A stretch of 64,000 bases of DNA from Geminicoccus roseus DSM 18922 (GTDB lineage: Bacteria; Pseudomonadota; Alphaproteobacteria; Geminicoccales; Geminicoccaceae): assembly GCF_000427665.1 (NCBI RefSeq), contig NZ_KE386572.1, positions 496,001 to 560,000 of the forward strand. Reading direction: 5' to 3'. Below, piece by piece: positions 1 to 64,000 of this stretch. Position 1 is the stretch's first letter. Each line of letters opens with the position of its first letter. A program made the position numbers and the translations under genes. Under the pieces are notes generated by a model, which searched no databases, was not told the origin of the DNA, and saw nothing but the letters and a program-made list of their open reading frames with translations.

Positions 1-660
1 GTAGCCGTCGAAGGCCTTGAGGATGGTGGTGTTGCCTTCCTGCTTGGCGAACTTGAACGGGCCGGTGCCGTTCGGGCGGGCCTGCAGGGTCGCCGGGTCG
101 GCGATGTCCTTGGCCGACATGATCGGCAGGAACCCGGCCAGGAAGTAGAAGGCGGCCGCGGGGTAGTTGCCGTTCTTGGTGTGCACCCGCACGGTCAGGT
201 CGTCGACGATCTCGACCTCGCAGCGGCCGGGATACCAGGCCGCCGGCCGGGTCGGCTGCGAGGCGTATTCGAAGGTCGCCTTGACGTCCTCGGCGCTGAA
301 CTTCTTGCCGTCGTGGAAGGTCACGCCGTCGCGCAGCGTGTACTCGATCGTGTAGAGGTCGAGGATCTTCTGCCCGGTCGCCAGCTCCCAGACGATCTGG
401 GTCGGGTCGTCGCTGCCCATCGGCGTGCGGAACAGCTGGCCGAACACGTAGCCTTCCAGGTTGATCTGGGCGAGCACGGTGTGGGAGGTCGGGTCCCAGT
501 TGCCGGTGACCGGCTCGCCGGACGCGAACACCATGGTGTTGCGGCCCTGGGCGTAGGCCCGCTTGATGAACGGTGCCGGCATCGTCAGGGCCGCGGCTCC
601 GGCGGCACTGGTCTTCAGGAAGCTGCGGCGCGAACCCGCGACGATCGACGACAACGTCAT
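1..660 (-). CDS. ABC transporter substrate-binding protein, family 5 (partial)
   Basis: This is the N-terminal 220 residues of a periplasmic solute-binding protein of the peptide/nickel/opine type (SBP family 5); the rest lies left of the window. The leader carries a twin-arginine motif RRSFLK at residues 11-16, then a hydrophobic stretch ending AYAQ near residue 38, so Tat export is likely. The mature part shows the typical family start, with a DGVTFHDGKKFSAEDVK segment (ligand-gated lobe) and NGTGPFKF further on. It would deliver a short peptide or amidated compound to an inner-membrane permease encoded outside the window. It is transcribed divergently from the M20 hydrolase at 850, with 189 bp between them, suggesting that uptake and hydrolysis are linked. 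The exact ligand cannot be read from sequence. Confidence 0.9.
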   Translation of the reverse strand, partial: MTLSSIVAGSRRSFLKTSAAGAAALTMPAPFIKRAYAQGRNTMVFASGEPVTGNWDPTSHTVLAQINLEGYVFGQLFRTPMGSDDPTQIVWELATGQKILDLYTIEYTLRDGVTFHDGKKFSAEDVKATFEYASQPTRPAAWYPGRCEVEIVDDLTVRVHTKNGNYPAAAFYFLAGFLPIMSAKDIADPATLQARPNGTGPFKFAKQEGNTTILKAFDGY

Positions 661-849
661 ACCCACCCCTCCGGTGCTGGCGCCGGTGCGAGATCCGCCC
701 GGTCGCCGACTTGCGTGCCCTTGCGCACAGACGCTGCGCCGGGCCTTCGTGATGCAGCCCGAATGTTATCGGACATCTTGGAAAAGCCTAGGCGCGCCTT
801 GCGGCCAGCGTCAACGACGCATACCAAGAAAGCCAACTAATCCCACATA

Positions 850-2130
850 GTGGAAGCTCCCGTGGATCGTCCGACCAACTCGACCTGCCCCGAGGGCTTT
901 CTCGACCGCCTGGACGCCTTCTCGCAGATCGGCACCACCGACGACGGCGGCGTGGACCGGGTCGAGGCCAGCCCCGCCAACGGCCTGGCGCGGCGGGAAC
1001 TGGCGAGGCGCATGGAAGCGGCCGGGTATCGGGTGCTGGTGGACGGCATCGGCAACATGTTCGGGCTCCTGGAGCTGGCGGAGCAATTCGCGGGCCAGGA
1101 GGCGCCTTGGGTTTTTGCCGGTTCCCACATCGACAGCCAGCCGAAGGGCGGCCGGCTGGACGGCGCCTATGGCGTGCTGGCCGCGCTGGAGGCGGGCCAG
1201 GCGCTGAAGGAGCGGCTGGCCGGCCGCCCGGCCAAGGCCAATCTCGCGGTGGTCGCCTGGACCGGCGAGGAGGGTGCACGCTTCCAGCCGAGCCTCCTGG
1301 GCTCCTCGGTCCATGCCGGGATCCTGCCCCTGGAGCAGGCACTTGCCCGCAAGGACGGCAACGGCGTCAGCGTCGCCGACGCCCTGGACGCGATCGGCTT
1401 TCGCGGCCGGGACCAGGCGCCGAAGCCCTCGGCCTATGTCGAGCTGCACGTGGAATGCGCCCCGGCACTGGAGAACAGCAACACCCGGCTCGGCGTGTTC
1501 GACCGCTGGTGGGGTGCCCACAAGCTGGAGCTGCTGTTCACCGGCGCCACCGCCCATACCGGCCCGACCCCGATGGCCAAGCGCAAGGACGCGCTGCTGG
1601 CGGCGGCGGAAGTGATCACCGGCCTGCGCCGCCTGGCCGACGCCGCCCCGGCCGGCGCCCTGCACACCTCGGTGGGCCGGCTGGAAGTGCTGCCGAACTC
1701 GCCGAACGTGGTCCCCGACAGCGCCAAGCTGTTCATCGAGATCCGCTCGGTCGACGCCAAGGTGATGGCCGACACCCATGCCAGGCTGATGGAGCTGATC
1801 CCCTACGCCGCCACGCTGGCCAGGGTCGCGCACCGGATCGTGCGCGACGAGTACCGGGCACCCGGCGCCTTCGAGATCGGCCTGCGCACTCTGGCGCGCG
1901 AGGAGGCCGACCATCTGGGCATCCTGCCGATGAGCCTGGAGACCATTGCCGCCCATGACGCCATGCCGGTCGCGAAACTCTGCCCGTCCGTGGTGATCGC
2001 GGTGCCCAGCCGCGACGGCTTGTGCCACTCCCCGCGCGAATGGACCGACCCGCGCGACCTGGAACTGGGCGTGGCCTGGCTCGGCGGGATCCTGGAGCGG
2101 CTGGTGGTGGACGGGCCGGAAAGCGTCTGA
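850..2130 (+). CDS. M20-family amidohydrolase (carbamoylase/allantoate hydrolase type)
   Basis: A 426-residue cytoplasmic metal-dependent amidohydrolase of the M20 hydantoinase/carbamoylase subfamily. Members cleave N-carbamoyl amino acids, allantoate or ureidoglycine, releasing ammonia and CO2. Metal-ligand motifs are visible: GSHIDSQPKGGRLDG (His93, Asp104), GEEGARF (Glu140/141), ELHVE in the middle and CHSPRE near the C terminus. Two family motifs are altered: ELHxEQGP reads ELHVECAP, and SGAGHDA reads IAAHDA, so the substrate may differ from true L-carbamoylases. Length is normal. The start is GTG with only a weak ribosome site; a second in-frame GTG lies 12 bases on. A diverged paralogue is encoded at 7588. 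Confidence 0.85.
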   Translation: MEAPVDRPTNSTCPEGFLDRLDAFSQIGTTDDGGVDRVEASPANGLARRELARRMEAAGYRVLVDGIGNMFGLLELAEQFAGQEAPWVFAGSHIDSQPKGGRLDGAYGVLAALEAGQALKERLAGRPAKANLAVVAWTGEEGARFQPSLLGSSVHAGILPLEQALARKDGNGVSVADALDAIGFRGRDQAPKPSAYVELHVECAPALENSNTRLGVFDRWWGAHKLELLFTGATAHTGPTPMAKRKDALLAAAEVITGLRRLADAAPAGALHTSVGRLEVLPNSPNVVPDSAKLFIEIRSVDAKVMADTHARLMELIPYAATLARVAHRIVRDEYRAPGAFEIGLRTLAREEADHLGILPMSLETIAAHDAMPVAKLCPSVVIAVPSRDGLCHSPREWTDPRDLELGVAWLGGILERLVVDGPESV

Positions 2131-2200
2131 GCCCGGCGGTCTCTCCCCCGTTTCCGGTAATGCCCCAATTGACACCGCAGGATTCGTCCACGACGAACGT

Positions 2201-3337
2201 GTGAAATCGTCGATGCGAAATCCTGGAGGACGTCCGTTGCGCCATTGTTCAAGGCTGGCCGCCCTGGCCCTGGGGGCGGCCAGCCTGCTGGCTCCCCTGG
2301 CCGGTCCCGCCTCCGCCTGCACCCGGGCCCTTTATGTCGGCGACGACCAGACCGTGATCACCGGGCGCAACATGGACTGGAAGGAGGACATGGCCTCCAA
2401 CCTGTGGGTGTTCCCCGCCGGGATGGAGCGCGACGGCGCCGCCGGGCCGCAATCGCTGCGCTGGACCTCCCGCTTCGGCAGCGTCGTCACCTCGGGCTAC
2501 GAGGCCGGCTCCACCGACGGGATGAACGAGAAGGGCCTGGTGGCGAACATGCTCTATCTCGCCGAATCCGAGTACGGGAAGAGCGACGGCTCGCGCCCCT
2601 ATCTGTCGATCGCCGCCTGGCTGCAATATGTCCTGGACAGCTATGCCAGCGTCGCCGAGGCGGTGGAGGCCCTGGAGCAGCAGCCCTTCGACCTCCTGGC
2701 GCCCACCCTGCCGAACGGCGCGGCGGCCAGCCTGCACTTGGCGATCTCCGATTCGAGCGGGGATTCGGCGATCTTCGAGTATATCGACGGCGAGCTCGTG
2801 ATCCATCACGGCAAGCAATATGTCGTGATGACCAACTCGCCCTCCTACGACCAGCAATTGTCCTTGAACGCCTACTGGCAGGAGATCGGCGGGCTGACCT
2901 TCCTGCCCGGCACCAACCGCGCCGCCGACCGGTTCGCCCGCGCCTCGTTCCTGATCGACGCCGTGCCCAAGAGTGTCGCGCCCAACTACATCAAGGGCGT
3001 GCCCGGCCAGTCGTTCACCTACCAGGCGGTGGCCGAGGTGCTGAGCGTGATGCGGGCGGTGAGCGTGCCGCTCGGCATCACCACCCCCGACCAGCCGAAC
3101 ATCTCCTCGACCCTGTGGCGCTCGGTCTCCGACCAGAAGAACCTGGTCTACTACTTCGATTCCGCCACCCGGCCGAACACGTTCTGGGTGTCGATGGACA
3201 AGCTCGACCTGAAGCCCGGCGCTCCGGTCAGGAAGCTGACCATCCAGGACGGCGAGGTGTTCGCCGGCGAGGTCGCCGGCAGGTTCCAGGACGCAGAGCC
3301 GTTCGCCTTCCTGCCGGCCGATCCCGCCAAGGACTGA
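2201..3337 (+). CDS. Exported choloylglycine-type linear amide hydrolase
   Basis: A 378-residue N-terminal-nucleophile hydrolase of the penicillin V acylase / bile-salt hydrolase family, which cuts linear C-N amide bonds. A signal peptide (residues 1-39, ending ASA) is followed at once by Cys40, which cleavage would expose as the N-terminal nucleophile. The family catalytic set is at the expected spacing: Cys40, Arg56, Asp59, Asn212 and Arg244. The protein is therefore likely a periplasmic active enzyme. Candidate substrates in Gram-negatives include N-acyl homoserine lactones and penicillin V; the sequence does not decide. The start is GTG at 2201; an ATG four codons later would give nearly the same leader. 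It follows the M20 hydrolase by 70 bp in the same direction. Confidence 0.88.
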   Translation: MKSSMRNPGGRPLRHCSRLAALALGAASLLAPLAGPASACTRALYVGDDQTVITGRNMDWKEDMASNLWVFPAGMERDGAAGPQSLRWTSRFGSVVTSGYEAGSTDGMNEKGLVANMLYLAESEYGKSDGSRPYLSIAAWLQYVLDSYASVAEAVEALEQQPFDLLAPTLPNGAAASLHLAISDSSGDSAIFEYIDGELVIHHGKQYVVMTNSPSYDQQLSLNAYWQEIGGLTFLPGTNRAADRFARASFLIDAVPKSVAPNYIKGVPGQSFTYQAVAEVLSVMRAVSVPLGITTPDQPNISSTLWRSVSDQKNLVYYFDSATRPNTFWVSMDKLDLKPGAPVRKLTIQDGEVFAGEVAGRFQDAEPFAFLPADPAKD

Positions 3338-3349
3338 GCCCTCGCCCGG

Positions 3350-3667
3350 TCAGGGAAACCGGATCGCCTGCGGCCGCTTGACCTCGATCTCCACGAACGC
3401 CATCGGGCGGCTGCCGCCGTTCATGACGTCGTGGGAGATCCCGGACGTGCGGTCATAGGCCTGCCCGGCCACCAGCTCGATCTCGCGCACCTCGCTGCCG
3501 TCATGCACCCGCATGGTCGCATCGGTCAGCATCACCACGAAATAGGGCCAGCCATGGGTGTGCCAGCCGGTGGCCGCGCCCGGCGCGAAGTCCCAGCGGG
3601 TGATCCGCAGGTCCTGGTCGTCGCGCTGGACGGTCGGCACCGCCGGGATCGTGCATTGGAAGGCCAT
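3350..3667 (-). CDS. Small single-domain cupin protein
   Basis: A 105-residue single-cupin protein. The first cupin motif appears as GWHTHGWPYFVVML and the second near SGISHDVMNGG, giving a likely metal site of His residues. The function is unknown; small cupins of this kind can be sensors, isomerases or dioxygenase-like enzymes. The start at 3667 is chosen because AGGAGA sits about eight bases upstream; a longer reading to 3787 would run across the stop of the neighbour and lacks such a site. It follows the Sel1-type lipoprotein gene by 22 bp, so the two may be co-transcribed. Confidence 0.8.
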   Translation of the reverse strand: MAFQCTIPAVPTVQRDDQDLRITRWDFAPGAATGWHTHGWPYFVVMLTDATMRVHDGSEVREIELVAGQAYDRTSGISHDVMNGGSRPMAFVEIEVKRPQAIRFP

Positions 3668-3689
3668 GGGCGCGCTCTCCTGGTGGGCT

Positions 3690-4286
3690 CTAGCGGTAAT
3701 ACCAGCGATGCCAGCGCGGCGACCAGATCCAGCCATAGCGCCATCCCCGGTACCAGCCGGCATAGGCGGCATCGCGCCAGTAGCCATAGCGGTCCTGGTA
3801 ATAGGTTTCGTCGGCCAGAGCGTCCTGGACCTCGGCCTGCAGTTCCTTGGCCTCTGGGTCGCCCGCCGCCGCCGCCAGCGACAGCCAGGTGTCGGCCTCC
3901 TTCAGGTCCGGCCCCATCTCCTCCAGCCCGCCCATGTAGACCCGGCCCAGCGCCAGCTGCGCCCGCACGTCGCCGCGCTCGGCGGCACGGCGCATCCACT
4001 GCAGCGCCTTGTAGCTGTCGCGCGGGAAGCCGTCGCCGCGGAACAGGCGCAGGGCGAGGTCGTAGGCGGCGCTCGGATCGGTGGCGGCCAGTTCCTCCAG
4101 CGCGGCGATCCGGCCGTCCGGGTCGCGGTCGGGCACGGCCTCGGACGGGTCGAACGTGGTCAGGTCGCGAGGCTGCTCGGCACAGCCGCTGCCCTCGCGG
4201 CAGACGGTCACCGTCGGGCTTCGCTCCGGCGGAGCCGGCTGGCAGGCCGCGACCGACAATAAGCAGGGAATGATCAGCCACCGCAT
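3690..4286 (-). CDS. Sel1-repeat lipoprotein
   Basis: A 198-residue predicted lipoprotein. The leader ends in the lipobox VAAC with the lipidated Cys at residue 15. The centre (about residues 60-155) holds Sel1/TPR-like helical repeats, for example AAYDLALRLFRGDG and ALQWMRRAAERGDVRAQLALGRVYMGG, which usually mediate protein contacts. The C-terminal 40 residues are strikingly rich in Tyr, Trp and Arg, which is unusual and may bind envelope surfaces. No enzymatic motif is seen. It lies upstream of the small cupin gene on the same strand. Confidence 0.78.
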   Translation of the reverse strand: MRWLIIPCLLSVAACQPAPPERSPTVTVCREGSGCAEQPRDLTTFDPSEAVPDRDPDGRIAALEELAATDPSAAYDLALRLFRGDGFPRDSYKALQWMRRAAERGDVRAQLALGRVYMGGLEEMGPDLKEADTWLSLAAAAGDPEAKELQAEVQDALADETYYQDRYGYWRDAAYAGWYRGWRYGWIWSPRWHRWYYR

Positions 4287-4489
4287 TCCATCGTCCCTTC
4301 AAGCCAATCCGAAAATCCCAGCCACGAAATCGCGTGACGTTCCGTCTATACATGAATGCGTTAGTATGGATACTCGGTAGTGGAATAGTAGGCGCTTTCG
4401 GAAGCGCTAGGAATAAATGTAAAGCTCTCACGCTCTTCAATGACCTATTCAGCACACACTGGCGAGCAGCCGGATTTGGGAGCGAATGA

Positions 4490-5302
4490 ATGGACTGGAA
4501 AGATCTTCGCATCGCCGCCGCCCTGACCTGCAGCCTGGGTCTGGCCGGCTGTCTTGGTGGAACCGTCACCGGGGGCAGCGGCGGCACCGACATCTCGGGC
4601 AGCGCCGCCGGCAGCTCCAGCGCCGATGCCGGCAACCTGGAGCGCTGCGAGCAGACGCTCGGCACCCTCGCCATGGATGACGGCCGCCAGTCGAGCTGGT
4701 GGGGGCCGTTCTCGCAGAACACCGGGGTGACCACGATCGAGCCGCTGCTGCGCATGGTGGCGCAGCAGTCCAACTGCTTCGTGGTGACCTCGGTGGGCAA
4801 TCTGCGCCTGGACGACCGGATGACCCAGATCACCCAGAAGCAGCGCGATTCCGGCGAGTTCCGCGCCGGCTCCAAGCAGGAGAAGGGCCAGCGGGTCGCG
4901 GCCGACTATTTCCTGGAGCCGGCGATCATCATCAACGATGCCAGCATGGGCTCGGTGGGCGGCGCGCTGGGCGGCCTCCTGCCCGGCGTGTTCGGCGCGG
5001 TCGCCGGCGGCATGGAGCAGAAGGCCTCGGTGGTCACCATGTCGCTGTTCGACATCCGCTCCCAGGTCCAGGTCGCAGCCTCCGAGGGCAGCGCCACCGC
5101 CACCAATTACGGCGCGGCCGCGGTGACGCTGACCGGGGCCGGCGGCGGCGCGCTGGGCGGCCTGTCGCAGACGCCCGAGGGCAAGGCCACCATCGCCGCC
5201 TTCCTGGACGCCTATAACGGCATGGTGGTGGCCCTGCGCAGCTACGAGGCCCAGGACGTCGAGGGCGGCCTCGGCCGGGGCGGCACGCTCAAGGTCAACT
5301 GA
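4490..5302 (+). CDS. CsgG-like outer-membrane lipoprotein
   Basis: A 270-residue lipoprotein related to the CsgG family (curli secretion channel and relatives). The lipobox LAGC places the lipidated Cys at residue 21. A Gly/Ser-rich linker follows, then the CsgG-like core: a segment LLRMVAQQSNCFVVTSVGNL resembling the family region around a variable-strand domain, ADYFLEPAII, and a Gly-rich hydrophobic hairpin (residues about 160-182). No csgE, csgF or curlin genes are nearby, so a curli role is not indicated; isolated CsgG-like proteins are common in alphaproteobacteria with unknown cargo. Family assignment is from pattern memory. A hairpin terminator follows. Confidence 0.7.
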   Translation: MDWKDLRIAAALTCSLGLAGCLGGTVTGGSGGTDISGSAAGSSSADAGNLERCEQTLGTLAMDDGRQSSWWGPFSQNTGVTTIEPLLRMVAQQSNCFVVTSVGNLRLDDRMTQITQKQRDSGEFRAGSKQEKGQRVAADYFLEPAIIINDASMGSVGGALGGLLPGVFGAVAGGMEQKASVVTMSLFDIRSQVQVAASEGSATATNYGAAAVTLTGAGGGALGGLSQTPEGKATIAAFLDAYNGMVVALRSYEAQDVEGGLGRGGTLKVN

Positions 5303-5313
5303 GCCGGCCGGGT

Positions 5314-5346
5314 CGGGTGGCCGATCCGGCGGCCACCCGGCCTTTT
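5314..5346 (+). terminator. Rho-independent terminator after CsgG-like gene
   Basis: A perfect 9-bp stem (CGGGTGGCC with GGCCACCCG, 5314-5322 and 5331-5339) closes an 8-base loop and is followed by CCTTTTC. It starts 12 bases after the CsgG-like stop codon and separates that gene from the cupin at 5379. Confidence 0.75.
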
Positions 5347-5378
5347 CGGGGATCGCACGCCCCCAAGGAGTCGTCCCG

Positions 5379-5864
5379 ATGAGCGACAGCACGCCCCGCA
5401 GGCCCCTGGCCGTCCTGGCCGCCTCCGCCCCGCCCCGCACCCGGCCCTCGACCTATCCCGAGCCGTTTTTCAGCCGCATGGCGAAGCGGGAGAAGCGGCC
5501 GCTGGGCGACCTGTTCGGCCTCGTCCATTTCGGGGTGAACCTGACCCGGTTGGCGCCCGGCGGGGAGTCCGCCCTCCTGCACCGCCACAGCCGCCAGGAC
5601 GAGTTCGTCTTTATCCTGGAGGGAGAACCCACCCTGGTCACCGACACCGACGAGATGGAGCTTGCCCCCGGCATGTGCGCAGGCTTCCCGGCCAACGGCA
5701 TCGCCCACCAGCTGGTGAACCGGACCGAGCGGGACGTGGTCTATCTGGAGATCGGCGACCGCACCCCCGGCGACGAGGGCAGCTATCCCCGGGACGACCT
5801 GAAGGCCGCCCTCGGCCCGGACGGCAGCTGGACCTACACCCACAAGGACGGCCGGCCCTACTGA
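5379..5864 (+). CDS. Cupin-domain protein
   Basis: A 161-residue cytosolic single-cupin protein. The first cupin motif is in GGESALLHRHSRQDEFVFILEGE (His and Glu metal ligands), and the second in MCAGFPANGIAHQLVN. About 40 extra residues precede the barrel. Such proteins are common near amino-acid and sugar catabolism but the activity cannot be inferred. AAGGAG lies nine bases upstream of the ATG. It is convergent with the Lrp-type regulator. Confidence 0.82.
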   Translation: MSDSTPRRPLAVLAASAPPRTRPSTYPEPFFSRMAKREKRPLGDLFGLVHFGVNLTRLAPGGESALLHRHSRQDEFVFILEGEPTLVTDTDEMELAPGMCAGFPANGIAHQLVNRTERDVVYLEIGDRTPGDEGSYPRDDLKAALGPDGSWTYTHKDGRPY

Positions 5865-5944
5865 AGCTGCCAGGGCCGGCGGGTGGTCGGAGCTGCCGTC
5901 GGCGGGACAGTCAGCTGGCGCCGGTGCGGCCGCCCCCGAGCCGG

Positions 5945-6445
5945 CTAGCCTTCGCCCCCTGCCCTGGGCATCGCCTGCGGCCCGCCCTTGACCTGGCGGA
6001 TGGCGACCAGGGTGCGGAAGGCCCGCACGTTGCGGTTGTCGTGGAACACCTCGCGCACGAAGCCCTCATAGGCTTCCATGCCGGCCAGCTGCAGGCGGAG
6101 GATGAAGTCCGCCTCGCCGGTGACGTACCAGGCCTGCCGCACCTCGGGCCGGGCGCGCAGCTCGCGGGTGAAGCTGTCGAGCTCCGCCAGTCCCTCCCAT
6201 TCCAGCGAGACCAGCACATGCACTGTCAGCGGCAGCCCCAGGACCGAGGGGTGCACGATCGACACGTCCGAAACGATCACCCCCTCCTGGCGCAGGCGGC
6301 GCAGACGGCGCAGCACCGCGCTCTCGGAAAGGCCCACCCGTTCGGCCAGACGGCGGGCGGGCATCTGGTTGTCGAACTGGACCTGCTCCAGCAGGGCATG
6401 GTCGAACCGGTCCAGCTTGACGGAATCTGGCATCAGCAGCCCCAT
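5945..6445 (-). CDS. Lrp/AsnC-family transcriptional regulator
   Basis: A 166-residue regulator. The N-terminal winged helix-turn-helix (residues about 8-60) contains the typical DNQMPARRLAERVGLSES and RRLRRLRQEGVI segments. The C-terminal RAM ligand-binding domain has RPEVRQAWYVTGEADFIL and FVREVFHDNRNVRAFRTLVA. It is divergent from the diaminopropionate ammonia-lyase gene with only 72 bp between, which is the standard layout for an Lrp-type local activator responding to the amino acid degraded by its neighbour. Two starts compete: ATG at 6445, or ATG at 6433, which has GGGG six bases upstream; the longer one is given. Confidence 0.88.
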   Translation of the reverse strand: MGLLMPDSVKLDRFDHALLEQVQFDNQMPARRLAERVGLSESAVLRRLRRLRQEGVIVSDVSIVHPSVLGLPLTVHVLVSLEWEGLAELDSFTRELRARPEVRQAWYVTGEADFILRLQLAGMEAYEGFVREVFHDNRNVRAFRTLVAIRQVKGGPQAMPRAGGEG

Positions 6446-6517
6446 GATCGGCGAAAGCAGGCGCGTCCTAGCATGTTTTCGGCGCCAAGCATCCGCCGGC
6501 GCGGGCACACTGCCGGC

Positions 6518-7591
6518 ATGAGCAACGATCCGGTTCCCGCGCCCGGCGCGGACGGCATAGCGGCGGAACTGCTCCGTCTTTCGCCCAGCTATGCCCCCAC
6601 CCCCCTTCTCGACCTCCCGCGGCTCGCGCAACGCTGCGGCGTGGCGCAGGTCCTGGCCAAGGACGAAGGCCGGCGCATGCTGGGCAGCTTCAAGTCCCTG
6701 GGCGGCACCTATGCCGGCCTGCACGCGCTGGCCCGCGCCGCCGGCACCACCATCGCCGGCCTGATCGATCCGGCGCGCCGCCCGGCCAAGCTGCCGGCCC
6801 TGGTCTGCGCCAGCGACGGCAACCATGGCCTGGCCGTGGCCGCGGCCGCCCGCGCCGCCGGCGCACCCGCCAGGATCTATCTGCACGCCCGGGTCCCCGC
6901 CGCCCGGGCCGACCGGATCGTGGCGCAGGGCGCCGAGATCGTGCGGGTGGACGGCACCTATGACGACGCGGTGGCCGCCGCGGCCGGGGCGGCGCGGGCG
7001 GGCTCAGGCATCCTGGTGGCCGATACCACCGACGATCCGGGCGACCCGGTGGTGCAGGACGTCATGGCGGGCTACGGCGTGATGGCCCATGAGATCCGCC
7101 GGCAGGTCGAGGTGGCCGGCCACCCACGGCCGACCCATCTCTTCGTCCAGGCGGGCGTGGGCGGCCTGGCCGCCGCCATGGCGGACGGCCTCGCCGCCTG
7201 GATGGCGCCTCCGGCGGCCGTGATCGTGGTCGAGCCGGCCAGTGTCGCCTGCGTCGCCGCCGCCCTGGCGGCGGATCGCCCCGTCCGCGTGCCGGGCGAA
7301 CTGGAGACGGCGGCCGAGATGCTCTCCTGCGGCGAGGCCAGCGCGCCGGCCCTGGCGGTGCTGCGACGGCACGGCGCCCGCGGCCTGACCGTCCCGGAGG
7401 CGGCGCTGGGCGAGGCCACCCGCCTGCTGCGCGAGCTGGGCGGCCCGGCCACCACCCCGTCCGGCGCCGCAGGGCTGGCCGGTCTTTTGGCCCTGCAGGC
7501 GCAAGCCGCGGGCGCCGGCTTCGGACTCGATGCCGCCAGCCGGGTCCTGATCCTGGTGACCGAGGCCGACCTCGAGGAAGATGCGGCATGA
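6518..7591 (+). CDS. Diaminopropionate ammonia-lyase (PLP enzyme)
   Basis: A 357-residue fold-type II PLP enzyme. The Schiff-base lysine is Lys59 in GSFKSLGGTYAG, and the Asn loop is in CASDGNHGLAVA. Overall pattern (DTTDDPGDPVVQDVMAGYGVMAHEI; VQAGVGGLAAAMADGLAAW) matches diaminopropionate ammonia-lyase, which turns 2,3-diaminopropionate into pyruvate and two ammonia, rather than threonine dehydratase. It is somewhat shorter than the roughly 400-residue enterobacterial enzyme. The ATG at 6518 gives a compact N terminus. The gene overlaps the carbamoylase-like gene by 4 bp (ATGA), indicating translational coupling. Confidence 0.85.
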   Translation: MSNDPVPAPGADGIAAELLRLSPSYAPTPLLDLPRLAQRCGVAQVLAKDEGRRMLGSFKSLGGTYAGLHALARAAGTTIAGLIDPARRPAKLPALVCASDGNHGLAVAAAARAAGAPARIYLHARVPAARADRIVAQGAEIVRVDGTYDDAVAAAAGAARAGSGILVADTTDDPGDPVVQDVMAGYGVMAHEIRRQVEVAGHPRPTHLFVQAGVGGLAAAMADGLAAWMAPPAAVIVVEPASVACVAAALAADRPVRVPGELETAAEMLSCGEASAPALAVLRRHGARGLTVPEAALGEATRLLRELGGPATTPSGAAGLAGLLALQAQAAGAGFGLDAASRVLILVTEADLEEDAA

Positions 7592-8907
7592 GCCAAGGCG
7601 ACGATGCCGGCGGCCTTGCCGCCCAGCCGCCCTCGATCGACGCCGATCGGCTGCTCGATCGCCTCCGGCAGCTCGGGCAGGTCGGGCGCGACGCGGAAGG
7701 CCGCCTGTGCCGGCTGGCGGCCTCGGATGCCGACAAGGCCGGACGCGACCGGCTGGCGGACTGGATCGTGAGCGCCGGGCTGGAGCTCGCGATCGACCGG
7801 GTCGGCAACATGTTCGGCATCTGGCGTCCCGCGCAGGCGCCGGACGCGACGCCGGACGAGGCGCCGGTGATGATCGGCTCCCACATCGACACGGTGATCG
7901 ACGCCGGGATCTATGATGGCTGCTATGGCGTGCTGACCGGCCTGGAAGTCGCCCAGGCCCTCCAGAGCTCGGGCTTCACCCCCGCCTGCCCGATTGTGGT
8001 CGCGGCGTTCACCAACGAGGAAGGCGTGCGCTACGCGCCCGACATGATGGGTTCGCTGGTTTATGCCGGCGGCCTTGCGATCGACGAGGCGCTGGCGACC
8101 CTTGGCACCGACGGGACGGCGCTCGGCGCGGAACTCGCCCGGATCGGCTATGCCGGTTCCGAGGAGCCGGGCTTCCTGCGGCCGCGGGCCTATCTGGAGC
8201 TCCATGTCGAGCAGGGCCCGGTCCTGGAGCGCGACGCGGTGCCGATCGGTGCCGTGGAGAACCTCCAGGGCATCTCGTGGCAGCGCATCACGATCCAGGG
8301 CGTCGCCAATCATGCCGGCACCACGCCCATGTCGATGCGGCAGGACGCCGGCCAGGCCGCCGCGCGGGTGGTGACCTTCCTGCGCGACCGCATCGCCGGC
8401 CCGACCACGGTGGCGACGGTGGGATGCATGAGCTTCGAGCCGAACGCCATCAACGTCATCCCGTCGCGCGCGACCTTCACGGTGGATCTCCGCGATCCCG
8501 ACGAGCACAGGCTCCGGCAGGCGGAGGCCGCGCTTGCCCGCTACCTGGACGAACTCGCCCGTTCCGAGGGTGTCACGGTCTCGGCCGAGCGCCTGGCGCG
8601 CTTTGCACCGGTGAGCTTCGACAAGGCCATTGTCGGGCTGGTGGAGGACGCCGCGCAACGGCTGGGCCTGCGCTCCAGGCGCATGACCTCCGGTGCCGGC
8701 CACGACGCGCAGATGCTGGCCCGCATCTGCCCGGCCGCCATGATCTTTGTCCCCAGTGCCGGCGGGATCAGCCACAATCCGCGCGAGCACACCGAGCGTT
8801 CGGACCTGCTGGCCGGGGCCGACGTGCTGCTCGACGTGGTGCGGCGCCTGGCCGGCGCCACCTTCCCGCCCCCATCGTGCCACCGAGCAGGAGGCTTTCA
8901 GCCATGA
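7588..8907 (+). CDS. M20-family amidohydrolase (N-carbamoyl amino acid hydrolase type)
   Basis: A 439-residue Zn-dependent amidohydrolase of the hydantoinase/carbamoylase subfamily. Motifs are canonical: GSHIDTVIDAGIYDG (His99, Asp110), FTNEEGVRY (Glu144/145), ELHVEQGPVLE, NHAGTTPM, TSGAGHDAQM and ISHNPREH. It is thus closer to true N-carbamoyl-L-amino-acid hydrolases than the paralogue at 850. It overlaps both neighbours by 4 bp, so ammonia-lyase, this enzyme and the AhpD-like protein are made as one unit. Inference: it unmasks an N-acylated or N-carbamoylated diamino acid before lysis. Confidence 0.87.
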   Translation: MSQGDDAGGLAAQPPSIDADRLLDRLRQLGQVGRDAEGRLCRLAASDADKAGRDRLADWIVSAGLELAIDRVGNMFGIWRPAQAPDATPDEAPVMIGSHIDTVIDAGIYDGCYGVLTGLEVAQALQSSGFTPACPIVVAAFTNEEGVRYAPDMMGSLVYAGGLAIDEALATLGTDGTALGAELARIGYAGSEEPGFLRPRAYLELHVEQGPVLERDAVPIGAVENLQGISWQRITIQGVANHAGTTPMSMRQDAGQAAARVVTFLRDRIAGPTTVATVGCMSFEPNAINVIPSRATFTVDLRDPDEHRLRQAEAALARYLDELARSEGVTVSAERLARFAPVSFDKAIVGLVEDAAQRLGLRSRRMTSGAGHDAQMLARICPAAMIFVPSAGGISHNPREHTERSDLLAGADVLLDVVRRLAGATFPPPSCHRAGGFQP

Positions 8908-9482
8908 CCGACGCCGCCCCTCCGATCAGCCGCTACCCGGTGCCCGCGCTCGAGGCGATGCCGGAGGACATCCGCGCGCGCATCCTCAAGGTGCAGGAAA
9001 AGTCGGGCTTCATCCCCAACGTCTTCCTGATGCTTGCCTACCGGCCGGACGAGTTCCGCGCCTTCATGGCCTACCACGACGCCCTGATGGACAAGGAAGG
9101 CGGGCTCAGCAAGGCCGAGCGCGAGATGATCGTGGTGGCGGTCTCCGCGGCCAACCAGTGCCAGTACTGCGTGGTCGCCCATGGCGCGATCCTGCGCATC
9201 CGCGCCCGCAACCCCCTGATCGCCGACCAGGTCACCGCCAACTACCGCAAGGCGGACATCACGCCGCGGCAGCGGGCCATGCTCGACTTCGCCCTGAAGG
9301 TCACGCGCCAGGCCGAGGCGGTGGACGAGGCCGACAGCGCGGCGCTGCGCGGGCACGGCTTCGGCGAGGACGAGATCTGGGACATCGCGGCGATCGCGGC
9401 CTTCTTCGGCATGTCCAACCGCCTGGCGAACTTCACCAGCCTGCGCCCGAACGACGAGTTCTATGGGATGGGGCGGAGCTGA
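8904..9482 (+). CDS. AhpD/carboxymuconolactone decarboxylase-type peroxidase-related protein
   Basis: A 192-residue all-helical protein of the peroxidase-related AhpD-like family. The redox motif CQYC (Cys86, Cys89) with His93 is intact in the usual E-x11-CxxC-x3-H arrangement (AEREMIVVAVSAANQCQYC). Family members reduce peroxides or disulfides, but many have no proven substrate. The gene begins within the last codons of the upstream hydrolase (ATGA overlap), with GCAGGAGG nine bases ahead of the ATG. Its role in a diamino-acid operon is unclear; detoxifying a by-product is possible. Confidence 0.85.
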   Translation: MTDAAPPISRYPVPALEAMPEDIRARILKVQEKSGFIPNVFLMLAYRPDEFRAFMAYHDALMDKEGGLSKAEREMIVVAVSAANQCQYCVVAHGAILRIRARNPLIADQVTANYRKADITPRQRAMLDFALKVTRQAEAVDEADSAALRGHGFGEDEIWDIAAIAAFFGMSNRLANFTSLRPNDEFYGMGRS

Positions 9483-9534
9483 ACGGAGATTCTGGGCTGC
9501 ATGACGGGCCGGGCATGTCCCGGCAGGGACATCC

Positions 9535-10917
9535 TCAGAACGGCCAGCGCGGCCCGGACCCCCGCACCTTCTCCAGGTAGGCCGCCGCCTGCAGCACCCC
9601 CAGGTCGTCGAACCGCCGGCCGACCAGCTGCACGCCGATCGGGTGGTTGCGGCCGTCATGGCCGAACGGGAGCGACAGGGCCGGCTGCCCGGTCTGGTTG
9701 AACCAGGCGGTGAAGGTCGCATGCGCCAGCGGCGTTTCCTCGTCCAGCCCGACCTGCTCGGCCGGGAAGCCCACGCAGGGCATGGTCGGGGTCAGCAGGA
9801 GGTCGTAGCCGCCGATGGCGGCGTGGAGCTCGAGCTTGGCGTTCTCGATCAGGCCCAGCAGCTCGTGGTAGCGCGCCCCGTCGATCGCTTCCGCCTTCAG
9901 GCTCCATGCCGCCACCTGCGGCAGCACCTTGGCCTGCTGGTCGGCGGTGAAGCTGCGATACTCGGCCAGGCCCCGGACCTGCAGGGTCTGGTCGATCGCG
10001 GCATAGGCGTCGTAGGCGAACGGCGGGTTGAGCGGCTCGACGATCGCCCCGGCATCGGCCAGGGCGTTGGCGGCGGCCAGCACGGCCTCGCGGACCACCG
10101 GCTCCACCGGCGCGCCATAGCCCATCGACAGGAGCAGCCCGACCCGCTTGCCGGCAAGATCCGCTTCCAGCTTCTCGTGGTAGGCGATGCCGTCCGGCGC
10201 CAGCGCGCCGCTGTCGCGCGGGTCGGGCCGGGCCAGGATGCCGAGATAGAAGGCGACGTCCGCCACCGAGCGCGCCATCGGCCCGGCCGAGCGGGTGGTG
10301 CTGGGCGCCAGATGCGGGATGCGCCCCTGGGTGGGCTTGAGCGCCACCACCCCGCAATGGGCGGCCGGCAGCCGCACCGAGCCGGCGATGTCGGAGCCCA
10401 CCGACAGATGGCAGAAGCCCGCCGCCAGCGCCGCCCCTGCCCCCGCACTGGAGCCGCCGGTGTTGGTGGCGAGGTCCCAGGGATTGCGCACCACGCCGAA
10501 CGCCGAGCTCACCCCGGCGGCGAGCAGGCCGAAATCGGGCATGGTGGTCTTGGCAAGGAGGATCGCCCCGGCTTCCAAACTGCGCGCCGCCGGCGGCGCG
10601 TCGAAGCTGGAGGCCGGGCGGCCCTCGTTGGCGGCGGTGCCGTGCAGGTAGGGCCAGCCGGTGACGTGGATGCTGTCCTTGAGGGTGATCGGGATCCCGT
10701 CCAGCGGCCCGGCGGGCGTGCCGGCGGCAAAACGCGCGGCCGATTCAGCCGCGGCCACGCGAGCCGCCTCGGCGCGGATCGACCAGAGCGCGTTGATCTC
10801 GCGGTTGCTTTCCTCGATCCTTGCCAGGGTCGCGTCGACCACGTCGACCGGCGAGACCGAGCCATCCCGGTAGGCGGCAGCGAGCGAAAGCGCCGATGAT
10901 TCCAACAATTCCCGCAT
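9535..10917 (-). CDS. Amidase-signature family amidase
   Basis: A 460-residue amidase with the Ser-cisSer-Lys triad: Lys80 (ITLKDS), Ser156 (GGSSAG) and nucleophile Ser180 (SDIAGSVR), at the family spacing. It hydrolyses an amide to acid and ammonia; specificity is unreadable. No signal peptide, so cytosolic. The start at 10917 has AAAGGGG nine bases upstream; the reading frame is open for another 128 codons upstream but that stretch lacks coding character. It is convergent with the AhpD-like gene and divergent from the kinase pair at 11105. Confidence 0.9.
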   Translation of the reverse strand: MRELLESSALSLAAAYRDGSVSPVDVVDATLARIEESNREINALWSIRAEAARVAAAESAARFAAGTPAGPLDGIPITLKDSIHVTGWPYLHGTAANEGRPASSFDAPPAARSLEAGAILLAKTTMPDFGLLAAGVSSAFGVVRNPWDLATNTGGSSAGAGAALAAGFCHLSVGSDIAGSVRLPAAHCGVVALKPTQGRIPHLAPSTTRSAGPMARSVADVAFYLGILARPDPRDSGALAPDGIAYHEKLEADLAGKRVGLLLSMGYGAPVEPVVREAVLAAANALADAGAIVEPLNPPFAYDAYAAIDQTLQVRGLAEYRSFTADQQAKVLPQVAAWSLKAEAIDGARYHELLGLIENAKLELHAAIGGYDLLLTPTMPCVGFPAEQVGLDEETPLAHATFTAWFNQTGQPALSLPFGHDGRNHPIGVQLVGRRFDDLGVLQAAAYLEKVRGSGPRWPF

Positions 10918-11104
10918 CGACACCCCTTTCACACAATCGCTCCCGGTCTCGCGCCGCTGTGCTGTCCCGTCAAGCCGCTGGCGGGTCGCGGCGGAGGCGG
11001 CATGGAACTTGCGGGCTTTTCCGAAGCGCCCGGCCTGCCTAGGCTGGGAACCGCAAAGCAAACAAACCCACAAAACGCGCCCCCATGTGGAGGAATCGCT
11101 GCCG

Positions 11105-12067
11105 ATGAGCGAACCCGACCAGGAACGGAGCCGAGCGCTCGCCGCGGTGACCGCGGCCTGGGCCGAGCAGGCATCCGACGCGGCTCCCGTCCAGATCGTC
11201 CTGGAGCCGGCCTTCGCGGTCCTGGCCTCGCCGGGCTGGCACGGGGTCGACGGCGTCCATTTCAAGGCGACCCTGCCGGACGGCACCCGCCGCCACGTCA
11301 AGGCGATGCATGACGACGCCCGGCATTATGTCGACCTCGGCACTGCCTTCCTGGCGGCGCGCCAGGCGGCATCGATGGGCATCGGCCCGGCCGTGGAGCG
11401 CGGCAGCCTTGCCGACGGCGTGCTGGTGATGGCGGACCTTGCCGACTACCGCACCGGCACGCTCGACAAGCTGCGCGATCCCGATACCTGCCTGGCCCTG
11501 CTGCGCCAGCGCCAGGCCTTCCAGAAGGGGCCGAAGCTCGGCCGCGCGGTCAGCGTGTTCGACGAGATCCGCCGCTTCCATGCCGCCTGCCGGGAAGCCG
11601 GCGCCGCCCTGCCCCCGGACACGGACTGGCTGGTCGACAACGTGCTGGACGCGGAAAAGGCGATCCTGGCAGCCGGCGTCGACCTGGTGCCGGCCCATGG
11701 CGACGGCAACGCGTCGAACTTCATGGTCGGTCCGGACCGCCATGTCCTGCTGGTCGACTGGGACCGCGCCGCCGACATGGACCCGTTCGCGGATCTCGGC
11801 AGCTTCATGGTCGAGGCCGCCCAGCAGGAGCCGGAGGCCCGCGCTTTGTTCGAGCTGGCCCATGGCGCCATGGACGAGGCGCTGTTCGCCCGGACCATGC
11901 TCTACGGCGTGGCCGACCATCTGCGCTGGGGGCTGATCGGGACCCTGCTGGCCAAGGTCTCGCCCAGGACCTCCCTGGAATTTTTGAAATACGCCAGCTG
12001 GCGCTACTTCCACGGCCGGCAGGCGGTGCGCGACCCGCGCTTTGCCGAGCGGGTGCGGAGGATCTGA
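11105..12067 (+). CDS. Aminoglycoside-phosphotransferase-family kinase (first of a pair)
   Basis: A 320-residue APH-family small-molecule kinase. The catalytic loop reads HGDGNASNF (Asp200 as base, Asn205 for metal), followed by the DFG-equivalent VDWDRA (Asp218). The substrate could be an amino alcohol, sugar or antibiotic; nothing suggests resistance. The start at 11105 has GGAGGA 12 bases upstream. Its stop overlaps the ATG of the second kinase (TGATG), so the two are coupled and may form a heterodimer or act in sequence. Confidence 0.82.
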   Translation: MSEPDQERSRALAAVTAAWAEQASDAAPVQIVLEPAFAVLASPGWHGVDGVHFKATLPDGTRRHVKAMHDDARHYVDLGTAFLAARQAASMGIGPAVERGSLADGVLVMADLADYRTGTLDKLRDPDTCLALLRQRQAFQKGPKLGRAVSVFDEIRRFHAACREAGAALPPDTDWLVDNVLDAEKAILAAGVDLVPAHGDGNASNFMVGPDRHVLLVDWDRAADMDPFADLGSFMVEAAQQEPEARALFELAHGAMDEALFARTMLYGVADHLRWGLIGTLLAKVSPRTSLEFLKYASWRYFHGRQAVRDPRFAERVRRI

Positions 12068-13038
12068 TGAGCACGACCGAACGCAGGCTGGGCGAGGCCC
12101 GCACCCAAGACGAGGCCGCGATCGAGGCGGCGATCCGCCGGGTCCCGGACTGGCAGGGCCGGGAGGCGACCTACAAGATGCTGGTCGGCGGGATCAACAA
12201 CCGCAACTGGCTGGTCGCGGTGGACGGCCATCCGCGCCGCTACTTCGTCAAGGTGCCGGGCCCCGGCACCGAGAAGTTCATCGACCGGGCGGTGGCGCAC
12301 CAGGCGGCGGTCAACGCCCATGCCATGGGCCTGGCCCCCGAAGTGGTCTATTTCGACCCATCCGACGGGCTGGAGGTCCACGAGTTCCTGGAGGGCTATG
12401 CCGCCTGCACCAATGCCGATTTCGAGCGGGCGGAGATCCAGGAGGCGGTGATCGCCTGCTACCGGCAGCTCAATGCCGGGCCGAAGCTGGGGCTGACCAA
12501 GACCATCTTCGACATGATCGACGAGCACTGGCAGGACGCGAAGGCGCTGGGCGCCTTTCTGCCCCACGACTTCGACTGGATGATGAAGCAGTACGGGCAG
12601 GCCAGGGCGGCGTTCGAAGCCTCCGGCCTGGACCTGGTGCCGTGCTTCAACGACCCGATGCCCGGCAACTTCCTGGTCTCGCCCGGCAAGCCGATGAAGA
12701 TCGTCGACTACGAGTTCGCCTCCAACAACGAGCGGGCCTACGAGCTTGGCGTGCTCTTGGGCGAGATGTTCTTCACCGAGGAGCGCTCGCTGCAGCTGAT
12801 CGAGGCCTATTACGGCGAGGCCCGCCCGGAGACCGTGGCCAGGGTCTGGATCGGCCGGGCGCTGGCCGACATCAAATGGGCCGGCTGGGCGATCCAGAAC
12901 CGGATGCTGACCGACTGGGACTTCGACTACCAGAAATACGGCGACTGGAAATGGGCGCGCGCCCGCTCGGTCATCCTGGATCCGCGCTGGGAATGGTGGC
13001 TTCGCCTGGTGGCGTCGGGTCGGCCGCAGCCGCGTTGA
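12067..13038 (+). CDS. Choline/ethanolamine-kinase-like phosphotransferase (second of a pair)
   Basis: A 323-residue kinase of the APH/choline-kinase superfamily. The Brenner motif is FNDPMPGNFL: the usual first His is Asn195, the catalytic Asp196 and Asn201 remain, and it is followed by IVDYEFASNN (Asp214), a choline-kinase-like signature also seen as NDxxxxN plus DYE. The C-terminal region is rich in Trp, including WEWW. Together with the preceding kinase it forms a translationally coupled pair. Substrate unknown; an amino alcohol fits the family best. The 3' end overlaps a convergent open frame by 68 bp. Confidence 0.82.
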   Translation: MSTTERRLGEARTQDEAAIEAAIRRVPDWQGREATYKMLVGGINNRNWLVAVDGHPRRYFVKVPGPGTEKFIDRAVAHQAAVNAHAMGLAPEVVYFDPSDGLEVHEFLEGYAACTNADFERAEIQEAVIACYRQLNAGPKLGLTKTIFDMIDEHWQDAKALGAFLPHDFDWMMKQYGQARAAFEASGLDLVPCFNDPMPGNFLVSPGKPMKIVDYEFASNNERAYELGVLLGEMFFTEERSLQLIEAYYGEARPETVARVWIGRALADIKWAGWAIQNRMLTDWDFDYQKYGDWKWARARSVILDPRWEWWLRLVASGRPQPR

Positions 13039-13327
13039 AGTCCAGCGCCAGCGGGCCGGCCCGGCCGGTCCGCCGGCCGGACGGCGCGTTGTGCAGGATC
13101 GCCTGGCCCAGCTCTTCCCAGGGCTCGTCCTTGGCGTTGCGGATCTCGACCCGGACCAGGCCCGGCCGCAGCTCGGAGGCGCGCTCGGGCAAGAGCCCGC
13201 TGGAAGCGCTCAGCAGCATGTCCGGGATCGACCCGGCCTTCTTCACCAGCAGGCAGCGCGGCGCGTCCAGCACCAGGGCGATCCGTCCCTGGGACAGGCG
13301 GACATGGGCTATCGGAAAGGCGATCAT
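12971..13327 (-). CDS. Hypothetical protein, 118 residues
   Basis: No family recognised. The frame shows strong GC-ending codon use like real genes here, and the N-terminal part reads as alternating beta-strand-like segments (MIAFPIAHVRLSQGRIALVLDA). The C-terminal 30 residues are low in order (Pro, Ala, Gly). It overlaps the 3' end of the second kinase by 68 bp on the opposite strand. Start at 13327 has only a weak upstream ribosome site. It may be real, but the long overlap lowers confidence. Confidence 0.45.
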   Translation of the reverse strand: MIAFPIAHVRLSQGRIALVLDAPRCLLVKKAGSIPDMLLSASSGLLPERASELRPGLVRVEIRNAKDEPWEELGQAILHNAPSGRRTGRAGPLALDFNAAAADPTPPGEATIPSADPG

Positions 13328-13524
13328 GCGGCCATCGCTCGTGCGCGGTTCCCGTGCTGGCAGGCGCGCGGGCGGGGCAGCTCAAGACCCGCTCACGGTC
13401 CTGCACATGACCGGCGCGTCCACCCGGCTATCATCATCCGTCCATGTTCGGCCATAGGCCGCGCGTTTTGGCCCCGTGGGACAAATCCCCGCAGGGCCGG
13501 TGTCGTTTGCCTTCTGAACGGTGC

Positions 13525-13800
13525 TTAGAAAATATGCAGGTAGCGGATCGCCTCGGCCAGCACGCAGCCGAGCGCGGTGCCGGCCAGGGCGAAGCCCAGC
13601 CAGGACCAGGAGAAGGACAGGGAGCGGCGCTTGCCGCGCGGGCCGATGGTCAGCTCGATCCGGCCGTCCTCGCGCTCGTGGCTGGCCAGGATCTGCTCGT
13701 CGGGCAGCAGCACCAGCATGCCGGCCATTTCCGGCTCGATCAGCAATGTCTGCCGCGACGGATCTTCGAGAGATACCAAACCTGACCTTAGGGTCGCCAT
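13525..13800 (-). CDS. Hypothetical small protein with C-terminal membrane segment
   Basis: A 91-residue protein of unknown function. Residues about 1-65 form a soluble, strand-rich part (LLIEPEMAGMLVLLPDEQIL, then GRIELTIGPRG), followed by a single hydrophobic segment (about 66-85) and a short tail. It looks like a tail-anchored or single-pass inner-membrane protein. Start is uncertain: ATG at 13800 is given; ATG at 13851 would add 17 residues, and neither has a clear ribosome site. Codon use fits the genome. Confidence 0.55.
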   Translation of the reverse strand: MATLRSGLVSLEDPSRQTLLIEPEMAGMLVLLPDEQILASHEREDGRIELTIGPRGKRRSLSFSWSWLGFALAGTALGCVLAEAIRYLHIF

Positions 13801-14139
13801 GGCGCAGTCACGCAGGAGGGGAACGAGGGCGGGCCCGGCCATGACCGGCATCGGCCGGTCACGATCAGTTCAGACGACATTAACGTCCGGCCAGCAGCCT
13901 AGCAACTTAAACGATTTGTTAATATTCACCGCGACAAGCAGGCGTCCAGGACAATTGCCGCAAATTCTCGACATATATCCGGAAATCTACTTCAAGAACA
14001 AACTCCGTCCTTGGGAGTGTTCTTCAGAATCCCTTCGGCAACCGCCCGCATCGCCCGAGGCGCGGCAAGACGCGCCAGGACGACGACCCGGTTCCGATCC
14101 TGATCGGGCCAAGTCGCCGGCCGGCCTGTTCTCTTTGGC
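13801..14139. other. Intergenic region, no gene seen
   Basis: Between the small membrane protein and the aldo/keto reductase. It contains an AT-richer stretch around 13895-13990 with several T runs, which could hold the promoter of the small membrane protein gene. No open frame with plausible codon use, no tRNA fold and no strong hairpin were found. Confidence 0.5.
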
Positions 14140-14973
14140 TCAAAGCATTTCCAGCGGCCGCCGCCGGGTCGGCGGCGGGAAGGCCCGGTCGAGTGCTTGG
14201 CGGTCCTGGTCGGTCAGGACCAGGTCGGCCGCCCGCCGGTTCGCCTCCAGATGCTTGCGGTCCGCCGCCTTGGGGATCGCGATCACGCCATCGTGGCCCA
14301 GCACCCAGGCCAGCGCCACCGCGAACCGGTCGACCCCGTGGCGCCTGGCCACCTCGTCCAGCGCCGGATGGTCCGGCATCCGGCCCTGCTCGATCGGGCT
14401 GTAGGCCATCACCGGCATGGCGCGCGCCCGGCACCAGGGCAGCAGGTCGAAGCCCGGCCCCCGCCGGGTCAGGTTGAACAGCACCTGGTCGGTGGCGCAG
14501 TCCGCCCCGCCCGGCGCCGCCACCAGTTCCTCCATGTCGTCCTGGTCGAAATTGCTCACCCCCCAGTGGCGGATCTTGCCCTCCTCCTGGAGCTGGCGGA
14601 ACGCCGCCACCGTGTCCGCCAGCGGGTGGCTGCCCGGCCAGTGCAGCAGATAGAGGTCGATATGGCTGGTGCGCAGCCGCTGCAGGCTGCGCTCGCAGGC
14701 GGCGATCGCCCCCTTGCGCGAGGCGTTGTGCGGATAGACCTTGCTGACCAGGAACACCTGGTCGCGCTGGCCCTGGATCGCGTCGCCCACCACCTCCTCG
14801 GCGCCGCCCTCGGCATACATCTCGGCGGTGTCGATCAGGGTCATGCCGAGCTCGATGCCATGGCGCAGCGCGTCGGCCTCGGCTTTGCGCCGTCCGCCCC
14901 CCTCGCCCATGTACCAGGTGCCCTGCCCCAGCGCCGGGACATTCTCGCCATCGGGTAGGCTGATCTGGCGCAT
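14140..14973 (-). CDS. Aldo/keto reductase
   Basis: A 277-residue NADPH-type oxidoreductase of the aldo/keto reductase superfamily. The tetrad is at textbook positions: Asp48, Tyr53, Lys78 and His111. Cofactor-binding segment AIPKAADRKHLEANRRAAD near the C terminus supports NADP(H) use. It reduces aldehydes or 2-keto compounds; the natural substrate is unknown. The start at 14973 gives the usual N terminus with a first strand MRQISLPDG and an early PALGQGTW motif. It stands alone, divergent from the DUF1090 gene. Confidence 0.92.
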   Translation of the reverse strand: MRQISLPDGENVPALGQGTWYMGEGGGRRKAEADALRHGIELGMTLIDTAEMYAEGGAEEVVGDAIQGQRDQVFLVSKVYPHNASRKGAIAACERSLQRLRTSHIDLYLLHWPGSHPLADTVAAFRQLQEEGKIRHWGVSNFDQDDMEELVAAPGGADCATDQVLFNLTRRGPGFDLLPWCRARAMPVMAYSPIEQGRMPDHPALDEVARRHGVDRFAVALAWVLGHDGVIAIPKAADRKHLEANRRAADLVLTDQDRQALDRAFPPPTRRRPLEML

Positions 14974-15060
14974 CGCCGCACTCCTGTCCGCGTTCGGGCG
15001 CCAACCTATATGGCACCAGCCGGGCCCGGTCGATCCGTCCCGGCCGATCGGGAGGATTTC

Positions 15061-15447
15061 ATGAAGGCCACCGTCCTGCTGTCTCTCGCGGCCGTCCCGG
15101 CGCTGCTCCTGGCCTCCACCGGCGCCCATGCCCTGGACATCCACTGCGCGGAGAAGATCGACACGCTGGAAGCGTCGCTGGCGGATGCCCGGGCGGAAGC
15201 CGATCCGGAGCGGATCGGCGGGCTGGAGGAGGCCTTGCGCCGCAGCCGCGCCGAGTGCGAGGGCCAGGACCTGCGCGCCCAGCGGGAGGAGCGGCTGGCG
15301 CAGCTTCAGGCCGAGGTCGCCGAGGACCGGCAGGAGCTGCACGAGGCCGAGCGCGAGGGCGACGTCGACGACATCCTGGATGCCCGGCGCGACCTCGCCG
15401 AGGCCAAATGGGAGATGGAGGAGGCCAGGCGGGCGCTGGCCCCCTGA
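15061..15447 (+). CDS. DUF1090-like exported coiled-coil protein
   Basis: A 128-residue exported protein. A signal peptide (residues 1-24, ending AHA) is followed by two Cys residues 38 apart (HCAEK and AECEG) and then a long, highly charged helix (residues about 75-125) with heptad character. This arrangement matches the DUF1090 family, whose role is unknown and which in enterobacteria is linked to envelope stress. GGAGG lies eight bases before the ATG. It is convergent with the xylitol-dehydrogenase-like gene. Confidence 0.72.
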   Translation: MKATVLLSLAAVPALLLASTGAHALDIHCAEKIDTLEASLADARAEADPERIGGLEEALRRSRAECEGQDLRAQREERLAQLQAEVAEDRQELHEAEREGDVDDILDARRDLAEAKWEMEEARRALAP

Positions 15448-15459
15448 CCTCCCCTGCCC

Positions 15460-16506
15460 TCACATGTCGATCTGGATCTTCACCGAGCCTTTCGGCGAAG
15501 TCGCCGCATACTCGAACGCCTTCACGCTCTCCTCGAACGAGAACTTGTCGGTGATCAGCGGCGACACATCGATCGCCCCCGAGCCCAGCATCGCGATGCA
15601 GCGCGGATAGACATGGGCATAGCGGAACACATGCTCGACCCGCGCCTCCTTCAAGGCAGCGCCCGGCACGTCATAGGCCACGTCGTGCAGCGGCATGCCG
15701 ATGAACACCACGCAGCCGCCCGGACGCAGCGGCTTGAACACGCCCGCCGCCGCCTTCTCATTCCCCGAGCACTCGAACACGATGTCCGCGCCCCAGCCAT
15801 CGGTGTCGGCCATCACCACGTCCTGGATGCTCTTGGAGCGCACGTCCACGCCCACCACCGAGCCCGGCACCTTGGCCAGCTTCTCGGCCAGCGCCAGCTT
15901 GCCCTCGTCGATGTCGGCCACATAGACCTTGGCGCAGCCCGCCGCGAACGCCGCCAGCACCGTGACGAGCCCGATCGGCCCAGCCCCGATCACCACCGCG
16001 GTGTCGCCCGGCATGACCCGCGCCTTGACCGTGCCATGCACGCCCACCGCCAGCGGCTCCACCATGGCCGCCGCCTCGAACGAGACATTGTCCGGGATCT
16101 TGAAGGTGAAGTCCGCCGGGAACACCAGGCTCGGCCTGAGGCAGCCATGCACCGGCGGCGTCGCCCAGAACTGCACGGCCGGATCCAGGTTATACATCCC
16201 CAGCCGTGACGCCCGGCTGCTCGGATCCGGAATGCCCGGCTCCATGCACACCCGGTCGCCGACCTTGAGGTTGCTCACCTCCGCCCCGGTCTCGATCACC
16301 ACCCCCGACGCCTCGTGGCCCAGGATCATCGGCTCCCGCACGATGAACTGCCCGATCCCGCCATGGGTATAATAGTGCACGTCGCTGCCGCACACGCCGA
16401 CGGTCTTCATCTCGATCCGCACGTCGCGCGGACCGAGCTCCTCCGGCACGTCGATGTCGCGCAGGTTGAGCTTCAGCTTTTCTTCGAGAACGAGGGCTTT
16501 GACCAT
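15460..16506 (-). CDS. Xylitol/sorbitol-dehydrogenase-like zinc alcohol dehydrogenase
   Basis: A 348-residue medium-chain dehydrogenase of the polyol dehydrogenase group, which oxidises xylitol or sorbitol to the ketose with NAD. Catalytic zinc ligands Cys39, His64 and Glu65 are present, and the Rossmann motif reads [17 protein letters not shown] and [10 protein letters not shown] match sorbitol/xylitol dehydrogenases. The structural-zinc lobe has lost its four Cys (segment [17 protein letters not shown]), as in animal sorbitol dehydrogenases. The start at 16506 is preceded by AGGGACCAAGGC. It has no polyol transporter beside it; the polyol operon at 36 kb is a possible partner. Confidence 0.87.
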
Positions 16507-17053
16507 GGTGCCTTGGTCCCTGAGGCGAGTGGGAAACCGGAGGATCGACGCCCTCCGCTTGGCGCGCACAGGTAGCGCGTTTGTTCTCTGGTTGCCACAT
16601 AGCGCTGCTATGGTTGCCTCGGCGGCAGGTGGCGCAGCGGGAAATGCACATTGCACCCCAGGCGTCGTATTCTACATGTCGGAGGATGCTTAGACCAAAA
16701 CTGGATCTAAAATACAGCAGAACGACGCGCGCAGCTCGCCGGACGTCCAAGGCAAGAACTGATTCATGTTTGCGGCACACCTTGAAGACACTAGTAAGAA
16801 AAATTTGTATGATAGGATCCCCACGCCACAACCTCGCAGAGCATCTTGATATTGTGACGCGAATAACCCCGTGGGCTTCATCTAAGCGGGATGCCTGCAC
16901 AAAGGGCTAATGCAAGAAGGTATTAATGCAAGAAGCGAGGCCTGAATCTCCAAGCTTGAAGAACACATCTGCGAATCGCCTTACTCACGATCTGGATGCG
17001 CAGCTTTGGAGACAAACCTAGTTTCTGCTGCAATAAATCGGAAGACGTTACAC
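16507..17053. other. AT-richer intergenic region, no confident gene
   Basis: The base composition falls sharply here compared with both sides. A short direct repeat, TAATGCAAGAAG, occurs twice around 16908 and 16924. Small open frames exist on both strands but lack ribosome sites and coding character. No tRNA, integrase or transposase remnant could be seen. It marks the left part of a probable acquired patch that continues to about 18.6 kb. Confidence 0.5.
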
Positions 17054-17554
17054 CTAAGGCGCGGCCACAGCTTTTACCAAAGCTTCGGTATTCAGCTCGC
17101 CGGAAGCAAGGAGTGCGTTAGCAATCTTCTCAACGACGTCCAATGAGATTTTATCAGCCCAGCCAATCGCGTACTTCATAAATTCCGTATCCAGATCACT
17201 CGGCCACTGACCATCGGACTGAGCAAGATCTTCTCCAAAATAGCTAATACGATCTTGATTAGAATTATCAATAGCATAATCGATGAATTCTTTTTCTTTT
17301 GGTCGACACCCATCTTGTTTCACTAACCGACCTGTTTTATACAGCAGATACTCTGCTGCAAAGCCTCCCAGTGCAATGTGGCGTCGCTGACAGTCATTCC
17401 GGCAGACCTGCGTGCGACCATAACTGCGGGGTTCTGCGGAATAGAGTTTCATCTCAACAACTGTCGCGCCAACCTTTAATGCCACAGCGGCATGACCAGC
17501 CTCATGATAACATGCAAGCTCTGGAGAATCGAAAGAAATTATCGGTGGCATCAT
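17054..17554 (-). CDS. Stand-alone M41-like (FtsH-protease-type) peptidase
   Basis: A 166-residue protein with the zinc-protease motif HEAGH at residues 17-21, followed by HAAVALKVGATVVEM and later GGFAAEYLLYK, which parallels the GGRVAEELIF segment of the FtsH protease domain. There is no AAA ATPase domain and no membrane segment, so it is a bare M41-like domain; the third metal ligand is probably an Asp in the segment after residue 80. Codon use is far less GC-biased than in neighbours, suggesting recent transfer. AGGAGCG precedes the start; ATG at 17554 or 17551. Such orphan peptidases may process a specific partner or regulate a mobile element. Confidence 0.7.
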   Translation of the reverse strand: MMPPIISFDSPELACYHEAGHAAVALKVGATVVEMKLYSAEPRSYGRTQVCRNDCQRRHIALGGFAAEYLLYKTGRLVKQDGCRPKEKEFIDYAIDNSNQDRISYFGEDLAQSDGQWPSDLDTEFMKYAIGWADKISLDVVEKIANALLASGELNTEALVKAVAAP

Positions 17555-17700
17555 GGTCTCGCTACGCTCCTGAGGCTCTTAACATCCCGCCTATCCTTGA
17601 CATGGTCTACTCAAAAGATCTCCCAAGGTACGTCAGAGCCCAAACCGCTCTCTAGCAGGTAAACGCTGACCAGCGACCGGATGCCAACCACCATAAGAAC

Positions 17701-18048
17701 TCAGCCGATTGCCTGGAAGGCGTACTCACAGGCTTGCAGCCGGGAGAGCCAAGTGCCGACTTTCAGGTGATGCCAGCCGAAACGGGTGGCCGTAAGGATC
17801 CTGAACTGCAAAGCAGTATCGATCCGCCTCCACCAACCCTGCATACGCAGTTGTTCAAGCCTAATCTGCTCCGCCCACGTCATCTGACGGTACTTTGGCG
17901 CCACCCAATCATTTAATCGAATTGAATCGACGTCACCGAGACCTTCGTTGAGACACGGTAATGAGGCTAACAATGCGGCGTCCTTAGATTCCGCGCCGGC
18001 TCCTGCTCTGGCGGCTCTAGAACCGTCCGAGTTACGGATCGATTCCAC
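17701..18048 (-). CDS. Hypothetical protein, 115 residues, in AT-richer patch
   Basis: Not recognised. The frame encodes a Trp-rich second half (MTWAEQIRLEQLRMQGWWRRID; RFGWHHLKVGTWLS) after a low-complexity Ala/Gly start. Codon use is mixed, like the other genes of this patch. No clear ribosome site. It lies in the same orientation as the M41-like gene, about 150 bp upstream of it. It may be real, or a chance open frame. Confidence 0.35.
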   Translation of the reverse strand: MESIRNSDGSRAARAGAGAESKDAALLASLPCLNEGLGDVDSIRLNDWVAPKYRQMTWAEQIRLEQLRMQGWWRRIDTALQFRILTATRFGWHHLKVGTWLSRLQACEYAFQAIG

Positions 18049-18143
18049 TAAAAATTATTGGAATAAGGTGAACCGAACAAGTTATTGACTAGAAGTGAGA
18101 TGAATGCTTTAGATTGTGCGCGACTTCGTGTTGCAGGAGAACA

Positions 18144-18446
18144 ATGATGCTAAAAGCAATGACGGTTGCCGGTTTTTCGCTGTTTGCGTTAGTTGCAACT
18201 ATATCGCTCGATGCGAGTGCGCAGCAGGATGATAATTTGATACCCAATGATCTCGCGATCGAAGCATATCAAGGAGGCTGGCGAAGCGGCGGCAGCGATC
18301 CAACAAAAGAGTGCCTCGCACACTTCAACTCGAAATATCCGACTAAGCGCATCCAAATAATTTCGACAAGCGAAGAGAGCAGAAAAGATTGGAAGGGACA
18401 TGTCGAGTATAAGTATCAATGCACTGCTGCCATAAAATTAAAATAG
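18144..18446 (+). CDS. Small exported protein of unknown function
   Basis: A 100-residue protein with a clear signal peptide (residues 1-26, ending ASA before QQDD). The mature 74 residues contain exactly two Cys (KECLAHF and YQCTAAI), likely a disulfide, around a basic strand-rich middle (TKRIQIISTSEESRKDW). AGGAGA sits five to nine bases before the ATG at 18144. A longer TTG-initiated reading from 18114 is less likely. AT-rich third positions set it apart from the genome. No family was recognised. Confidence 0.65.
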   Translation: MMLKAMTVAGFSLFALVATISLDASAQQDDNLIPNDLAIEAYQGGWRSGGSDPTKECLAHFNSKYPTKRIQIISTSEESRKDWKGHVEYKYQCTAAIKLK

Positions 18447-18653
18447 CGATAGTTGATTATTAGGGTTTGGGGTTCGATGCGAGCAGGCACTCAGACCAAG
18501 CCATAGTAGATCTAATCTAAAAGAGCCCTCAGTCTTCACCTTCGGCATTATGCCAACTCAGCCTCATAGGCGGCCTGAAGTGCAAGAACTCTGGATCAGG
18601 CCTTGCTTCTTGCGTTAACGCCGCCTTGCACCGGACCGACGCCCCAACACCCC

Positions 18654-19439
18654 TCACCCCGACCCACCCGCCGGAATCGCATCCCGAGCATCGATCAGCG
18701 GCTGCACCGGCACCTGGATGAACCCCCGCGCCGGCCGGTCCAGGTCGGCCACCAGCGTCATCACCACGCCCACCGTCGCCGCCATCAGCAGCGTCGCCAC
18801 CGGCCGCCGCACGCCCTGAGCGCCCGAGTGGTAGCCGATCAGCAGCAGCGCCACCAAGGCGACCCCCAGCAGGATCGCCATCACCTCGCGCGGGATGCCG
18901 TAGCGGAGCGCGGTGACTCGGCGCTCGTGGATGTTGTTGACCTCGTTGAGCGAGCCGACGAAGCGGTAGGCGGGCAGGGACTGCGGCGAGGCCGCGGTCA
19001 TCTGGACCGCCAGCGCCCATAGCCGGTTCTGCAGTTCCTCGGAGCGCTGGACGTCCCGCTCCAGCTTCGCCGGGTCGTAGGGCGTGCCCAGGCCGGTCCG
19101 CACCTCCACATAGCCGCGCAAGAGGTCCAGGACCGGCTGCCGGTCGGCCTGCGGCAGCATCAGGGCGAAGTTGGCGGTGCTGCCGATGGCGTTGGCCTCC
19201 TCCAGCACCATGGAGCGGCGCGTGTCGAACCGCGACAGGGCCAGCGAGAAGCTGAAGGCCAGCAGCAGCGCCAGCAGGCCCAGGCCCGCCCCCGCCAGCA
19301 TGCCCAGATCCTCCCGCCCGCCATTGCGGCCGTGCGTGCGGTTGCCGAGCCAGGTCCCGACGAGCGCGGTCACGACGCTCAGCGCCACCACGGCGGGATA
19401 GAGGATCGAGAAGTCGAGGTCGTAGACCCAGTCGGACAT
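18654..19439 (-). CDS. DUF4239-like (bestrophin-like) membrane protein
   Basis: A 261-residue inner-membrane protein. It has two N-terminal membrane segments (about 10-30 and 45-66), a soluble helical middle starting SRFDTRRSMVLEEANAIGS, and two C-terminal membrane segments (about 187-203 and 217-232). The RRxxVLEEANAIGT-type motif is the hallmark of DUF4239 proteins, sometimes called bestrophin-like. Function is unknown; ion conduction has been suggested only by distant similarity. Normal high-GC codon use returns here. Confidence 0.75.
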   Translation of the reverse strand: MSDWVYDLDFSILYPAVVALSVVTALVGTWLGNRTHGRNGGREDLGMLAGAGLGLLALLLAFSFSLALSRFDTRRSMVLEEANAIGSTANFALMLPQADRQPVLDLLRGYVEVRTGLGTPYDPAKLERDVQRSEELQNRLWALAVQMTAASPQSLPAYRFVGSLNEVNNIHERRVTALRYGIPREVMAILLGVALVALLLIGYHSGAQGVRRPVATLLMAATVGVVMTLVADLDRPARGFIQVPVQPLIDARDAIPAGGSG

Positions 19440-19805
19440 GCCGGCCTGCCCCAGGCTCGATGCGGAGCCGGCTGATCCCAGGCTCGGCCCGGACGGTGGT
19501 TCAACTCCACGTCGAAGTCGAGTCCGGCCGCCCGGCGGGACGATCCGGCCTTGAAGGGGGTGGCACTCCCGGCCCCGGCCCCGCCTCCCGGCGCCCGCCC
19601 GCCAGGGCCAGCCGGCCGCGGCCGCGCACCGGGCGAGATCGATCGACTTGGCCCGCGAAAGACGATCGCCGCGTTCTCGGCCGCCGTCACTTCCGGAAAA
19701 CCTGGCGGAGCATCATGCTTGCAAGAAAAAACGATCAAGCCTATTCGATAATGTCGATGCCGGTTCATCCGTCGACATCGGCCTCGCCCGAGGGGGAGAC
19801 ATGCC
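19440..19805. other. Divergent intergenic region, no gene seen
   Basis: Separates the DUF4239-like gene (minus) from the small monooxygenase-like gene (plus). It becomes AT-richer from about 19720 to 19790, where promoter elements for the rightward gene would fit. Short open frames are Pro/Arg-rich shadows of GC-rich DNA and were not called. Confidence 0.5.
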
Positions 19806-20096
19806 GTGCACGCCGTCATTCGCAGCTACACAGGCGCTGGTGCGAAGGAACTGTTCGACCTGCTGCTCGCCAACAGATCGGAAGTCGAGAGCCTGATCCG
19901 GTCGGCCACCGGCTTCGTGAGCTACCACGCCCTGCGCACCGAGCAGGGCGGCAGCACGATCACCATCTGCCAGGACAAGGCCGGCACCGACGAGAGCGTC
20001 CGCCTGGCCGGCGACTGGGTGCGGAACCACACTGCCGACCTGCCCGGCATCCAGCCGCCCACGATCACCGAGGGGCCGGTGGTGATCCATATCTAG
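19806..20096 (+). CDS. Small dimeric alpha-beta-barrel-type protein
   Basis: A 96-residue protein that looks like a ferredoxin-like dimeric alpha-beta barrel (antibiotic-biosynthesis-monooxygenase type). The signals are a first strand MHAVIRSYTG, a helix, then the typical GFVSYHALRTEQGGSTITICQDKAG block and a final strand VVIHI. No cofactor-binding residue can be named. The GTG start at 19806 has GGGGGAGA eight bases upstream; the ATG five bases before is out of frame. Function unknown; quinone or heme oxidation and degradation are family precedents. Confidence 0.65.
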   Translation: MHAVIRSYTGAGAKELFDLLLANRSEVESLIRSATGFVSYHALRTEQGGSTITICQDKAGTDESVRLAGDWVRNHTADLPGIQPPTITEGPVVIHI

Positions 20097-20156
20097 CCCG
20101 GCGCATGTTCTGGCCGATGTCATGGCCGGCGCGCGCGGGCGGCCAGTCCGTCCGCC

Positions 20157-21158
20157 CTACCGGATCGAGCAGGCCGGATACCCGTTCGCCCGTATGAACG
20201 CCTTGGTCTCGACCCACCAGTCCATGTCCTTCTCCCAGCGCGCCCGCTTGAAGCCGGAGCCGTCCGCGCCGAGCGTCCCCCAGATCACCGCGCCATCGGC
20301 GCCTAAGCGCTGGAGCGTGGCCAGCTGGGTCGCGAACACCCCCTTGTCCAGCAGCTTCTTGCGGATCGCCGGGTCGGACGCATAGTCGTGGTATTGCGGC
20401 CAGAGATAGGCATAAACCGGCTTTCTGCCGATCGCGGGCTGCCAGTCCTCGCGGATCAGCCGCATGATCCCCTCGGCCCTTGCGATCCAGCCCTTGCTGC
20501 CGCTTTCCCGGTAGCGGGTGTACATCTGCGGGAACAGGACGTCGGCGTTCTGGGCGATCTTCCGGGTGAAGCTGTTGGTCTGCATCGTGGACGGCACCTG
20601 GCTGCGCCCGGCGATGTAGCCGAAATAATCGTTGATCGGCGCTTCGCCGAAATAGCCCAGGAGCGTGCCCTTGGCGCGGATCGCCGGCTGGCGGCGGAAA
20701 TGCGCGATCAGGGTGGCGTACTGCTCGGACTTGCGCGCCGCCTGGGGATCGCCCCGCTGGATCATCCAGCCCTGCTTCTCGACGTTCAGCACCACGAGCT
20801 TCGCCGGCGGCGTCGCCGCGGCGATCTTGTCGGTGGCGTACTTCATCCGCGCGCCGGCCAGGTCCAGCGGCTCGTGGTAGCGCGGCATGCTGCTGCCGAA
20901 GATCACCGATTCGGTGATCAGCGGCACCGTCTCGATCCCGCAGGCGCGCAGCTGCTCGGCGGTCGGCGCCTTGGCGGTGGTGCCGTTCGCCCAGCTCATC
21001 TGGTAGAAGATCTTGAACTTGGGCGTCGCCGGCTGGTGGCTGGCCTTGGCCGGCGCCATCGCCAGCACGCCCAGGCAGGCCGCCAGGCCCAGACAGGAGG
21101 CGGCCGCGCGGATGCGGGCGGTCAGGCCCCGGCCGCGAAAGGACATCGATCCGGACAT
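20157..21158 (-). CDS. Exported hyaluronidase-like (GH56-type) protein, tentative
   Basis: A 333-residue exported protein with a signal peptide (residues 1-40, ending PAKAS). The mature part reads like a TIM-barrel glycosidase. A strand LVVLNVEKQGW carries Glu127 where hyaluronidases place their acid (DWExW), PVYAYLWPQYHDY resembles their seventh strand, and LGADGAVIWGTLG resembles the terminal GAAGVVLWGS motif. GH56 enzymes are nearly all eukaryotic, so this is a tentative relation. Two Cys remain in the mature chain. GGGAAGAG precedes the ATG at 21158. If not GH56, it is another secreted barrel of unknown substrate. Confidence 0.5.
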   Translation of the reverse strand: MSGSMSFRGRGLTARIRAAASCLGLAACLGVLAMAPAKASHQPATPKFKIFYQMSWANGTTAKAPTAEQLRACGIETVPLITESVIFGSSMPRYHEPLDLAGARMKYATDKIAAATPPAKLVVLNVEKQGWMIQRGDPQAARKSEQYATLIAHFRRQPAIRAKGTLLGYFGEAPINDYFGYIAGRSQVPSTMQTNSFTRKIAQNADVLFPQMYTRYRESGSKGWIARAEGIMRLIREDWQPAIGRKPVYAYLWPQYHDYASDPAIRKKLLDKGVFATQLATLQRLGADGAVIWGTLGADGSGFKRARWEKDMDWWVETKAFIRANGYPACSIR

Positions 21159-21376
21159 CTGCTCTTCCCTCGCGTCGCACCATGGTCGAGGGTCGCCGGC
21201 CTGGCCGGTGGGCAGCGAACGACCCGATGATGGTACGCCCCTTCGCCGTGCTGTCGCTGGCGGCATTGGCAGGGCCTTCCGTTGCAGCTAACGGCTTTTT
21301 CCGGCCAAGGTGCCCTGGGGTATGCATAAATGGCAGGCTGCGGCCCCGAGCCGCCCGCCTGCCGAAGGAGGTTTGG

Positions 21377-22147
21377 ATGTTCAGCCTGCAGTCCCGCACC
21401 GTCGCCATCACCGGGGCCGGCGGCGGCATCGGCCAGCGCCTGGTCGCCCGCTTCGTCGAGGCGGGTGCGGTCGTCATCGCCTTCGACCGCACGCGCGAGC
21501 GCATCGAAGGCCTGCCCGGCATCGCCCATGCCGGCGCCTTCGAGATGGGCGACCGCGAGGGAGCCGAGGCGGCGATCGCGACGGCGGTGGAGGCGGTCGG
21601 CCCGATCCGGGTCCTGGTCAACAATGCCGGCGGGGCCAGCGCCGAGACCCTGACCGACCTGACGCCGGAGGGCTGGGACCAGGACATCGCCCTGAACCTG
21701 ACCGGCGCCTACCAGGTCACCACGCCCATCCTGGCGGGGATGCGCGAGCAGGGCGGCGGTGCCATCGTCACCATTGGCACGGTCAACGCGCTGATGCATT
21801 TCGGCAACCCGGCCTATGCGGCGGCCAAGGCGGGCCTCGTCGCCTACACCAAGGCGATCGCCCTGGAGCAGGGCCGCTTCGGGATCCGCGCCAACATCGT
21901 CTGCCCGGGCTCGGTGCGCACGCCCGCCTGGAACCGCCGGATCGAGAAGGATCCCACCATCGTCGAGCGCCTGTCCCGCCACTACCCGATCGGCCGGATG
22001 GTCGAGCCCGACGAGGTCGCCGCCGCCGTCCTGTTCCTGGCCTCCGACCTGGCCTCCGGGATCAGCGGCGCGGTCCTGCCGGTCGATGGCGGGCTGATGG
22101 CCGGCATGAAGGCGATGACCGAGGTGATCACCTCGGAAACCTTCTGA
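21377..22147 (+). CDS. Short-chain dehydrogenase/reductase
   Basis: A 256-residue classical SDR. The cofactor motif is TGAGGGIG (residues 12-19), NNAG is present, and the active site has YAAAK. The residue aligned with the catalytic Ser appears to be Thr (GTVNALMHFGNPAY), which is unusual but can be tolerated. The Asp after the second strand (FDRT) suggests NAD preference. AAGGAGG stands seven bases before the ATG, which fixes the start although the frame stays open upstream. Substrate unknown. It is followed by the 107-bp tandem repeat array. Confidence 0.88.
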   Translation: MFSLQSRTVAITGAGGGIGQRLVARFVEAGAVVIAFDRTRERIEGLPGIAHAGAFEMGDREGAEAAIATAVEAVGPIRVLVNNAGGASAETLTDLTPEGWDQDIALNLTGAYQVTTPILAGMREQGGGAIVTIGTVNALMHFGNPAYAAAKAGLVAYTKAIALEQGRFGIRANIVCPGSVRTPAWNRRIEKDPTIVERLSRHYPIGRMVEPDEVAAAVLFLASDLASGISGAVLPVDGGLMAGMKAMTEVITSETF

Positions 22148-22260
22148 CCCGCAGCCCGCCCCGGAAATACTAGGACCGAGTACCTACAACCATGCTATCC
22201 TGCGCCTCCCCCCGGAGCCGCAGGAGGCCCATGCCGTGCCCGTCCCCCTCGCCACATCCT

Positions 22261-22708
22261 GCACGAACGAACCCGAGCCCGGCGCTGCCAAACGAACCCG
22301 GGAACAGCCGGGCGACCTTGGGCACCACGCCGCCCAACGAACCCGAGAACGGCCGCCGGCACGTTTTGCACCAACGAACCCGAGCCCGGCGCTGCCAAAC
22401 GAACCCGGGAACAGACGGACGACCCCAGGCACCACGCCGCCAAACAAACCCGACAACGGCCGCCGGCACGCTTTTGCACAAACGAACCCAAGCCCGGCGC
22501 AACCAAACGAACCCGGGAACAGCAGGGCGACCCTGAGCATCACGCTGCGCAACAAATCCGGAGACGCCCGCCAGCACGCTTTGCACAAACGAACCCGAGC
22601 CCGGCGCTGCCAAACGAACCCGGGAACAGCCGGACGACCCCGGACACCACGCTGGCCAACGAACCCGAGAACGCCCGCCGGCACGTTTTGCACGAACGAA
22701 CCCGAGCC
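22261..22708. repeat. 107-bp tandem repeat array (four units plus a partial)
   Basis: Unit starts fall at 22261, 22368, 22476, 22583 and 22690 (partial), each beginning GCAC(g/c/a)AACGAACC. Period is 107-108 bp. Every unit carries three copies of a C/G-rich motif around AACGAACCC (for example at 22266, 22291 and 22336), with a few substitutions such as AACAAACCC. The first and last units begin with the identical 15-mer TGCACGAACGAACCC. The array fills the gap between convergent genes (SDR and DeoR-type regulator). It is open in several frames, which yields long artificial open frames on the minus strand. No spacer diversity of CRISPR type. Confidence 0.9.
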
Positions 22709-22749
22709 ACCCGGCAGAAGTTGCCCCGGCAGGACCTGCCGGCCGGCAG

Positions 22750-23562
22750 CTATGACCGGGCCGGGCGCGGGTCCTGGGCCACGGTCACCGTAGCGCCGGC
22801 ATGCGCCAGCGCCTCCGCCAGGTGCTCGTCCGGCGCCCGGTCGGTGATCAGCTGGCCGATCTCGGCCAGCTCGGCATGGATCGCGAAGGCCGGCCGGCCG
22901 AACTTGGCATGGTCGGCCACCACCAGGACGCGCGCCGAGGCCAGCCGCATCGCCCGGTAGACCGCGGCTGCCTCGTCGTCCACATCGGCCGCCCCCGCCG
23001 CGGTGATGCCGCTGGCGCCCACGATCGCGCATTCGGCATGGAAGCGCCCGACATGGTCGACCGTCTCCGCCCCGACCACGATCCCCTCGCGCGGCTCGTA
23101 GCGCCCGGGCACCATCAGCACCCGGATGCCCGGGTTGGCGGCCAGCACCGCGGCATGGGCGAAGCCGTGGGTGACCACGGTGCCGCGCGGCAGAGTGGTC
23201 GCCAGCATCCGCGCCACGTGCAGCGTGGTGGAGCCGCCGCCCAGCATCAGCGCCTCGCAGCCGCCAAGCGCCGCCACGGCGGCCACCGCGATCCGCCGCC
23301 GCTCCGCCACCATCTCCCGCTCGCGCTCGGCCACCGCCGGCTCGATCGCCACCGGCCTTGCCGCCCCGCCATAGGTGCGCGCCAGCAGCCCGGCATGGCC
23401 GAGCTCGTCCAGGTCGCGGCGGACGGTCTCGGTGGAAACCCGGAATTCCTGGGCCAGCTCGGCGATCCGCAGCGCCGGGGCGGCCCGCAGCGCCGCCACG
23501 ATCGCCTGCTGGCGGCGTGCCTTGGCATTGGCGGCCGGCATCCTGCCATCCCGGTTGACCAT
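22750..23562 (-). CDS. DeoR-family transcriptional regulator
   Basis: A 270-residue repressor of the DeoR/GlpR type. The N-terminal helix-turn-helix (residues about 15-55) reads RRQQAIVAALRAAPALRIAE and STETVRRDLDELG. The C-terminal sugar-phosphate-sensing domain has GGGSTTLHVARML and later DHAKFGRPAF. It would sense a phosphorylated sugar or polyol. The start at 23562 has GGAG upstream; the frame extends upstream without coding character. It is divergent from phaZ (202 bp between), which it might control, although a sugar-phosphate target elsewhere is equally possible. Confidence 0.88.
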   Translation of the reverse strand: MVNRDGRMPAANAKARRQQAIVAALRAAPALRIAELAQEFRVSTETVRRDLDELGHAGLLARTYGGAARPVAIEPAVAEREREMVAERRRIAVAAVAALGGCEALMLGGGSTTLHVARMLATTLPRGTVVTHGFAHAAVLAANPGIRVLMVPGRYEPREGIVVGAETVDHVGRFHAECAIVGASGITAAGAADVDDEAAAVYRAMRLASARVLVVADHAKFGRPAFAIHAELAEIGQLITDRAPDEHLAEALAHAGATVTVAQDPRPARS

Positions 23563-23764
23563 GCTGCCGCTCCGCTCGCGCTGTCTGGGCGAGCCGGTTA
23601 CCACAGCCGGGTTGGCCAATCCAACATGGACGAAGCTTCCGGAAATTGCCAGACTTGGGAACTGCGCATCGGGGAGGGCACCAGAGCTTGGCACAGCCGT
23701 TGCTCCTCCCGGCAGTGGTATGATTTTTTTTGAGAACTCCCTGGCAGAGAAGACGCCCGCGCCG

Positions 23765-25021
23765 ATGCAGTACCACACGTACGAAATGGCCCATGCCCTT
23801 CTGGCGCCCCTGCGGGCCCAGGCCAAGCTGGTGAGCCAGTTCCTCGACAACCCGCTGGTGCCGCTGGCCCATACCAAGCTCGGCCGCGAGATCTCCGCCG
23901 GCTGCGAGGTGTTCGAGGGGATCACCCGGCGCTACGGCAAGCCCGAATGGGGCATCAAGGACACCCGCATCGCCGGGCTGACCGTGCCGGTCCGCGAAGA
24001 GGTCGTGATGCGCACGCCGTTCTGCGAGCTGCGCCATTTCGACCGCGACGAGGCGGTCTGCGGCAAGCGCTACGACCCCAAGGTCCTGCTGGTGGCGCCG
24101 ATGTCCGGCCACTACGCCACCCTGTTGCGCGGCACCGTCCAGGCGATGCTGCCCGAGCACAATCTCTACGTGACCGACTGGGTCGACGCCCGCCACGTGC
24201 CGGTGTTCGCCGGCAAGTTCGACCTGGACGACTTCATCGAGCACATCATGCAGATGGTGCGCTTCATCGGCCACAACACCCACGTGATCGCGGTCTGCCA
24301 GCCCTCGGTCCCGGTGCTGGCGGCCACCGCGATCATGGCGGCGCTGAAGGACGAGTGCCGGCCGGCCTCGATCACCCTGATGGGCGGGCCGATCGACACC
24401 CGCTGCAACCCGACCCTGGTCAACCAGCACGCCCAGTCCAAGGACATCGGCTGGTTCGAGCGCAACGTGATCTCGCCGGTGCCCTGGCCGAACATGGGCT
24501 GCATGCGCCTGGTCTACCCGGGCTTCATCCAGCTCACCGGCTTCATGACCATGAACCTCGACCGGCACCTGAACGCGCACAAGGGCCTGTTCGAATCGCT
24601 GGTGAAGGGCGACTGCGATTCGGCCCTGCAGCACCGCAAGTTCTACGACGAGTACCTGGCGGTCATGGACCTGCCGGCCGAGTTCTTCCTGCAGACGGTC
24701 AAGACCGTGTTCCAGGACCACGACCTGCCCGACGGCCGGATGACGTGGAAGGGCCAGCCGGTCGACTGCGGCGCCATCGAGGACACCGTGCTGATGACCG
24801 TCGAGGGCGAGCGCGACGACATCTGCGGCCTGGGCCAGACCGAGGCGGCCCACGCCCTCTGCCGCAACCTCTCCAACGAGAACCGGGTCCACTACGTCCA
24901 GCAGGGCGTGGGCCATTACGGCGTGTTCAACGGCACCCGCTGGCGCACCGAGATCCAGCCGCGCATCCGCGAGATGATCCGCGGCGTCAACTTCCAGCGC
25001 CGCCGGATGGCGATGCACTGA
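23765..25021 (+). CDS. phaZ: Intracellular polyhydroxyalkanoate depolymerase
   Basis: A 418-residue intracellular PHB depolymerase that hydrolyses storage polyester granules. The N terminus MQYHTYEMAHALLAPLR matches the family start (MLYQLYE...). The nucleophile is a Cys in a CQPSV box (Cys178) instead of the lipase Ser; the Asp (VEGERDDICG) and His (GVGHYGVFNG) partners are present. No signal peptide, as expected for a granule-bound cytosolic enzyme. An upstream in-frame ATG exists, but the family start supports 23765. The cell therefore likely stores PHA. Confidence 0.92.
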   Translation: MQYHTYEMAHALLAPLRAQAKLVSQFLDNPLVPLAHTKLGREISAGCEVFEGITRRYGKPEWGIKDTRIAGLTVPVREEVVMRTPFCELRHFDRDEAVCGKRYDPKVLLVAPMSGHYATLLRGTVQAMLPEHNLYVTDWVDARHVPVFAGKFDLDDFIEHIMQMVRFIGHNTHVIAVCQPSVPVLAATAIMAALKDECRPASITLMGGPIDTRCNPTLVNQHAQSKDIGWFERNVISPVPWPNMGCMRLVYPGFIQLTGFMTMNLDRHLNAHKGLFESLVKGDCDSALQHRKFYDEYLAVMDLPAEFFLQTVKTVFQDHDLPDGRMTWKGQPVDCGAIEDTVLMTVEGERDDICGLGQTEAAHALCRNLSNENRVHYVQQGVGHYGVFNGTRWRTEIQPRIREMIRGVNFQRRRMAMH

Positions 25022-25052
25022 CAGGCCGCGCCTGCCCGATGGGAGACCGGCC

Positions 25053-26222
25053 ATGGCAGCGGGAGGAGTGCCCGGCGGGCGGCTGATCCTGGTCGTCATC
25101 CTGATGGCCAGCGTGTTCGCCATGGCCCAGGGCCTATCCTACCCGCTGCTGGCGTTCATCCTGGAGCGCCAGGGCGTTTCCCCGGCGCTGATCGGCCTGA
25201 ACACCGCGATGACCCCCTTGGGCATCGTCTGCTCAGCACCCCTGGTGCCGCTGGCGGCGCGGCTGATGGGGGCCGCCCGGATGGCGCTGGCCTGCGCGCT
25301 GATGCTGGCTTGCGTGCTGGCGGTGATCGGCGCCTGGCAGAACCTCGCGGTGTGGTTTCCGGCCCGGTTCCTGATCGGGGTGGCGATCAACGGCCTGTTC
25401 GTCGCCAGCGAGACCTGGGTCAACCTGATGGCCCCGCCGGAGCGGCGCGGCCGCCTGCTCGGCCTGTTCTCGGCCTCCCTGGCCGCCGGCTTCGCGCTCG
25501 GCCCCTTCATCATCGTGGTCACCGGCACACGAGGCTGGCCGCCCTTTTTGGTCGGGGTCGCCGTGTTCCTGGCGACCGCCCTGATCCTGTTCCTGGCCCG
25601 CCGGCAGCTTCCCTCGATCCATGGCGACGGCCATGCCTCGATCCGCGCCTTCCTGCCGCTGGCCCCGTTCCTGCTGCTGACCGTCGCCGCCGCCGCTGCG
25701 TTCGACCAGGGCAGCCTGGCGCTGCTGCCCTCCTATGGCCGCGCGTTCGGAGTCGGCGAGGCCGAGATGGCGACGGCGCTGGGCGTGCTGATCCTGGGCA
25801 ACATCCTGTTCCAGGTCCCGATCGGCTGGCTGGCCGACCGCTGGTCGCGGCGCGGGACCATGCTGCTCCTGTGCAGCGTCACCATCGCCGGCGCCATCCT
25901 CCTGCCGCTGGTGATCGGGTCGCCGCTGCCGACCCTGGCGCTGTTCTTCGTGTGGGGTTCCACCGCCTACGGCATCTACACCGTGGCGCTGATCGATCTG
26001 GGCGACCGGTTCGGCGGCGCCCTGCTCCTGTCCGGCAACGCCGCCTTCTCCCTGATGTGGGGCTTTGGCGGGATGACCGGCCCGCCCGCCTTCGGCCTCG
26101 CCATCGCCCTTCTGGGCCCGCACGGCCTGCCGCTGATGCTGGGCCTGCTCTACGCCGTCCTGCTGGTCGCGGCGCTTGGCTGGCGGGCCGGGATGCCCGT
26201 TCCTCAGCCGGTCCGTCGGTAG
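25053..26222 (+). CDS. Major facilitator superfamily transporter
   Basis: A 389-residue MFS permease with 12 predicted membrane helices. Signature pieces include FLIGVAINGLFVASETWVNLMAP (helix 4-5 region) and GWLADRWSRRGTM between helices 8 and 9. The pattern resembles the YcaD-type MFS group, whose substrates are unknown. It follows phaZ by 31 bp in the same direction. Its 3' end overlaps the convergent DUF1579-like gene by 19 bp. Confidence 0.88.
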   Translation: MAAGGVPGGRLILVVILMASVFAMAQGLSYPLLAFILERQGVSPALIGLNTAMTPLGIVCSAPLVPLAARLMGAARMALACALMLACVLAVIGAWQNLAVWFPARFLIGVAINGLFVASETWVNLMAPPERRGRLLGLFSASLAAGFALGPFIIVVTGTRGWPPFLVGVAVFLATALILFLARRQLPSIHGDGHASIRAFLPLAPFLLLTVAAAAAFDQGSLALLPSYGRAFGVGEAEMATALGVLILGNILFQVPIGWLADRWSRRGTMLLLCSVTIAGAILLPLVIGSPLPTLALFFVWGSTAYGIYTVALIDLGDRFGGALLLSGNAAFSLMWGFGGMTGPPAFGLAIALLGPHGLPLMLGLLYAVLLVAALGWRAGMPVPQPVRR

Positions 26223-26689
26223 CGCGCGGTCATGAACACCTTCCAGCTGCCGTCCTCGGTCAGCACCGAGGAGGTCATCACCCGCTGATCGGGGCCATCG
26301 AACGTGATGCTGTCGCGATAGGTCGCCGTTCCGGCAGGATCGGCGAAGGACGGGCCTTCGACCTCCAGCACCAGCGTCTTCCCGTCCGGCTCCAGCCATC
26401 CCTTCGTGTAGACGCAGTGCCAGCTCATCATCGAGCCGACCCAGCTGCCGACATAGCGTTCCTGCCGGATGTCGTAGCCGATGGTCAGCAGGGTGGTGGC
26501 GGGTCCGCCCCCCGGCACCTCCCCCTGCCCCTCGGCGACCACCCAGAACCCGCCCAGCGACCGCACCGTCTCGATGCCGCTCGCCTTGGACGGCGGCTGG
26601 CCGTCGCCCATGTCGGCCTCCGCCTCGTAGCTCCACGCGCCCACGAACTGCTGCAGCCATTCGTGCTGCGGTTGCAGGGTCTCGTTCAT
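26204..26689 (-). CDS. DUF1579-like protein
   Basis: A 161-residue soluble protein with the DUF1579 pattern: an N-terminal HEWLQQFVGAWSYEAEADMG, a middle LLTIGYDIRQERYVGSWVGSMM and a strand-rich C terminus with DGSWKVFMTARY. The fold is probably a calycin-like beta barrel; function unknown. AAGGAGA lies eight bases before the ATG. Tail-to-tail overlap of 19 bp with the MFS gene. Confidence 0.8.
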   Translation of the reverse strand: MNETLQPQHEWLQQFVGAWSYEAEADMGDGQPPSKASGIETVRSLGGFWVVAEGQGEVPGGGPATTLLTIGYDIRQERYVGSWVGSMMSWHCVYTKGWLEPDGKTLVLEVEGPSFADPAGTATYRDSITFDGPDQRVMTSSVLTEDGSWKVFMTARYRRTG

Positions 26690-26863
26690 CGCCGTCTCCT
26701 TGGCTTGGCCCGGTCGTGCGCGGCAGGATCTACAGTGGGAAAATGCCAACCGTCCAGTTAAGTATCGTCAGGGTTCGACCGCCCTCGCTCGGAACCCTGC
26801 GCCGGCCGGTCCACCCGGTAGTGGCGCCGGCACCGCGCCTCGTGCTAGACGCCGCGCATCTTC

Positions 26864-28477
26864 ATGCTGGGACCCAGACCCTTGGACCTCGACCAGAGCA
26901 GGAACGGAGGCGGGCTTGCCGCCGACGTGGCGCGCAGGCGTACCTTCGCCATCATCAGCCATCCCGACGCCGGCAAGACGACCCTCACCGAGAAGCTCCT
27001 GCTGTTCGGCGGCGCCATCCATCTCGCCGGCGAGGTCAAGGCCAAGGGCGAGCGGCGGCGCGCCCGCTCGGACTGGATGCGGATCGAGCAGCAGCGCGGC
27101 ATCTCGGTCACCACCTCGGTGATGACCTTCGAGTATGGCGGGCACACCTTCAACCTGCTGGATACGCCGGGCCACGAGGACTTCTCGGAGGACACCTACC
27201 GCACGCTCACCGCGGTCGATTCGGCGGTCATGGTGATCGACGCGGCCAAGGGCATCGAGGCGCAGACGCTGAAGCTGTTCGAGGTCTGTCGCATGCGCGA
27301 CGTCCCGATCATGACCTTCATCAACAAGATGGATCGCGAGACCCAGGACCCGCTCGACCTGCTGGACGAGATCTCCTCCAAGCTGGCGCTGGACGTCACT
27401 CCGGCCAACTGGCCGATCGGCATGGGCCAGAGCTTCCGCGGCGTCTGGTCGGTCTGGGACGACCGGGCGCTGCTGATGCGGCCGGACGCCAACGGCCGCG
27501 ACGTCGAGGAGGTGGTGGGCGACAACGCCCTGCGCGACCGGGTCGACCCGGCGGTGCTGGCGGCGTTCGAGGAGCAGCGCGAGCTGGCCCAGGGGGCTTT
27601 GCCCGAGTTCGACCTGCAGAGCTACCGCGAGGGCCATCTCACCCCGGTGTTCTTCGGCTCGGCGCTGCGCAATTTTGGCGTGCGGGCCCTGCTCGACGCC
27701 CTGGGCGCCCACGCCCCCCCGCCCCGCGCGCAGAGCGCCGGCGAGGCCGAGGTCGAGCCGGACCGCAGCGACGTGTCCGGCTTCGTGTTCAAGATCCAGG
27801 CCAACATGGACCCCAAGCACCGCGACCGGGTGGCGTTCATGCGGGTCTGCTCCGGGCGCTTCCGCCGCGGCATGCGCCTGGCCCCGGTCCGCACCGGCAA
27901 GCCGCTGACGATCTCGGCGCCGATCTTCTTCTTCGCCCAGGACCGCGCCATCGCCGAGGAGGCGGTGGCCGGCGACGTGATCGGCATCCCCAACCACGGG
28001 GCGCTGCGGGTCGGCGACACGCTGACCGAGGGCGCGCCGATCCGCTTCACCGGCCTGCCGAACTTCGCCCCGGAAATTCTGATGCGGGTGGTGCTGGACG
28101 ACCCGATGAAGGCCAAGCACCTGCAAAAGGCCCTGGGCGACCTCGCCGAGGAGGGCGTCACCCAGGTGTTCAAGCCGATGCTGGGGGCGGGCTTCATCGT
28201 GGGCGTGGTCGGTGCCCTGCAGCTGGACGTGCTGCGCGCCCGGCTGGACGCCGAGTACGGCCTGCCGGTCCGCTTCGACGACGCGCCGTTCATCACCGCG
28301 CGCTGGGTCGACGGCGAGCGCTCGGTGCTCGACCAGTTCGTGCGCACCAAGTCGGCCAGCCTCGCCGAGGACCGCGACGGCAACCCCGTCTACATGGCGC
28401 GCAACAACTGGGACCTGAACCGGGTCAGGGACGACCATCCGAAGCTGAGCTTCACCGCGACCCGCGAGCGTAGCTGA
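26864..28477 (+). CDS. prfC: Peptide chain release factor 3
   Basis: A 537-residue translational GTPase that removes RF1/RF2 from the ribosome after termination. G motifs are intact: SHPDAGKTT (G1), RGISVTTSVMTF (G2), DTPGHEDFSEDTYRTLTAVD (G3) and NKMDRE (G4). SEDTYRTL is typical of RF3 rather than EF-G. Domains II and III follow (SGFVFKIQANMDP; VVGALQLDVL). The ATG at 26864 lacks a strong ribosome site, and the first 20 residues are extra, so a TTG at 26882 is an alternative. Confidence 0.95.
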   Translation: MLGPRPLDLDQSRNGGGLAADVARRRTFAIISHPDAGKTTLTEKLLLFGGAIHLAGEVKAKGERRRARSDWMRIEQQRGISVTTSVMTFEYGGHTFNLLDTPGHEDFSEDTYRTLTAVDSAVMVIDAAKGIEAQTLKLFEVCRMRDVPIMTFINKMDRETQDPLDLLDEISSKLALDVTPANWPIGMGQSFRGVWSVWDDRALLMRPDANGRDVEEVVGDNALRDRVDPAVLAAFEEQRELAQGALPEFDLQSYREGHLTPVFFGSALRNFGVRALLDALGAHAPPPRAQSAGEAEVEPDRSDVSGFVFKIQANMDPKHRDRVAFMRVCSGRFRRGMRLAPVRTGKPLTISAPIFFFAQDRAIAEEAVAGDVIGIPNHGALRVGDTLTEGAPIRFTGLPNFAPEILMRVVLDDPMKAKHLQKALGDLAEEGVTQVFKPMLGAGFIVGVVGALQLDVLRARLDAEYGLPVRFDDAPFITARWVDGERSVLDQFVRTKSASLAEDRDGNPVYMARNNWDLNRVRDDHPKLSFTATRERS

Positions 28478-28484
28478 AGCAGCC

Positions 28485-28512
28485 GCACTGCCCCTGGGTC
28501 CGGGGGCGGTGC
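28485..28512. terminator. Possible hairpin terminator between convergent genes
   Basis: A 10-bp stem with one G-T pair (GCACTGCCCC against GGGGCGGTGC) around an 8-base loop lies just after prfC and before the end of the minus-strand membrane protein gene. There is no clear T run, so termination strength is doubtful. Confidence 0.35.
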
Positions 28513-28526
28513 CATGCGGCCCGGGC

Positions 28527-29282
28527 TCAGCGTGCCGGCAGCGCCGCCTCGCCTTGCGTGAGCGCCTTCCAGGACCAGGCGAGCAGCCCGCTGGTCAGCG
28601 CGATGAACAGGAGGGTCAGCGCGTGGCCGACCACCTTGAGCGACGGGTGGTCGGCCAGGGCGGCGCCCGGATCCACCGCCATGATCGCGGTGCCGATCGG
28701 GATCACCAGGAGCAGCGTCACCACGTAGCCCGAGACGGCCACCAGCAGGAACGCCGCCAGGAGGCGCCACCAGCTGCCCTGCCCGGCCTCCCAGCCGGCC
28801 TGCAGCTTGGAGCCGTCCCGCTCGATCGCCACCGGCACGAACACCAGCGCCAGCCGGACCACGAACGGGACGGCGATCACCACCGCCGCGATCTTGGCCA
28901 GCCCGACATAGGTCGAGTCCTGGCCGAGCACCGCATAGGCGATCGCCGGCGCGGCCGGCAGCGCCGCCAGCACGATCAGGACCGGGTTCCACAGGAGATA
29001 GCGGATGGCGCCGCCATTGACGGGCGCCGGGCCGCGGCGGCGCTCCTCCAGCAGCACGTGGCGGATCCAGGCCCGCGCCACCACCAGCCCGGCCAGATAG
29101 GCGATCGCCGTCTCGATGCCGCCATACCAGGGATCGCCGGCCTGGCCGAGCGCGGGGGCCAGGGCGGCCATGCCGATCGGGATCAGGAACCACAGCCCGC
29201 CCAGGCGCAGCAGGTCGAACTTGTGGCGGATCAGATGCAGCCAGGCGAGCCCGACGACCCGATAGACCGGCAGCTTGTGCAA
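28527..29282 (-). CDS. Multi-pass membrane protein (second tandem paralogue)
   Basis: A 251-residue inner-membrane protein with about six hydrophobic segments. A TTG start at 29282 is chosen because AAGAGG precedes it by about six bases and it gives the N terminus LHKLPVYRVVGLAWLHLIRHKFDLL, matching the layout of the upstream neighbour. Shared features with that neighbour are an amphipathic N-terminal helix, a (V/I)NGxx(I/V)RYxL motif before a membrane segment, and an AWExGxxxxWRLL-like motif later. The pair looks like diverged duplicates. No transport or enzyme motif recognised. Only 13 bp separate it from the upstream gene. Confidence 0.72.
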   Translation of the reverse strand: MHKLPVYRVVGLAWLHLIRHKFDLLRLGGLWFLIPIGMAALAPALGQAGDPWYGGIETAIAYLAGLVVARAWIRHVLLEERRRGPAPVNGGAIRYLLWNPVLIVLAALPAAPAIAYAVLGQDSTYVGLAKIAAVVIAVPFVVRLALVFVPVAIERDGSKLQAGWEAGQGSWWRLLAAFLLVAVSGYVVTLLLVIPIGTAIMAVDPGAALADHPSLKVVGHALTLLFIALTSGLLAWSWKALTQGEAALPAR

Positions 29283-29295
29283 GATGGGCCTCTTC

Positions 29296-30093
29296 TTAAG
29301 CGGACGTGCTGGCCGCCGGCTGTTCCGGCTGGGACAGGCGGCGCCAGGTGAGGGAGAAGTAGATCGCGAGGAGGCAGGCCTCGAGCAGGTCGGTGAGCAG
29401 CGCCACCGCCTGGGGCAGGTTCTGCAGGATCGGCACGCCGGCAAAGCCGCCGCCCACCAGGAGCAGCAGCAGGGTGCTGCCGATCATCACCGGCGCCAGG
29501 AGGATGATGGCGCCCAGCAGCAGGCGGAAGCCCTGGTTGCGGGTGCGGTCCCAGGCTTCGGAGAAGCTGCCCTTGAGGTCCAGGGCGGTGGCCGGCAGGA
29601 TCGGATGGAGCCGGCAGATCACCAGCAGCATCGCCAGCATGCTGGGCAGCAGGGCCAGCTGCAGGGACGCCATGCCGCCCCCGCCGATGGACAGGGCGAT
29701 CACGACGATCACCACCACCGGCAGCATCGACGCCATCAGCACCCCCAGCATCCGCAGCGCGTAGCGGACGCTGCGCCCGTTGATCGGCACCAGCGACGGC
29801 ACCGGCTCGTCCAGCAGCACCGCCCGGTGCAGGGAGACCGAGACGGCCGCCAGCACCAGGGCCTCGGCGAGCTTGAGGACGATCAGTCCGCCCATGCCGG
29901 CCGGCAGGGCGAAGGCTTCCGGGTCGGCGCCGGGCTCGGGCAGGTCGACCGGGCCCATCATGCCGCGCGCCACCACGGAAACCAGGAGCAGGAGCACGAA
30001 CCACAGGCTGCAGGCCTCGCTCAAGGCACGGCGCCGGTCGAGGAGGAGCGCCCAGCACTCGCGGACGATGTCGTGCACGGCGAGAGGTTGCAT
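29296..30093 (-). CDS. Multi-pass membrane protein (first tandem paralogue)
   Basis: A 265-residue inner-membrane protein with about six hydrophobic segments, beginning MQPLAVHDIVRECWALLLDRRRAL. The motif PINGRSVRYALRMLG and the later GSFSEAWDRTRNQGFRLLLGA parallel the downstream paralogue. The general pattern resembles YciC-like/DUF-type integral membrane proteins of unknown function. GGAGC lies upstream of the ATG at 30093. It is divergent from the DUF4139 gene. Confidence 0.75.
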   Translation of the reverse strand: MQPLAVHDIVRECWALLLDRRRALSEACSLWFVLLLLVSVVARGMMGPVDLPEPGADPEAFALPAGMGGLIVLKLAEALVLAAVSVSLHRAVLLDEPVPSLVPINGRSVRYALRMLGVLMASMLPVVVIVVIALSIGGGGMASLQLALLPSMLAMLLVICRLHPILPATALDLKGSFSEAWDRTRNQGFRLLLGAIILLAPVMIGSTLLLLLVGGGFAGVPILQNLPQAVALLTDLLEACLLAIYFSLTWRRLSQPEQPAASTSA

Positions 30094-30253
30094 CAACAAG
30101 CTGCTCCGATGTCCGCGGTGGTACCGGACCCTGAATGGATGTGCCGGGAGCGATGGCGCCTGCCCGGTCCGGGGATCCCGATTCCGACGTGGCACCGGTC
30201 GCCAGGACGAGGCAAGCTGGATATAGGGAGCAGGTCGCCTGGGAGGAACCGTC

Positions 30254-32254
30254 ATGCCCGCTCGATCGTCGCTTCGGCCGCGTTTTGCGTCGTTCCTGGC
30301 CGGGCTGTTGCTGGCATCGGCGAGCTTTCCGGTCGCGGCGGCGGACCTGCCGGAGCTGGAGCGGGTGGTCATGTCCACCAGCGGCATGGGCTGGCTGGGC
30401 TTTCGCGCCATGACCGGCCCGCAGGGCGCGGTGCCGCTGGACCTGCCGGCCAGCCAGCTCGACGACGCGCTCAAGAGCCTGACGGTCACCGCGGCATCGC
30501 CGGATGCCCGGCTGGAGCTCCAGCAGGTGACCATCGGCGGACGCGGCGTCCTGGCCGATCCGTTCCAGGGCACGCCGCTGCGGCCGGACGACCTGCTCAG
30601 CCTGACCAGCCTCCTGGAGCGGATGCGCGGCGCCAACGTCGAGATCGAGGACGATTTCGAGGAGGAGGACCGGATCACCGGACGGGTCATCGGGGTCGAG
30701 TCACGCTTAACCGGCGAGGACGGCGCCGTGGTCGAACACCCTTATCTGATGCTCTCGACCGAGGATGGCCTGGTGGCGATCGACCTGAACGAGGCCGATG
30801 CCATTCAGTTCGACGATCCGGCCGCCCAGGATGCGCTGGAGAAGGTGCTGGTGCGCAGCGCCCAGACCCGCAGCGACGAGCGGCGCACGCTGGAGATCCT
30901 CACCGATGCCGCGCCGGACACCGAGGTCGAGCTTGGGCTCCTGGTGGAGACCCCGGTCTGGAAACCGACCTGGCGGCTGATCCTGGACAAGGACAATGCG
31001 CGCATCCAGGGCTGGGCGGTGGTGGAGAACCGTACCGGCCAGGACTGGAGCGAGGTGCAGCTCACCCTGACCGATGGCGACGCCCGCACCCTGCGCCAGG
31101 AACTGACCCGCGCCTGGTATGTCGAGCGGGAGACCGTCCCGGTGGTCGACCAGGGGAACGGGCCACTTCCGCTGGCCGAGGGCTTGCTGGCGCGCAACAA
31201 GGCGCAGGCGGCGCCGCAGATGGCGGCCATGGCCGCCGAATTCGGTGATGAGTTCGCGCCGGCTCCGGTGACCGAGGCGGCCGGCACCGAGGCCGACCTG
31301 GCGACGACCTTCACGATCAAGGCGCCGGTCGACGTCGCCGACGACGGCAGCGTGATGGTGCCGCTCCTGGACCGGCGGCTCGATGCGACCAGGATCGCCT
31401 TCGTGCCGGCTGGCGGCAGCGGCGGCGCTCCGGACGCCGCTATCCTCCTGCGCAACGACACCGGCACCTCCCTGCCGAGCGGGATCGTGACGGTGCTGGA
31501 TTCCGGCGACGCGGCGGCGCCAGTCCATGTCGGCGATGCCGTGATGCCGCTGGTCCCGGCCGATGCGGAGCGGCGCCTGACCTTTGGGGCCGACCGCAAG
31601 ATCACGTATGCGATCGAGCAGGACGACAGCCGCGAGATCCGCTCGCTGGCCATCGCCAACGGCATGGTCACGCTGCGGATCGCCGAACGGCAGGAACGGC
31701 GCTGGCGCTTCGAGAGCGACGACAGCCAGCCGCGCCGGATCGAGGTGCAGGCCTGGGCGCAACCGGGGACCCAGACGGCCGGCCAGACGGAAGCCAGGCG
31801 CCAGGGCGAGTTTTGGTATGTGGACGGCCAGCTGCCGGCCATGGGCGAGACCTCGCTGCGCCTCATCACCGAGCGCCCGGTCGAGGAACAGTTCGTGCTG
31901 AGCGACGCCAAGACGCTGGGCACGCTTTTGGCCTCGCGCGGCCTGGAGGTGCCCGACGCCTGGGTGCCGAAGATCGAGGAGATCTCCCGGCTTTCGGCCA
32001 GGCGGGCGGAGGCGGAGCAGACCCTGGCCAGGCTCGCCGAGGAGCGCGGCGCCATCGTCGCCGAGCAGAACCGGCTCCGTGCCAACCTGGAATCGGTCTC
32101 TGAGGCCGGACCGCTGCGCGAGCGCTGGCTGGCCGGGCTGGCCGAGCAGGAAGACCGGCTTGCGGCGCTGCAGGACGAACGGCAGCAGGCCACCCGGGAG
32201 CGCGACCAGGCAGCCGACGCGCTGCGCGCGGTCGTCGCCGAGCTCGCGCGATGA
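30254..32254 (+). CDS. Exported DUF4139-domain protein
   Basis: A 666-residue exported protein with a signal peptide (about 1-30, ending VAAAD). The middle holds the DUF4139 pattern (ELGLLVETPVWKPTWRLIL; GWAVVENRTGQDWSEVQLTL), which in other proteins forms a beta-rich surface or assembly domain, and the C-terminal 100 residues are a strong coiled coil (ISRLSARRAEAEQTLARLAE onward). Role unknown; probably periplasmic. It overlaps the Crp/Fnr-type regulator gene by 4 bp, an odd pairing that suggests the regulator responds to the same condition. Confidence 0.78.
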   Translation: MPARSSLRPRFASFLAGLLLASASFPVAAADLPELERVVMSTSGMGWLGFRAMTGPQGAVPLDLPASQLDDALKSLTVTAASPDARLELQQVTIGGRGVLADPFQGTPLRPDDLLSLTSLLERMRGANVEIEDDFEEEDRITGRVIGVESRLTGEDGAVVEHPYLMLSTEDGLVAIDLNEADAIQFDDPAAQDALEKVLVRSAQTRSDERRTLEILTDAAPDTEVELGLLVETPVWKPTWRLILDKDNARIQGWAVVENRTGQDWSEVQLTLTDGDARTLRQELTRAWYVERETVPVVDQGNGPLPLAEGLLARNKAQAAPQMAAMAAEFGDEFAPAPVTEAAGTEADLATTFTIKAPVDVADDGSVMVPLLDRRLDATRIAFVPAGGSGGAPDAAILLRNDTGTSLPSGIVTVLDSGDAAAPVHVGDAVMPLVPADAERRLTFGADRKITYAIEQDDSREIRSLAIANGMVTLRIAERQERRWRFESDDSQPRRIEVQAWAQPGTQTAGQTEARRQGEFWYVDGQLPAMGETSLRLITERPVEEQFVLSDAKTLGTLLASRGLEVPDAWVPKIEEISRLSARRAEAEQTLARLAEERGAIVAEQNRLRANLESVSEAGPLRERWLAGLAEQEDRLAALQDERQQATRERDQAADALRAVVAELAR

Positions 32255-32988
32255 CCGCGCCTGCGGGGAACCGCCCGGACCGGCTGGCGCTCGCCCGCGA
32301 CGCGCTCGCCGACAGCGACGTGTTCGGCGCCCTCTATGATGAGGACATCGAGAAGCTGATGCCGCTCGGCCGGCTGGTCCACGTGCCGGCAGGGCGCACC
32401 GTGTTCCAGAAGGGCGACCCCGGCGACTGCCTGATGATCGTGGTGTCCGGCCGGATCCGGATCGGCACGGTCGGCCTGGACGGCCGCGAGGTGATGCTGA
32501 ACCTGGTCGAGACCGCCGAGGTGTTCGGCGAGATCGGCGTGCTTGACGGCAAGCCGCGCTCGGCCGACGCCACGGCGCTCACCGAGTGCGAGCTGTTCGT
32601 GCTCGACCGCGCCCGGATGATCGAGTTCCTGGAGCGGCATCCCGACGTCGCGATCCGCCTGATCGGCATCCTGTGCGAGCGGCTGCGCCATTCCACCGAG
32701 CTGATCGAGGACACCATGCTGCTCGGCATGGAGCAGCGGGTCGCCAAGACCCTGCTGCGGATCGGCCGGCGCTACGGGATCGAGAAGAACGGGATCGTGC
32801 GGATCGAGAACGGGCTGAGCCAGCGCGACCTGGGCTCGTTTGCGGGGCTGGCGCGCGAGAACGTCAACCGGCAGATGCGCTCCTTCAAGGAACGCGGCCT
32901 GATCGAGGTCGATCATGGCGTGATCACCCTGAAGAACGTCCCGGCCCTGCAGGCGATCGCTACCCCCGACGGCGCGTCGAACGGCTGA
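32251..32988 (+). CDS. Crp/Fnr-family transcriptional regulator
   Basis: A 245-residue regulator. The cyclic-nucleotide-binding-like domain (about 28-145) has [22 protein letters not shown] and [19 protein letters not shown]; the last segment keeps the Arg-Ser-Ala pattern of a cAMP pocket (RSADA). The C-terminal winged helix (about 185-225) has [21 protein letters not shown]. There is no FNR-type Cys cluster. Start ATG overlaps the preceding stop (ATGA). A receptor-type adenylate cyclase is encoded at 47.7 kb, so cAMP sensing is conceivable. Confidence 0.9.
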
Positions 32989-33100
32989 CGGGGCGGGAGC
33001 CGGCCGGAACCGCTTCATCCCAGCCTCGTTGTCCCGTGCAGTAGGCGGCGACGCTCCTTGCTCGGCCTGGATCGTCCCGCAAGAGCAACGGGAGATCGGC

Positions 33101-34270
33101 ATGCGAGCGCTTTGCTGGCACGGCAAGCAGGACATCCGCTGCGACACGGTTCCAGACCCCAAGATCGAGGACCCGCGCGACGCAATCATCAAGGTCTCGA
33201 GCTGCGCGATCTGCGGCTCGGATCTGCATCTGTTCGACGGGTTCATGCCCGGCATGGAGTCCGGCGACATCCTCGGCCACGAGTTCATGGGCGAGGTGAT
33301 GGAGGTCGGCTCGGAGAACAAGAAGCTCAAGGTCGGCGACCGGGTCGTGGTGCCGTTCACCATCTGCTGCGGCGAGTGCGACCAGTGCCGGCGCGGCAAT
33401 TTCTCGGTGTGCGAGCGCAGCAACCGCAACAAGGACGTGGCCGACAAGCTGTTCGGCCACACCACCGCCGGCCTGTACGGCTATACCCACCTGACCGGCG
33501 GCTATGCCGGCGGCCAGGCCGAATACGTGCGCGTCCCCTATGCCGACGTGACCCCGGTGAAGGTGCCGAACTCGCTCAGCGACGAGCAGGTCCTGTTCCT
33601 CAGCGACATCCTTCCGACCGGCTGGCAGGCTGCGGTGCAGTGCGACATTGAGCCGACCGACACGGTCGCTGTCTGGGGTTGCGGGCCCGTCGGCCAGTTC
33701 GCGATCCGCAGCGCCGTGCTGCTGGGCGCCAAGCAGGTGATCGCGATCGACAACGTGCCCGAGCGCCTCGCCATGGCGAAGGCCGGCGGCGCCATCACGA
33801 TCAACTTCGACGAGGAGAGCACGGTCGAGCGGCTCAACGACCTCACCTTTGGCAAGGGCCCGGAGAAGTGCATCGACGCGGTGGGCATGGAGGCGCACGC
33901 CTCCGCCACCGTCGATTCCATGTACGACCGGGCCAAGCAGGCGGTGATGCTGGAAAGCGACCGGCCGCACGTCCTGCGCGAGATGATGTATGTCTGCCGC
34001 CCGGCCGGCGTGCTGTCGGTGCCCGGGGTCTATGGCGGGCTGATCGACAAGGTCCCGTTCGGCATGTTCATGAACAAGGGCCTGACCATGCGGACCGGGC
34101 AGACCCACGTGAACCGCTGGACCGACGATCTCCTGCGCCGGATCGAGGAAGGCCAGATCGACCCCAGCTTCGTGATCACCCACACGGTCGGCCTCAAGCA
34201 GGGACCGGAGATGTACAAGACGTTCCGCGACAAGCAGGACGGCTGCATCAAGGTCGTGCTGAAGCCCTGA
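33101..34270 (+). CDS. Zinc-dependent alcohol dehydrogenase (formaldehyde-dehydrogenase-like)
   Basis: A 389-residue medium-chain dehydrogenase. Catalytic ligands Cys38, His60, Glu61 and the complete structural-zinc set (Cys90, Cys93, Cys96, Cys104 in [16 protein letters not shown]) are present, plus the Rossmann motif GCGPVGQFA. The [20 protein letters not shown] start and the long insertion between domains resemble glutathione-independent formaldehyde dehydrogenase-type enzymes. GGGAGA precedes the ATG by five bases. A small membrane protein gene follows by 11 bp, so the two are probably co-transcribed. Confidence 0.9.
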
Positions 34271-34281
34271 GGAGCAACATC

Positions 34282-34974
34282 ATGCATCGCCATCATGACG
34301 GGTCCTCGCAGCACCTGATCTCCCGCGAGTCGACCCACGCCCTTGCCCAGGGCCTGGGCTGGTTCAGCATCGGGCTGGGGCTGGCGCAACTGCTGGCCCC
34401 GCGCAGGGTCGGCGAGTTCTTAGGCACGGAGGAGCACACGAACGTGATCCAGGCCTGTGGCGCGCGCGAGGTCGCCACCGGCATTGGCATCCTCACCGCC
34501 CAGGATCCGACTCCCTGGTTGTGGGGGCGTGTCGCCGGCGACGCGCTCGACCTGGCGACGCTGGTGCCGGCGGTCCGCGACAATCCCAAGAAGGGCAATG
34601 TCCTGTTCTCGATCGCGGCGGTCGCGGGAATTGCCGCACTGGACCTGATCTGCGTCCAGGAGCTGAACGCGCAGCGGCGGGAACAGCAGTGGCAGCGACG
34701 GCGCCGCTGGATTCCGGACTACAGCAGCCGCAGCGGATTTCCCAAAGGGGTCGAGCAGACCCGCGGAGCTGCCCGCGACTTCGAGGTGCCGCGCGACATG
34801 CGCATCCCCGAAGCCCTGCGCCCCTGGAAGACCGACCGCGGGACCGCCGCGGCTGCGTCACCTAGGTCACCGGGCTCCTTGTCCGCGACCGATACGTCCA
34901 CCCCGGCGCCCAAGCCGCAGATCTCCAGCACCACAGCGTCGCGGGTTGCCGCTCAGACTCAGACCCGGACATAG
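34282..34974 (+). CDS. Membrane protein resembling the N-terminal part of cyclase/dehydrase-type proteins
   Basis: A 230-residue protein. Residues about 20-125 hold three to four hydrophobic segments with the motif GLGWFSIGLGLAQLLAPRRVGEFLG and ACGAREVATGIGIL, which usually precede an SRPBCC (cyclase/dehydrase) domain in longer proteins. Here that domain is absent; instead a basic, proline-rich tail follows (RRRRWIPDYSSRSGFPKG and beyond). GAGGAG lies nine bases before the ATG. Its 3' end overlaps the convergent TIM-barrel gene by 16 bp. Confidence 0.72.
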   Translation: MHRHHDGSSQHLISRESTHALAQGLGWFSIGLGLAQLLAPRRVGEFLGTEEHTNVIQACGAREVATGIGILTAQDPTPWLWGRVAGDALDLATLVPAVRDNPKKGNVLFSIAAVAGIAALDLICVQELNAQRREQQWQRRRRWIPDYSSRSGFPKGVEQTRGAARDFEVPRDMRIPEALRPWKTDRGTAAAASPRSPGSLSATDTSTPAPKPQISSTTASRVAAQTQTRT

Positions 34975-35867
34975 GGGCGCCAGAAGTCCGCCGACTGCTT
35001 CAGCGCCTGGATCACGTTGCTGTCGGTCGGCTCGCGCTCCCGGAACGAGAACTCGAACACCAATTCGTTGTCCTGGCCTCCACCGCGCCGGATCGCTTCC
35101 AGGAGCGGCTCCGGGGTGATCCGGCCGGTGGCGTTGTTCTCCGGCGTGAACGGCCGGTGCCCGCCCTTGTCCATCGAGCTCTGCTTGATGTGGATCACCG
35201 GGCTGTCCGCGGCCAGCGCCTCGGCGATGGCATAGGGGTCGTAGTCGCGGGGATCGGGCGAGGTCACGTCGCCATGGTCGATGTCGGCGCAGATCTTGAA
35301 GGGCAGCGGCATGTCCTGCTCGACCAGCGCCTGGATCCGCCGCGTTTCCGGCAGGGTGTGGCCGAACTCGCGGCGGATCGACATGTGCTCCCACATCAGG
35401 AAGGACAGGCCTCTGTCCTTCGCGCGCTGCGCCAGGTCGCGCCAGTCGTCGATCACCCGCTTCAGCACCGCCTCGCGCCGTGCGTCCTCGGCATCGTCGG
35501 CATAGGTCATGATCGCCAGCAGGGTGCCGGTGCCGCGGGCGCCGAGATCGGCGGAGATGTCGATCCAGGTGGCCAGCCAGTTCTTCCACCATGCGCGCAC
35601 ATCCGGATCCGGATGGCCCAGATGGTTCACCCGCGTGTAGGCGCCGGAGAAGGTCGTGCTGATGGTGGCGCCGTTGGCTTGCAGCGCGCTGTTGTAGCGC
35701 TTGACGAAGCTGGCCTGCAGCGGTGCCGGCCAGGAAGGGTCCAGGAATTCCGGCGTGAGCTGGATGCGGCTCATGCCGATCTCCTGGGCGATCGTACCGA
35801 CCAGGGCCTCCGGCTCGACGATCCGGTTGATCGCGAAGTTCGTGTTCAGCCCGAGCGTGTAGTCCAT
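34959..35867 (-). CDS. Xylose-isomerase-like TIM-barrel epimerase/isomerase
   Basis: A 302-residue sugar-phosphate isomerase/epimerase-type barrel (AP endonuclease 2 fold). Likely metal ligands sit on strand ends: Glu in FLMWEHMSI, Asp/His in CADIDHGDVTS, His in VIHIKQSS and Glu in LVFEFSFRE. Enzymes of this fold epimerise or isomerise ketoses and their phosphates. It is divergent from the polyol transport and catabolism operon (214 bp between) and probably supplies an epimerase step to it. AGGGAG lies upstream of the ATG. In erythritol and threitol pathways a comparable isomerase acts on tetrulose phosphates. Confidence 0.82.
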   Translation of the reverse strand: MDYTLGLNTNFAINRIVEPEALVGTIAQEIGMSRIQLTPEFLDPSWPAPLQASFVKRYNSALQANGATISTTFSGAYTRVNHLGHPDPDVRAWWKNWLATWIDISADLGARGTGTLLAIMTYADDAEDARREAVLKRVIDDWRDLAQRAKDRGLSFLMWEHMSIRREFGHTLPETRRIQALVEQDMPLPFKICADIDHGDVTSPDPRDYDPYAIAEALAADSPVIHIKQSSMDKGGHRPFTPENNATGRITPEPLLEAIRRGGGQDNELVFEFSFREREPTDSNVIQALKQSADFWRPYVRV

Positions 35868-35987
35868 CGTCCCTCTCCCTCATCGCCCCGCTGAGGCGCC
35901 GGCCGGCCACGTCACGCGCGACTCGATGGACCATCGCCGCCGGTCGATCAAGCACCCGTGCGCGGCCCGTCTCCGATCGATCCCCGC

Positions 35988-36019
35988 TTGACAGTATGCG
36001 ATAGCGAAGACCCTATGCG
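35988..36019 (+). promoter_or_regulatory. Candidate promoter/operator of the polyol operon
   Basis: A perfect TTGACA (35988-35993) lies 89 bp before the first permease gene and is followed by a pair of direct TATGCG repeats (35995-36000 and 36014-36019, 19 bp apart). CCCTAT at a 17-bp spacing is a poor minus-10. The two repeats could be a regulator site on one face of the helix. Evidence is limited to these matches in the divergent region 35868-36081. Confidence 0.35.
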
Positions 36020-36081
36020 CGAAAGTGAGCATCGACCGCGACCAGGGCGGAAAAACGTTTTTAGGGTAGGCTTTCAGCACG

Positions 36082-37002
36082 ATGAGCAGCAGCTCGATTG
36101 CAGCCGGCAGCGCTGCGCACAGGCGCTCGTGGCTGCCGCGGTGGTTCACGGCGGAATCGGCCCTGGGATGGCTGATGCCGGTAGTCGTCCTGCTGGTCGT
36201 GTTCGGCGTCTACCCGCTCCTCTACAGCGTCTGGCTGAGCCTGCAGGAGCGCTCCCGCGTCACCCGCCAGTTCGAGTTCGTCGGGCTGAAGCAATGGGAG
36301 ATCGCTCTTACCGATCCCCGCACCTGGGACAGCTTCCAGGTCACCCTCACCTATACCCTGGTCTGCCTGTTCTTCCAGGTCGTGCTCGGCATGGCGATCG
36401 CCATGCTGCTGGACACCGAGCGGCGCGGCTACGGCCTGCTGCGCTCGCTGATGACCCTGCCGCTGGTGGTGCCGCCCGCGGTGACCGGCCTGATGTTCCT
36501 GCTGATGGAGGACGCCCAGTTCGGGGTGCTCTCCTACTACCTCAAGCAGCTTGGCATCATCGATCCGCTGAACCCGATCCTGGCCGGCAACGACACCGCG
36601 CTGATCGGCGTCATGCTGGCCGACATCTGGCAGTGGACGCCGTTCATGGTGCTGATCTTCCTGGCCGGGCTGCGGGCCTTGCCCAAGGAGCCCTATGAGG
36701 CGGCGGCCATCGACGGCGCCTCGGCGTTCCAGGCATTCCGGATGATCACCCTGCCCCTTCTGACCCGGGTGATCGCGGTGGCGGTGCTGATCCGCTCGAT
36801 CGACCTGTTCCGGGTCTATGACTATGTCTACGTGATGACGAGCGGCGGTCCCGGCACCCAGACCGAGACCTTGAGCTTCTATGCCGGCCGCCTGTTCACC
36901 CTCGCCAACTTCCCCTACGCGGCGGCCCTAGCGCTGATCGTGCTGATCTCGCTGAACGTGATCGCCTCGATCTTCATCAAGCTGTTCAAGGTGCGGTTCT
37001 GA
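36082..37002 (+). CDS. Sugar/polyol ABC transporter permease (MalF type)
   Basis: A 306-residue inner-membrane permease with six predicted helices. The coupling motif is EAAAIDGASAFQAFRMITLPLL (the EAA loop), which contacts the ATPase. It belongs to the carbohydrate-uptake group 1 permeases. Its stop overlaps the start of the second permease (TGATG), so the two subunits are co-translated. First gene of the operon; upstream lies the divergent epimerase gene. Confidence 0.92.
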   Translation: MSSSSIAAGSAAHRRSWLPRWFTAESALGWLMPVVVLLVVFGVYPLLYSVWLSLQERSRVTRQFEFVGLKQWEIALTDPRTWDSFQVTLTYTLVCLFFQVVLGMAIAMLLDTERRGYGLLRSLMTLPLVVPPAVTGLMFLLMEDAQFGVLSYYLKQLGIIDPLNPILAGNDTALIGVMLADIWQWTPFMVLIFLAGLRALPKEPYEAAAIDGASAFQAFRMITLPLLTRVIAVAVLIRSIDLFRVYDYVYVMTSGGPGTQTETLSFYAGRLFTLANFPYAAALALIVLISLNVIASIFIKLFKVRF

Positions 37003-37892
37003 TGCGTACCCATCCCGCCCTCGGCATCCTGCGCGACGTCTGCGCGTGGCTGGTCGTGCTGCTGTTCGTGTTCCCGATCTTCTGGTGGGTCCTGGCCTCG
37101 TTCAAACCCTACACGGCGATCTTCAACACGACCCCGGTCTACTGGGGCTTCGAGCCGACCCTGGACAACTACCGGGTGACGCTGGGCGGCGTGTCGCGCC
37201 TGTCGCTGGTGACCGACGAGGGTGCGGCCGGCACGGTCGCGGGCGGCGGCAGCTCCTACTATTCGATCCCGTCCATCATCGACAGCGTGGTGGTGGCGCT
37301 GGGCTCGACCGCGATCAGCATCGTCCTGGCAACGCTGTGCGCCTACGGCCTGTCGCGTTTCAGGTTCCGGGGCCAGCAGCCCTTCGTGTTCTGGATCCTG
37401 TCGCAGCGCATGATGCCGCCGATCGCGATCGCCATCCCGATCTTCTTCATGTTCCGCGATCTGGGCCTGCGCGACACCCATCTGGGCCTGATCCTGGCCC
37501 ACACGCTGATCAACCTGCCGATCGCCGTCCTGCTGATGAAGAGCTTTCTGGACGACATCCCGGCGGATCTCGACCAGCAGGCGATGATCGACGGGGCCAC
37601 GCGCTGGCAGACCTTCTGGCTGGTGGTGATGCCGCTGGTGAAGGGCGGCCTCGCGGCCACCGCGGTTCTGTGCTTCATCTTCTCCTGGACCGAGTTCCTG
37701 CTGAGCCTGCAGCTCACCTCGCAGATCCGCACGATCCCGGTGAAGATCTCGACCTTCGTCACGTCGACCGGCACCGAGTGGGGCTTCATCACGGCGCTGG
37801 GCAGCGCCGCGCTGATACCGAGTTTCATCTTCATCGTCCTCGTCCAGAAGCATCTGGTACGCGGCCTGACCCTCGGCTCACTCAAGGACTGA
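37002..37892 (+). CDS. Sugar/polyol ABC transporter permease (MalG type)
   Basis: A 296-residue permease with six predicted helices and the EAA-type loop QQAMIDGATRWQTFWLVVMPLV near residue 190; the first Glu-Ala is replaced by Gln-Gln, a variation often seen in this subunit. It pairs with the permease encoded just upstream. No ATPase gene follows in this operon, so a shared MsmX/UgpC-type ATPase encoded elsewhere would be needed. Confidence 0.92.
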   Translation: MRTHPALGILRDVCAWLVVLLFVFPIFWWVLASFKPYTAIFNTTPVYWGFEPTLDNYRVTLGGVSRLSLVTDEGAAGTVAGGGSSYYSIPSIIDSVVVALGSTAISIVLATLCAYGLSRFRFRGQQPFVFWILSQRMMPPIAIAIPIFFMFRDLGLRDTHLGLILAHTLINLPIAVLLMKSFLDDIPADLDQQAMIDGATRWQTFWLVVMPLVKGGLAATAVLCFIFSWTEFLLSLQLTSQIRTIPVKISTFVTSTGTEWGFITALGSAALIPSFIFIVLVQKHLVRGLTLGSLKD

Positions 37893-37934
37893 GCGGCCGT
37901 TCTCCGTTCGATCAATCAAAAGGGAGGCAGAAGA

Positions 37935-39461
37935 ATGAGTTTCAGGGAACACGACCGCAAGACGTTCATCGCCGACACCTGCGGCGACTACGCGTCGCGG
38001 CGGATCAGCAAGCGCGAGTTCATCCGCAAGCTCGGCATCGCAGGCGTCGGCCTGTCCGGCTTCGGTGCTGCGATGCTGGGCGGCGGCCGCCCGTTCCGCG
38101 GCCTGGACTTCGGCAACCCGGCCTTCGCGCAGGCCGGGCCCGACGAGGCCATGATGCAGTGGCTGTCCGAGGTGGGTAAGCCGTTCGCCGGCACCACGAT
38201 CCGCTACACCTCCGAGGCGACCCCGCCGACGATCGTCGCCAACCAGCTCGCCAAGGAAGAGTTCACCAAGGCGACCGGCATCAACGTCGAGATCGAGATC
38301 GTTCCGCTGGAGCAGGTGCTGCAGAAGGCGACCCTCGACATCCAGGGCCAGATCGGCACCTACGACCTCTACTATCTCGACCAGTCCTGGATGGCGACCT
38401 TCTCGCCGGACATGGAAGATCCGCGCGAGTACTACGATTCGCATCCCGACATCGCGATGCCGGACTTCGACTGGGCCGACTTCAGCCAGCCGCTGCTCGA
38501 CGGCATCTCGATGTATGACGGCAAGCTGGTCTCGATTCCGTTCGACATCCCGATCTTCATCCTGATGTACCGTCGTGACCTCTACGAGAAGCACGGCCTC
38601 AAGGTCCCGACCGACCTGAACGAGTACATGGCCAACGTGAAGGCCATCCAGGAAGCCGAGAGCAAGAACGGCATCTACGGCACCACCGGCCAGCTCCGCT
38701 CCGGGCACTACAGCCTGGAATGCGACTGGACCGCCTGGCTGTGGGGCAATGGCGGCTCGATCTACGACAAGGCCGGCATGTTCTCCGGCGGCGACGAGCA
38801 GGGCATCAAGGGCCTCGAGTATCTCATGGAGATCTCGAAGAACTGCCCGCCCGGCGCCTTGACCTGGACCTGGGACGGCGAGGGTCAGTCGGTGGCGCAG
38901 GGCCTGGCCGGCCAGGTGATCACCTGGGGCGAGTATTTCCCGAGCTTCGACGGCGCCAACAGCAAGGTCGTGGGCCTGATGGAGGCGGCGCCGCCGCCAA
39001 AAGCGATCTCGCTGCGCAAGCCCGAGGATTGCGGCTTCAACGAGATCCCGAACGTCGGCCACCAGGGCGGCTCGGGCCTGGGCCTGTCGAAGTACTCGCA
39101 GAACCAGGAAGCGGCCTTCCTCTTCATGCAGTGGGCCACCTCCAAGGACGTGGTCGGCCGCGGCTCGGTTCTGGGTGGCGGCGCCTCGCCGGTCCGCCTC
39201 TCGGCCTTCACCGACCCGCGCACCCTGGCGGCCGCCAAGGTCGGCCCCGGCACCACGCGGCACTTCCCGGCGGTCGAGAAGACCATCAACACCATGATGG
39301 GCTCCGAGCCGGACTTCCCGGCCTGGGCGGAACTGTCGAACAACACCATCCCGGTGGAACTCGGCAAGTACCTGACCGGCCAGTTCAAGACCCCGCAGGA
39401 ATGCATGGACGCGATCAAGCCGGTGGCCGACGAGATGGCGGCGCCGTTCCGCAAGGCCTGA
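37935..39461 (+). CDS. Extracellular solute-binding protein of the polyol ABC importer
   Basis: A 508-residue carbohydrate-binding protein (SBP family 1). The leader has SRRISKREFIRKLG followed by a hydrophobic Gly/Ala stretch, so Tat export is likely; cleavage is expected near AFAQA. The mature part shows ATPPTIVANQLAKEEFTKATGINVEI and DLYYLDQSWMATF, typical of family 1 two-lobe receptors for sugars and polyols. GGGAGG sits nine bases before the ATG. A stem-loop follows the stop codon, which would allow more receptor than enzyme to be made. Confidence 0.9.
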   Translation: MSFREHDRKTFIADTCGDYASRRISKREFIRKLGIAGVGLSGFGAAMLGGGRPFRGLDFGNPAFAQAGPDEAMMQWLSEVGKPFAGTTIRYTSEATPPTIVANQLAKEEFTKATGINVEIEIVPLEQVLQKATLDIQGQIGTYDLYYLDQSWMATFSPDMEDPREYYDSHPDIAMPDFDWADFSQPLLDGISMYDGKLVSIPFDIPIFILMYRRDLYEKHGLKVPTDLNEYMANVKAIQEAESKNGIYGTTGQLRSGHYSLECDWTAWLWGNGGSIYDKAGMFSGGDEQGIKGLEYLMEISKNCPPGALTWTWDGEGQSVAQGLAGQVITWGEYFPSFDGANSKVVGLMEAAPPPKAISLRKPEDCGFNEIPNVGHQGGSGLGLSKYSQNQEAAFLFMQWATSKDVVGRGSVLGGGASPVRLSAFTDPRTLAAAKVGPGTTRHFPAVEKTINTMMGSEPDFPAWAELSNNTIPVELGKYLTGQFKTPQECMDAIKPVADEMAAPFRKA

Positions 39462-39488
39462 CGCCCGTCGGCAGGCCTGATCGAAGAG

Positions 39489-39517
39489 TGGCGGGGCAGC
39501 GATGCCCCGCCAATTTT
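39489..39517 (+). terminator. Intra-operon stem-loop after the binding-protein gene
   Basis: A perfect 10-bp stem (TGGCGGGGCA with TGCCCCGCCA) closed by a GCGA tetraloop of the stable GNRA class and followed by ATTTTC. It lies 27 bases after the binding-protein stop and before the kinase gene. It could act as a partial terminator or protect the upstream mRNA, as found for other binding-protein operons. Confidence 0.7.
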
Positions 39518-39545
39518 CTGCAAGAGAACGAAGATCCCTGGCACC

Positions 39546-41074
<1,529 letters not shown>

Positions 41075-41078
<4 letters not shown>

Positions 41079-42370
41079 CCGGAGCCGACCCGCTCATCCA
41101 GGAGTTCGTCCACGGCCGCTATGTCGACCGTACCACCGGCAAGACCGTTCCCTGCAGCCTGCAGAAGGTGGTGACCACCGAGAGCACCGCCGGCCAGGAA
41201 GCCGAGCTTCTGTCCGGCCTGGGTCTGGGCGAGCGGCTGGGCATCGTCGCCGACGAGAACACCTGGGAGGTGGCCGGAAGGCGCATCCAGGCGGCCCTGC
41301 CCAACTCGGAAGCGATCCTCCTGGAGCACCCCAAGGCCGACGAGAAGAACGCTGCCATTCTGAAGGACAAGTCCCGCCATGTGGACGGACTGGTCGCCGT
41401 GGGCTCCGGCACGATCAACGACCTGTGCAAGCACGTGACGTTTGCCGATGGGCGCGGCTGCGCGGTGTTCGGCACCGCCCCGTCCATGAACGGCTACGTC
41501 ACCTCGACCGCCTCGATCACCCGGGATGGCTACAAGCTTTCCCTGAAGAGCCACGCGCCCCGCGGCGTGTTCTATGACCTGTCGGTCTTAGCGGCGGCAC
41601 CGGTGCGGATGATTCGTGCGGGCTTCGGCGACGCGGTCTGCCGCAGTTCCGCCCAGGTGGACTGGCTGCTGTCGCACCGCCTGCTCGGCACCGTCTACGA
41701 GCAGGGGCCGTTCGACATCCAGGCCCCCTACGAACCGATCCTGCTCGAGCGTGCCGAGGGCCTGGTCAAGGGCGATCTGGTCGCGATGCGGGCGCTCACC
41801 GACATGCTGACGCTGGGCGGCTTCGGCGTGCTGTTCACCCACACCAGCCATTCCGGCTCGATGGCCGAGCATTCCATCAGCCACTACATCGACATGTTCG
41901 CGGATCCGCATCCCGGGACCCTGCATGGCGAGCAGGTCGGCGTCGCGACGCTTACCGCCAGCCGGCTCCAGGCGCGGATCCTGGCGCTCGAGACCCTGCC
42001 GCCCCTGCAGGTACGCCAGATCGACGACGAGAAAATTCGTCGCCTGCACGGAAAATCCGGCGACGAGATGGTCAAGGTCGCCCACGCCAAGGCGCTCGAT
42101 GCCGAACAGACCCGCGCCATGAACGAACGCCTCGAGCGCAGCTGGCCGGAGCTGCGTTCGGAACTGCTGGCAATCATGTTGCCATTGGAAAAACTGGTTG
42201 CCGCCTATGCCGCATCCGGCACCGCGACCACGGCGGCAGGCATCGGGATCGCCCCTTGCTTCTACCGCCGGGCCGTGCTCAACGCCCGCGACGTCCGGGA
42301 CCGCTGGTCGTTCCTGGACCTGGCCGGCGACCTCGACTTCTTGGAAGGGTTCGCCGAACACGAGGGATGA
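41075..42370 (+). CDS. Glycerol-1-phosphate-dehydrogenase-type metal-dependent dehydrogenase
   Basis: A 431-residue enzyme of the iron/zinc alcohol dehydrogenase superfamily, glycerol-1-phosphate dehydrogenase branch (AraM/EgsA-like). The nucleotide motif is GSGTINDLCKH; metal ligands are Asp186 (GFGDAV), His266 (SMAEHSISHY) and His284 (LHGEQV). The conserved SMDGY loop reads SMNGY (Asn139), hinting at altered substrate contact. In this operon it most likely oxidises a polyol phosphate made by the kinase rather than making archaeal-type lipid. GTG start with AAAGGA eight bases upstream. Confidence 0.82.
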
Positions 42371-42371
42371 C

Positions 42372-43412
42372 ATGGCGACGGTACTGATCCTGGGCGCGGG
42401 CGTGATGGGCAGCGCGTTCACGCTGCCACTGGCCGATGCCGGCCACGACGTCCGCCTGGTCGGCACGCCCATCGACGCCCAGACCATCGACGCGCTTCGT
42501 CAGAATGGGGTCCACCCGCGGCTGAACGCGCCCCTGCCCCGGAACGTCCGGACCTTCCATCACCACGAGATCGGTCAGGCGGTCTCCGACGAGATCGAGC
42601 TGATCGTGATCGGGGTGAGCACGGCAGGCGTCACCTGGGCCACCGACCTGCTGGCGCCGGTCCTGCCGGGCCCGCGGCCGGTGATGATGCTCACCAAGGG
42701 CCTGGACACGGACGGGAAGAACATCCGCCCGCTGACCGACCCGGTGGCGGAAGCCCTGAAATGCCCGACCGGCGGCGTCGGCGGCCCCTGCATTGCCGGC
42801 GAGCTCGCGGTCCGGCGCGACACCTCGGTGGTGTTCGCCCATCCGGAGGAAGCGACGCTGCGCCGCCTGCTGGATCTGGTGGCAGCACCCTACTACCACG
42901 CGCGGCCGTCCCGGGACGTGGTCGGCACCGAGGTGTGCGCCGCGCTGAAGAACTTCTACGCACTCGGCATCGGCGCTGCGGTCGGGATGCTCGACCGCCA
43001 GGGCGGCGCGGAAAACGGCGCGCAGATGCACAACATCGCCGCCGGCCTGTTCGCGCAGGCGCTCCTGGAGCTCAGGCAGATCAACGCCCTGGTCGGCGGC
43101 AGCGACAGTTCGGTGCACGGCCTGGCGGGTACGGGCGACCTCTACGTCACCGTGCAGGGCGGCCGGAACAGCCGGATGGGCCGTCTGCTCGGCGCCGGCT
43201 GGCGCTATTCGAAGGCCAAGGCCGAGAAGATGAAGGACGAGACGGTGGAGGGCGCCGAGCTGGCGCTGTCCGCCGGGCCGACCCTGGAGAACATGATGCG
43301 CGAGGGGGCGCTTGCGAAGCAGCAAATGCCCCTCACATGTGCGATCATCGACGCGATCAGTCGCGACCACGAGTTCAGTGTCGACTGGCAGCGTTTCCAC
43401 TACGCGCACTGA
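42372..43412 (+). CDS. GpsA-type NAD(P)-dependent polyol-phosphate dehydrogenase
   Basis: A 346-residue dehydrogenase related to glycerol-3-phosphate dehydrogenase. The Rossmann motif is ILGAGVMGSAF (residues 6-16), the phosphate/lysine region has TKGLDTDG (Lys109), and the catalytic Lys lies in ALKNFYALG (Lys193). It starts one base after the preceding stop. Being the stereochemical counterpart of the upstream glycerol-1-phosphate-type enzyme, it may handle the mirror-image polyol phosphate. It is unlikely to be the housekeeping GpsA because of its operon context. Confidence 0.83.
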   Translation: MATVLILGAGVMGSAFTLPLADAGHDVRLVGTPIDAQTIDALRQNGVHPRLNAPLPRNVRTFHHHEIGQAVSDEIELIVIGVSTAGVTWATDLLAPVLPGPRPVMMLTKGLDTDGKNIRPLTDPVAEALKCPTGGVGGPCIAGELAVRRDTSVVFAHPEEATLRRLLDLVAAPYYHARPSRDVVGTEVCAALKNFYALGIGAAVGMLDRQGGAENGAQMHNIAAGLFAQALLELRQINALVGGSDSSVHGLAGTGDLYVTVQGGRNSRMGRLLGAGWRYSKAKAEKMKDETVEGAELALSAGPTLENMMREGALAKQQMPLTCAIIDAISRDHEFSVDWQRFHYAH

Positions 43413-43423
43413 AGGAGAGCAGC

Positions 43424-43882
43424 GTGAGCAAGGTCGTGATCGGAGCGGACAATCTGGGCCTGCCGCTGAAGGACATTCTGGTCGAGCACCTGAAGTCCAA
43501 GGGTCACGAGGTGGTCGACATCGGCACCAACACGAGCGATCCGGTCGACTATCCCGGCGTCGGCCGTCGGCTGGCGGAGAAGGTCGCCGCCGGCGAGTTC
43601 AGCCGCGGCATCCTGGTCTGCGGCACCGGCGCCGGCATGGCGATCGTGGCCAACAAGGTGCCGGGCGTGCGCGCTGTCTGCGTGACCGATCCCTATACCG
43701 CCGAGCGCGCGATCGCTTCCAACAACGCCCAGGTCATCACCATGGGCGCCCAGATCACCGGCCCTTCCGTCGCGAAGATGCTGGCCGACATCTATCTCTC
43801 CAACGAGTTCCAGGCGGAGCGCTCGGGCAAGAAGGTCGCGCAGATCGACCAGATCGACGCGGAGATGCGCAAGGCCGGCTGA
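43424..43882 (+). CDS. RpiB-family sugar-phosphate isomerase, altered active site
   Basis: A 152-residue RpiB/LacAB-family isomerase. The phosphate/thiol motif CGTGAGMAI (Cys66, Thr68) is intact, so proton transfer is probably retained. Two His of ribose-5-phosphate isomerase B are missing: the early D-H-A-G motif is DNLG (Asn10), and HNDAN is SNNAQ (Ser99). His99 helps to open the sugar ring in RpiB, so its loss fits an acyclic substrate such as a tetrulose phosphate. GTG start with AAGGAG seven bases upstream. Last gene before a strong terminator. Confidence 0.88.
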   Translation: MSKVVIGADNLGLPLKDILVEHLKSKGHEVVDIGTNTSDPVDYPGVGRRLAEKVAAGEFSRGILVCGTGAGMAIVANKVPGVRAVCVTDPYTAERAIASNNAQVITMGAQITGPSVAKMLADIYLSNEFQAERSGKKVAQIDQIDAEMRKAG

Positions 43883-44273
43883 ACGCCACTCCCTTGATGG
43901 CCAGCTGGAAAGGCCGGCCTTGAAACGGAAGCCCCGGCTCGCGCCGGGGCTTCTTGCGTTTCGGAAGCTGCTTGGGGCCCAGCCAGCAAAGCGGCTGCAT
44001 TCGCACAAGATCGAACACTCCAGACGTGCGATTTTGTGGTTTATCTGGGCTTTTCCATCTCGTCGGCTTGTGCATTTGGTGCCACTCTCGACGCCGTCGG
44101 CACGGACCAGAGCAGGGCTTGTTCCGGAGGCCCCGGGTCGAGCCGACCGCGAAACCGGCAGTCTGTCGGCATCGATGCCGGACTGGAAGACGGCGCGCTC
44201 CCGCCGCGCCGCGCCGCGCCTGCCGACAGGAAGTGCCGAGCGTCGTGCCGGCCAATCTCGCAAGGAGGGACGG
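43883..44273. other. Intergenic region between polyol and amidohydrolase operons
   Basis: Contains the polyol operon terminator (43928-43960) and then about 310 bases without a convincing gene before the GTG of the small amidohydrolase subunit. The stretch 44020-44080 is less GC-rich and is where a promoter for the rightward operon would fit. Overlapping open frames here are shadows. Confidence 0.5.
43928..43960 (+). terminator. Terminator of the polyol operon
   Basis: A perfect 11-bp stem (GAAGCCCCGGC with GCCGGGGCTTC, 43928-43938 and 43943-43953) with a TCGC loop, followed by TTGCGTTT. It starts 46 bases after the RpiB-type stop codon and marks the operon end. Confidence 0.85.
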
Positions 44274-44594
44274 GTGCCTTACAAGATCGATCCGGCGGTC
44301 GACCGGCAGTATATCGAAGAGATGCGCAAAAAGCCGATCGGCGCCCACAGCCCGGGGCTGCAGCGGGTCCTCAACACGTTGCGCACCGACAAGAGCGGCC
44401 GGCAGGTGATCCTGGTGGTGCTCAAGCCGTTCGAGAAATGGGTCCTGGGCGAGATGCCGGCGGATCGCCGCGATCCGATCACGATCGAGGATGGCCCGGT
44501 CTTCACGAGCCGTGAGGAAGCGGAGTGGGAGATCTTCCGCCGCCGCTGGCTCCTGCACACGGGCGAGAACATCAACCTGCCCTTCAAGGACTAG
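44274..44594 (+). CDS. N,N-dimethylformamidase-type small (alpha) subunit
   Basis: A 106-residue helical protein that matches the small subunit of N,N-dimethylformamidase in position and general pattern (basic helices, C terminus ...RRWLLHTGENINLPFKD). It presumably caps the large subunit. The known small subunit is about 130 residues, so this one is shorter. The GTG start is supported by CAAGGAGG eight bases upstream; the frame stays open for 118 more codons upstream without coding character. It is 61 bp ahead of the large-subunit gene. Confidence 0.72.
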   Translation: MPYKIDPAVDRQYIEEMRKKPIGAHSPGLQRVLNTLRTDKSGRQVILVVLKPFEKWVLGEMPADRRDPITIEDGPVFTSREEAEWEIFRRRWLLHTGENINLPFKD

Positions 44595-44610
44595 CTGCCG
44601 CCTCGGCGAT

Positions 44611-44625
44611 TGCACGAACGAACCC
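44611..44625. repeat. Isolated copy of the 107-bp array core 15-mer
   Basis: TGCACGAACGAACCC occurs here exactly as at 22260-22274 and 22689-22703 in the tandem array. It lies in the 61-bp gap between the two amidohydrolase subunit genes, followed by AAGAAGCC. This suggests a dispersed repeat family in the genome. Confidence 0.75.
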
Positions 44626-44655
44626 AAGAAGCCTTTGCCAGGTAAGAGACAGCGC

Positions 44656-46917
44656 ATGCTCAAGATCGTCGGCTATCCGGACCGCTACAGCGTCGCCCCA
44701 GGCGAGACCATCTCCTTCCAGGTCTCGGTCGAGGAGGGCGATCGCTTCGATGCCCGGATCGTCCGGGTCCTCAACGGCGACTGCAACCCGGAAGGCCCCG
44801 GCCTGAAGCTGCCCCATGTGCCGACTTCGATCGACGGCAGCTACCCGGCCAGGCGGCAGCGCATCGATCCCGGCTCCTACATGACCGTGCCGGCCATGCC
44901 CCCGTTGGCGGATCAGGCCTTCACCTTCTTCGCCACGATCTGGCCCACCCTCACCGATCGCGGCGACCAGACGCTGGCCGCACAGTGGGACGAAGAGAGG
45001 CAGGCCGGGTTCCGGATCGAACTGGTGGACGGCGGCAGGCTGGCCTTCGTCAGTGGCGATGGCAGCGGCACGGCACGGGTCGCCACCGGCAAGCCGATGC
45101 TGGTCCGGCAATGGTACCGCATCGCCGTCGGCTACGACCCGGCCAGCGGCCGCGTGACCCTCATCCAGGAACCGCTGCGCCACTATCCGCTGGTCCACGA
45201 CGCTGACCGGGTCGACGGGACGGCCGAGACCCGGCCGACGCCCCTGGCAGTTCCCTTCCTGCTGGCAGGTTCGCCCGAGGCGGACGGCTTCATCGGTCGC
45301 CACTATGACGGCAAGATCGACAGCCCGGCTCTCGTCTCCGGCATCCATGGCCTGGACCGCTACCTGCCGCTGCTGGGTTCGGGCGTGCCGTTCGTCCACG
45401 ACACCGGGCTGATCGCGCGCTGGGACTTCACCAGGGAGATGCGCACCACCCGCACCGTCGATCTCGGGCCATCGCGGCTGGACGGCGAACTGGTCCACCT
45501 GCCGACCCGGGCCATGAAGGGCTGGAACTGGACGGGCGAGCAGCACGACTGGACCCGCAAACCCGAGCATTACGGTGCGATCCACTTCCACCGCGACGAC
45601 ATCTACGACGCCGGCTGGGAGACCTCCGTCGCCTTCACCCTGCCGGACGACTTCAAGAGCGGCGCCTACGCCCTGCATGTCCATTGCGGCGACAGCGACG
45701 AGCAGGCCACCCGCGAGGACTATCTGGCGTTCTTCGTGCGTCCGCCGCGCGGCAAGAACCGCGGCCAGCGCCCCAAGGTGGCCTTCCTGGCGCCGACCTG
45801 CGCCTACATCGCCTATGCCAACCACGGCGAGCACATCACCGCGCGTGGGGCGGAAGCGCTGATGAACCGGCTGCTGCCGTTCGGCCACTCCGACATGTAC
45901 ATGTACTACCATCCGGAACTCGGCGGGTCGCTCTACGACAGCCATGCCGACGGTTCCGGCGTCTGCTATTCCAGCCGCCTGCGCCCGGTGCTGAACTTCA
46001 CCAGCCGCTACCATTCCTGGCTGGGCGGCCATGGCTCGGCGCTGTACCAGTACAATGCCGACACCCACCTGTTCTACTGGCTGGACCAGAAGGGCGTCGA
46101 CTACGACATCGTGACCGACGAGGACCTGCACCATGACGGCTACGAGCTGATCAAGGACTATCAGGTCATTCTCACCGGCACCCACCCGGAATATCATTCC
46201 ACGCAGGCCTGGGACGCGATGAAGGCCTGGGTCGATCGCGGCGGGCGGCTGATGTACATGGGCGGCAACGGCTGGTATTGGCGCGTCGGCTTCCATGACA
46301 CGCTAGACGGCGTGATCGAGCTGCGCCGCGCCGAGGACGGCATCCGCCCCTGGATCGCCGAGCCCGGCGAGTATTTCCAGTCGTTCAACGGCGAGTATGG
46401 CGGCCTGTGGCGCCGGATCGGCCGGGCGCCCAACGTGATGGCCGGCATCGGCTTCGTTGCCCAGGGCTTCGACGTCAGCTCCTACTACCGGCGGGCACCC
46501 GACGCGGACAATCCGCGCGCTTCCTTCATCTTCAAGGACGTGCCGGACGAGATCATCGGCGACTTCGGCCTGATCGGCGGCGGTGCTGCCGGCATCGAGC
46601 TGGACTGCATCAACACCGACCTCGGCTCGCCGCCGAACATGCTGCGGCTGGCTTCCTCCGAGGGCCACAGCTCGATGATGATGCTGGTCAACGAGGAGTT
46701 CGGCGTGGTGCCGCCAGCACTGGGCGGCGACCAGAACGACCAGGTGCGCGCGGACATGGCGTTCGGCGAGACCGCCGCGGGCGGCGCCATCTTTGCCACG
46801 GGCTCGATCGCCTGGTGCGGGGCGCTCCTGCCGAACGGTTGCGACAACAACGTGTCGAAGATCACCTGGAACGTTCTGGAACGCTTCATGGATCCAAGGC
46901 CGTTCACCACAGACTGA
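44656..46917 (+). CDS. N,N-dimethylformamidase-type large (beta) subunit
   Basis: A 753-residue amidohydrolase subunit, close to the 760 residues known for dimethylformamidase, a mononuclear-iron enzyme that splits dimethylformamide into dimethylamine and formate. A ConA/LamG-like beta domain (about 85-225) is followed by an alpha/beta domain with the putative metal site: Tyr384 or Tyr387 (APTCAYIAYAN), Tyr427 (SLYDSHADGSGV) and His510/Glu512 (GTHPEYHS), which parallel the ligands and active His of the Paracoccus enzyme. The family is broad, so the real amide may differ. ATG at 44656 is 61 bp after the small subunit. Confidence 0.82.
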   Translation: MLKIVGYPDRYSVAPGETISFQVSVEEGDRFDARIVRVLNGDCNPEGPGLKLPHVPTSIDGSYPARRQRIDPGSYMTVPAMPPLADQAFTFFATIWPTLTDRGDQTLAAQWDEERQAGFRIELVDGGRLAFVSGDGSGTARVATGKPMLVRQWYRIAVGYDPASGRVTLIQEPLRHYPLVHDADRVDGTAETRPTPLAVPFLLAGSPEADGFIGRHYDGKIDSPALVSGIHGLDRYLPLLGSGVPFVHDTGLIARWDFTREMRTTRTVDLGPSRLDGELVHLPTRAMKGWNWTGEQHDWTRKPEHYGAIHFHRDDIYDAGWETSVAFTLPDDFKSGAYALHVHCGDSDEQATREDYLAFFVRPPRGKNRGQRPKVAFLAPTCAYIAYANHGEHITARGAEALMNRLLPFGHSDMYMYYHPELGGSLYDSHADGSGVCYSSRLRPVLNFTSRYHSWLGGHGSALYQYNADTHLFYWLDQKGVDYDIVTDEDLHHDGYELIKDYQVILTGTHPEYHSTQAWDAMKAWVDRGGRLMYMGGNGWYWRVGFHDTLDGVIELRRAEDGIRPWIAEPGEYFQSFNGEYGGLWRRIGRAPNVMAGIGFVAQGFDVSSYYRRAPDADNPRASFIFKDVPDEIIGDFGLIGGGAAGIELDCINTDLGSPPNMLRLASSEGHSSMMMLVNEEFGVVPPALGGDQNDQVRADMAFGETAAGGAIFATGSIAWCGALLPNGCDNNVSKITWNVLERFMDPRPFTTD

Positions 46918-46942
46918 ACTCGGCAACCTCAGGGAAATGACG

Positions 46943-47716
46943 ATGGATGCGCTCGCCCGGTTTCGCCTGGATGGCAAGGTCGCCGCCGTGACGGGGGCGG
47001 CCCGCGGCATCGGCCTTGCGGTGGCGGAACTGCTTGCCGGTGCCGGCGCCGACGTCGCCCTGATCGACCTGAACGCCGAACTCGGCCCAGCAGCGGCCGA
47101 GAAAGTCGCCGCAACCGGGCGGCGCTCGATTTTCTATCCGGCGGACCTGCGCAAGCCGGAGGCGTCCACGCGGGCGGTCGAACAGATCCTGGCCGACTTT
47201 GGCCGCGTCGACATTCTGGTCAACTGCGTCGGCATCAACCCGAACACCGATGTCCTGGACATCTCTCCGGAAGAATGGCGGGAGGTCCAGGACGTCAACG
47301 TCAACGCCATGTTCTTCACCAACCAGGCCTTTGCCCGCCACATGGCCAAGCATGGCGGCGGCAGCATCGTCGCGATCGGGTCGAACTCCGGCTTCACCGT
47401 CGACAAGCCGCAGCCGCAGGCCCACTACAACGCCAGCAAGGCGGCGGTGCACCAGATGGTGAAGTCGCTGGCGGTCGAACTGGCGCCATTCAGGATCCGG
47501 GTGAACGCGGTCGCCCCCGGCTATACCCTCACCGAGATGACCAGGCTTGGGCTGGGCAAGCGCGAGTGGGTCGAGGTCTGGGAGGAGATGACCCCGATGA
47601 AGCGCTTCGCCGAGCCGGACGAGATCGCCCACGCCGTCCTGTTCCTGGCCAGCGATGCGGCAAGCTACTGCACGGGCACGGTGCTCCTGGTGGACGGCGG
47701 CTACACCTGCTGGTGA
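46943..47716 (+). CDS. Short-chain dehydrogenase/reductase
   Basis: A 257-residue classical SDR. Motifs: TGAARGIG (cofactor), NCVG in place of NNAG, catalytic Ser (GSNSGF) and YNASK; LIDLN after the second strand points to NAD. The start at 46943 has AGGGA eight bases upstream; an ATG six bases earlier is too close to that site. It follows the large amidohydrolase subunit by 25 bp and probably belongs to its operon. Its last 16 bases overlap the convergent cyclase gene. Sugar or polyol dehydrogenases have this form, so it might also serve the upstream operon. Confidence 0.88.
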   Translation: MDALARFRLDGKVAAVTGAARGIGLAVAELLAGAGADVALIDLNAELGPAAAEKVAATGRRSIFYPADLRKPEASTRAVEQILADFGRVDILVNCVGINPNTDVLDISPEEWREVQDVNVNAMFFTNQAFARHMAKHGGGSIVAIGSNSGFTVDKPQPQAHYNASKAAVHQMVKSLAVELAPFRIRVNAVAPGYTLTEMTRLGLGKREWVEVWEEMTPMKRFAEPDEIAHAVLFLASDAASYCTGTVLLVDGGYTCW

Positions 47717-49725
47717 CGTCCGGAAGCCTCTCGCCCGGTCGACGGCTCCCGCTGGAAGCCATGCTCGACAACCGCAGTACCGCCTGGTCCTGAAGGCGGA
47801 TCAGCCACGAGTTCGTGAACCTCCAGGCGCTCCAGGCGGCCCTTCAGTGGAACCTCGCCCAGCGAGCGGAACCGGAAGTCCTGCCTGCATCCCTTCCGGA
47901 CCGCCTCGCTCACCAGGATCGTCGTTCCGAACTGCTTGTTCAGGCCCTCCAGGCGGGAGGCGACGTTCACCGTGTCGCCCATCCCGGTGTACTGCAGCCG
48001 GTTGGTTGACCCGACGCTGCCCATCACGGCGTGCCCCGTGTGCAGCCCCAGCCGGGTGATGAAGACAGGCCTGCCTGCAGCCGCCTGGGCGAGGTTGAAG
48101 GCCTGGATCCTCTCGGCCAGATCGAGCGCGCAGGCGCAGGCATGGTCGACATGGGCCGGATCGGGCGTGGGCGCGTTCCAGGAGGCGAAAATGGAATCGC
48201 CCAGGAACTGGATGATGGCCCCGCCATGGGCATAGACGCCTGCGCTGAGCAGGTCGAAATACGCCGAGAGCATCTCGACGACGTCTTCCGGGTCGTTGCT
48301 CTCGCAGATGGTGGTGAAGTCGCGGATATCGGTGAACAGGACGGTCACCTCCTGGCGCCGGCCGAACCGGCGATGGATTCCGGCACTCTCGACGATGCGG
48401 CTTACGATCTCGCGGGGAACATAGAGGGCGAAGGTCTGGATGGCATGGCGCGCAGCCGTCAGCGCCTGGGAGAGCGTGGTGATCTCCAGGACACGCGATC
48501 CCACCACGGGTCGGGGCTGGAAATCCAGGTCGCCCAGGCGTCGTGCGGCGTCGGTCAGGCCCGTCAGCGAGCGTCCCAGCCGCCACGCTACCAGCACAGC
48601 GACGCAGACGCCGAGGGCGATCACGGCCGCGGAGATCAGCAGGCCGTTGCGGGCCAAGCGCTCGCTGGGCGCCGTGAAGTCGGAAAGCGGAGCGGCCACG
48701 ACCACCGCGTAGCGGGCAAGCATGTCCTGGCCGACCGAAGGCACCACCTCGATCAGCCAAGGCTCCTCTTCGAAGGCGACCTCGTTGGTTGGATTGGCAG
48801 CTTTGCGCGTAAGGCGCGCCTGCACGATCGGCAGCATCGGGTCGGCTGCCTGGAGCGAGGACGATGCCTGGACGCCGTCGAGGTTGGCGCCGATCAGCCC
48901 CATCACCTTCGGATCCGAATGGGCCATCAGCACACCGTCCGGATCGAACAGATAAGCCCGCGCATGATCTGAAATCCGCCTGTCCTGGAGGAAATGGCCG
49001 AGCGTCTCCAGCAGGACGTCCGTGCCGACCACCACCGACGGATCCTCGACGAGACGCCTGGAGATCGTGACCCCCAGGTCGCCAGTGGATGCCATCCGGT
49101 ATGGCGGGCTGAGAACCGGGGCAGCCTGGTGCTGCGCTTCCTTGAACCATCCGCGTGTCCGCGGGTCGAAATCGCTTGGAGATGGCGGCGCGTCTGCAAC
49201 CGTCTGGCCTTGAGCGTCCCGGAAACGCCAGCTCTGTACCCTGCCCCGGACGGGGTCCTGGTGGATCCTCCGGAATGCATAGGCAGCGTCGGACGGGGCT
49301 CCTGTCACCTTCCGCCATGCGCTGCCGGGCTCATCCAGGGCGACACCTTGGCTGAAGCTGCCGTCGCTGCGACCGATATAGATCGAATCGATCTGGGGCA
49401 GCTGGTCCAGGGCCTCCTGGGCGAAGGCGATCCGATCCGCATCAGCGACAAGATCCAGGCCCGACACGCTGGCCATCACCGTGACCATCTCCGGTGCGTC
49501 CAGGAGATGATCGAACTCGGTACCGATCCGCTCCCCGGCCACCCGCATCTCTTCCAGGGCCATGAGGTGGGCGAGGTGCCGGCCCTGCAGGTAGGTGAAC
49601 AGGACCAGGGACAGCGCCACCACCAGGAGCAGGCTGACCACCATCACCCCCAGATAGACACTCAGCGGGCGGACCCGGCGCCGGAGGAGCCGTGGCCTCA
49701 GTGGCACCGGCCACCCAGCCCGCAA
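47701..49725 (-). CDS. Receptor-type class III adenylate cyclase
   Basis: A 674-residue membrane cyclase. Order: membrane helix (about 21-44), a periplasmic double-Cache sensor (about 50-345; FDPRTRGWFKEA and MASTGDLGVTISRRL are typical), second membrane helix (about 362-381), HAMP linker, then the cyclase domain (about 455-640). Metal-binding Asp466 (LFTDIRDFT) and Asp510 (FLGDSIFASW) are intact, as is the NVASRLEGLNKQFG segment, so it should make cAMP. The start is TTG at 49725, with GAAAGG five bases before. It lies 13 bp behind the LysE-type gene, at the end of the aroK run. Confidence 0.88.
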   Translation of the reverse strand: MRAGWPVPLRPRLLRRRVRPLSVYLGVMVVSLLLVVALSLVLFTYLQGRHLAHLMALEEMRVAGERIGTEFDHLLDAPEMVTVMASVSGLDLVADADRIAFAQEALDQLPQIDSIYIGRSDGSFSQGVALDEPGSAWRKVTGAPSDAAYAFRRIHQDPVRGRVQSWRFRDAQGQTVADAPPSPSDFDPRTRGWFKEAQHQAAPVLSPPYRMASTGDLGVTISRRLVEDPSVVVGTDVLLETLGHFLQDRRISDHARAYLFDPDGVLMAHSDPKVMGLIGANLDGVQASSSLQAADPMLPIVQARLTRKAANPTNEVAFEEEPWLIEVVPSVGQDMLARYAVVVAAPLSDFTAPSERLARNGLLISAAVIALGVCVAVLVAWRLGRSLTGLTDAARRLGDLDFQPRPVVGSRVLEITTLSQALTAARHAIQTFALYVPREIVSRIVESAGIHRRFGRRQEVTVLFTDIRDFTTICESNDPEDVVEMLSAYFDLLSAGVYAHGGAIIQFLGDSIFASWNAPTPDPAHVDHACACALDLAERIQAFNLAQAAAGRPVFITRLGLHTGHAVMGSVGSTNRLQYTGMGDTVNVASRLEGLNKQFGTTILVSEAVRKGCRQDFRFRSLGEVPLKGRLERLEVHELVADPPSGPGGTAVVEHGFQREPSTGREASGRHQQV

Positions 49726-49738
49726 GCCGGCCTTTCCG

Positions 49739-50398
49739 TCATACCCGCCGCTCGGTCAGGAACAGCTTGACGGCAAGGCCCAGGAAGAACAGGCCGGACA
49801 GCCCGTCGAGGGCGACTGTCACCCAGCGGACCCTGGAGAAGCGGTCGACCATCCAGCCGGTCAAGGCGGCGATCCCCATCAGCCAGACGATGCCGATCAG
49901 ATTCAAGGTCATGCCCAGCACGAAAGTCTGCATGGCGACGCTGCCTCGCAGTGGCGACACGAACTGGGGCAGGAACGCCACGAAGAACATGATGACCTTA
50001 GGATTGGCAAGGTTGGTCAGCATGGCGCGGGTGAACACGGTCCAGCTGCCGGGAAGTTCCCGCACGGGCTGGGTGGGATCCGGCTTCTGTCCGCCCTGCC
50101 AGTTCCGCCATGCCGCCTTGAGAGCCTGCAGACCGATCCAGGCGAGGTAGAAGGCGCCCAGCCAACGCAGCACGTCGAACGCGGCAGGTGACGCGGCGAT
50201 CAGGGCAGACACGCCCACCGCCGCCAGGAGGCTGTGGCCGATATTGCCGACCAGAATGCCCAGGCAGGCGGTCAGCCCGCTGCGCACCCCTCCCAGCAGG
50301 CTGTTGGCCGCGACGAACATGGTGTCGGGGCCGGGGGTAACCGCCAGCAGCACGGCCGCCCCCAGAAATACCGCGAAGAGTTGTGCCTCGGGGAACAT
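49739..50398 (-). CDS. LysE/RhtB-family amino acid exporter
   Basis: A 219-residue inner-membrane exporter with about six helices and the family signatures TPGPDTMFVAANSLLGG near the N terminus and ANPKVIMFFVAFLPQF in the middle. Members export amino acids such as homoserine, threonine or lysine. GAGG lies five bases before the ATG at 50398. It follows the RidA gene by 7 bp. Export of excess or toxic amino-acid derivatives would fit RidA beside it. Confidence 0.9.
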   Translation of the reverse strand: MFPEAQLFAVFLGAAVLLAVTPGPDTMFVAANSLLGGVRSGLTACLGILVGNIGHSLLAAVGVSALIAASPAAFDVLRWLGAFYLAWIGLQALKAAWRNWQGGQKPDPTQPVRELPGSWTVFTRAMLTNLANPKVIMFFVAFLPQFVSPLRGSVAMQTFVLGMTLNLIGIVWLMGIAALTGWMVDRFSRVRWVTVALDGLSGLFFLGLAVKLFLTERRV

Positions 50399-50405
50399 GT
50401 CGACC

Positions 50406-50795
50406 TCAGACCGGCTGGAAAGCGACGGCTTCAATCTCGCAGTGCAGTTGCGGGCTGGCCAGGCCACGCACGATCAGCAGCGTGGCGGCACAGGCATGGC
50501 CGTCCATGCGCTGGTCACGGATCTGCCGCCACAGCTTCACGTCGCGCTGGTCGACCAGGAACACCGTGATCTTGACGATGTCGCGAGCGGCCATGCCAGC
50601 ATGGGCCAGCACGGCGAACAGATTATCCCACATCTGTTCCATCTGCTCTCCGACGCCTTCCGGCACGCTGCCGTCGACCCGGACACCAATCTGCCCGGAC
50701 ACGTGCAGCCATCGCCCAGGCCCGGTCACCAGGGCTCCCTGGCTGTAGGCGGAAGCCGGCCGGTGCACGCCCGCGGGGTCGAAGACTTCGATCAT
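50406..50795 (-). CDS. RidA-family protein
   Basis: A 129-residue protein of the RidA/YjgF family, which hydrolyses reactive enamines and imines from PLP enzymes. Family features: AYSQGALVTGPGRWLHVSGQIGV, DIVKITVFLVDQRD and a terminal PQLHCEIEAVAF. The usual Arg near residue 105 is replaced within ATLLIVRGLASPQL, where an Arg remains close by; activity is likely but the subfamily is not RidA itself. It sits 21 bp after the SDR gene. Confidence 0.85.
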   Translation of the reverse strand: MIEVFDPAGVHRPASAYSQGALVTGPGRWLHVSGQIGVRVDGSVPEGVGEQMEQMWDNLFAVLAHAGMAARDIVKITVFLVDQRDVKLWRQIRDQRMDGHACAATLLIVRGLASPQLHCEIEAVAFQPV

Positions 50796-50816
50796 GGGTC
50801 CGCTCCTCGATCCACG

Positions 50817-51581
50817 TCAGATGGAAGCTAAAAAGCCCCCGTCCACGTACAGGCACTGGCCGGTAACGTAGCGCGCGGCGTCCGAGCAGAGGAAGACGGC
50901 AGGACCGACCAGATCGTCCAGATCGCCGAACCGGCCCTGCGGTATTTTGGCGAGCATCGCCTGCTGCCAGCCGGGATCGGCATAGAACGCCTCGGTGAGC
51001 GAGGTGCGGAAGTAGCCCGGGCCGATCGCGTTGACGCGGATCCCCAAGGGCGCCCATTCGGTCGAGAGAGCGCGGGTCATCCCGAGGAGGCCAGACTTGG
51101 AGGCGCCGTAGGGCGTGGCGGTCGGGACACCCACCTCCGAGGTGAGCGAAGCCACGTTCAGAATGACGCCCGACTTCCGTTCGGCCATGCCCTTCGCCAC
51201 CGCCCGGGCGGTAAAGAAGGCACCCTTCAGGTTCGTGTCGACGATCCGGTCCCACAGAGCCTCGTCGACCTGGAGCGATGGCCGGACCTCTTCCATGCCC
51301 GCATTGTTCACGAGCAGGTCGATCCGCCCGGCCTCGTCCAGGAGCCTGGCGATCCCGGCATCGATGTCCGCCACCGAGGATGCATCGACCGGCACGGCCC
51401 ACGCCTGGCGCCCCTCCGCCTCGATCGCCTGCCTGGTGGCGGCCAGACGCGCCACCTCCCGCCCGGTCACCGCGACGTCGGCGCCTGCCGCGGCCAGACC
51501 TCGCGCCAGCGCAGCGCCGATCCCGCGCGAGGCCCCGGTCACCAGGGCGATCTTGCCGGAAAGATCGAACAACGCGTTCAT
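50817..51581 (-). CDS. Short-chain dehydrogenase/reductase (gluconate 5-dehydrogenase-like)
   Basis: A 254-residue classical SDR. Motifs: TGASRGIG (cofactor), NNAG, catalytic Ser in NVASLTSEVG and YGASK. The MNALFDLSGKIALVTGASRGIG start is typical of gluconate 5-dehydrogenase and related polyol dehydrogenases, but the substrate is not certain. CAGGAG lies 9 bases before the ATG. The start codon overlaps the stop of the acetyltransferase gene by 4 bp. Confidence 0.87.
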   Translation of the reverse strand: MNALFDLSGKIALVTGASRGIGAALARGLAAAGADVAVTGREVARLAATRQAIEAEGRQAWAVPVDASSVADIDAGIARLLDEAGRIDLLVNNAGMEEVRPSLQVDEALWDRIVDTNLKGAFFTARAVAKGMAERKSGVILNVASLTSEVGVPTATPYGASKSGLLGMTRALSTEWAPLGIRVNAIGPGYFRTSLTEAFYADPGWQQAMLAKIPQGRFGDLDDLVGPAVFLCSDAARYVTGQCLYVDGGFLASI

Positions 51582-52111
51582 CCTGAACTCCTGGCTGAAC
51601 TCCTGGGTGGCTCGATCCGATAGACCAGGGCGCGGTACTTGGGATGCAGGCGCTCGCCGATGATCGCACCGCCCATCGATTCGACCAGGCGACGGCTCGG
51701 CCCGTTCTGCTCGGCGACCGGATAGAGCAGCCCATCCGGCTTCAGCGTCGCGAAAGCCCACTCGGCCAAGGCGGCGATGGCCTCCCGGCCATATCCCTGG
51801 CCATGCTCCGACTCCCGGATCCAGATCCCGAGTTCGGGCAGGCGCTCCTGCATGGCATGGAGCCCGCAGAGCCCGAGAAACCTCCCGTCCTGGAGGTGCC
51901 GGATGGCGACATGCATCTCGTGGCCCGCCGCCATCGAGGAGGGCCAGAACGCCACGATCGCTGCGAGTTCCTCCATCGATGCCGGAGGATCGAAGCTGAG
52001 GAAGCGGGTCAGCGTCGGCGTGATGGCGGGGAAGATCTCGGTGACGTCGCCGGGCCCGGCCGGCCGCAGGTCCAGCCGTGCGCTCCGAAGGCGGAACGCT
52101 GCCGCGGTCAC
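51578..52111 (-). CDS. GNAT-family N-acetyltransferase
   Basis: A 177-residue acetyltransferase of the RimJ/RimL type. The N terminus RLRSARLDLRPAGPGDVTEIF is characteristic; the acetyl-CoA loop reads ESEHGQGYGREAIAAL, and EQNGPSRRLVESMGG follows. It may acetylate a protein N terminus or a small amine. The GTG start at 52111 overlaps the aroB stop (GTGA), so translation is coupled to shikimate-pathway genes. Confidence 0.88.
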   Translation of the reverse strand: MTAAAFRLRSARLDLRPAGPGDVTEIFPAITPTLTRFLSFDPPASMEELAAIVAFWPSSMAAGHEMHVAIRHLQDGRFLGLCGLHAMQERLPELGIWIRESEHGQGYGREAIAALAEWAFATLKPDGLLYPVAEQNGPSRRLVESMGGAIIGERLHPKYRALVYRIEPPRSSARSSG

Positions 52112-53217
52112 ACTGGCCGGTCCAGAAGCTCGCGCAGGACATCCGGGTCCACCGCGCTGCTGGTGAAGGCCTCGCCCAGACGCCGCAGCAGCACGAAGTT
52201 GATGGTGCCGTCGGTCGTCTTCTTGTCGCGCCGCATGGCGGTCAGCATGGCGTCCGCAGCGAATCCCTGATTGGTCACCTCGCCGGGCGACACCTTGAGC
52301 CCGAGCGACTGCAGGTGGCGGCGCACCCTGCTAGTCGAGCCGGCCGGCAGATGTCCGCTGCGCACCGACAGTTCGGTGGCTTGGACCATGCCGATGCCGA
52401 CTGCTTCGCCATGGAGCAGGCGCCCGCCATAGCCGGACAGATTCTCGTAGGCATGGGCGAAAGTATGGCCGAAATTCAGCAGCGCACGACCGCCTTTCGT
52501 CTCGAATTCGTCGTCGCCGACGATCTCGGCCTTGAGCGTGCAGGAGCGTTCGATGGCATGGGTGCGCGCCTCCTGATCGCCGTCGATCACGCCCTGCCCG
52601 TGCTCTTCCAGCCAGGCGAAGAATGCCTCGTCGCGGATCAGCCCGTACTTGGCGACCTCGGCATAGCCGGCCCGCAGTTCGCGCACCGGAAGGGTGTCGA
52701 GGGTGGTAGGATCGATCAGCACCACCCGCGGCTGATGGAAGGCCCCGACCAGGTTCTTGCCGGAACGGGCGTTGATGCCGGTCTTGCCACCGACGCTGCT
52801 GTCGACCTGCGCCAGCAGCGTGGTCGGCGCCTGAACGAAGGGCAGGCCACGCAAAAGGATGGAGGCGGCGAATCCCGCCAGATCGCCGACCACCCCTCCC
52901 CCAAGCGCCAGGATCGCGGTCTTGCGGTCGATGCCAGGCTCCAGCACCGCCTCGCAGACCCGTTCCAGCACCGCCCAGCTCTTGCTGCCCTCCCCCTGCG
53001 GCACGGTCACCGTACGGAAGGACAGGCCGGCTTCGGCCAATGAGGCCTCCAGTCGGGCCAGGTGCGGCGTTCCGGCCATCGCCTCGTCGGTGACGACCAC
53101 CAGTCTTCTCGAGGGCAGGAGTTCGCGGATCTCGTGCCCGGCCCGGTCGAGCAGACCAGCGCCGATTTTCACGTCATAGGCGCGCGTGCCCAGGGGGACA
53201 TGGACAGTTCGGGTCAT
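52108..53217 (-). CDS. aroB: 3-dehydroquinate synthase
   Basis: A 369-residue enzyme for the second step of the shikimate pathway (DAHP to 3-dehydroquinate), NAD and zinc dependent. Motifs: ALGGGVVGDLAGFAAS (NAD loop), PTTLLAQVDSSVGGKTGIN, RAGYAEVAKYGLI, and zinc ligands Glu (AEVAK), His (LNFGHTFAHAYE) and His (LLHGEAVGIGM). Starts within the end of aroK (ATGA overlap), the usual arrangement in alphaproteobacteria. Confidence 0.97.
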   Translation of the reverse strand: MTRTVHVPLGTRAYDVKIGAGLLDRAGHEIRELLPSRRLVVVTDEAMAGTPHLARLEASLAEAGLSFRTVTVPQGEGSKSWAVLERVCEAVLEPGIDRKTAILALGGGVVGDLAGFAASILLRGLPFVQAPTTLLAQVDSSVGGKTGINARSGKNLVGAFHQPRVVLIDPTTLDTLPVRELRAGYAEVAKYGLIRDEAFFAWLEEHGQGVIDGDQEARTHAIERSCTLKAEIVGDDEFETKGGRALLNFGHTFAHAYENLSGYGGRLLHGEAVGIGMVQATELSVRSGHLPAGSTSRVRRHLQSLGLKVSPGEVTNQGFAADAMLTAMRRDKKTTDGTINFVLLRRLGEAFTSSAVDPDVLRELLDRPV

Positions 53218-53807
53218 GCAAGTACTCCTGCGTCGACCAGACGCCGGACGAGGTCGAGGACGAGCATGTCGAGCGGCTGGTCGCCCGTGTCCACGGTCAT
53301 GTCCGCCTTGGCATAGAACGGATGGCGCCGTTCCATCAGGTCGGCCAGGATCGCCCTGGGATCGCCGGCATCCAGAAGCGGCCGCGTCCCTTTCTTGCGG
53401 CCGGTGCGGGCCACCAGGGTGTCCAGGTCGGCGCGCAGCCATACCGAGAAGCCCCGGGCGGCCACCCGCTCCTGCGTGAGCGGATCGATGAACGCGCCCC
53501 CGCCCAGGGCCAGGAAATGCGGCGTCCCGATGAGGAGGCGAGCGATCACCCGCCGCTCGAGCGCCCGGAATTCTGCCTCGCCGTGGCCGGCGAAGATGTC
53601 CGGGATCGACATGCCGGCTGCCTCGACGATGGCATCGTCGGCATCCATGAACGGAGCCTCCAGCAGCGTCGACATCCGGCGGCCGACGGCCGACTTGCCA
53701 GCGCCCATCAGGCCGACCAGCACCACATGACGGGTCAACTTCAGCTTGTGCAGAGCGATGAGGTCGAGATTCGGAGCGGCTTCTTGGCGCGCTTCGTGGT
53801 TGGTCAT
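53214..53807 (-). CDS. aroK: Shikimate kinase
   Basis: A 197-residue shikimate kinase. Walker A GLMGAGKS at residues 32-39, shikimate-binding Asp (FMDADD) and Arg (EAEFRALE), the GGGAF loop and the lid Arg region (GRKKGTRPLL) are all present. An extra 25-residue N-terminal helix precedes the core, as in several alphaproteobacterial forms. First gene of a run of seven minus-strand genes; divergent from the small membrane peptide gene at 53919. Confidence 0.96.
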   Translation of the reverse strand: MTNHEARQEAAPNLDLIALHKLKLTRHVVLVGLMGAGKSAVGRRMSTLLEAPFMDADDAIVEAAGMSIPDIFAGHGEAEFRALERRVIARLLIGTPHFLALGGGAFIDPLTQERVAARGFSVWLRADLDTLVARTGRKKGTRPLLDAGDPRAILADLMERRHPFYAKADMTVDTGDQPLDMLVLDLVRRLVDAGVLA

Positions 53808-53918
53808 TTCGTGTCAACGTTGAACGGGCGGGACGTCGCCGATATAAACCGGCTGGCGTCGTGTCCGGCAAGCCCGGGGTGGACGAAAATCCGAAGGCCT
53901 GGGTTGTGAAGCGGAGCG

Positions 53919-54059
53919 ATGGCTGCACTAGTTCGGGCGCTGATCGTGATCTTGCTGGCGGGGATCCTGGGCGGGGTGGCCTTCCTGATGTTCTGGGACG
54001 TCCCTGCCCCCCGCCAACCGGTCGAGGTCCTGATCCCGGACGACAGGCTGGCCAATTGA
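53919..54059 (+). CDS. 46-residue single-pass membrane peptide
   Basis: A short gene running from ATG at 53919 to TGA at 54057. The peptide begins MAALVRALIVILLAGILGG, a single hydrophobic helix to about residue 26, followed by a short periplasmic tail PAPRQPVEVLIPDDRLAN. GCGGAG precedes the ATG closely. The next gene starts two bases after its stop, so the two are coupled. It sits in the aroK/xerD divergent region. Function unknown; conserved small proteins occur in this spot in related genomes as far as I recall. Confidence 0.6.
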   Translation: MAALVRALIVILLAGILGGVAFLMFWDVPAPRQPVEVLIPDDRLAN

Positions 54060-54061
54060 CC

Positions 54062-55561
54062 ATGCGGGCGGCCCTGCTCGCCCTGGCGCTGTCCCTTGGC
54101 GTGACCGCCACGTCCCATGGCCAGCCGAGACCCCTGTTCCAGGACCAGGAACCGGATATACCGACAGTCCGGGTTCCGGCCGTTCCGGACATCGTCGTCC
54201 GGGAACTGCATGCCCCGACCGCGGATGCCGCCGGGGCCGGTTCGGCCACCGACCTGTCGGATGGCTGGGGTGACACCTCCCCGGAGATGGTCATGGCGGC
54301 GCTGAACAGGCTGCCGCCCGAGCCGTTGAGCCGGCGCGCGCGCGACCTGCAGGTGGCGCTCTTGCAGTTGCCTACGCCGGAAAGCCAGCCTCCCGGAGCC
54401 CTGCTCGACCTGCGCTTGCGTCAGCTGATCCGGCTCGGCCAGACAGCGGAAGCCCGCTCCCTGGCCGACGAGGCGGGGTTCTCCGCCTTGCGCACCCCCA
54501 CTCTCGCCCCTGCGGCAGCTGGCCTGGCCCTTGCCGAGGGCAACGACCACGATGCCTGCGAACTTGCGCGCCATGGAGATGGGTTCACGCCGGGCCTGGG
54601 CGAGATCAACCTGTTCTGCGCGATCCGGCAGGGCGACCTGGATACCGCCCTCGTGCTGTTCAATGCGCTCGGGGAAACCGACAGCCTGCGTACCCAGCCG
54701 TTCGCTGCCCTGGCAGCCGTGGCGCTCGGCTTTGGTACCGTCCAGGAAGTGGAGTGGAGCGCGCCGGCTCAGCCCGTCGACCTCGCCTTGACCGAGCATC
54801 TGCAGATCCCGGTCCCGGATGAAGCCCTCGCCTCAGCCAGTCATGCAGCCCTTCGGCGGGTGGCGCAGGATCCGGTCAGCAGCCCGAGCCTGCGCGCCCA
54901 GGCGCGCGCTTGGATCGCCACGCTTGAGGGACGACCGACCACCGTTGGTCCCCAGGCCGACCGTCTCCGCGCGATCGGCGACCCGAGCGAGCGGGCACGA
55001 GCGGTTGTCGCGCTTTGGCAGTCGACGGAGGACCCGGCGGCCCGGCTGGACCTCCTACCCCAGCTGGCGCCGCTGGTGGCGGCGATCGCGCCGCGGGTCG
55101 CGCTCGCCCCGGAGGCGCCCACGCTGGCCGCCATCCTGGTCGCTGCGGGCGAAGAGGGCGCTGCCCTTACCTGGTTCGACATGCTGGAGACCCAGCGCCA
55201 GGGCGGGCGAGACGCCGCCGACCGCACGGCCGTGCTGATGATCCTCGCCGGGCTGATCGACCCCTCGCGCATGCCGGCCTCGCCGGCAGGCCTGTATGAT
55301 CCGGTGGATGCGGCATGGTTGGCGGCAGGACTGGCCGGCCAGGGTATCGAGCTTTCCGCTCCCTGGCAGAGGATCCGACATGATCCCGGTCCGGCCACGG
55401 CCGGCGCACCTGCCCTCGACCTGGCCCGGGGATTGGTGGATCTGGAAAGCCAGGATCCCGCCGTGTTCGCCCGTGGCCTCGCGGCCCTGGTGGAGCAGGA
55501 CCATGCCATGGATGCGCGGGCGATCGCCTCCAACATGGTGGTTGCCCGGCTCCATGCCTGA
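54062..55561 (+). CDS. Exported protein of unknown function, helical repeat-like
   Basis: A 499-residue protein with a signal peptide (residues 1-20, before QPRPL). The rest is Ala/Leu-rich and almost entirely helical, with recurrent pieces such as LLDLRLRQLIRLGQTAEARSLADEAG that resemble TPR-like repeats without a clean consensus. Two Cys lie in the middle. No enzyme motif. It is placed between the small membrane peptide and xerD, overlapping xerD by 8 bp; this conserved-looking context hints at an envelope role tied to the peptide. Confidence 0.7.
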   Translation: MRAALLALALSLGVTATSHGQPRPLFQDQEPDIPTVRVPAVPDIVVRELHAPTADAAGAGSATDLSDGWGDTSPEMVMAALNRLPPEPLSRRARDLQVALLQLPTPESQPPGALLDLRLRQLIRLGQTAEARSLADEAGFSALRTPTLAPAAAGLALAEGNDHDACELARHGDGFTPGLGEINLFCAIRQGDLDTALVLFNALGETDSLRTQPFAALAAVALGFGTVQEVEWSAPAQPVDLALTEHLQIPVPDEALASASHAALRRVAQDPVSSPSLRAQARAWIATLEGRPTTVGPQADRLRAIGDPSERARAVVALWQSTEDPAARLDLLPQLAPLVAAIAPRVALAPEAPTLAAILVAAGEEGAALTWFDMLETQRQGGRDAADRTAVLMILAGLIDPSRMPASPAGLYDPVDAAWLAAGLAGQGIELSAPWQRIRHDPGPATAGAPALDLARGLVDLESQDPAVFARGLAALVEQDHAMDARAIASNMVVARLHA

Positions 55562-56468
55562 AATCCGCTCATCTCTGGCTCCTTTCCTGGAGATGATGGC
55601 CGTGGAGCGCGGCGCCTCCAGGAACACGCTGGACGCCTATCGCAACGACCTGGAGGGCTGGCTTGCCTTCCTTCGGACGCGGAGGCGCAGCGAAGCCGAT
55701 GCCGACGAGGATGATGTCCGCGCATTCCTGCAGTCCACCGCCGACGCCGGCCTGAAGGCCACCACCCAGGCGCGCCGGCTGGCCGCCATCCGGCAATTCC
55801 ACCGCTTCCTGCACCTTGAAGGGCACCGCCCGGACGATCCGACGCTTTCGGTGGACGGGCCACGCCGCCAGCGCGCGCTGCCGCGCGTCCTGGCCGAGGA
55901 GGAGGTCGAGGCGCTGCTTGCCGTGGCGCGGACCAAGGCGGGACCTGAGGGCCTGCGCCTGACCTGCCTGCTGGAACTGGCCTATGCCTCCGGCTTGCGC
56001 GTGTCCGAACTGGTCGGGCTGACCCTGAGCGCCTTCACCCCGGACCGGTCCGCCCTGCTGGTGCGGGGCAAGGGTGGCAAGGAGCGGATGGTCCCGGTCG
56101 GCCGGTTCGCCCGGGAAGCGCTGGCACGCTGGCTGGAGATCCGGCCGACCGATCGGAAGAACCGGCTCTTTCCTTCCACGGGCGCCAGCGGCCATCTCAC
56201 CCGGCAGCATGTCCTGTTCATGCTGAAACGGCTGGCGCCGGAGGCCGGGATCGATCCGGACAGGATCTCGCCGCATGTCCTGCGCCATGCCTTCGCCACC
56301 CATCTGCTCGCTCACGGGGCGGATCTGAGGGCCGTGCAGACCATGTTGGGTCACGCCGACATTGCGACGACGCAGATCTACACGCATGTTCACCCCGAGC
56401 ACCTGGCGACCGTGGTGACCGATCATCACCCGCTCGCGAGATCCACCAAAAAACCGGCGGAGTCCTGA
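55554..56468 (+). CDS. xerD: Tyrosine recombinase XerD
   Basis: A 304-residue site-specific recombinase that, with XerC, resolves chromosome dimers at dif under FtsK control. Catalytic residues are complete: Arg149 (ASGLRVSEL), Lys173 (RGKGGKER), His241 and Arg244 (HVLRHAFATHLL), His267 (LGHADI) and Tyr276 (TQIYTHV). The N-terminal core-binding domain (residues about 5-95) is standard. Size, intactness and housekeeping neighbours argue for XerD rather than an island integrase. Starts inside the upstream gene. Confidence 0.92.
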   Translation: MPEIRSSLAPFLEMMAVERGASRNTLDAYRNDLEGWLAFLRTRRRSEADADEDDVRAFLQSTADAGLKATTQARRLAAIRQFHRFLHLEGHRPDDPTLSVDGPRRQRALPRVLAEEEVEALLAVARTKAGPEGLRLTCLLELAYASGLRVSELVGLTLSAFTPDRSALLVRGKGGKERMVPVGRFAREALARWLEIRPTDRKNRLFPSTGASGHLTRQHVLFMLKRLAPEAGIDPDRISPHVLRHAFATHLLAHGADLRAVQTMLGHADIATTQIYTHVHPEHLATVVTDHHPLARSTKKPAES

Positions 56469-56513
56469 CCCTTGGTGGCGTAGGGTGGAAGACGACCGCG
56501 TAGGAGAGGAAGC

Positions 56514-57494
56514 ATGAGTTTCACGATCGTCGAGCAATGCACGCCCCGGCTGAACCGCTCGGAACTGGCCGTGCCCGGCAGCTCGCCACAAATGTTCGAA
56601 AAGGCTGCGCAGTCGGCGGTCGACGTGGTGTTCCTCGATCTCGAGGACGCGGTGGCGCCCGACCAGAAGGAACAGGCGCGCAAGAACATCATCCAGGCGA
56701 TCAACGACATCGACTGGGGGCAGAAGACCCTGTCGGTTCGGATCAACGGCCTCGACACCCACTACATGTACCGCGACGTGGTCGACGTGATCGAGCAGAC
56801 CGGTGAGCGGCTCGATATGATCATGATCCCCAAGGTCGGCACGGCCGCCGATATCTACGCGGTCGACATGCTGGTGACCCAGGTCGAGACCGCCATGAAG
56901 CGCAAGAAGAAGATCGGTTTCGAGCTGATCGTCGAGACCGCGCTGGGCATGGCCAACGTTCACGAGATCGCCAAGGCGTCCAAGCGCAACGAGAGCCTCC
57001 ATTTCGGCGTGGCGGACTATGCCGCCTCGACCCGGGCGCGCACCACCGTGATCGGCGGGCCGAACCCGGACTACGGCGTGCTCACCGATCCCGACGTCGA
57101 CAACTCGCGCTCCTACCACTGGGGCGACATGTGGCACTATGCGATCGCGCGCATGGTGGTGGCGGCGCGCGCCAACGGGCTGCGCCCGGTCGACGGCCCG
57201 TTCGGCAACTTCCAGGACCAGGACGGCTACCAGGCGCAGGCGCGCCGTGCGGCGGTCCTTGGCTGCGAAGGCAAGTGGGCGATCCATCCCTCGCAGATCG
57301 CGCTGGCCAACGAGGTGTTCACCCCCCCGGCCAAGGAAGTCGAGCGCGCCCGCCGGATCCTGGTGGCGATGGACGAGGCGTCCAAGGCCGGCAAGGGCGC
57401 CGTCAGCCTGGACGGCCGCCTGATCGACATCGCCTCGATCCGCCAGGCCGAAGCGCTGGTCGCCAGCGCGGATCGGATCGCCGCCGCCGGCTGA
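56514..57494 (+). CDS. mcl1: L-malyl-CoA/beta-methylmalyl-CoA lyase
   Basis: A 326-residue HpcH/HpaI-superfamily CoA-ester lyase that strongly resembles Rhodobacter Mcl1: VFLDLEDAVAPDQKEQARKN, LSVRINGLDTHYMYRDVVD, MIMIPKVGTAADIYAVD and GKWAIHPSQIALANEVFTP. It cleaves malyl-CoA to acetyl-CoA and glyoxylate and condenses glyoxylate with propionyl-CoA, as in the ethylmalonyl-CoA pathway or glyoxylate assimilation. Metal ligands are a Glu and an Asp (LDLEDA and the GVADY region). GGAGAG lies before the ATG. A strong terminator follows. Confidence 0.92.
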   Translation: MSFTIVEQCTPRLNRSELAVPGSSPQMFEKAAQSAVDVVFLDLEDAVAPDQKEQARKNIIQAINDIDWGQKTLSVRINGLDTHYMYRDVVDVIEQTGERLDMIMIPKVGTAADIYAVDMLVTQVETAMKRKKKIGFELIVETALGMANVHEIAKASKRNESLHFGVADYAASTRARTTVIGGPNPDYGVLTDPDVDNSRSYHWGDMWHYAIARMVVAARANGLRPVDGPFGNFQDQDGYQAQARRAAVLGCEGKWAIHPSQIALANEVFTPPAKEVERARRILVAMDEASKAGKGAVSLDGRLIDIASIRQAEALVASADRIAAAG

Positions 57495-57518
57495 TCGGCA
57501 CGATCGAGCATCCAGGAA

Positions 57519-57546
57519 GAACGACCCGGCTCCGGCCGGGTCGTTC
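57519..57546 (+). terminator. Hairpin terminator after malyl-CoA lyase gene
   Basis: A perfect 12-bp stem (GAACGACCCGGC with GCCGGGTCGTTC) with a TCCG loop, 25 bases behind the stop codon, then CGCTTTCC. The T tract is short, but the stem is very stable. Confidence 0.8.
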
Positions 57547-58135
57547 GCTTTCCGGCAGGCTCTTCGGCCTTGCACGCCGTCACGATACCCGCCTCCTCGA
57601 AGCGACATCCTGGACATCGAGCCAGTTACGCCCTCACCCTTTCCTGGTCAGGCGCGAGAACTGGGCCACCGTCCGAATGCCGACCGTACGGCGCAGAACA
57701 GGGGCAATATCCACAGCTTACCCGATGCTATTCTTGACCTGGCTCATTTCCCGAACCACAATTTCATCCCGCCAGAAGCGAACTCTCGCACGTATATTCT
57801 TCCAGAGCGATCCTGATCTGTGCGGATCCAGTAACGTCACGTTTCCGACTGGCTCAACAAAGTGTTGCCTCTCAACTGTCTCGTTGTATCTCCAGAGATC
57901 CCCCGGTACTGGTCCCGGAACAGTGCTAACCGGTTCCTGCCCACCCGCGCCCCGGACCGTTCGTAGCGTCGGCTCGGCATCAGCGGCTGCCAGATCGGTG
58001 CCTGCAGGATGCCGGTTGCGACGGACGAGCGGCAGGCATCGCCTCATCGTCTGCCTGGATGGCGACGTCAGGGACGGGTGACGCGGCCGCTTGCCGGGGC
58101 GCCACCAGTCGGTTCGAGCGCGAAAGGACAACGAC
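57547..58135. other. Long intergenic region, no gene recognised
   Basis: About 590 bases between the terminator and the dehydrogenase-type epimerase gene. The middle part (57700-57960) is noticeably less GC-rich than its surroundings. Open frames on both strands lack ribosome sites and natural codon use. No tRNA fold was found. It may hold a long leader, a small RNA or decayed sequence, but nothing specific can be named. Confidence 0.5.
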
Positions 58136-59212
58136 GTGCGTGTGGTCATCCTGGGTTGTGGGGGATTTGTCGGCAGCCATCTGCTCGACAACCTGTTGCG
58201 CGACGAGTCGTATCTGATCGAAGGATGGGACCCGGAGGACCGAAAGATCCGGCAGCATCTCGACAATCCGCGCTTCACCCTCCACCGCAGCATCGCCAAC
58301 GCGCCGGAAGCCCTGGTCGAGGTCGAGCGGGCGATCCGCGAATGTGACGTCGTGGTCAATCTGGCGGCGATCTGCAACCCGGCCGATTACAATACCCGCC
58401 CGTTGAGCGTGATCCGCGCGAACCTGTTCGAGGTCTATCCGATCGTCGAACTGTGCGCGAAGTACAAGCGGTGGCTGGTCAGTTTCTCGACCAGTGAAAC
58501 CTATGGCCGGACGATCGCCAGCTACCTTCCGGCGGGCACCTATGACGATCCGGAGCTGTACGAGTTGCGCGAGGACGAGACCCCGCTGATCATGGGGCCG
58601 ATCCGGAACCAGCGCTGGACCTATGCCTGCGCCAAGCAGATGACTGAACGCCTGATCTATGCCCATCACGATGAGGAGGGCCTGCCGTTCACGATCATCC
58701 GCCCGTTGAACTTCTTTGGGCCCAGGATGGACTACATCCCGACCCGTGACGGGGACGGCGTTCCGCGGGTCCTCGCCTGCTTCATGGCGGCCCTCCTTTC
58801 GGGCGAGCCGATGCAACTGGTCGATGGCGGACAGGCCCGGAGGACCATCGTCTCGATCTACGAGGCTGTCGATGCGATCCGGCGGGTGCTGGAGCGGCCT
58901 GAGACGTCCCAGAACCAGATCTTCAACATCGGCAATCCCAACAACGAAGTCACCATCGCCGAACTGGCCGATGCGATGCGCAGGACCTATGCGCGGATCA
59001 CCGGAGACGCCCGCTACAACGACCACCCGATCGTGGTGACGACGGCGGATGCGTTCTACGGGGCAGGCTACGAGGATTGCGACCGCCGGATGCCGGATAT
59101 CAGCAAGGCCGAAAGGCTGCTGGGCTGGGTGCCGAGGATGAGCCTGGCCGAGGTGCTGTACGGTACGATGCAGTCCTACCACGACACCTATACGGCGCCG
59201 AAGGCCGCCTGA
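58136..59212 (+). CDS. ArnA-dehydrogenase-like UDP-glucuronate decarboxylase/epimerase
   Basis: A 358-residue extended SDR. The cofactor motif is GCGGFVG (residues 7-13). The best pattern match is the C-terminal dehydrogenase domain of ArnA, which turns UDP-glucuronate into UDP-4-keto-pentose: LAAICNPADY, FSTSETYG (Thr119, Ser120, Glu121), Tyr163 and Lys167 (RWTYACAKQ), FRPLNFFGPRMD-like segment and FNIGNPNNEVTIAELADAM. A 13-residue insertion lies between the Thr/Glu and Tyr motifs. The formyltransferase half of ArnA is absent. GTG start with AAAGGA about ten bases upstream. A glycosyltransferase gene follows. Confidence 0.8.
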   Translation: MRVVILGCGGFVGSHLLDNLLRDESYLIEGWDPEDRKIRQHLDNPRFTLHRSIANAPEALVEVERAIRECDVVVNLAAICNPADYNTRPLSVIRANLFEVYPIVELCAKYKRWLVSFSTSETYGRTIASYLPAGTYDDPELYELREDETPLIMGPIRNQRWTYACAKQMTERLIYAHHDEEGLPFTIIRPLNFFGPRMDYIPTRDGDGVPRVLACFMAALLSGEPMQLVDGGQARRTIVSIYEAVDAIRRVLERPETSQNQIFNIGNPNNEVTIAELADAMRRTYARITGDARYNDHPIVVTTADAFYGAGYEDCDRRMPDISKAERLLGWVPRMSLAEVLYGTMQSYHDTYTAPKAA

Positions 59213-59295
59213 GCCTCCGCTTCCTTTGGTGCTGGAGAATATCCAGATAATGACACGTACCGGCGCTTGACCGGCGACCGGACGACGACTGTTCG

Positions 59296-60360
59296 ATGAC
59301 CGCCAGCATGCCTCGCACGATCCCTGTCGGGAACATAAGGAACGGTGGAGCATCCCACCTCCTCCAGGTTGGAATGCCCGAGACCGGCACCGGCGAGCGG
59401 TATGAGTACTTTTTGAACATCATACGGCGCTTGGTTTCTATCCATCGGATGACCGAGCGCCGTTGGTTCATCACCTATGACGGCAAGTACGACATCGACG
59501 GTCTGGACGAAGATTGTGTCGTCTTCATGTATGGTGACGAACGCTCGCTGACGCCGTGGCGCTACGAGAAGGCCGGACTGATCCTCAAGGCTTACGGCAT
59601 GCATCCGCATGCGGTGGAGCGGTTCCGGCCGGACATGCCCTGGCTGCTCGACCGGATACGGGTGGCACGCAACATACTCCAGAACCGCGCGTTGATCCGA
59701 CGAATGGGACAAGCCCGGCATCAGACCTTGGCTGCGCGTACTCTGCCATTTCCGCTAGGATATGCCCGGCAGGTCGATCTACCGCTCAAGCCGCTTCACG
59801 AGCGGCCTCATCTGCTGTGGTTCGCAGGCAGCCTGCACAATGCCCAGGTCACCCGCTTCTCCTTCTACGCCCGGCTGGCCAACATACCTAAGCTCCATGC
59901 ACGCCAGGAGATGGTCGCTGCTCTGAAGGGGATCCAACAGGATCGTCCAACTTGGCCGATCTCCTTGCGCATCAACCAGGTGTACCAGGTTGGCACGTCC
60001 GCACCCGGTCAGGACTATTCCGAACGGATCATGGACACCAAGATCTGCGTGGTCCCACGCGGAACCACGCCGGAGACCCATCGCTTCTTCGAGGCGATGC
60101 GCTCGGGGTGCATCGTGATCGCCCAGGATCTCCCGGACTACTGGTTCTATCGCTCCGCACCGGTCATCCGGATCCGAAGCTGGAAGGAACTGGAGGGCGA
60201 GGTCCAGGCGCTGCTGGACGCTCCCGCGCGCATGGAATCGCTGCATCTGGCCAGCCGGCGCTGGTGGGACGAGGTGGCGGGACCGGTTGCCATGACCGAG
60301 ACGATCGCGGCACTCCTGAAAGGAGAGACGACCGTAGCCGAGGTCGCGGCTCGCCGATGA
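59296..60360 (+). CDS. Exostosin-like (GT47-type) glycosyltransferase
   Basis: A 354-residue cytosolic glycosyltransferase. The C-terminal half carries KICVVPRGTTPETHRFFEAM followed by RSGCIVIAQ, the donor-binding pattern of exostosin-type enzymes. The N-terminal half is Rossmann-like but not otherwise recognised. Codon use is less GC-biased than usual here, so the gene may be acquired. Its partner probably is the upstream nucleotide-sugar enzyme, with a UDP-pentose-type donor as one possibility. ATG at 59296 is given; an in-frame ATG at 59308 is an alternative. Confidence 0.7.
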   Translation: MTASMPRTIPVGNIRNGGASHLLQVGMPETGTGERYEYFLNIIRRLVSIHRMTERRWFITYDGKYDIDGLDEDCVVFMYGDERSLTPWRYEKAGLILKAYGMHPHAVERFRPDMPWLLDRIRVARNILQNRALIRRMGQARHQTLAARTLPFPLGYARQVDLPLKPLHERPHLLWFAGSLHNAQVTRFSFYARLANIPKLHARQEMVAALKGIQQDRPTWPISLRINQVYQVGTSAPGQDYSERIMDTKICVVPRGTTPETHRFFEAMRSGCIVIAQDLPDYWFYRSAPVIRIRSWKELEGEVQALLDAPARMESLHLASRRWWDEVAGPVAMTETIAALLKGETTVAEVAARR

Positions 60361-60402
60361 TCGCCGGCAGTCAGTTCAGGATGATGGAGCGGAGAAAAAG
60401 GA

Positions 60403-60431
60403 CGGGCCCGGGAGGATGCCTCCCGGGCCCG
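60403..60431. terminator. Bidirectional hairpin terminator
   Basis: A perfect 13-bp stem (CGGGCCCGGGAGG with CCTCCCGGGCCCG) with a 3-base loop between convergent genes. On the minus strand it is followed by a T-rich TCCTTTTTCTCC, so it is a strong end for the sugar-importer operon; it may also stop the glycosyltransferase transcript. Confidence 0.85.
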
Positions 60432-60458
60432 CTCAGAAAGCTGACCTGAGCAACCGGC

Positions 60459-61568
60459 TCAGAAGTCGAAATCGTCGATGTTGTCCTTGCTGAACACGAA
60501 CGGCGCGCCGAGCAGGATCTCGGAGCCGTTGACCACCTGGAGCTTGCCGAGCTTTCCGGCCTCCAGCTCGGTCGAGCCGGGCTTGAGATCGCCGTCCGCG
60601 GCGGCCCGGGCAGCGTAGACCGCGGCATAGCCGAGATCGACCGGGTTCCAGAGGACCACCGACTTCACGCAGTCGGACTTCACGTAGGGGCGCATGGCGT
60701 TCGGCGTGGCAAGGCCGACGACCGCGACCTTGCCGCACATGTCGGCCTGCGTCACCGCCTCGGCCGAGGCCGGGGTGGCGATGCTGGTCATGCCGAAGAT
60801 GCCGTCCAGGTCCTCGCCATACTTGTTGATGAGGGTCGAGGCCTGGTTGAAGGACAGGATGTTGTCCTCCTGGGCTTCCACCGTCTCCAGCCACTCCATG
60901 TTCGGGTAGCAGGCCTGGGCATACGCCGCCATCTCGGCGATCCAGCGCGCCTGGTTCGGGGTGGTGAAGGTGCTGGTGACGATCGCGAACGAGCCGTCCT
61001 CGCCGATCTCCTTGGCCATGTTGTCGATCAGCGACTTGGCCACGCCGTTGAACTCGGCCTGGTTCACGAACCACTCGCGCGAATCCGGCGTCGAGTTGCT
61101 GTCGTAGCCGATCACGTTGATGCCCTGCTCCAGGGCCTTCTTCAGCACCGGTGCAATTGCCACCGTGTCGTTCGCGGCGAACAGGATGCCATCCACGCCA
61201 CGGGTGATGTAGTTGTCGATGAAGGTGATCTGCTCGTCGATGTTGGCCTTGGTCGGCCCGTCGGTGGTGACCTCGACGTTGCCGAGTTCCTTGGCGGCTT
61301 CCTGCATGCCCTTGGTGGTGGCGCCGAAATAGCCAACGCCGATCAGCTTGGGGATGTCGACGAGAGTGATGTTCTTGCCGGACCGATCCGGCGCATTGCT
61401 CGGCTGCGCGCCGTCATAGGGCTTGGCTTCCACGGCCCCGGCGCTGCCGTCGCAGGCGAGCGGATTGACCGGCAGGTCATCGCCGCCGTCCCAGGCGCTC
61501 TGCGCCATGGCACTGGTCGAACCGAGCAGGACACCCAGCCCCAGCAGGGTGAACAGGGACTTCTTCAT
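60459..61568 (-). CDS. Sugar ABC transporter substrate-binding protein (rhamnose/AI-2 type)
   Basis: A 369-residue periplasmic receptor of the ribose/autoinducer-2/rhamnose type (Peripla_BP_4). Signal peptide residues 1-23 (AMAQ). Mature part: DIPKLIGVGYFGATTKGMQEAAKELG, VDGILFAANDTVAIAPVLKKAL, VIGYDSNSTPDSREWFVNQA, and the C-terminal GAPFVFSKDNIDDFDF, which is common in RhaS-like receptors. Two extra Cys near residues 40 and 220. ATG at 61568 is chosen over GTG at 61571. Last gene of an ATPase-permease-permease-receptor operon. Confidence 0.88.
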   Translation of the reverse strand: MKKSLFTLLGLGVLLGSTSAMAQSAWDGGDDLPVNPLACDGSAGAVEAKPYDGAQPSNAPDRSGKNITLVDIPKLIGVGYFGATTKGMQEAAKELGNVEVTTDGPTKANIDEQITFIDNYITRGVDGILFAANDTVAIAPVLKKALEQGINVIGYDSNSTPDSREWFVNQAEFNGVAKSLIDNMAKEIGEDGSFAIVTSTFTTPNQARWIAEMAAYAQACYPNMEWLETVEAQEDNILSFNQASTLINKYGEDLDGIFGMTSIATPASAEAVTQADMCGKVAVVGLATPNAMRPYVKSDCVKSVVLWNPVDLGYAAVYAARAAADGDLKPGSTELEAGKLGKLQVVNGSEILLGAPFVFSKDNIDDFDF

Positions 61569-61605
61569 CACTTATCTAGCCTCCCTCGATGGATCGAACG
61601 GAACA

Positions 61606-62589
61606 TCAATGCTCAGCGCCTCGCTGCCTCCGCAAGAGGTCGCTGACCAGGATCGACAGGATCAGGATCACGCCGATCACGACGATGGTGCCATCGCCCT
61701 TCACGCCGGACAGCGCCAACCCGTTCTTGAGCAGCTGGATCAGCACCACGCCCAGGGCCGTACCCAGGATCGTGCCGGTACCGCCGAAGATGCTGGTGCC
61801 CCCCAGGACCACCGCCGTGATCACGTCCAGCTCCAGGCCCGTGCCCATGTCGGAACGGGTGGTGCTGACCCGGGACACGAACACCCACGCCGCAAGGCCA
61901 CCCATGATGCCGGACAGGGTGTAGATCGAGATCTTGATGCGATCGACCGCAATCCCGGAGAAGCGCGCCGCCACCTCGTTGTTGCCGATCGCATAGAGCG
62001 ACCGGCCGAAGGTGGTGAAGGTCAGCACGATCGCGGTGACCACGAAGAAGAACAGCAAGAGCCAGATCTGGGTCGGCACGCCGAACAGCTCGCCCTGGCC
62101 GAGCTGGAAGAACCAGTCGGGATAGCCTCGCACCGAACGGGCCTGGCTGATGCCTTCTGCCAACCCACGGTACAACGCCAGCGTCGCCAGGGTCATGATC
62201 AGCGGCGGCACCCCGACCTTGGTGATGAACCAGCCGTTCATGAAGCCGGCCATGGCTCCGACGAGGATCGCCATGACGATGGCCAGTTCGAGCGGCAGGC
62301 CGACATTCTTCCAGAACACGCCGAGCATGATCGCGCACAGGCCCATGATCGAGCCGACCGACAGGTCGATGCCGCCGGTGATGATGATGAAGGTCATCGG
62401 CAGGGCCATCAACCCGACCTCGACCAGCAGACGGCCCTGGTTCAGGAGATTGCCGGTGGTCAGGAACTGCTCGGAGCGGAAGGCCAGGACGGCAACCGCC
62501 GCGATCAGGACGAACAGCAGGATCGTCTCGTGGCGCTTCAGTCCGGCATAGCGCTCGTGATTGCCGGTGGCCGCGACGGCGGATGCCAT
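61606..62589 (-). CDS. Sugar ABC transporter permease (RbsC type), second
   Basis: A 327-residue permease with about ten hydrophobic segments. Family motifs: MTFIIITGGIDLSVGSIMGL, GTIIG-like GTGTILGTALGVVLIQLLKNGL and the cytoplasmic loop FTTFGRSLYAIGNNEVAARFSGI, which contacts the ATPase. ATG at 62589 is supported by AAAGG nine bases upstream; GTG at 62598 is an alternative. It pairs with the permease encoded immediately upstream. Confidence 0.92.
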   Translation of the reverse strand: MASAVAATGNHERYAGLKRHETILLFVLIAAVAVLAFRSEQFLTTGNLLNQGRLLVEVGLMALPMTFIIITGGIDLSVGSIMGLCAIMLGVFWKNVGLPLELAIVMAILVGAMAGFMNGWFITKVGVPPLIMTLATLALYRGLAEGISQARSVRGYPDWFFQLGQGELFGVPTQIWLLLFFFVVTAIVLTFTTFGRSLYAIGNNEVAARFSGIAVDRIKISIYTLSGIMGGLAAWVFVSRVSTTRSDMGTGLELDVITAVVLGGTSIFGGTGTILGTALGVVLIQLLKNGLALSGVKGDGTIVVIGVILILSILVSDLLRRQRGAEH

Positions 62590-62604
62590 GGGCGTCACCT
62601 TTCT

Positions 62605-63594
62605 CTAGCGATGCCGCGCGCGCTTCTTGCGGCGCGCGAGGTCAGCCAGCACGGTCAGGAGGATCAGCAGACCCTGCACAGCGCGCAGCCAGTAGGGGGA
62701 AACATTGATGAACACGAGCGAGGAGCCGATCGCGGCGATCAGGATCGCGGCAAAGGTCGACCCGATGACCGTGCCAGTCCCGCCCAGGATGCTGACCCCG
62801 CCCACCACCGAGGCGGTGATGACGGTGAGTTCCAGGTTCGGCGGCACCGTGGACTGGATCACCGAAAGCTGCGTGGCGAACAGGATCGCCGCGATCCCGG
62901 CGAAGAAGCCGTGAATGATGAACACGATGAACACCGTGCGCTTGCGGTCGATCCCGGCAAGGCGCGCAGCCTCCGCGTTTCCGCCGACCGCGTAGATCGA
63001 CCGGCCGAACCCGGAATAGCGCATCCAGAAGGCCGCAAGCGCGGTCAGCACGATCATGAACCAGACCGCCATCGGCACGCCCAGCGGGCGGAGCTGTGCC
63101 AGCTGGTAGCCGTCCGGCAGATTGTTGATCCAGGCGCCGGCGGTGACGCTGATCAGGCCGCCTTTCAGGATCGAGAGCATGCCCAGCGTCACGACGATCG
63201 ACGGCACCCTCATATAGGCGACCAGCCAGCCGTTGACCGCCGAGACAGCCATTCCCACCAGGATCGGCAGGGTCCAGGCCAGCCAGAGCGGCCAGCCGTT
63301 GACCGCCAGGGTTCCGGAGATGACCGCGAGGACGCCGATCAGGGAACCCACCGAGACGTCGATGTTGCCGGAGACGATCACCATCGACATCCCGATGGCG
63401 GCCACCGCGATGTAGGCGTTGCCCAGGAAGATCGAGGACAAATTGTTCGCCGACAGAAAGCGCTGGTTGTAGGCGCCCACCGTCAGGAACAGGACCACGA
63501 TCGCGATCAGCAGGATGCCTTCCTGGCTGAACACGAACCGCCGCAGCTTGGTGCTCAAGGTGGGTGATGACGCGAGGGCGACGCTGGCTGCCAT
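62605..63594 (-). CDS. Sugar ABC transporter permease (RbsC type), first
   Basis: A 329-residue permease of the ribose/rhamnose group. Motifs: SMVIVSGNIDVSVGSLIGV, YSGFGRSIYAVGGNAEAARLAGI and GGTGTVIGSTFAAILIAAI. Very similar layout to the second permease, so the importer has two different permease subunits, as rhamnose and AI-2 importers do. It starts one base after the stop of the ATPase gene. Confidence 0.92.
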   Translation of the reverse strand: MAASVALASSPTLSTKLRRFVFSQEGILLIAIVVLFLTVGAYNQRFLSANNLSSIFLGNAYIAVAAIGMSMVIVSGNIDVSVGSLIGVLAVISGTLAVNGWPLWLAWTLPILVGMAVSAVNGWLVAYMRVPSIVVTLGMLSILKGGLISVTAGAWINNLPDGYQLAQLRPLGVPMAVWFMIVLTALAAFWMRYSGFGRSIYAVGGNAEAARLAGIDRKRTVFIVFIIHGFFAGIAAILFATQLSVIQSTVPPNLELTVITASVVGGVSILGGTGTVIGSTFAAILIAAIGSSLVFINVSPYWLRAVQGLLILLTVLADLARRKKRARHR

Positions 63595-63595
63595 C

Positions 63596-64000
63596 TCAGG
63601 CCGCCCGATCGGCATCGTTGATGCGCATCATGGCCCCGGCGATCCTCTCCTGGGTCGCCTCGGCGCGGTCGAAGCCGGCGACGATGCGCCCTTCGCGCAT
63701 CACCAGCACTCGATCGCTCATCCCAAGCACCTCCGGCAGTTCGCTCGAAATCATCAGGACGGCCAAGCCTTCGGCGGCCAGCTCGCTCATGATCCGGTGG
63801 ATCTCCGCCTTGGCACCGACGTCGATGCCGCGGGTCGGCTCGTCCAGGATCAGGATGCGTGGATTGGTGGCCAGCCACTTGGACAGCACCACCTTCTGCT
63901 GGTTGCCGCCGGACAGCTTGCCGACCACCTGCTCCATGCTGCTTGCCCGGATCTTGAGACGGTCGATGTCCCGGCTGGCCAGCTCCTGCTCGCCCTTGCG
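63596..64000 (-). CDS. Sugar ABC transporter ATP-binding protein (partial)
   Basis: The C-terminal 134 residues of a RbsA-type ATPase; the rest lies right of the window. The second nucleotide-binding domain shows the signature [15 protein letters not shown], Walker [17 protein letters not shown] and the switch region [21 protein letters not shown]. The Gly-Gly-Asn-Gln-Gln signature is typical of the ribose/galactose/rhamnose class. First visible gene of the operon. Confidence 0.93.

What the first reader, a model, noticed from the sequence alone, without database searches (positions are those of the whole stretch)
34959..43882. Candidate undescribed polyol-phosphate (possibly tetritol) catabolic operon
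The sequence shows an importer, an FGGY kinase, two polyol-phosphate dehydrogenases from unrelated folds, an RpiB-type isomerase and a divergent xylose-isomerase-like barrel. Known erythritol and threitol routes use kinase, phosphate dehydrogenase, a barrel-type isomerase/epimerase and an RpiB homologue to reach erythrose 4-phosphate. The family set here is alike, but the dehydrogenases (glycerol-1-phosphate type and GpsA type) are not the ones I know from those routes. Inference: a variant route for erythritol, threitol or another short polyol.
Basis: partly seen in the sequence, partly recalled or inferred. Interest (0 to 1): 0.75.

Follow-up and report, generated by a model that had tools for sequence, protein, structure and literature searches.

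The report
Variant four-carbon sugar-alcohol catabolism operon
A bacterium of the genus Geminicoccus carries a gene cluster that probably imports a sugar alcohol with four carbons and turns it into an ordinary sugar phosphate with enzymes other than those of the two known routes, but nobody has yet tested it in the laboratory.

Summary
The eight genes are real and lie exactly at 34959-43882, in a Geminicoccus genome (Alphaproteobacteria). The barrel is not an unknown: it is EryC-like (50-51% to EryC of erythritol loci), the genome's only match. A second locus about 420 kb away holds EryA-, EryB-, EryD- and EryH-like genes but no EryC and no RpiB.

The RpiB is not an ordinary ribose-5-phosphate isomerase. 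It is related to EryI and has Ser for the ring-opening His99 (Ser in 16 of 16 EryI, cluster and Rubrobacter types; His in 18 of 18 ordinary ones). That fits a tetrose 4-phosphate, which cannot close a ring.

Kinase-G1PDH-GpsA occurs in 8 of 31 genomes of the order; all 8 have a Ser-type RpiB (5 inside the cluster), against 2 of 23 others. Three of the 8, and one single-contig genome outside the order, lack EryC and EryH.

Best reading: a kinase-first tetritol route; two dehydrogenases of opposite handedness make erythrulose 4-phosphate and RpiB makes erythrose 4-phosphate. C4 is fairly well supported; substrate and oxidised carbon are inferred. Related clusters elsewhere carry aldolases and may serve other polyols.

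The parts
34959..35867 (-). EryC-like D-erythrulose-1-phosphate 3-epimerase (xylose-isomerase-like TIM barrel)
   Evidence: PF01261; 317 bits to 4k3z; 50-51% to EryC of three ery-type loci, E/D/H/E positions kept (their role as metal ligands is recalled); only match in the genome at 1e-20
35868..36081 (.). divergent intergenic region; TTGACA at 35988-35993 conserved in three Geminicoccus; an AAACGTTT near-palindrome is conserved in part
   Evidence: alignment of three genomes; promoter and operator reading is by eye
36082..37002 (+). ABC importer permease (UgpA/MalF type)
   Evidence: PF00528; NCBIfam hits below cut-off
37002..37892 (+). ABC importer permease (UgpE/MalG type)
   Evidence: PF00528; NCBIfam hits below cut-off
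37935..39461 (+). solute-binding protein, MalE-like; start looks like a twin-arginine signal (by eye)
   Evidence: PF01547/PF13416; best solved relative 5iai, 115 bits
39546..41078 (+). FGGY polyol kinase, nearer to kinases that sit beside G1PDH in Proteobacteria than to EryA (by identity; no tree made)
   Evidence: PF00370/PF02782; 42-44% to G1PDH-linked kinases of five other lineages and 50-61% within the order, 26-29% to EryA types, but also only 29-30% to the Rubrobacter kinases beside G1PDH
41075..42370 (+). G1PDH/AraM-type polyol-phosphate dehydrogenase
   Evidence: PF13685; below NCBIfam G1PDH cut-off, 136 against 413 bits
42372..43412 (+). GpsA-type polyol-phosphate dehydrogenase, on another branch than housekeeping GpsA
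   Evidence: PF01210/PF07479; below NCBIfam cut-offs; tree
43424..43882 (+). tetrose-phosphate-type RpiB isomerase (Ser99, codon 43718-43720; Ser134; Lys137)
   Evidence: PF02502; tree and residues

Best explanation
The operon imports and breaks down a four-carbon polyol (erythritol and/or threitol). Shown: gene set, conservation, EryC identity, tetrose-type RpiB, co-occurrence. Inferred: binding protein and permeases bring the tetritol in (with an ATPase from elsewhere); the FGGY kinase phosphorylates one end; the G1PDH-type and GpsA-type enzymes, whose families act on opposite-handed glycerol phosphates, oxidise tetritol phosphates of opposite configuration at the reacting carbon to D-erythrulose 4-phosphate; the Ser99-type RpiB isomerises that to D-erythrose 4-phosphate for the pentose phosphate pathway. 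EryC most likely serves the separate erythritol locus (EryA-, EryB-, EryH-like) that lacks it, and the RpiB may serve both. If the dehydrogenases instead oxidise next to the phosphate, the products are erythrulose 1-phosphates, and EryC plus the EryH-like TPI would complete the route. The stated confidence is for the C4 pathway as such; within it the direct route has about 0.35 and the long route about 0.25.
For: RpiB: EryI (8), cluster type (6) and Rubrobacter (2) split from 18 ordinary RpiB at 100/99; Ser at E. coli His99 in 16/16 against His in 18/18, Ser at His134 in 16/16 against His in 18/18. Checked later: an actinobacterial RpiB near FGGY and G1PDH (L082) has Ser at both, and three more ordinary ones have His at both. 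His99 opens the furanose ring (PMC3755991, passages); a fungal RpiB with the same His-to-Ser change was suspected of using shorter substrates (PMC3212906, passages). EryC 50-51% to EryC of three ery-type loci. Second locus: TPI 53-54% to the TPI of ery-type loci, kinase 51-54% to EryA types, dehydrogenase 62-65% to EryB types, SorC-type regulator, importer with two ATPases, no EryC or RpiB hit (genome-wide). In the order, kinase-G1PDH-GpsA in 8/31 genomes, all 8 with a Ser-type RpiB, 5 of them inside the cluster; 2/23 of the rest, of which 4 had no RpiB match (Fisher 5.7e-6, not corrected for kinship). EryC and the EryH-like TPI occur in the same 7 genomes. Kinase, G1PDH, GpsA and Ser-type RpiB without EryC/EryH in G314, G291, G305 and in single-contig G030. 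In a Rhodospirillaceae MAG an FGGY-G1PDH-importer set adjoins an EryA/EryB locus.
Against: No biochemical or growth data. Rhizobium/Agrobacterium clusters with like importer, kinase and G1PDH carry a bifunctional aldolase/dehydrogenase; Acidiphilium, G304 and the Rhodospirillaceae MAG have class II aldolases beside kinase and G1PDH and no RpiB was hit there, so the upper half may handle other polyols. G030 also has, by eye, aldolases and further kinases near its GpsA-RpiB pair. The kinase scores best, below cut-off, to xylulokinase. EryB, a GlpD relative, oxidises next to the phosphate, which by analogy speaks against the direct route. In three of the eight genomes the Ser-type RpiB lies outside the cluster: beside the EryH-like TPI in G299, on a short contig in G316, with no polyol gene hit nearby in G305. 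The Ser residues may only reflect common descent. The RpiB misses the NCBIfam D-erythrulose-4-phosphate isomerase cut-off (152.9 against 240) but passes a general RpiB subfamily model (170 against 135).
Confidence: 0.6

Rival explanations
1. Long route (a sub-case of the C4 reading): the two dehydrogenases oxidise the carbon next to the phosphate, giving D- and L-erythrulose 1-phosphate; EryC interconverts them, the EryH-like TPI of the second locus and RpiB finish. It is then a variant top half on the known Brucella bottom half.
For: EryB precedent (PMC5992420 passages; PMC10733421 passages); EryC sits divergently beside the operon in Geminicoccus; EryH-like TPI in the genome.
Against: Kinase, G1PDH, GpsA and a Ser-type RpiB occur without EryC and without an EryH-like TPI in G314 (82% complete), G291 (93%), G305 (98%) and single-contig G030.
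Confidence: 0.25
2. The operon serves a pentitol (ribitol, arabitol) or hexitol; kinase and dehydrogenases give a ketose phosphate such as ribulose 5-phosphate or psicose 6-phosphate for RpiB, and EryC is there only for the separate erythritol locus.
For: Kinase nearest to xylulokinase below cut-off; aldolase-bearing relatives; nearest solved binding protein 5iai, recalled as a ribitol complex (title not seen); Mpt transporters take erythritol, ribitol and L-arabitol together (PMC10433430 passages).
Against: RpiB has lost the ring-opening His and groups with EryI; ribulose 5-phosphate would need no dedicated isomerase, and an ordinary RpiB exists in the genome.
Confidence: 0.15
3. The genes are a loose neighbourhood: kinase-G1PDH-GpsA for one polyol, EryC and RpiB merely relocated parts of the erythritol route, with no common pathway.
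For: EryC sits in an ery-type locus in G315, G316 and G300 and was seen next to this operon only in Geminicoccus; G316 and G299 have kinase-G1PDH-GpsA without RpiB in the cluster.
Against: GpsA-RpiB adjacency recurs in G315, G314, G291, G030 and as a broken remnant in Agrobacterium; Rubrobacter plasmids hold RpiB with the same families.
Confidence: 0.1

Closest known systems
Brucella/Rhizobium erythritol route (EryA, EryB, EryC, EryH, EryI)
   Same: EryC present; RpiB groups with EryI; kinase first; end product predicted as erythrose 4-phosphate
   Different: kinase not EryA; EryB replaced by G1PDH- and GpsA-type enzymes; no EryH, EryD or ATPase among the eight genes; a separate EryA/EryB/EryD/EryH-like locus exists in the same genome
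Mycobacterium smegmatis threitol/erythritol routes (from passages of PMC12780249 and PMC10733421; original paper not seen)
   Same: tetritol to erythrose 4-phosphate; DerI as last step (its RpiB fold is recalled)
   Different: there erythrulose is made first and then phosphorylated; here the enzymes imply kinase first
Rhizobium/Agrobacterium/Acidiphilium plasmid clusters with FGGY, SorC, G1PDH, HAD-IIB and GlpD (first two also importer, aldolase/dehydrogenase and GpsA)
   Same: importer 50-55% (not in Acidiphilium, which has another), kinase 42-44%, G1PDH 46-48%, GpsA 39-40% in the first two
   Different: aldolase, HAD and GlpD instead of EryC and a working RpiB; Agrobacterium has only a broken RpiB remnant
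Rubrobacter plasmid clusters (L051, L070)
   Same: FGGY, G1PDH, GpsA and a Ser-type RpiB together
   Different: another phylum; about 29-39% identity for kinase, G1PDH and GpsA; extra GlpD, DhaK, HAD and other genes; no importer annotated in the stretches seen

Membership tests
Brucella-type erythritol pathway | EryA erythritol kinase | tested here: not met
   window kinase 26-29% to EryA of two ery loci; an EryA-like kinase (51-54%) is in the second locus
Brucella-type erythritol pathway | EryB FAD dehydrogenase | tested here: not met
   none among the eight genes; 62-65% relative in the second locus
Brucella-type erythritol pathway | EryC epimerase | tested here: met
   50-51% over the whole length, 317 bits to 4k3z; activity not tested
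Brucella-type erythritol pathway | EryH, a second TPI | tested here: not met
   absent from the cluster; the genome's second TPI lies in the other locus
Brucella-type erythritol pathway | EryI, RpiB-type isomerase | tested here: inconclusive
   groups with EryI and has the same Ser99/Ser134, but Lys137 not Asn, and scores below the NF051858 cut-off
Ordinary RpiB | ring-opening His99 | tested here: not met
   Ser99; it does pass the general RpiB subfamily model NF004051
Glycerol-1-phosphate dehydrogenase (NCBIfam NF002022) | curated score cut-off | tested here: not met
   136.4 against 413 bits
Housekeeping GpsA (NCBIfam PRK00094 models) | curated score cut-off and place in the tree | tested here: not met
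   best 137 against 257 bits; five rows that I labelled housekeeping split off at 100/100, but three rows of unknown role fall with the cluster type
ABC sugar importer (CUT1 type) | binding protein, two permeases, ATPase | tested here: inconclusive
   first three present; ATPase not among the eight genes; the rest of the genome was not searched for a partner
Mycobacterium threitol pathway | tetritol dehydrogenase before an erythrulose kinase | not tested
   no reference sequences were on hand

The most novel reading that the evidence does not exclude
A third natural tetritol pathway, three steps long: a kinase makes a tetritol 4-phosphate; a relative of the archaeal-lipid glycerol-1-phosphate dehydrogenase and a relative of the bacterial-lipid GpsA, families of opposite handedness, act as a stereochemical pair (erythritol and D-threitol forms) and both give D-erythrulose 4-phosphate; a Ser99 RpiB gives erythrose 4-phosphate. 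No epimerase or second TPI is needed.
Probability: 0.35. Interest if true: 0.65.

Novelty: new variant of a known kind. Interest (0 to 1): 0.5.

Why it matters
[quoted passage not shown] A shorter, kinase-first route with dehydrogenases of families known for NAD(P) would give new enzymes for making and using rare tetroses, and would explain a gene set, seen from Geminicoccus to Rubrobacter, whose annotation mostly names glycerol-phosphate and ribose enzymes. The Ser99/Ser134 signature offers a simple way to tell likely tetrose-phosphate isomerases from ordinary RpiB in genome annotation.

Tried and rejected
A structure model of the binding protein (alignment of 5 rows) had mean pLDDT 36 and was discarded; no fold search was made. 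A shared operator between the window's intergenic region and that of the second locus was sought with 14-mers and up to 2 mismatches; none was found. Search of 31 order genomes with the rhizobial bifunctional aldolase/dehydrogenase: nearly full-length relatives at 32-37% in G290, G301, G312 and G289 and a partial one in G299; the hits listed for the window's own genome match only the dehydrogenase half (the list was cut). Whether the cell has another, housekeeping GpsA was not tested: the cut-off of 1e-15 can hide it. No kinase or G1PDH tree was made. Literature: ten searches of the held open library, judged from their listings, showed no paper that pairs G1PDH with tetritols (0 papers with all three terms). 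Subscription papers were not read: Barbier 2014 is not held and Huang 2015 was not looked up. Dropped rows: 6 of the 34 RpiB matches (all 35-38% identical) were left out of the tree; two of them, the only RpiB of G308 and G310, were checked later and have His99; four had no fetched locus and lie in genomes whose other RpiB was classed. In one search two proteins could not be cut out.
Full report
Observation. All eight genes exist at 34959-43882. permA to RpiB run on the + strand with overlaps or gaps of at most 84 bases; the barrel is divergent across a 214-base gap. No ATPase, regulator, aldolase or TPI is among them. GpsA starts at 42372 and RpiB at 43424.

Where it comes from. The best named relative is Geminicoccus harenae (L077), with the whole set in the same order at 84-95% identity; G. 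flavidas (L081) has the G1PDH-GpsA-RpiB end at a contig edge. The window's genome (G000) is therefore a Geminicoccus (inference; family Geminicoccaceae).

The barrel is EryC-like. It matches PDB 4k3z, whose molecule name is D-erythrulose 4-phosphate dehydrogenase, at 317 bits over 300 residues (that it is the Brucella protein is recalled), and EryC of three ery-type loci at 50-51%. EryC is described as D-erythrulose-1-phosphate 3-epimerase (PMC10733421, passages). It is the only match in the genome. In an even sample of the class, 2 of 289 genomes had a match at 1e-20: the window's own and one at 31%; in the order 7 of 31 at 1e-40. In G315 and G316 (59 and 63% identical) EryC lies with an EryH-like TPI, a SorC-type regulator (by eye) and an Mpt-type importer, in G316 also EryA; in G300 with importer, EryA, EryB, TPI and RpiB; in G301 with TPI and RpiB; in G299 on a short contig without such hits. 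In a tree of 12 rows the three Geminicoccus EryC form one group (100/99), its exact neighbours less sure. EryC was seen beside this operon only in Geminicoccus.

A split erythritol locus. The genome has two TPI genes. One is 53-54% identical to the TPI of ery-type loci and 45% to the other. It sits head to head with a SorC-type regulator (35% to one from the rhizobial cluster), followed by a binding protein, two permeases, two ATPases, an EryA-like kinase (51-54%), a hydroxyacid dehydrogenase, an EryB-like dehydrogenase (62-65%) and a second FGGY kinase. No EryC or RpiB was hit there; genome-wide there is one EryC match and two RpiB, that of the window and one near 2.54 Mb. Geddes et al. 2013 (PMC3599248, abstract and two sections) describe the Mpt-type arrangement in Sinorhizobium. 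If this locus uses erythritol, its EryC, and probably its EryI step, must come from the window operon.

The RpiB is of the tetrose type. In a tree of 34 RpiB proteins, cluster type (6), EryI (8) and Rubrobacter (2) split from 18 ordinary ones at 100/99; cluster type and EryI are each a 100/99 group, and EryI with Rubrobacter is weakly joined (93/64). E. coli His99 is Ser in 16 of 16 and His in 18 of 18 ordinary ones; His134 is Ser in 16 of 16 against His in 18 of 18; Arg137 is Asn in EryI (8 of 8), Lys in the cluster type (6 of 6) and Rubrobacter (2 of 2), Arg in 18 of 18; the active-site Cys (66 in the window protein) is kept in all 34. Four more were checked later: L082, an actinobacterial RpiB in a stretch with FGGY and G1PDH, has Ser at both places; those of G308 and G310 and the second one of G030 have His at both. 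His99 opens the furanose ring (PMC3755991, passages). A 4-carbon sugar with a 4-phosphate cannot close a furanose ring (chemistry). Authors of a fungal RpiB structure with the same His-to-Ser change suspected shorter substrates (PMC3212906, passages), and deletion of a Yarrowia RpiB-type gene that resembles EryI impairs erythritol use (PMC5992420, passages). The shared residues may be common ancestry rather than convergence; either reading points to C4.

Conservation of the core. In 31 genomes of the order, the cluster-type GpsA was found in 8 (G000, G292, G316, G315, G314, G299, G291 at 56-100%; G305 at 38%), next to G1PDH in 8 of 8 and to the kinase in 7 (in G292 the contig ends). Seven further matches at 31-36% look like housekeeping GpsA. 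All 8 genomes have a Ser-type RpiB: five inside the cluster (G000, G292, G315, G314, G291), three elsewhere and of EryI type (G316, G299, G305). Of the 23 other genomes 2 have one (G300, G301, both with EryC), 17 have only the His type and 4 had no RpiB match (second copies of G300 and G301 not aligned). Fisher p is 5.7e-6, without correction for kinship; the 8 fall in 5 genera. EryC and the EryH-like TPI occur together in the same 7 genomes.

The core without EryC and EryH. G314 (82% complete), G291 (93%) and G305 (98%) have kinase, G1PDH, GpsA and a Ser-type RpiB but neither an EryC match at 1e-40 nor an EryH-like TPI. So does G030, a single contig of 1,410,127 bases without N, searched whole in pieces: one TPI, no EryC hit, one His-type RpiB and a Ser-type RpiB (66% identical) directly after GpsA, about 6 kb from its kinase and G1PDH. 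From its size I take it to be HIMB59 (recalled). These genomes are the main ground for the direct route.

Stereochemistry (established chemistry and inference). GpsA acts on sn-glycerol 3-phosphate, G1PDH on its mirror image. In tetritol 4-phosphates of the D series, C2 has the GpsA-like configuration in D-threitol and the G1PDH-like one in D-erythritol; oxidation at C2 gives D-erythrulose 4-phosphate from both. This would explain two unrelated dehydrogenases in one operon. If oxidation is at C3, next to the phosphate, as with EryB, the products are the two erythrulose 1-phosphates, and EryC and EryH are needed. The sequence cannot decide which.

Relatives with another lower half. On Rhizobium and Agrobacterium plasmids a like importer, kinase and G1PDH come with HAD, GlpD, an aldolase/dehydrogenase and GpsA; Agrobacterium salinitolerans has a broken RpiB remnant beside GpsA that also reads SNNAQ. 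Acidiphilium has kinase-SorC-G1PDH-HAD-GlpD with another importer and a class II aldolase; G304 and G301 of the order have similar sets. Rubrobacter plasmids hold FGGY, G1PDH, GpsA, GlpD and RpiB. In a Rhodospirillaceae MAG (L089, apparently the same genome as G028) an FGGY-G1PDH-importer set with a class II aldolase and no RpiB hit adjoins the Mpt-EryA-EryB locus. The upper half may thus serve more than one polyol.

What remains open: substrate, carbon oxidised, ATPase, regulator, and whether EryC takes part. Novelty: in the listings of my searches of the held open library I saw no description of this set; many papers of the field are not in that library.

Noticed in passing
L050 7785-8169 (Agrobacterium salinitolerans plasmid): Unannotated, broken RpiB resembling EryI next to GpsA, with stop codons and matches in two frames.
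   Followed up: partly
L052 12325-18318 (R. etli p42a): The same kind of polyol cluster looks degraded: importer pieces and GpsA appear only as fragments.
   Followed up: no
L148 1304-4991 (G292): A second FGGY-G1PDH-SorC set in the same genus with no GpsA or RpiB hit, perhaps for another polyol.
   Followed up: no
G000:C5 about 962.8-975.6 kb (L057, L065): Erythritol-type locus with Mpt-like importer, two FGGY kinases, EryB- and EryH-like genes but no EryC or RpiB.
   Followed up: yes
window 35988-36063: TTGACA box conserved in three Geminicoccus upstream of permA, and an AAACGTTT near-palindrome conserved in part; candidate promoter and operator by eye.
   Followed up: partly
window 44491-46917: 808-residue frame with a DMFA2_C (dimethylformamidase-like) domain and a lectin-like part downstream of the operon on the same strand; role unknown.
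   Followed up: no
L060 9105-10124 and L061 9103-10065: GpsA relatives of the cluster branch in two 1.2 Mb genomes with no window-type polyol gene hit nearby; by eye the one in L060 lies beside NADH dehydrogenase genes.
   Followed up: partly
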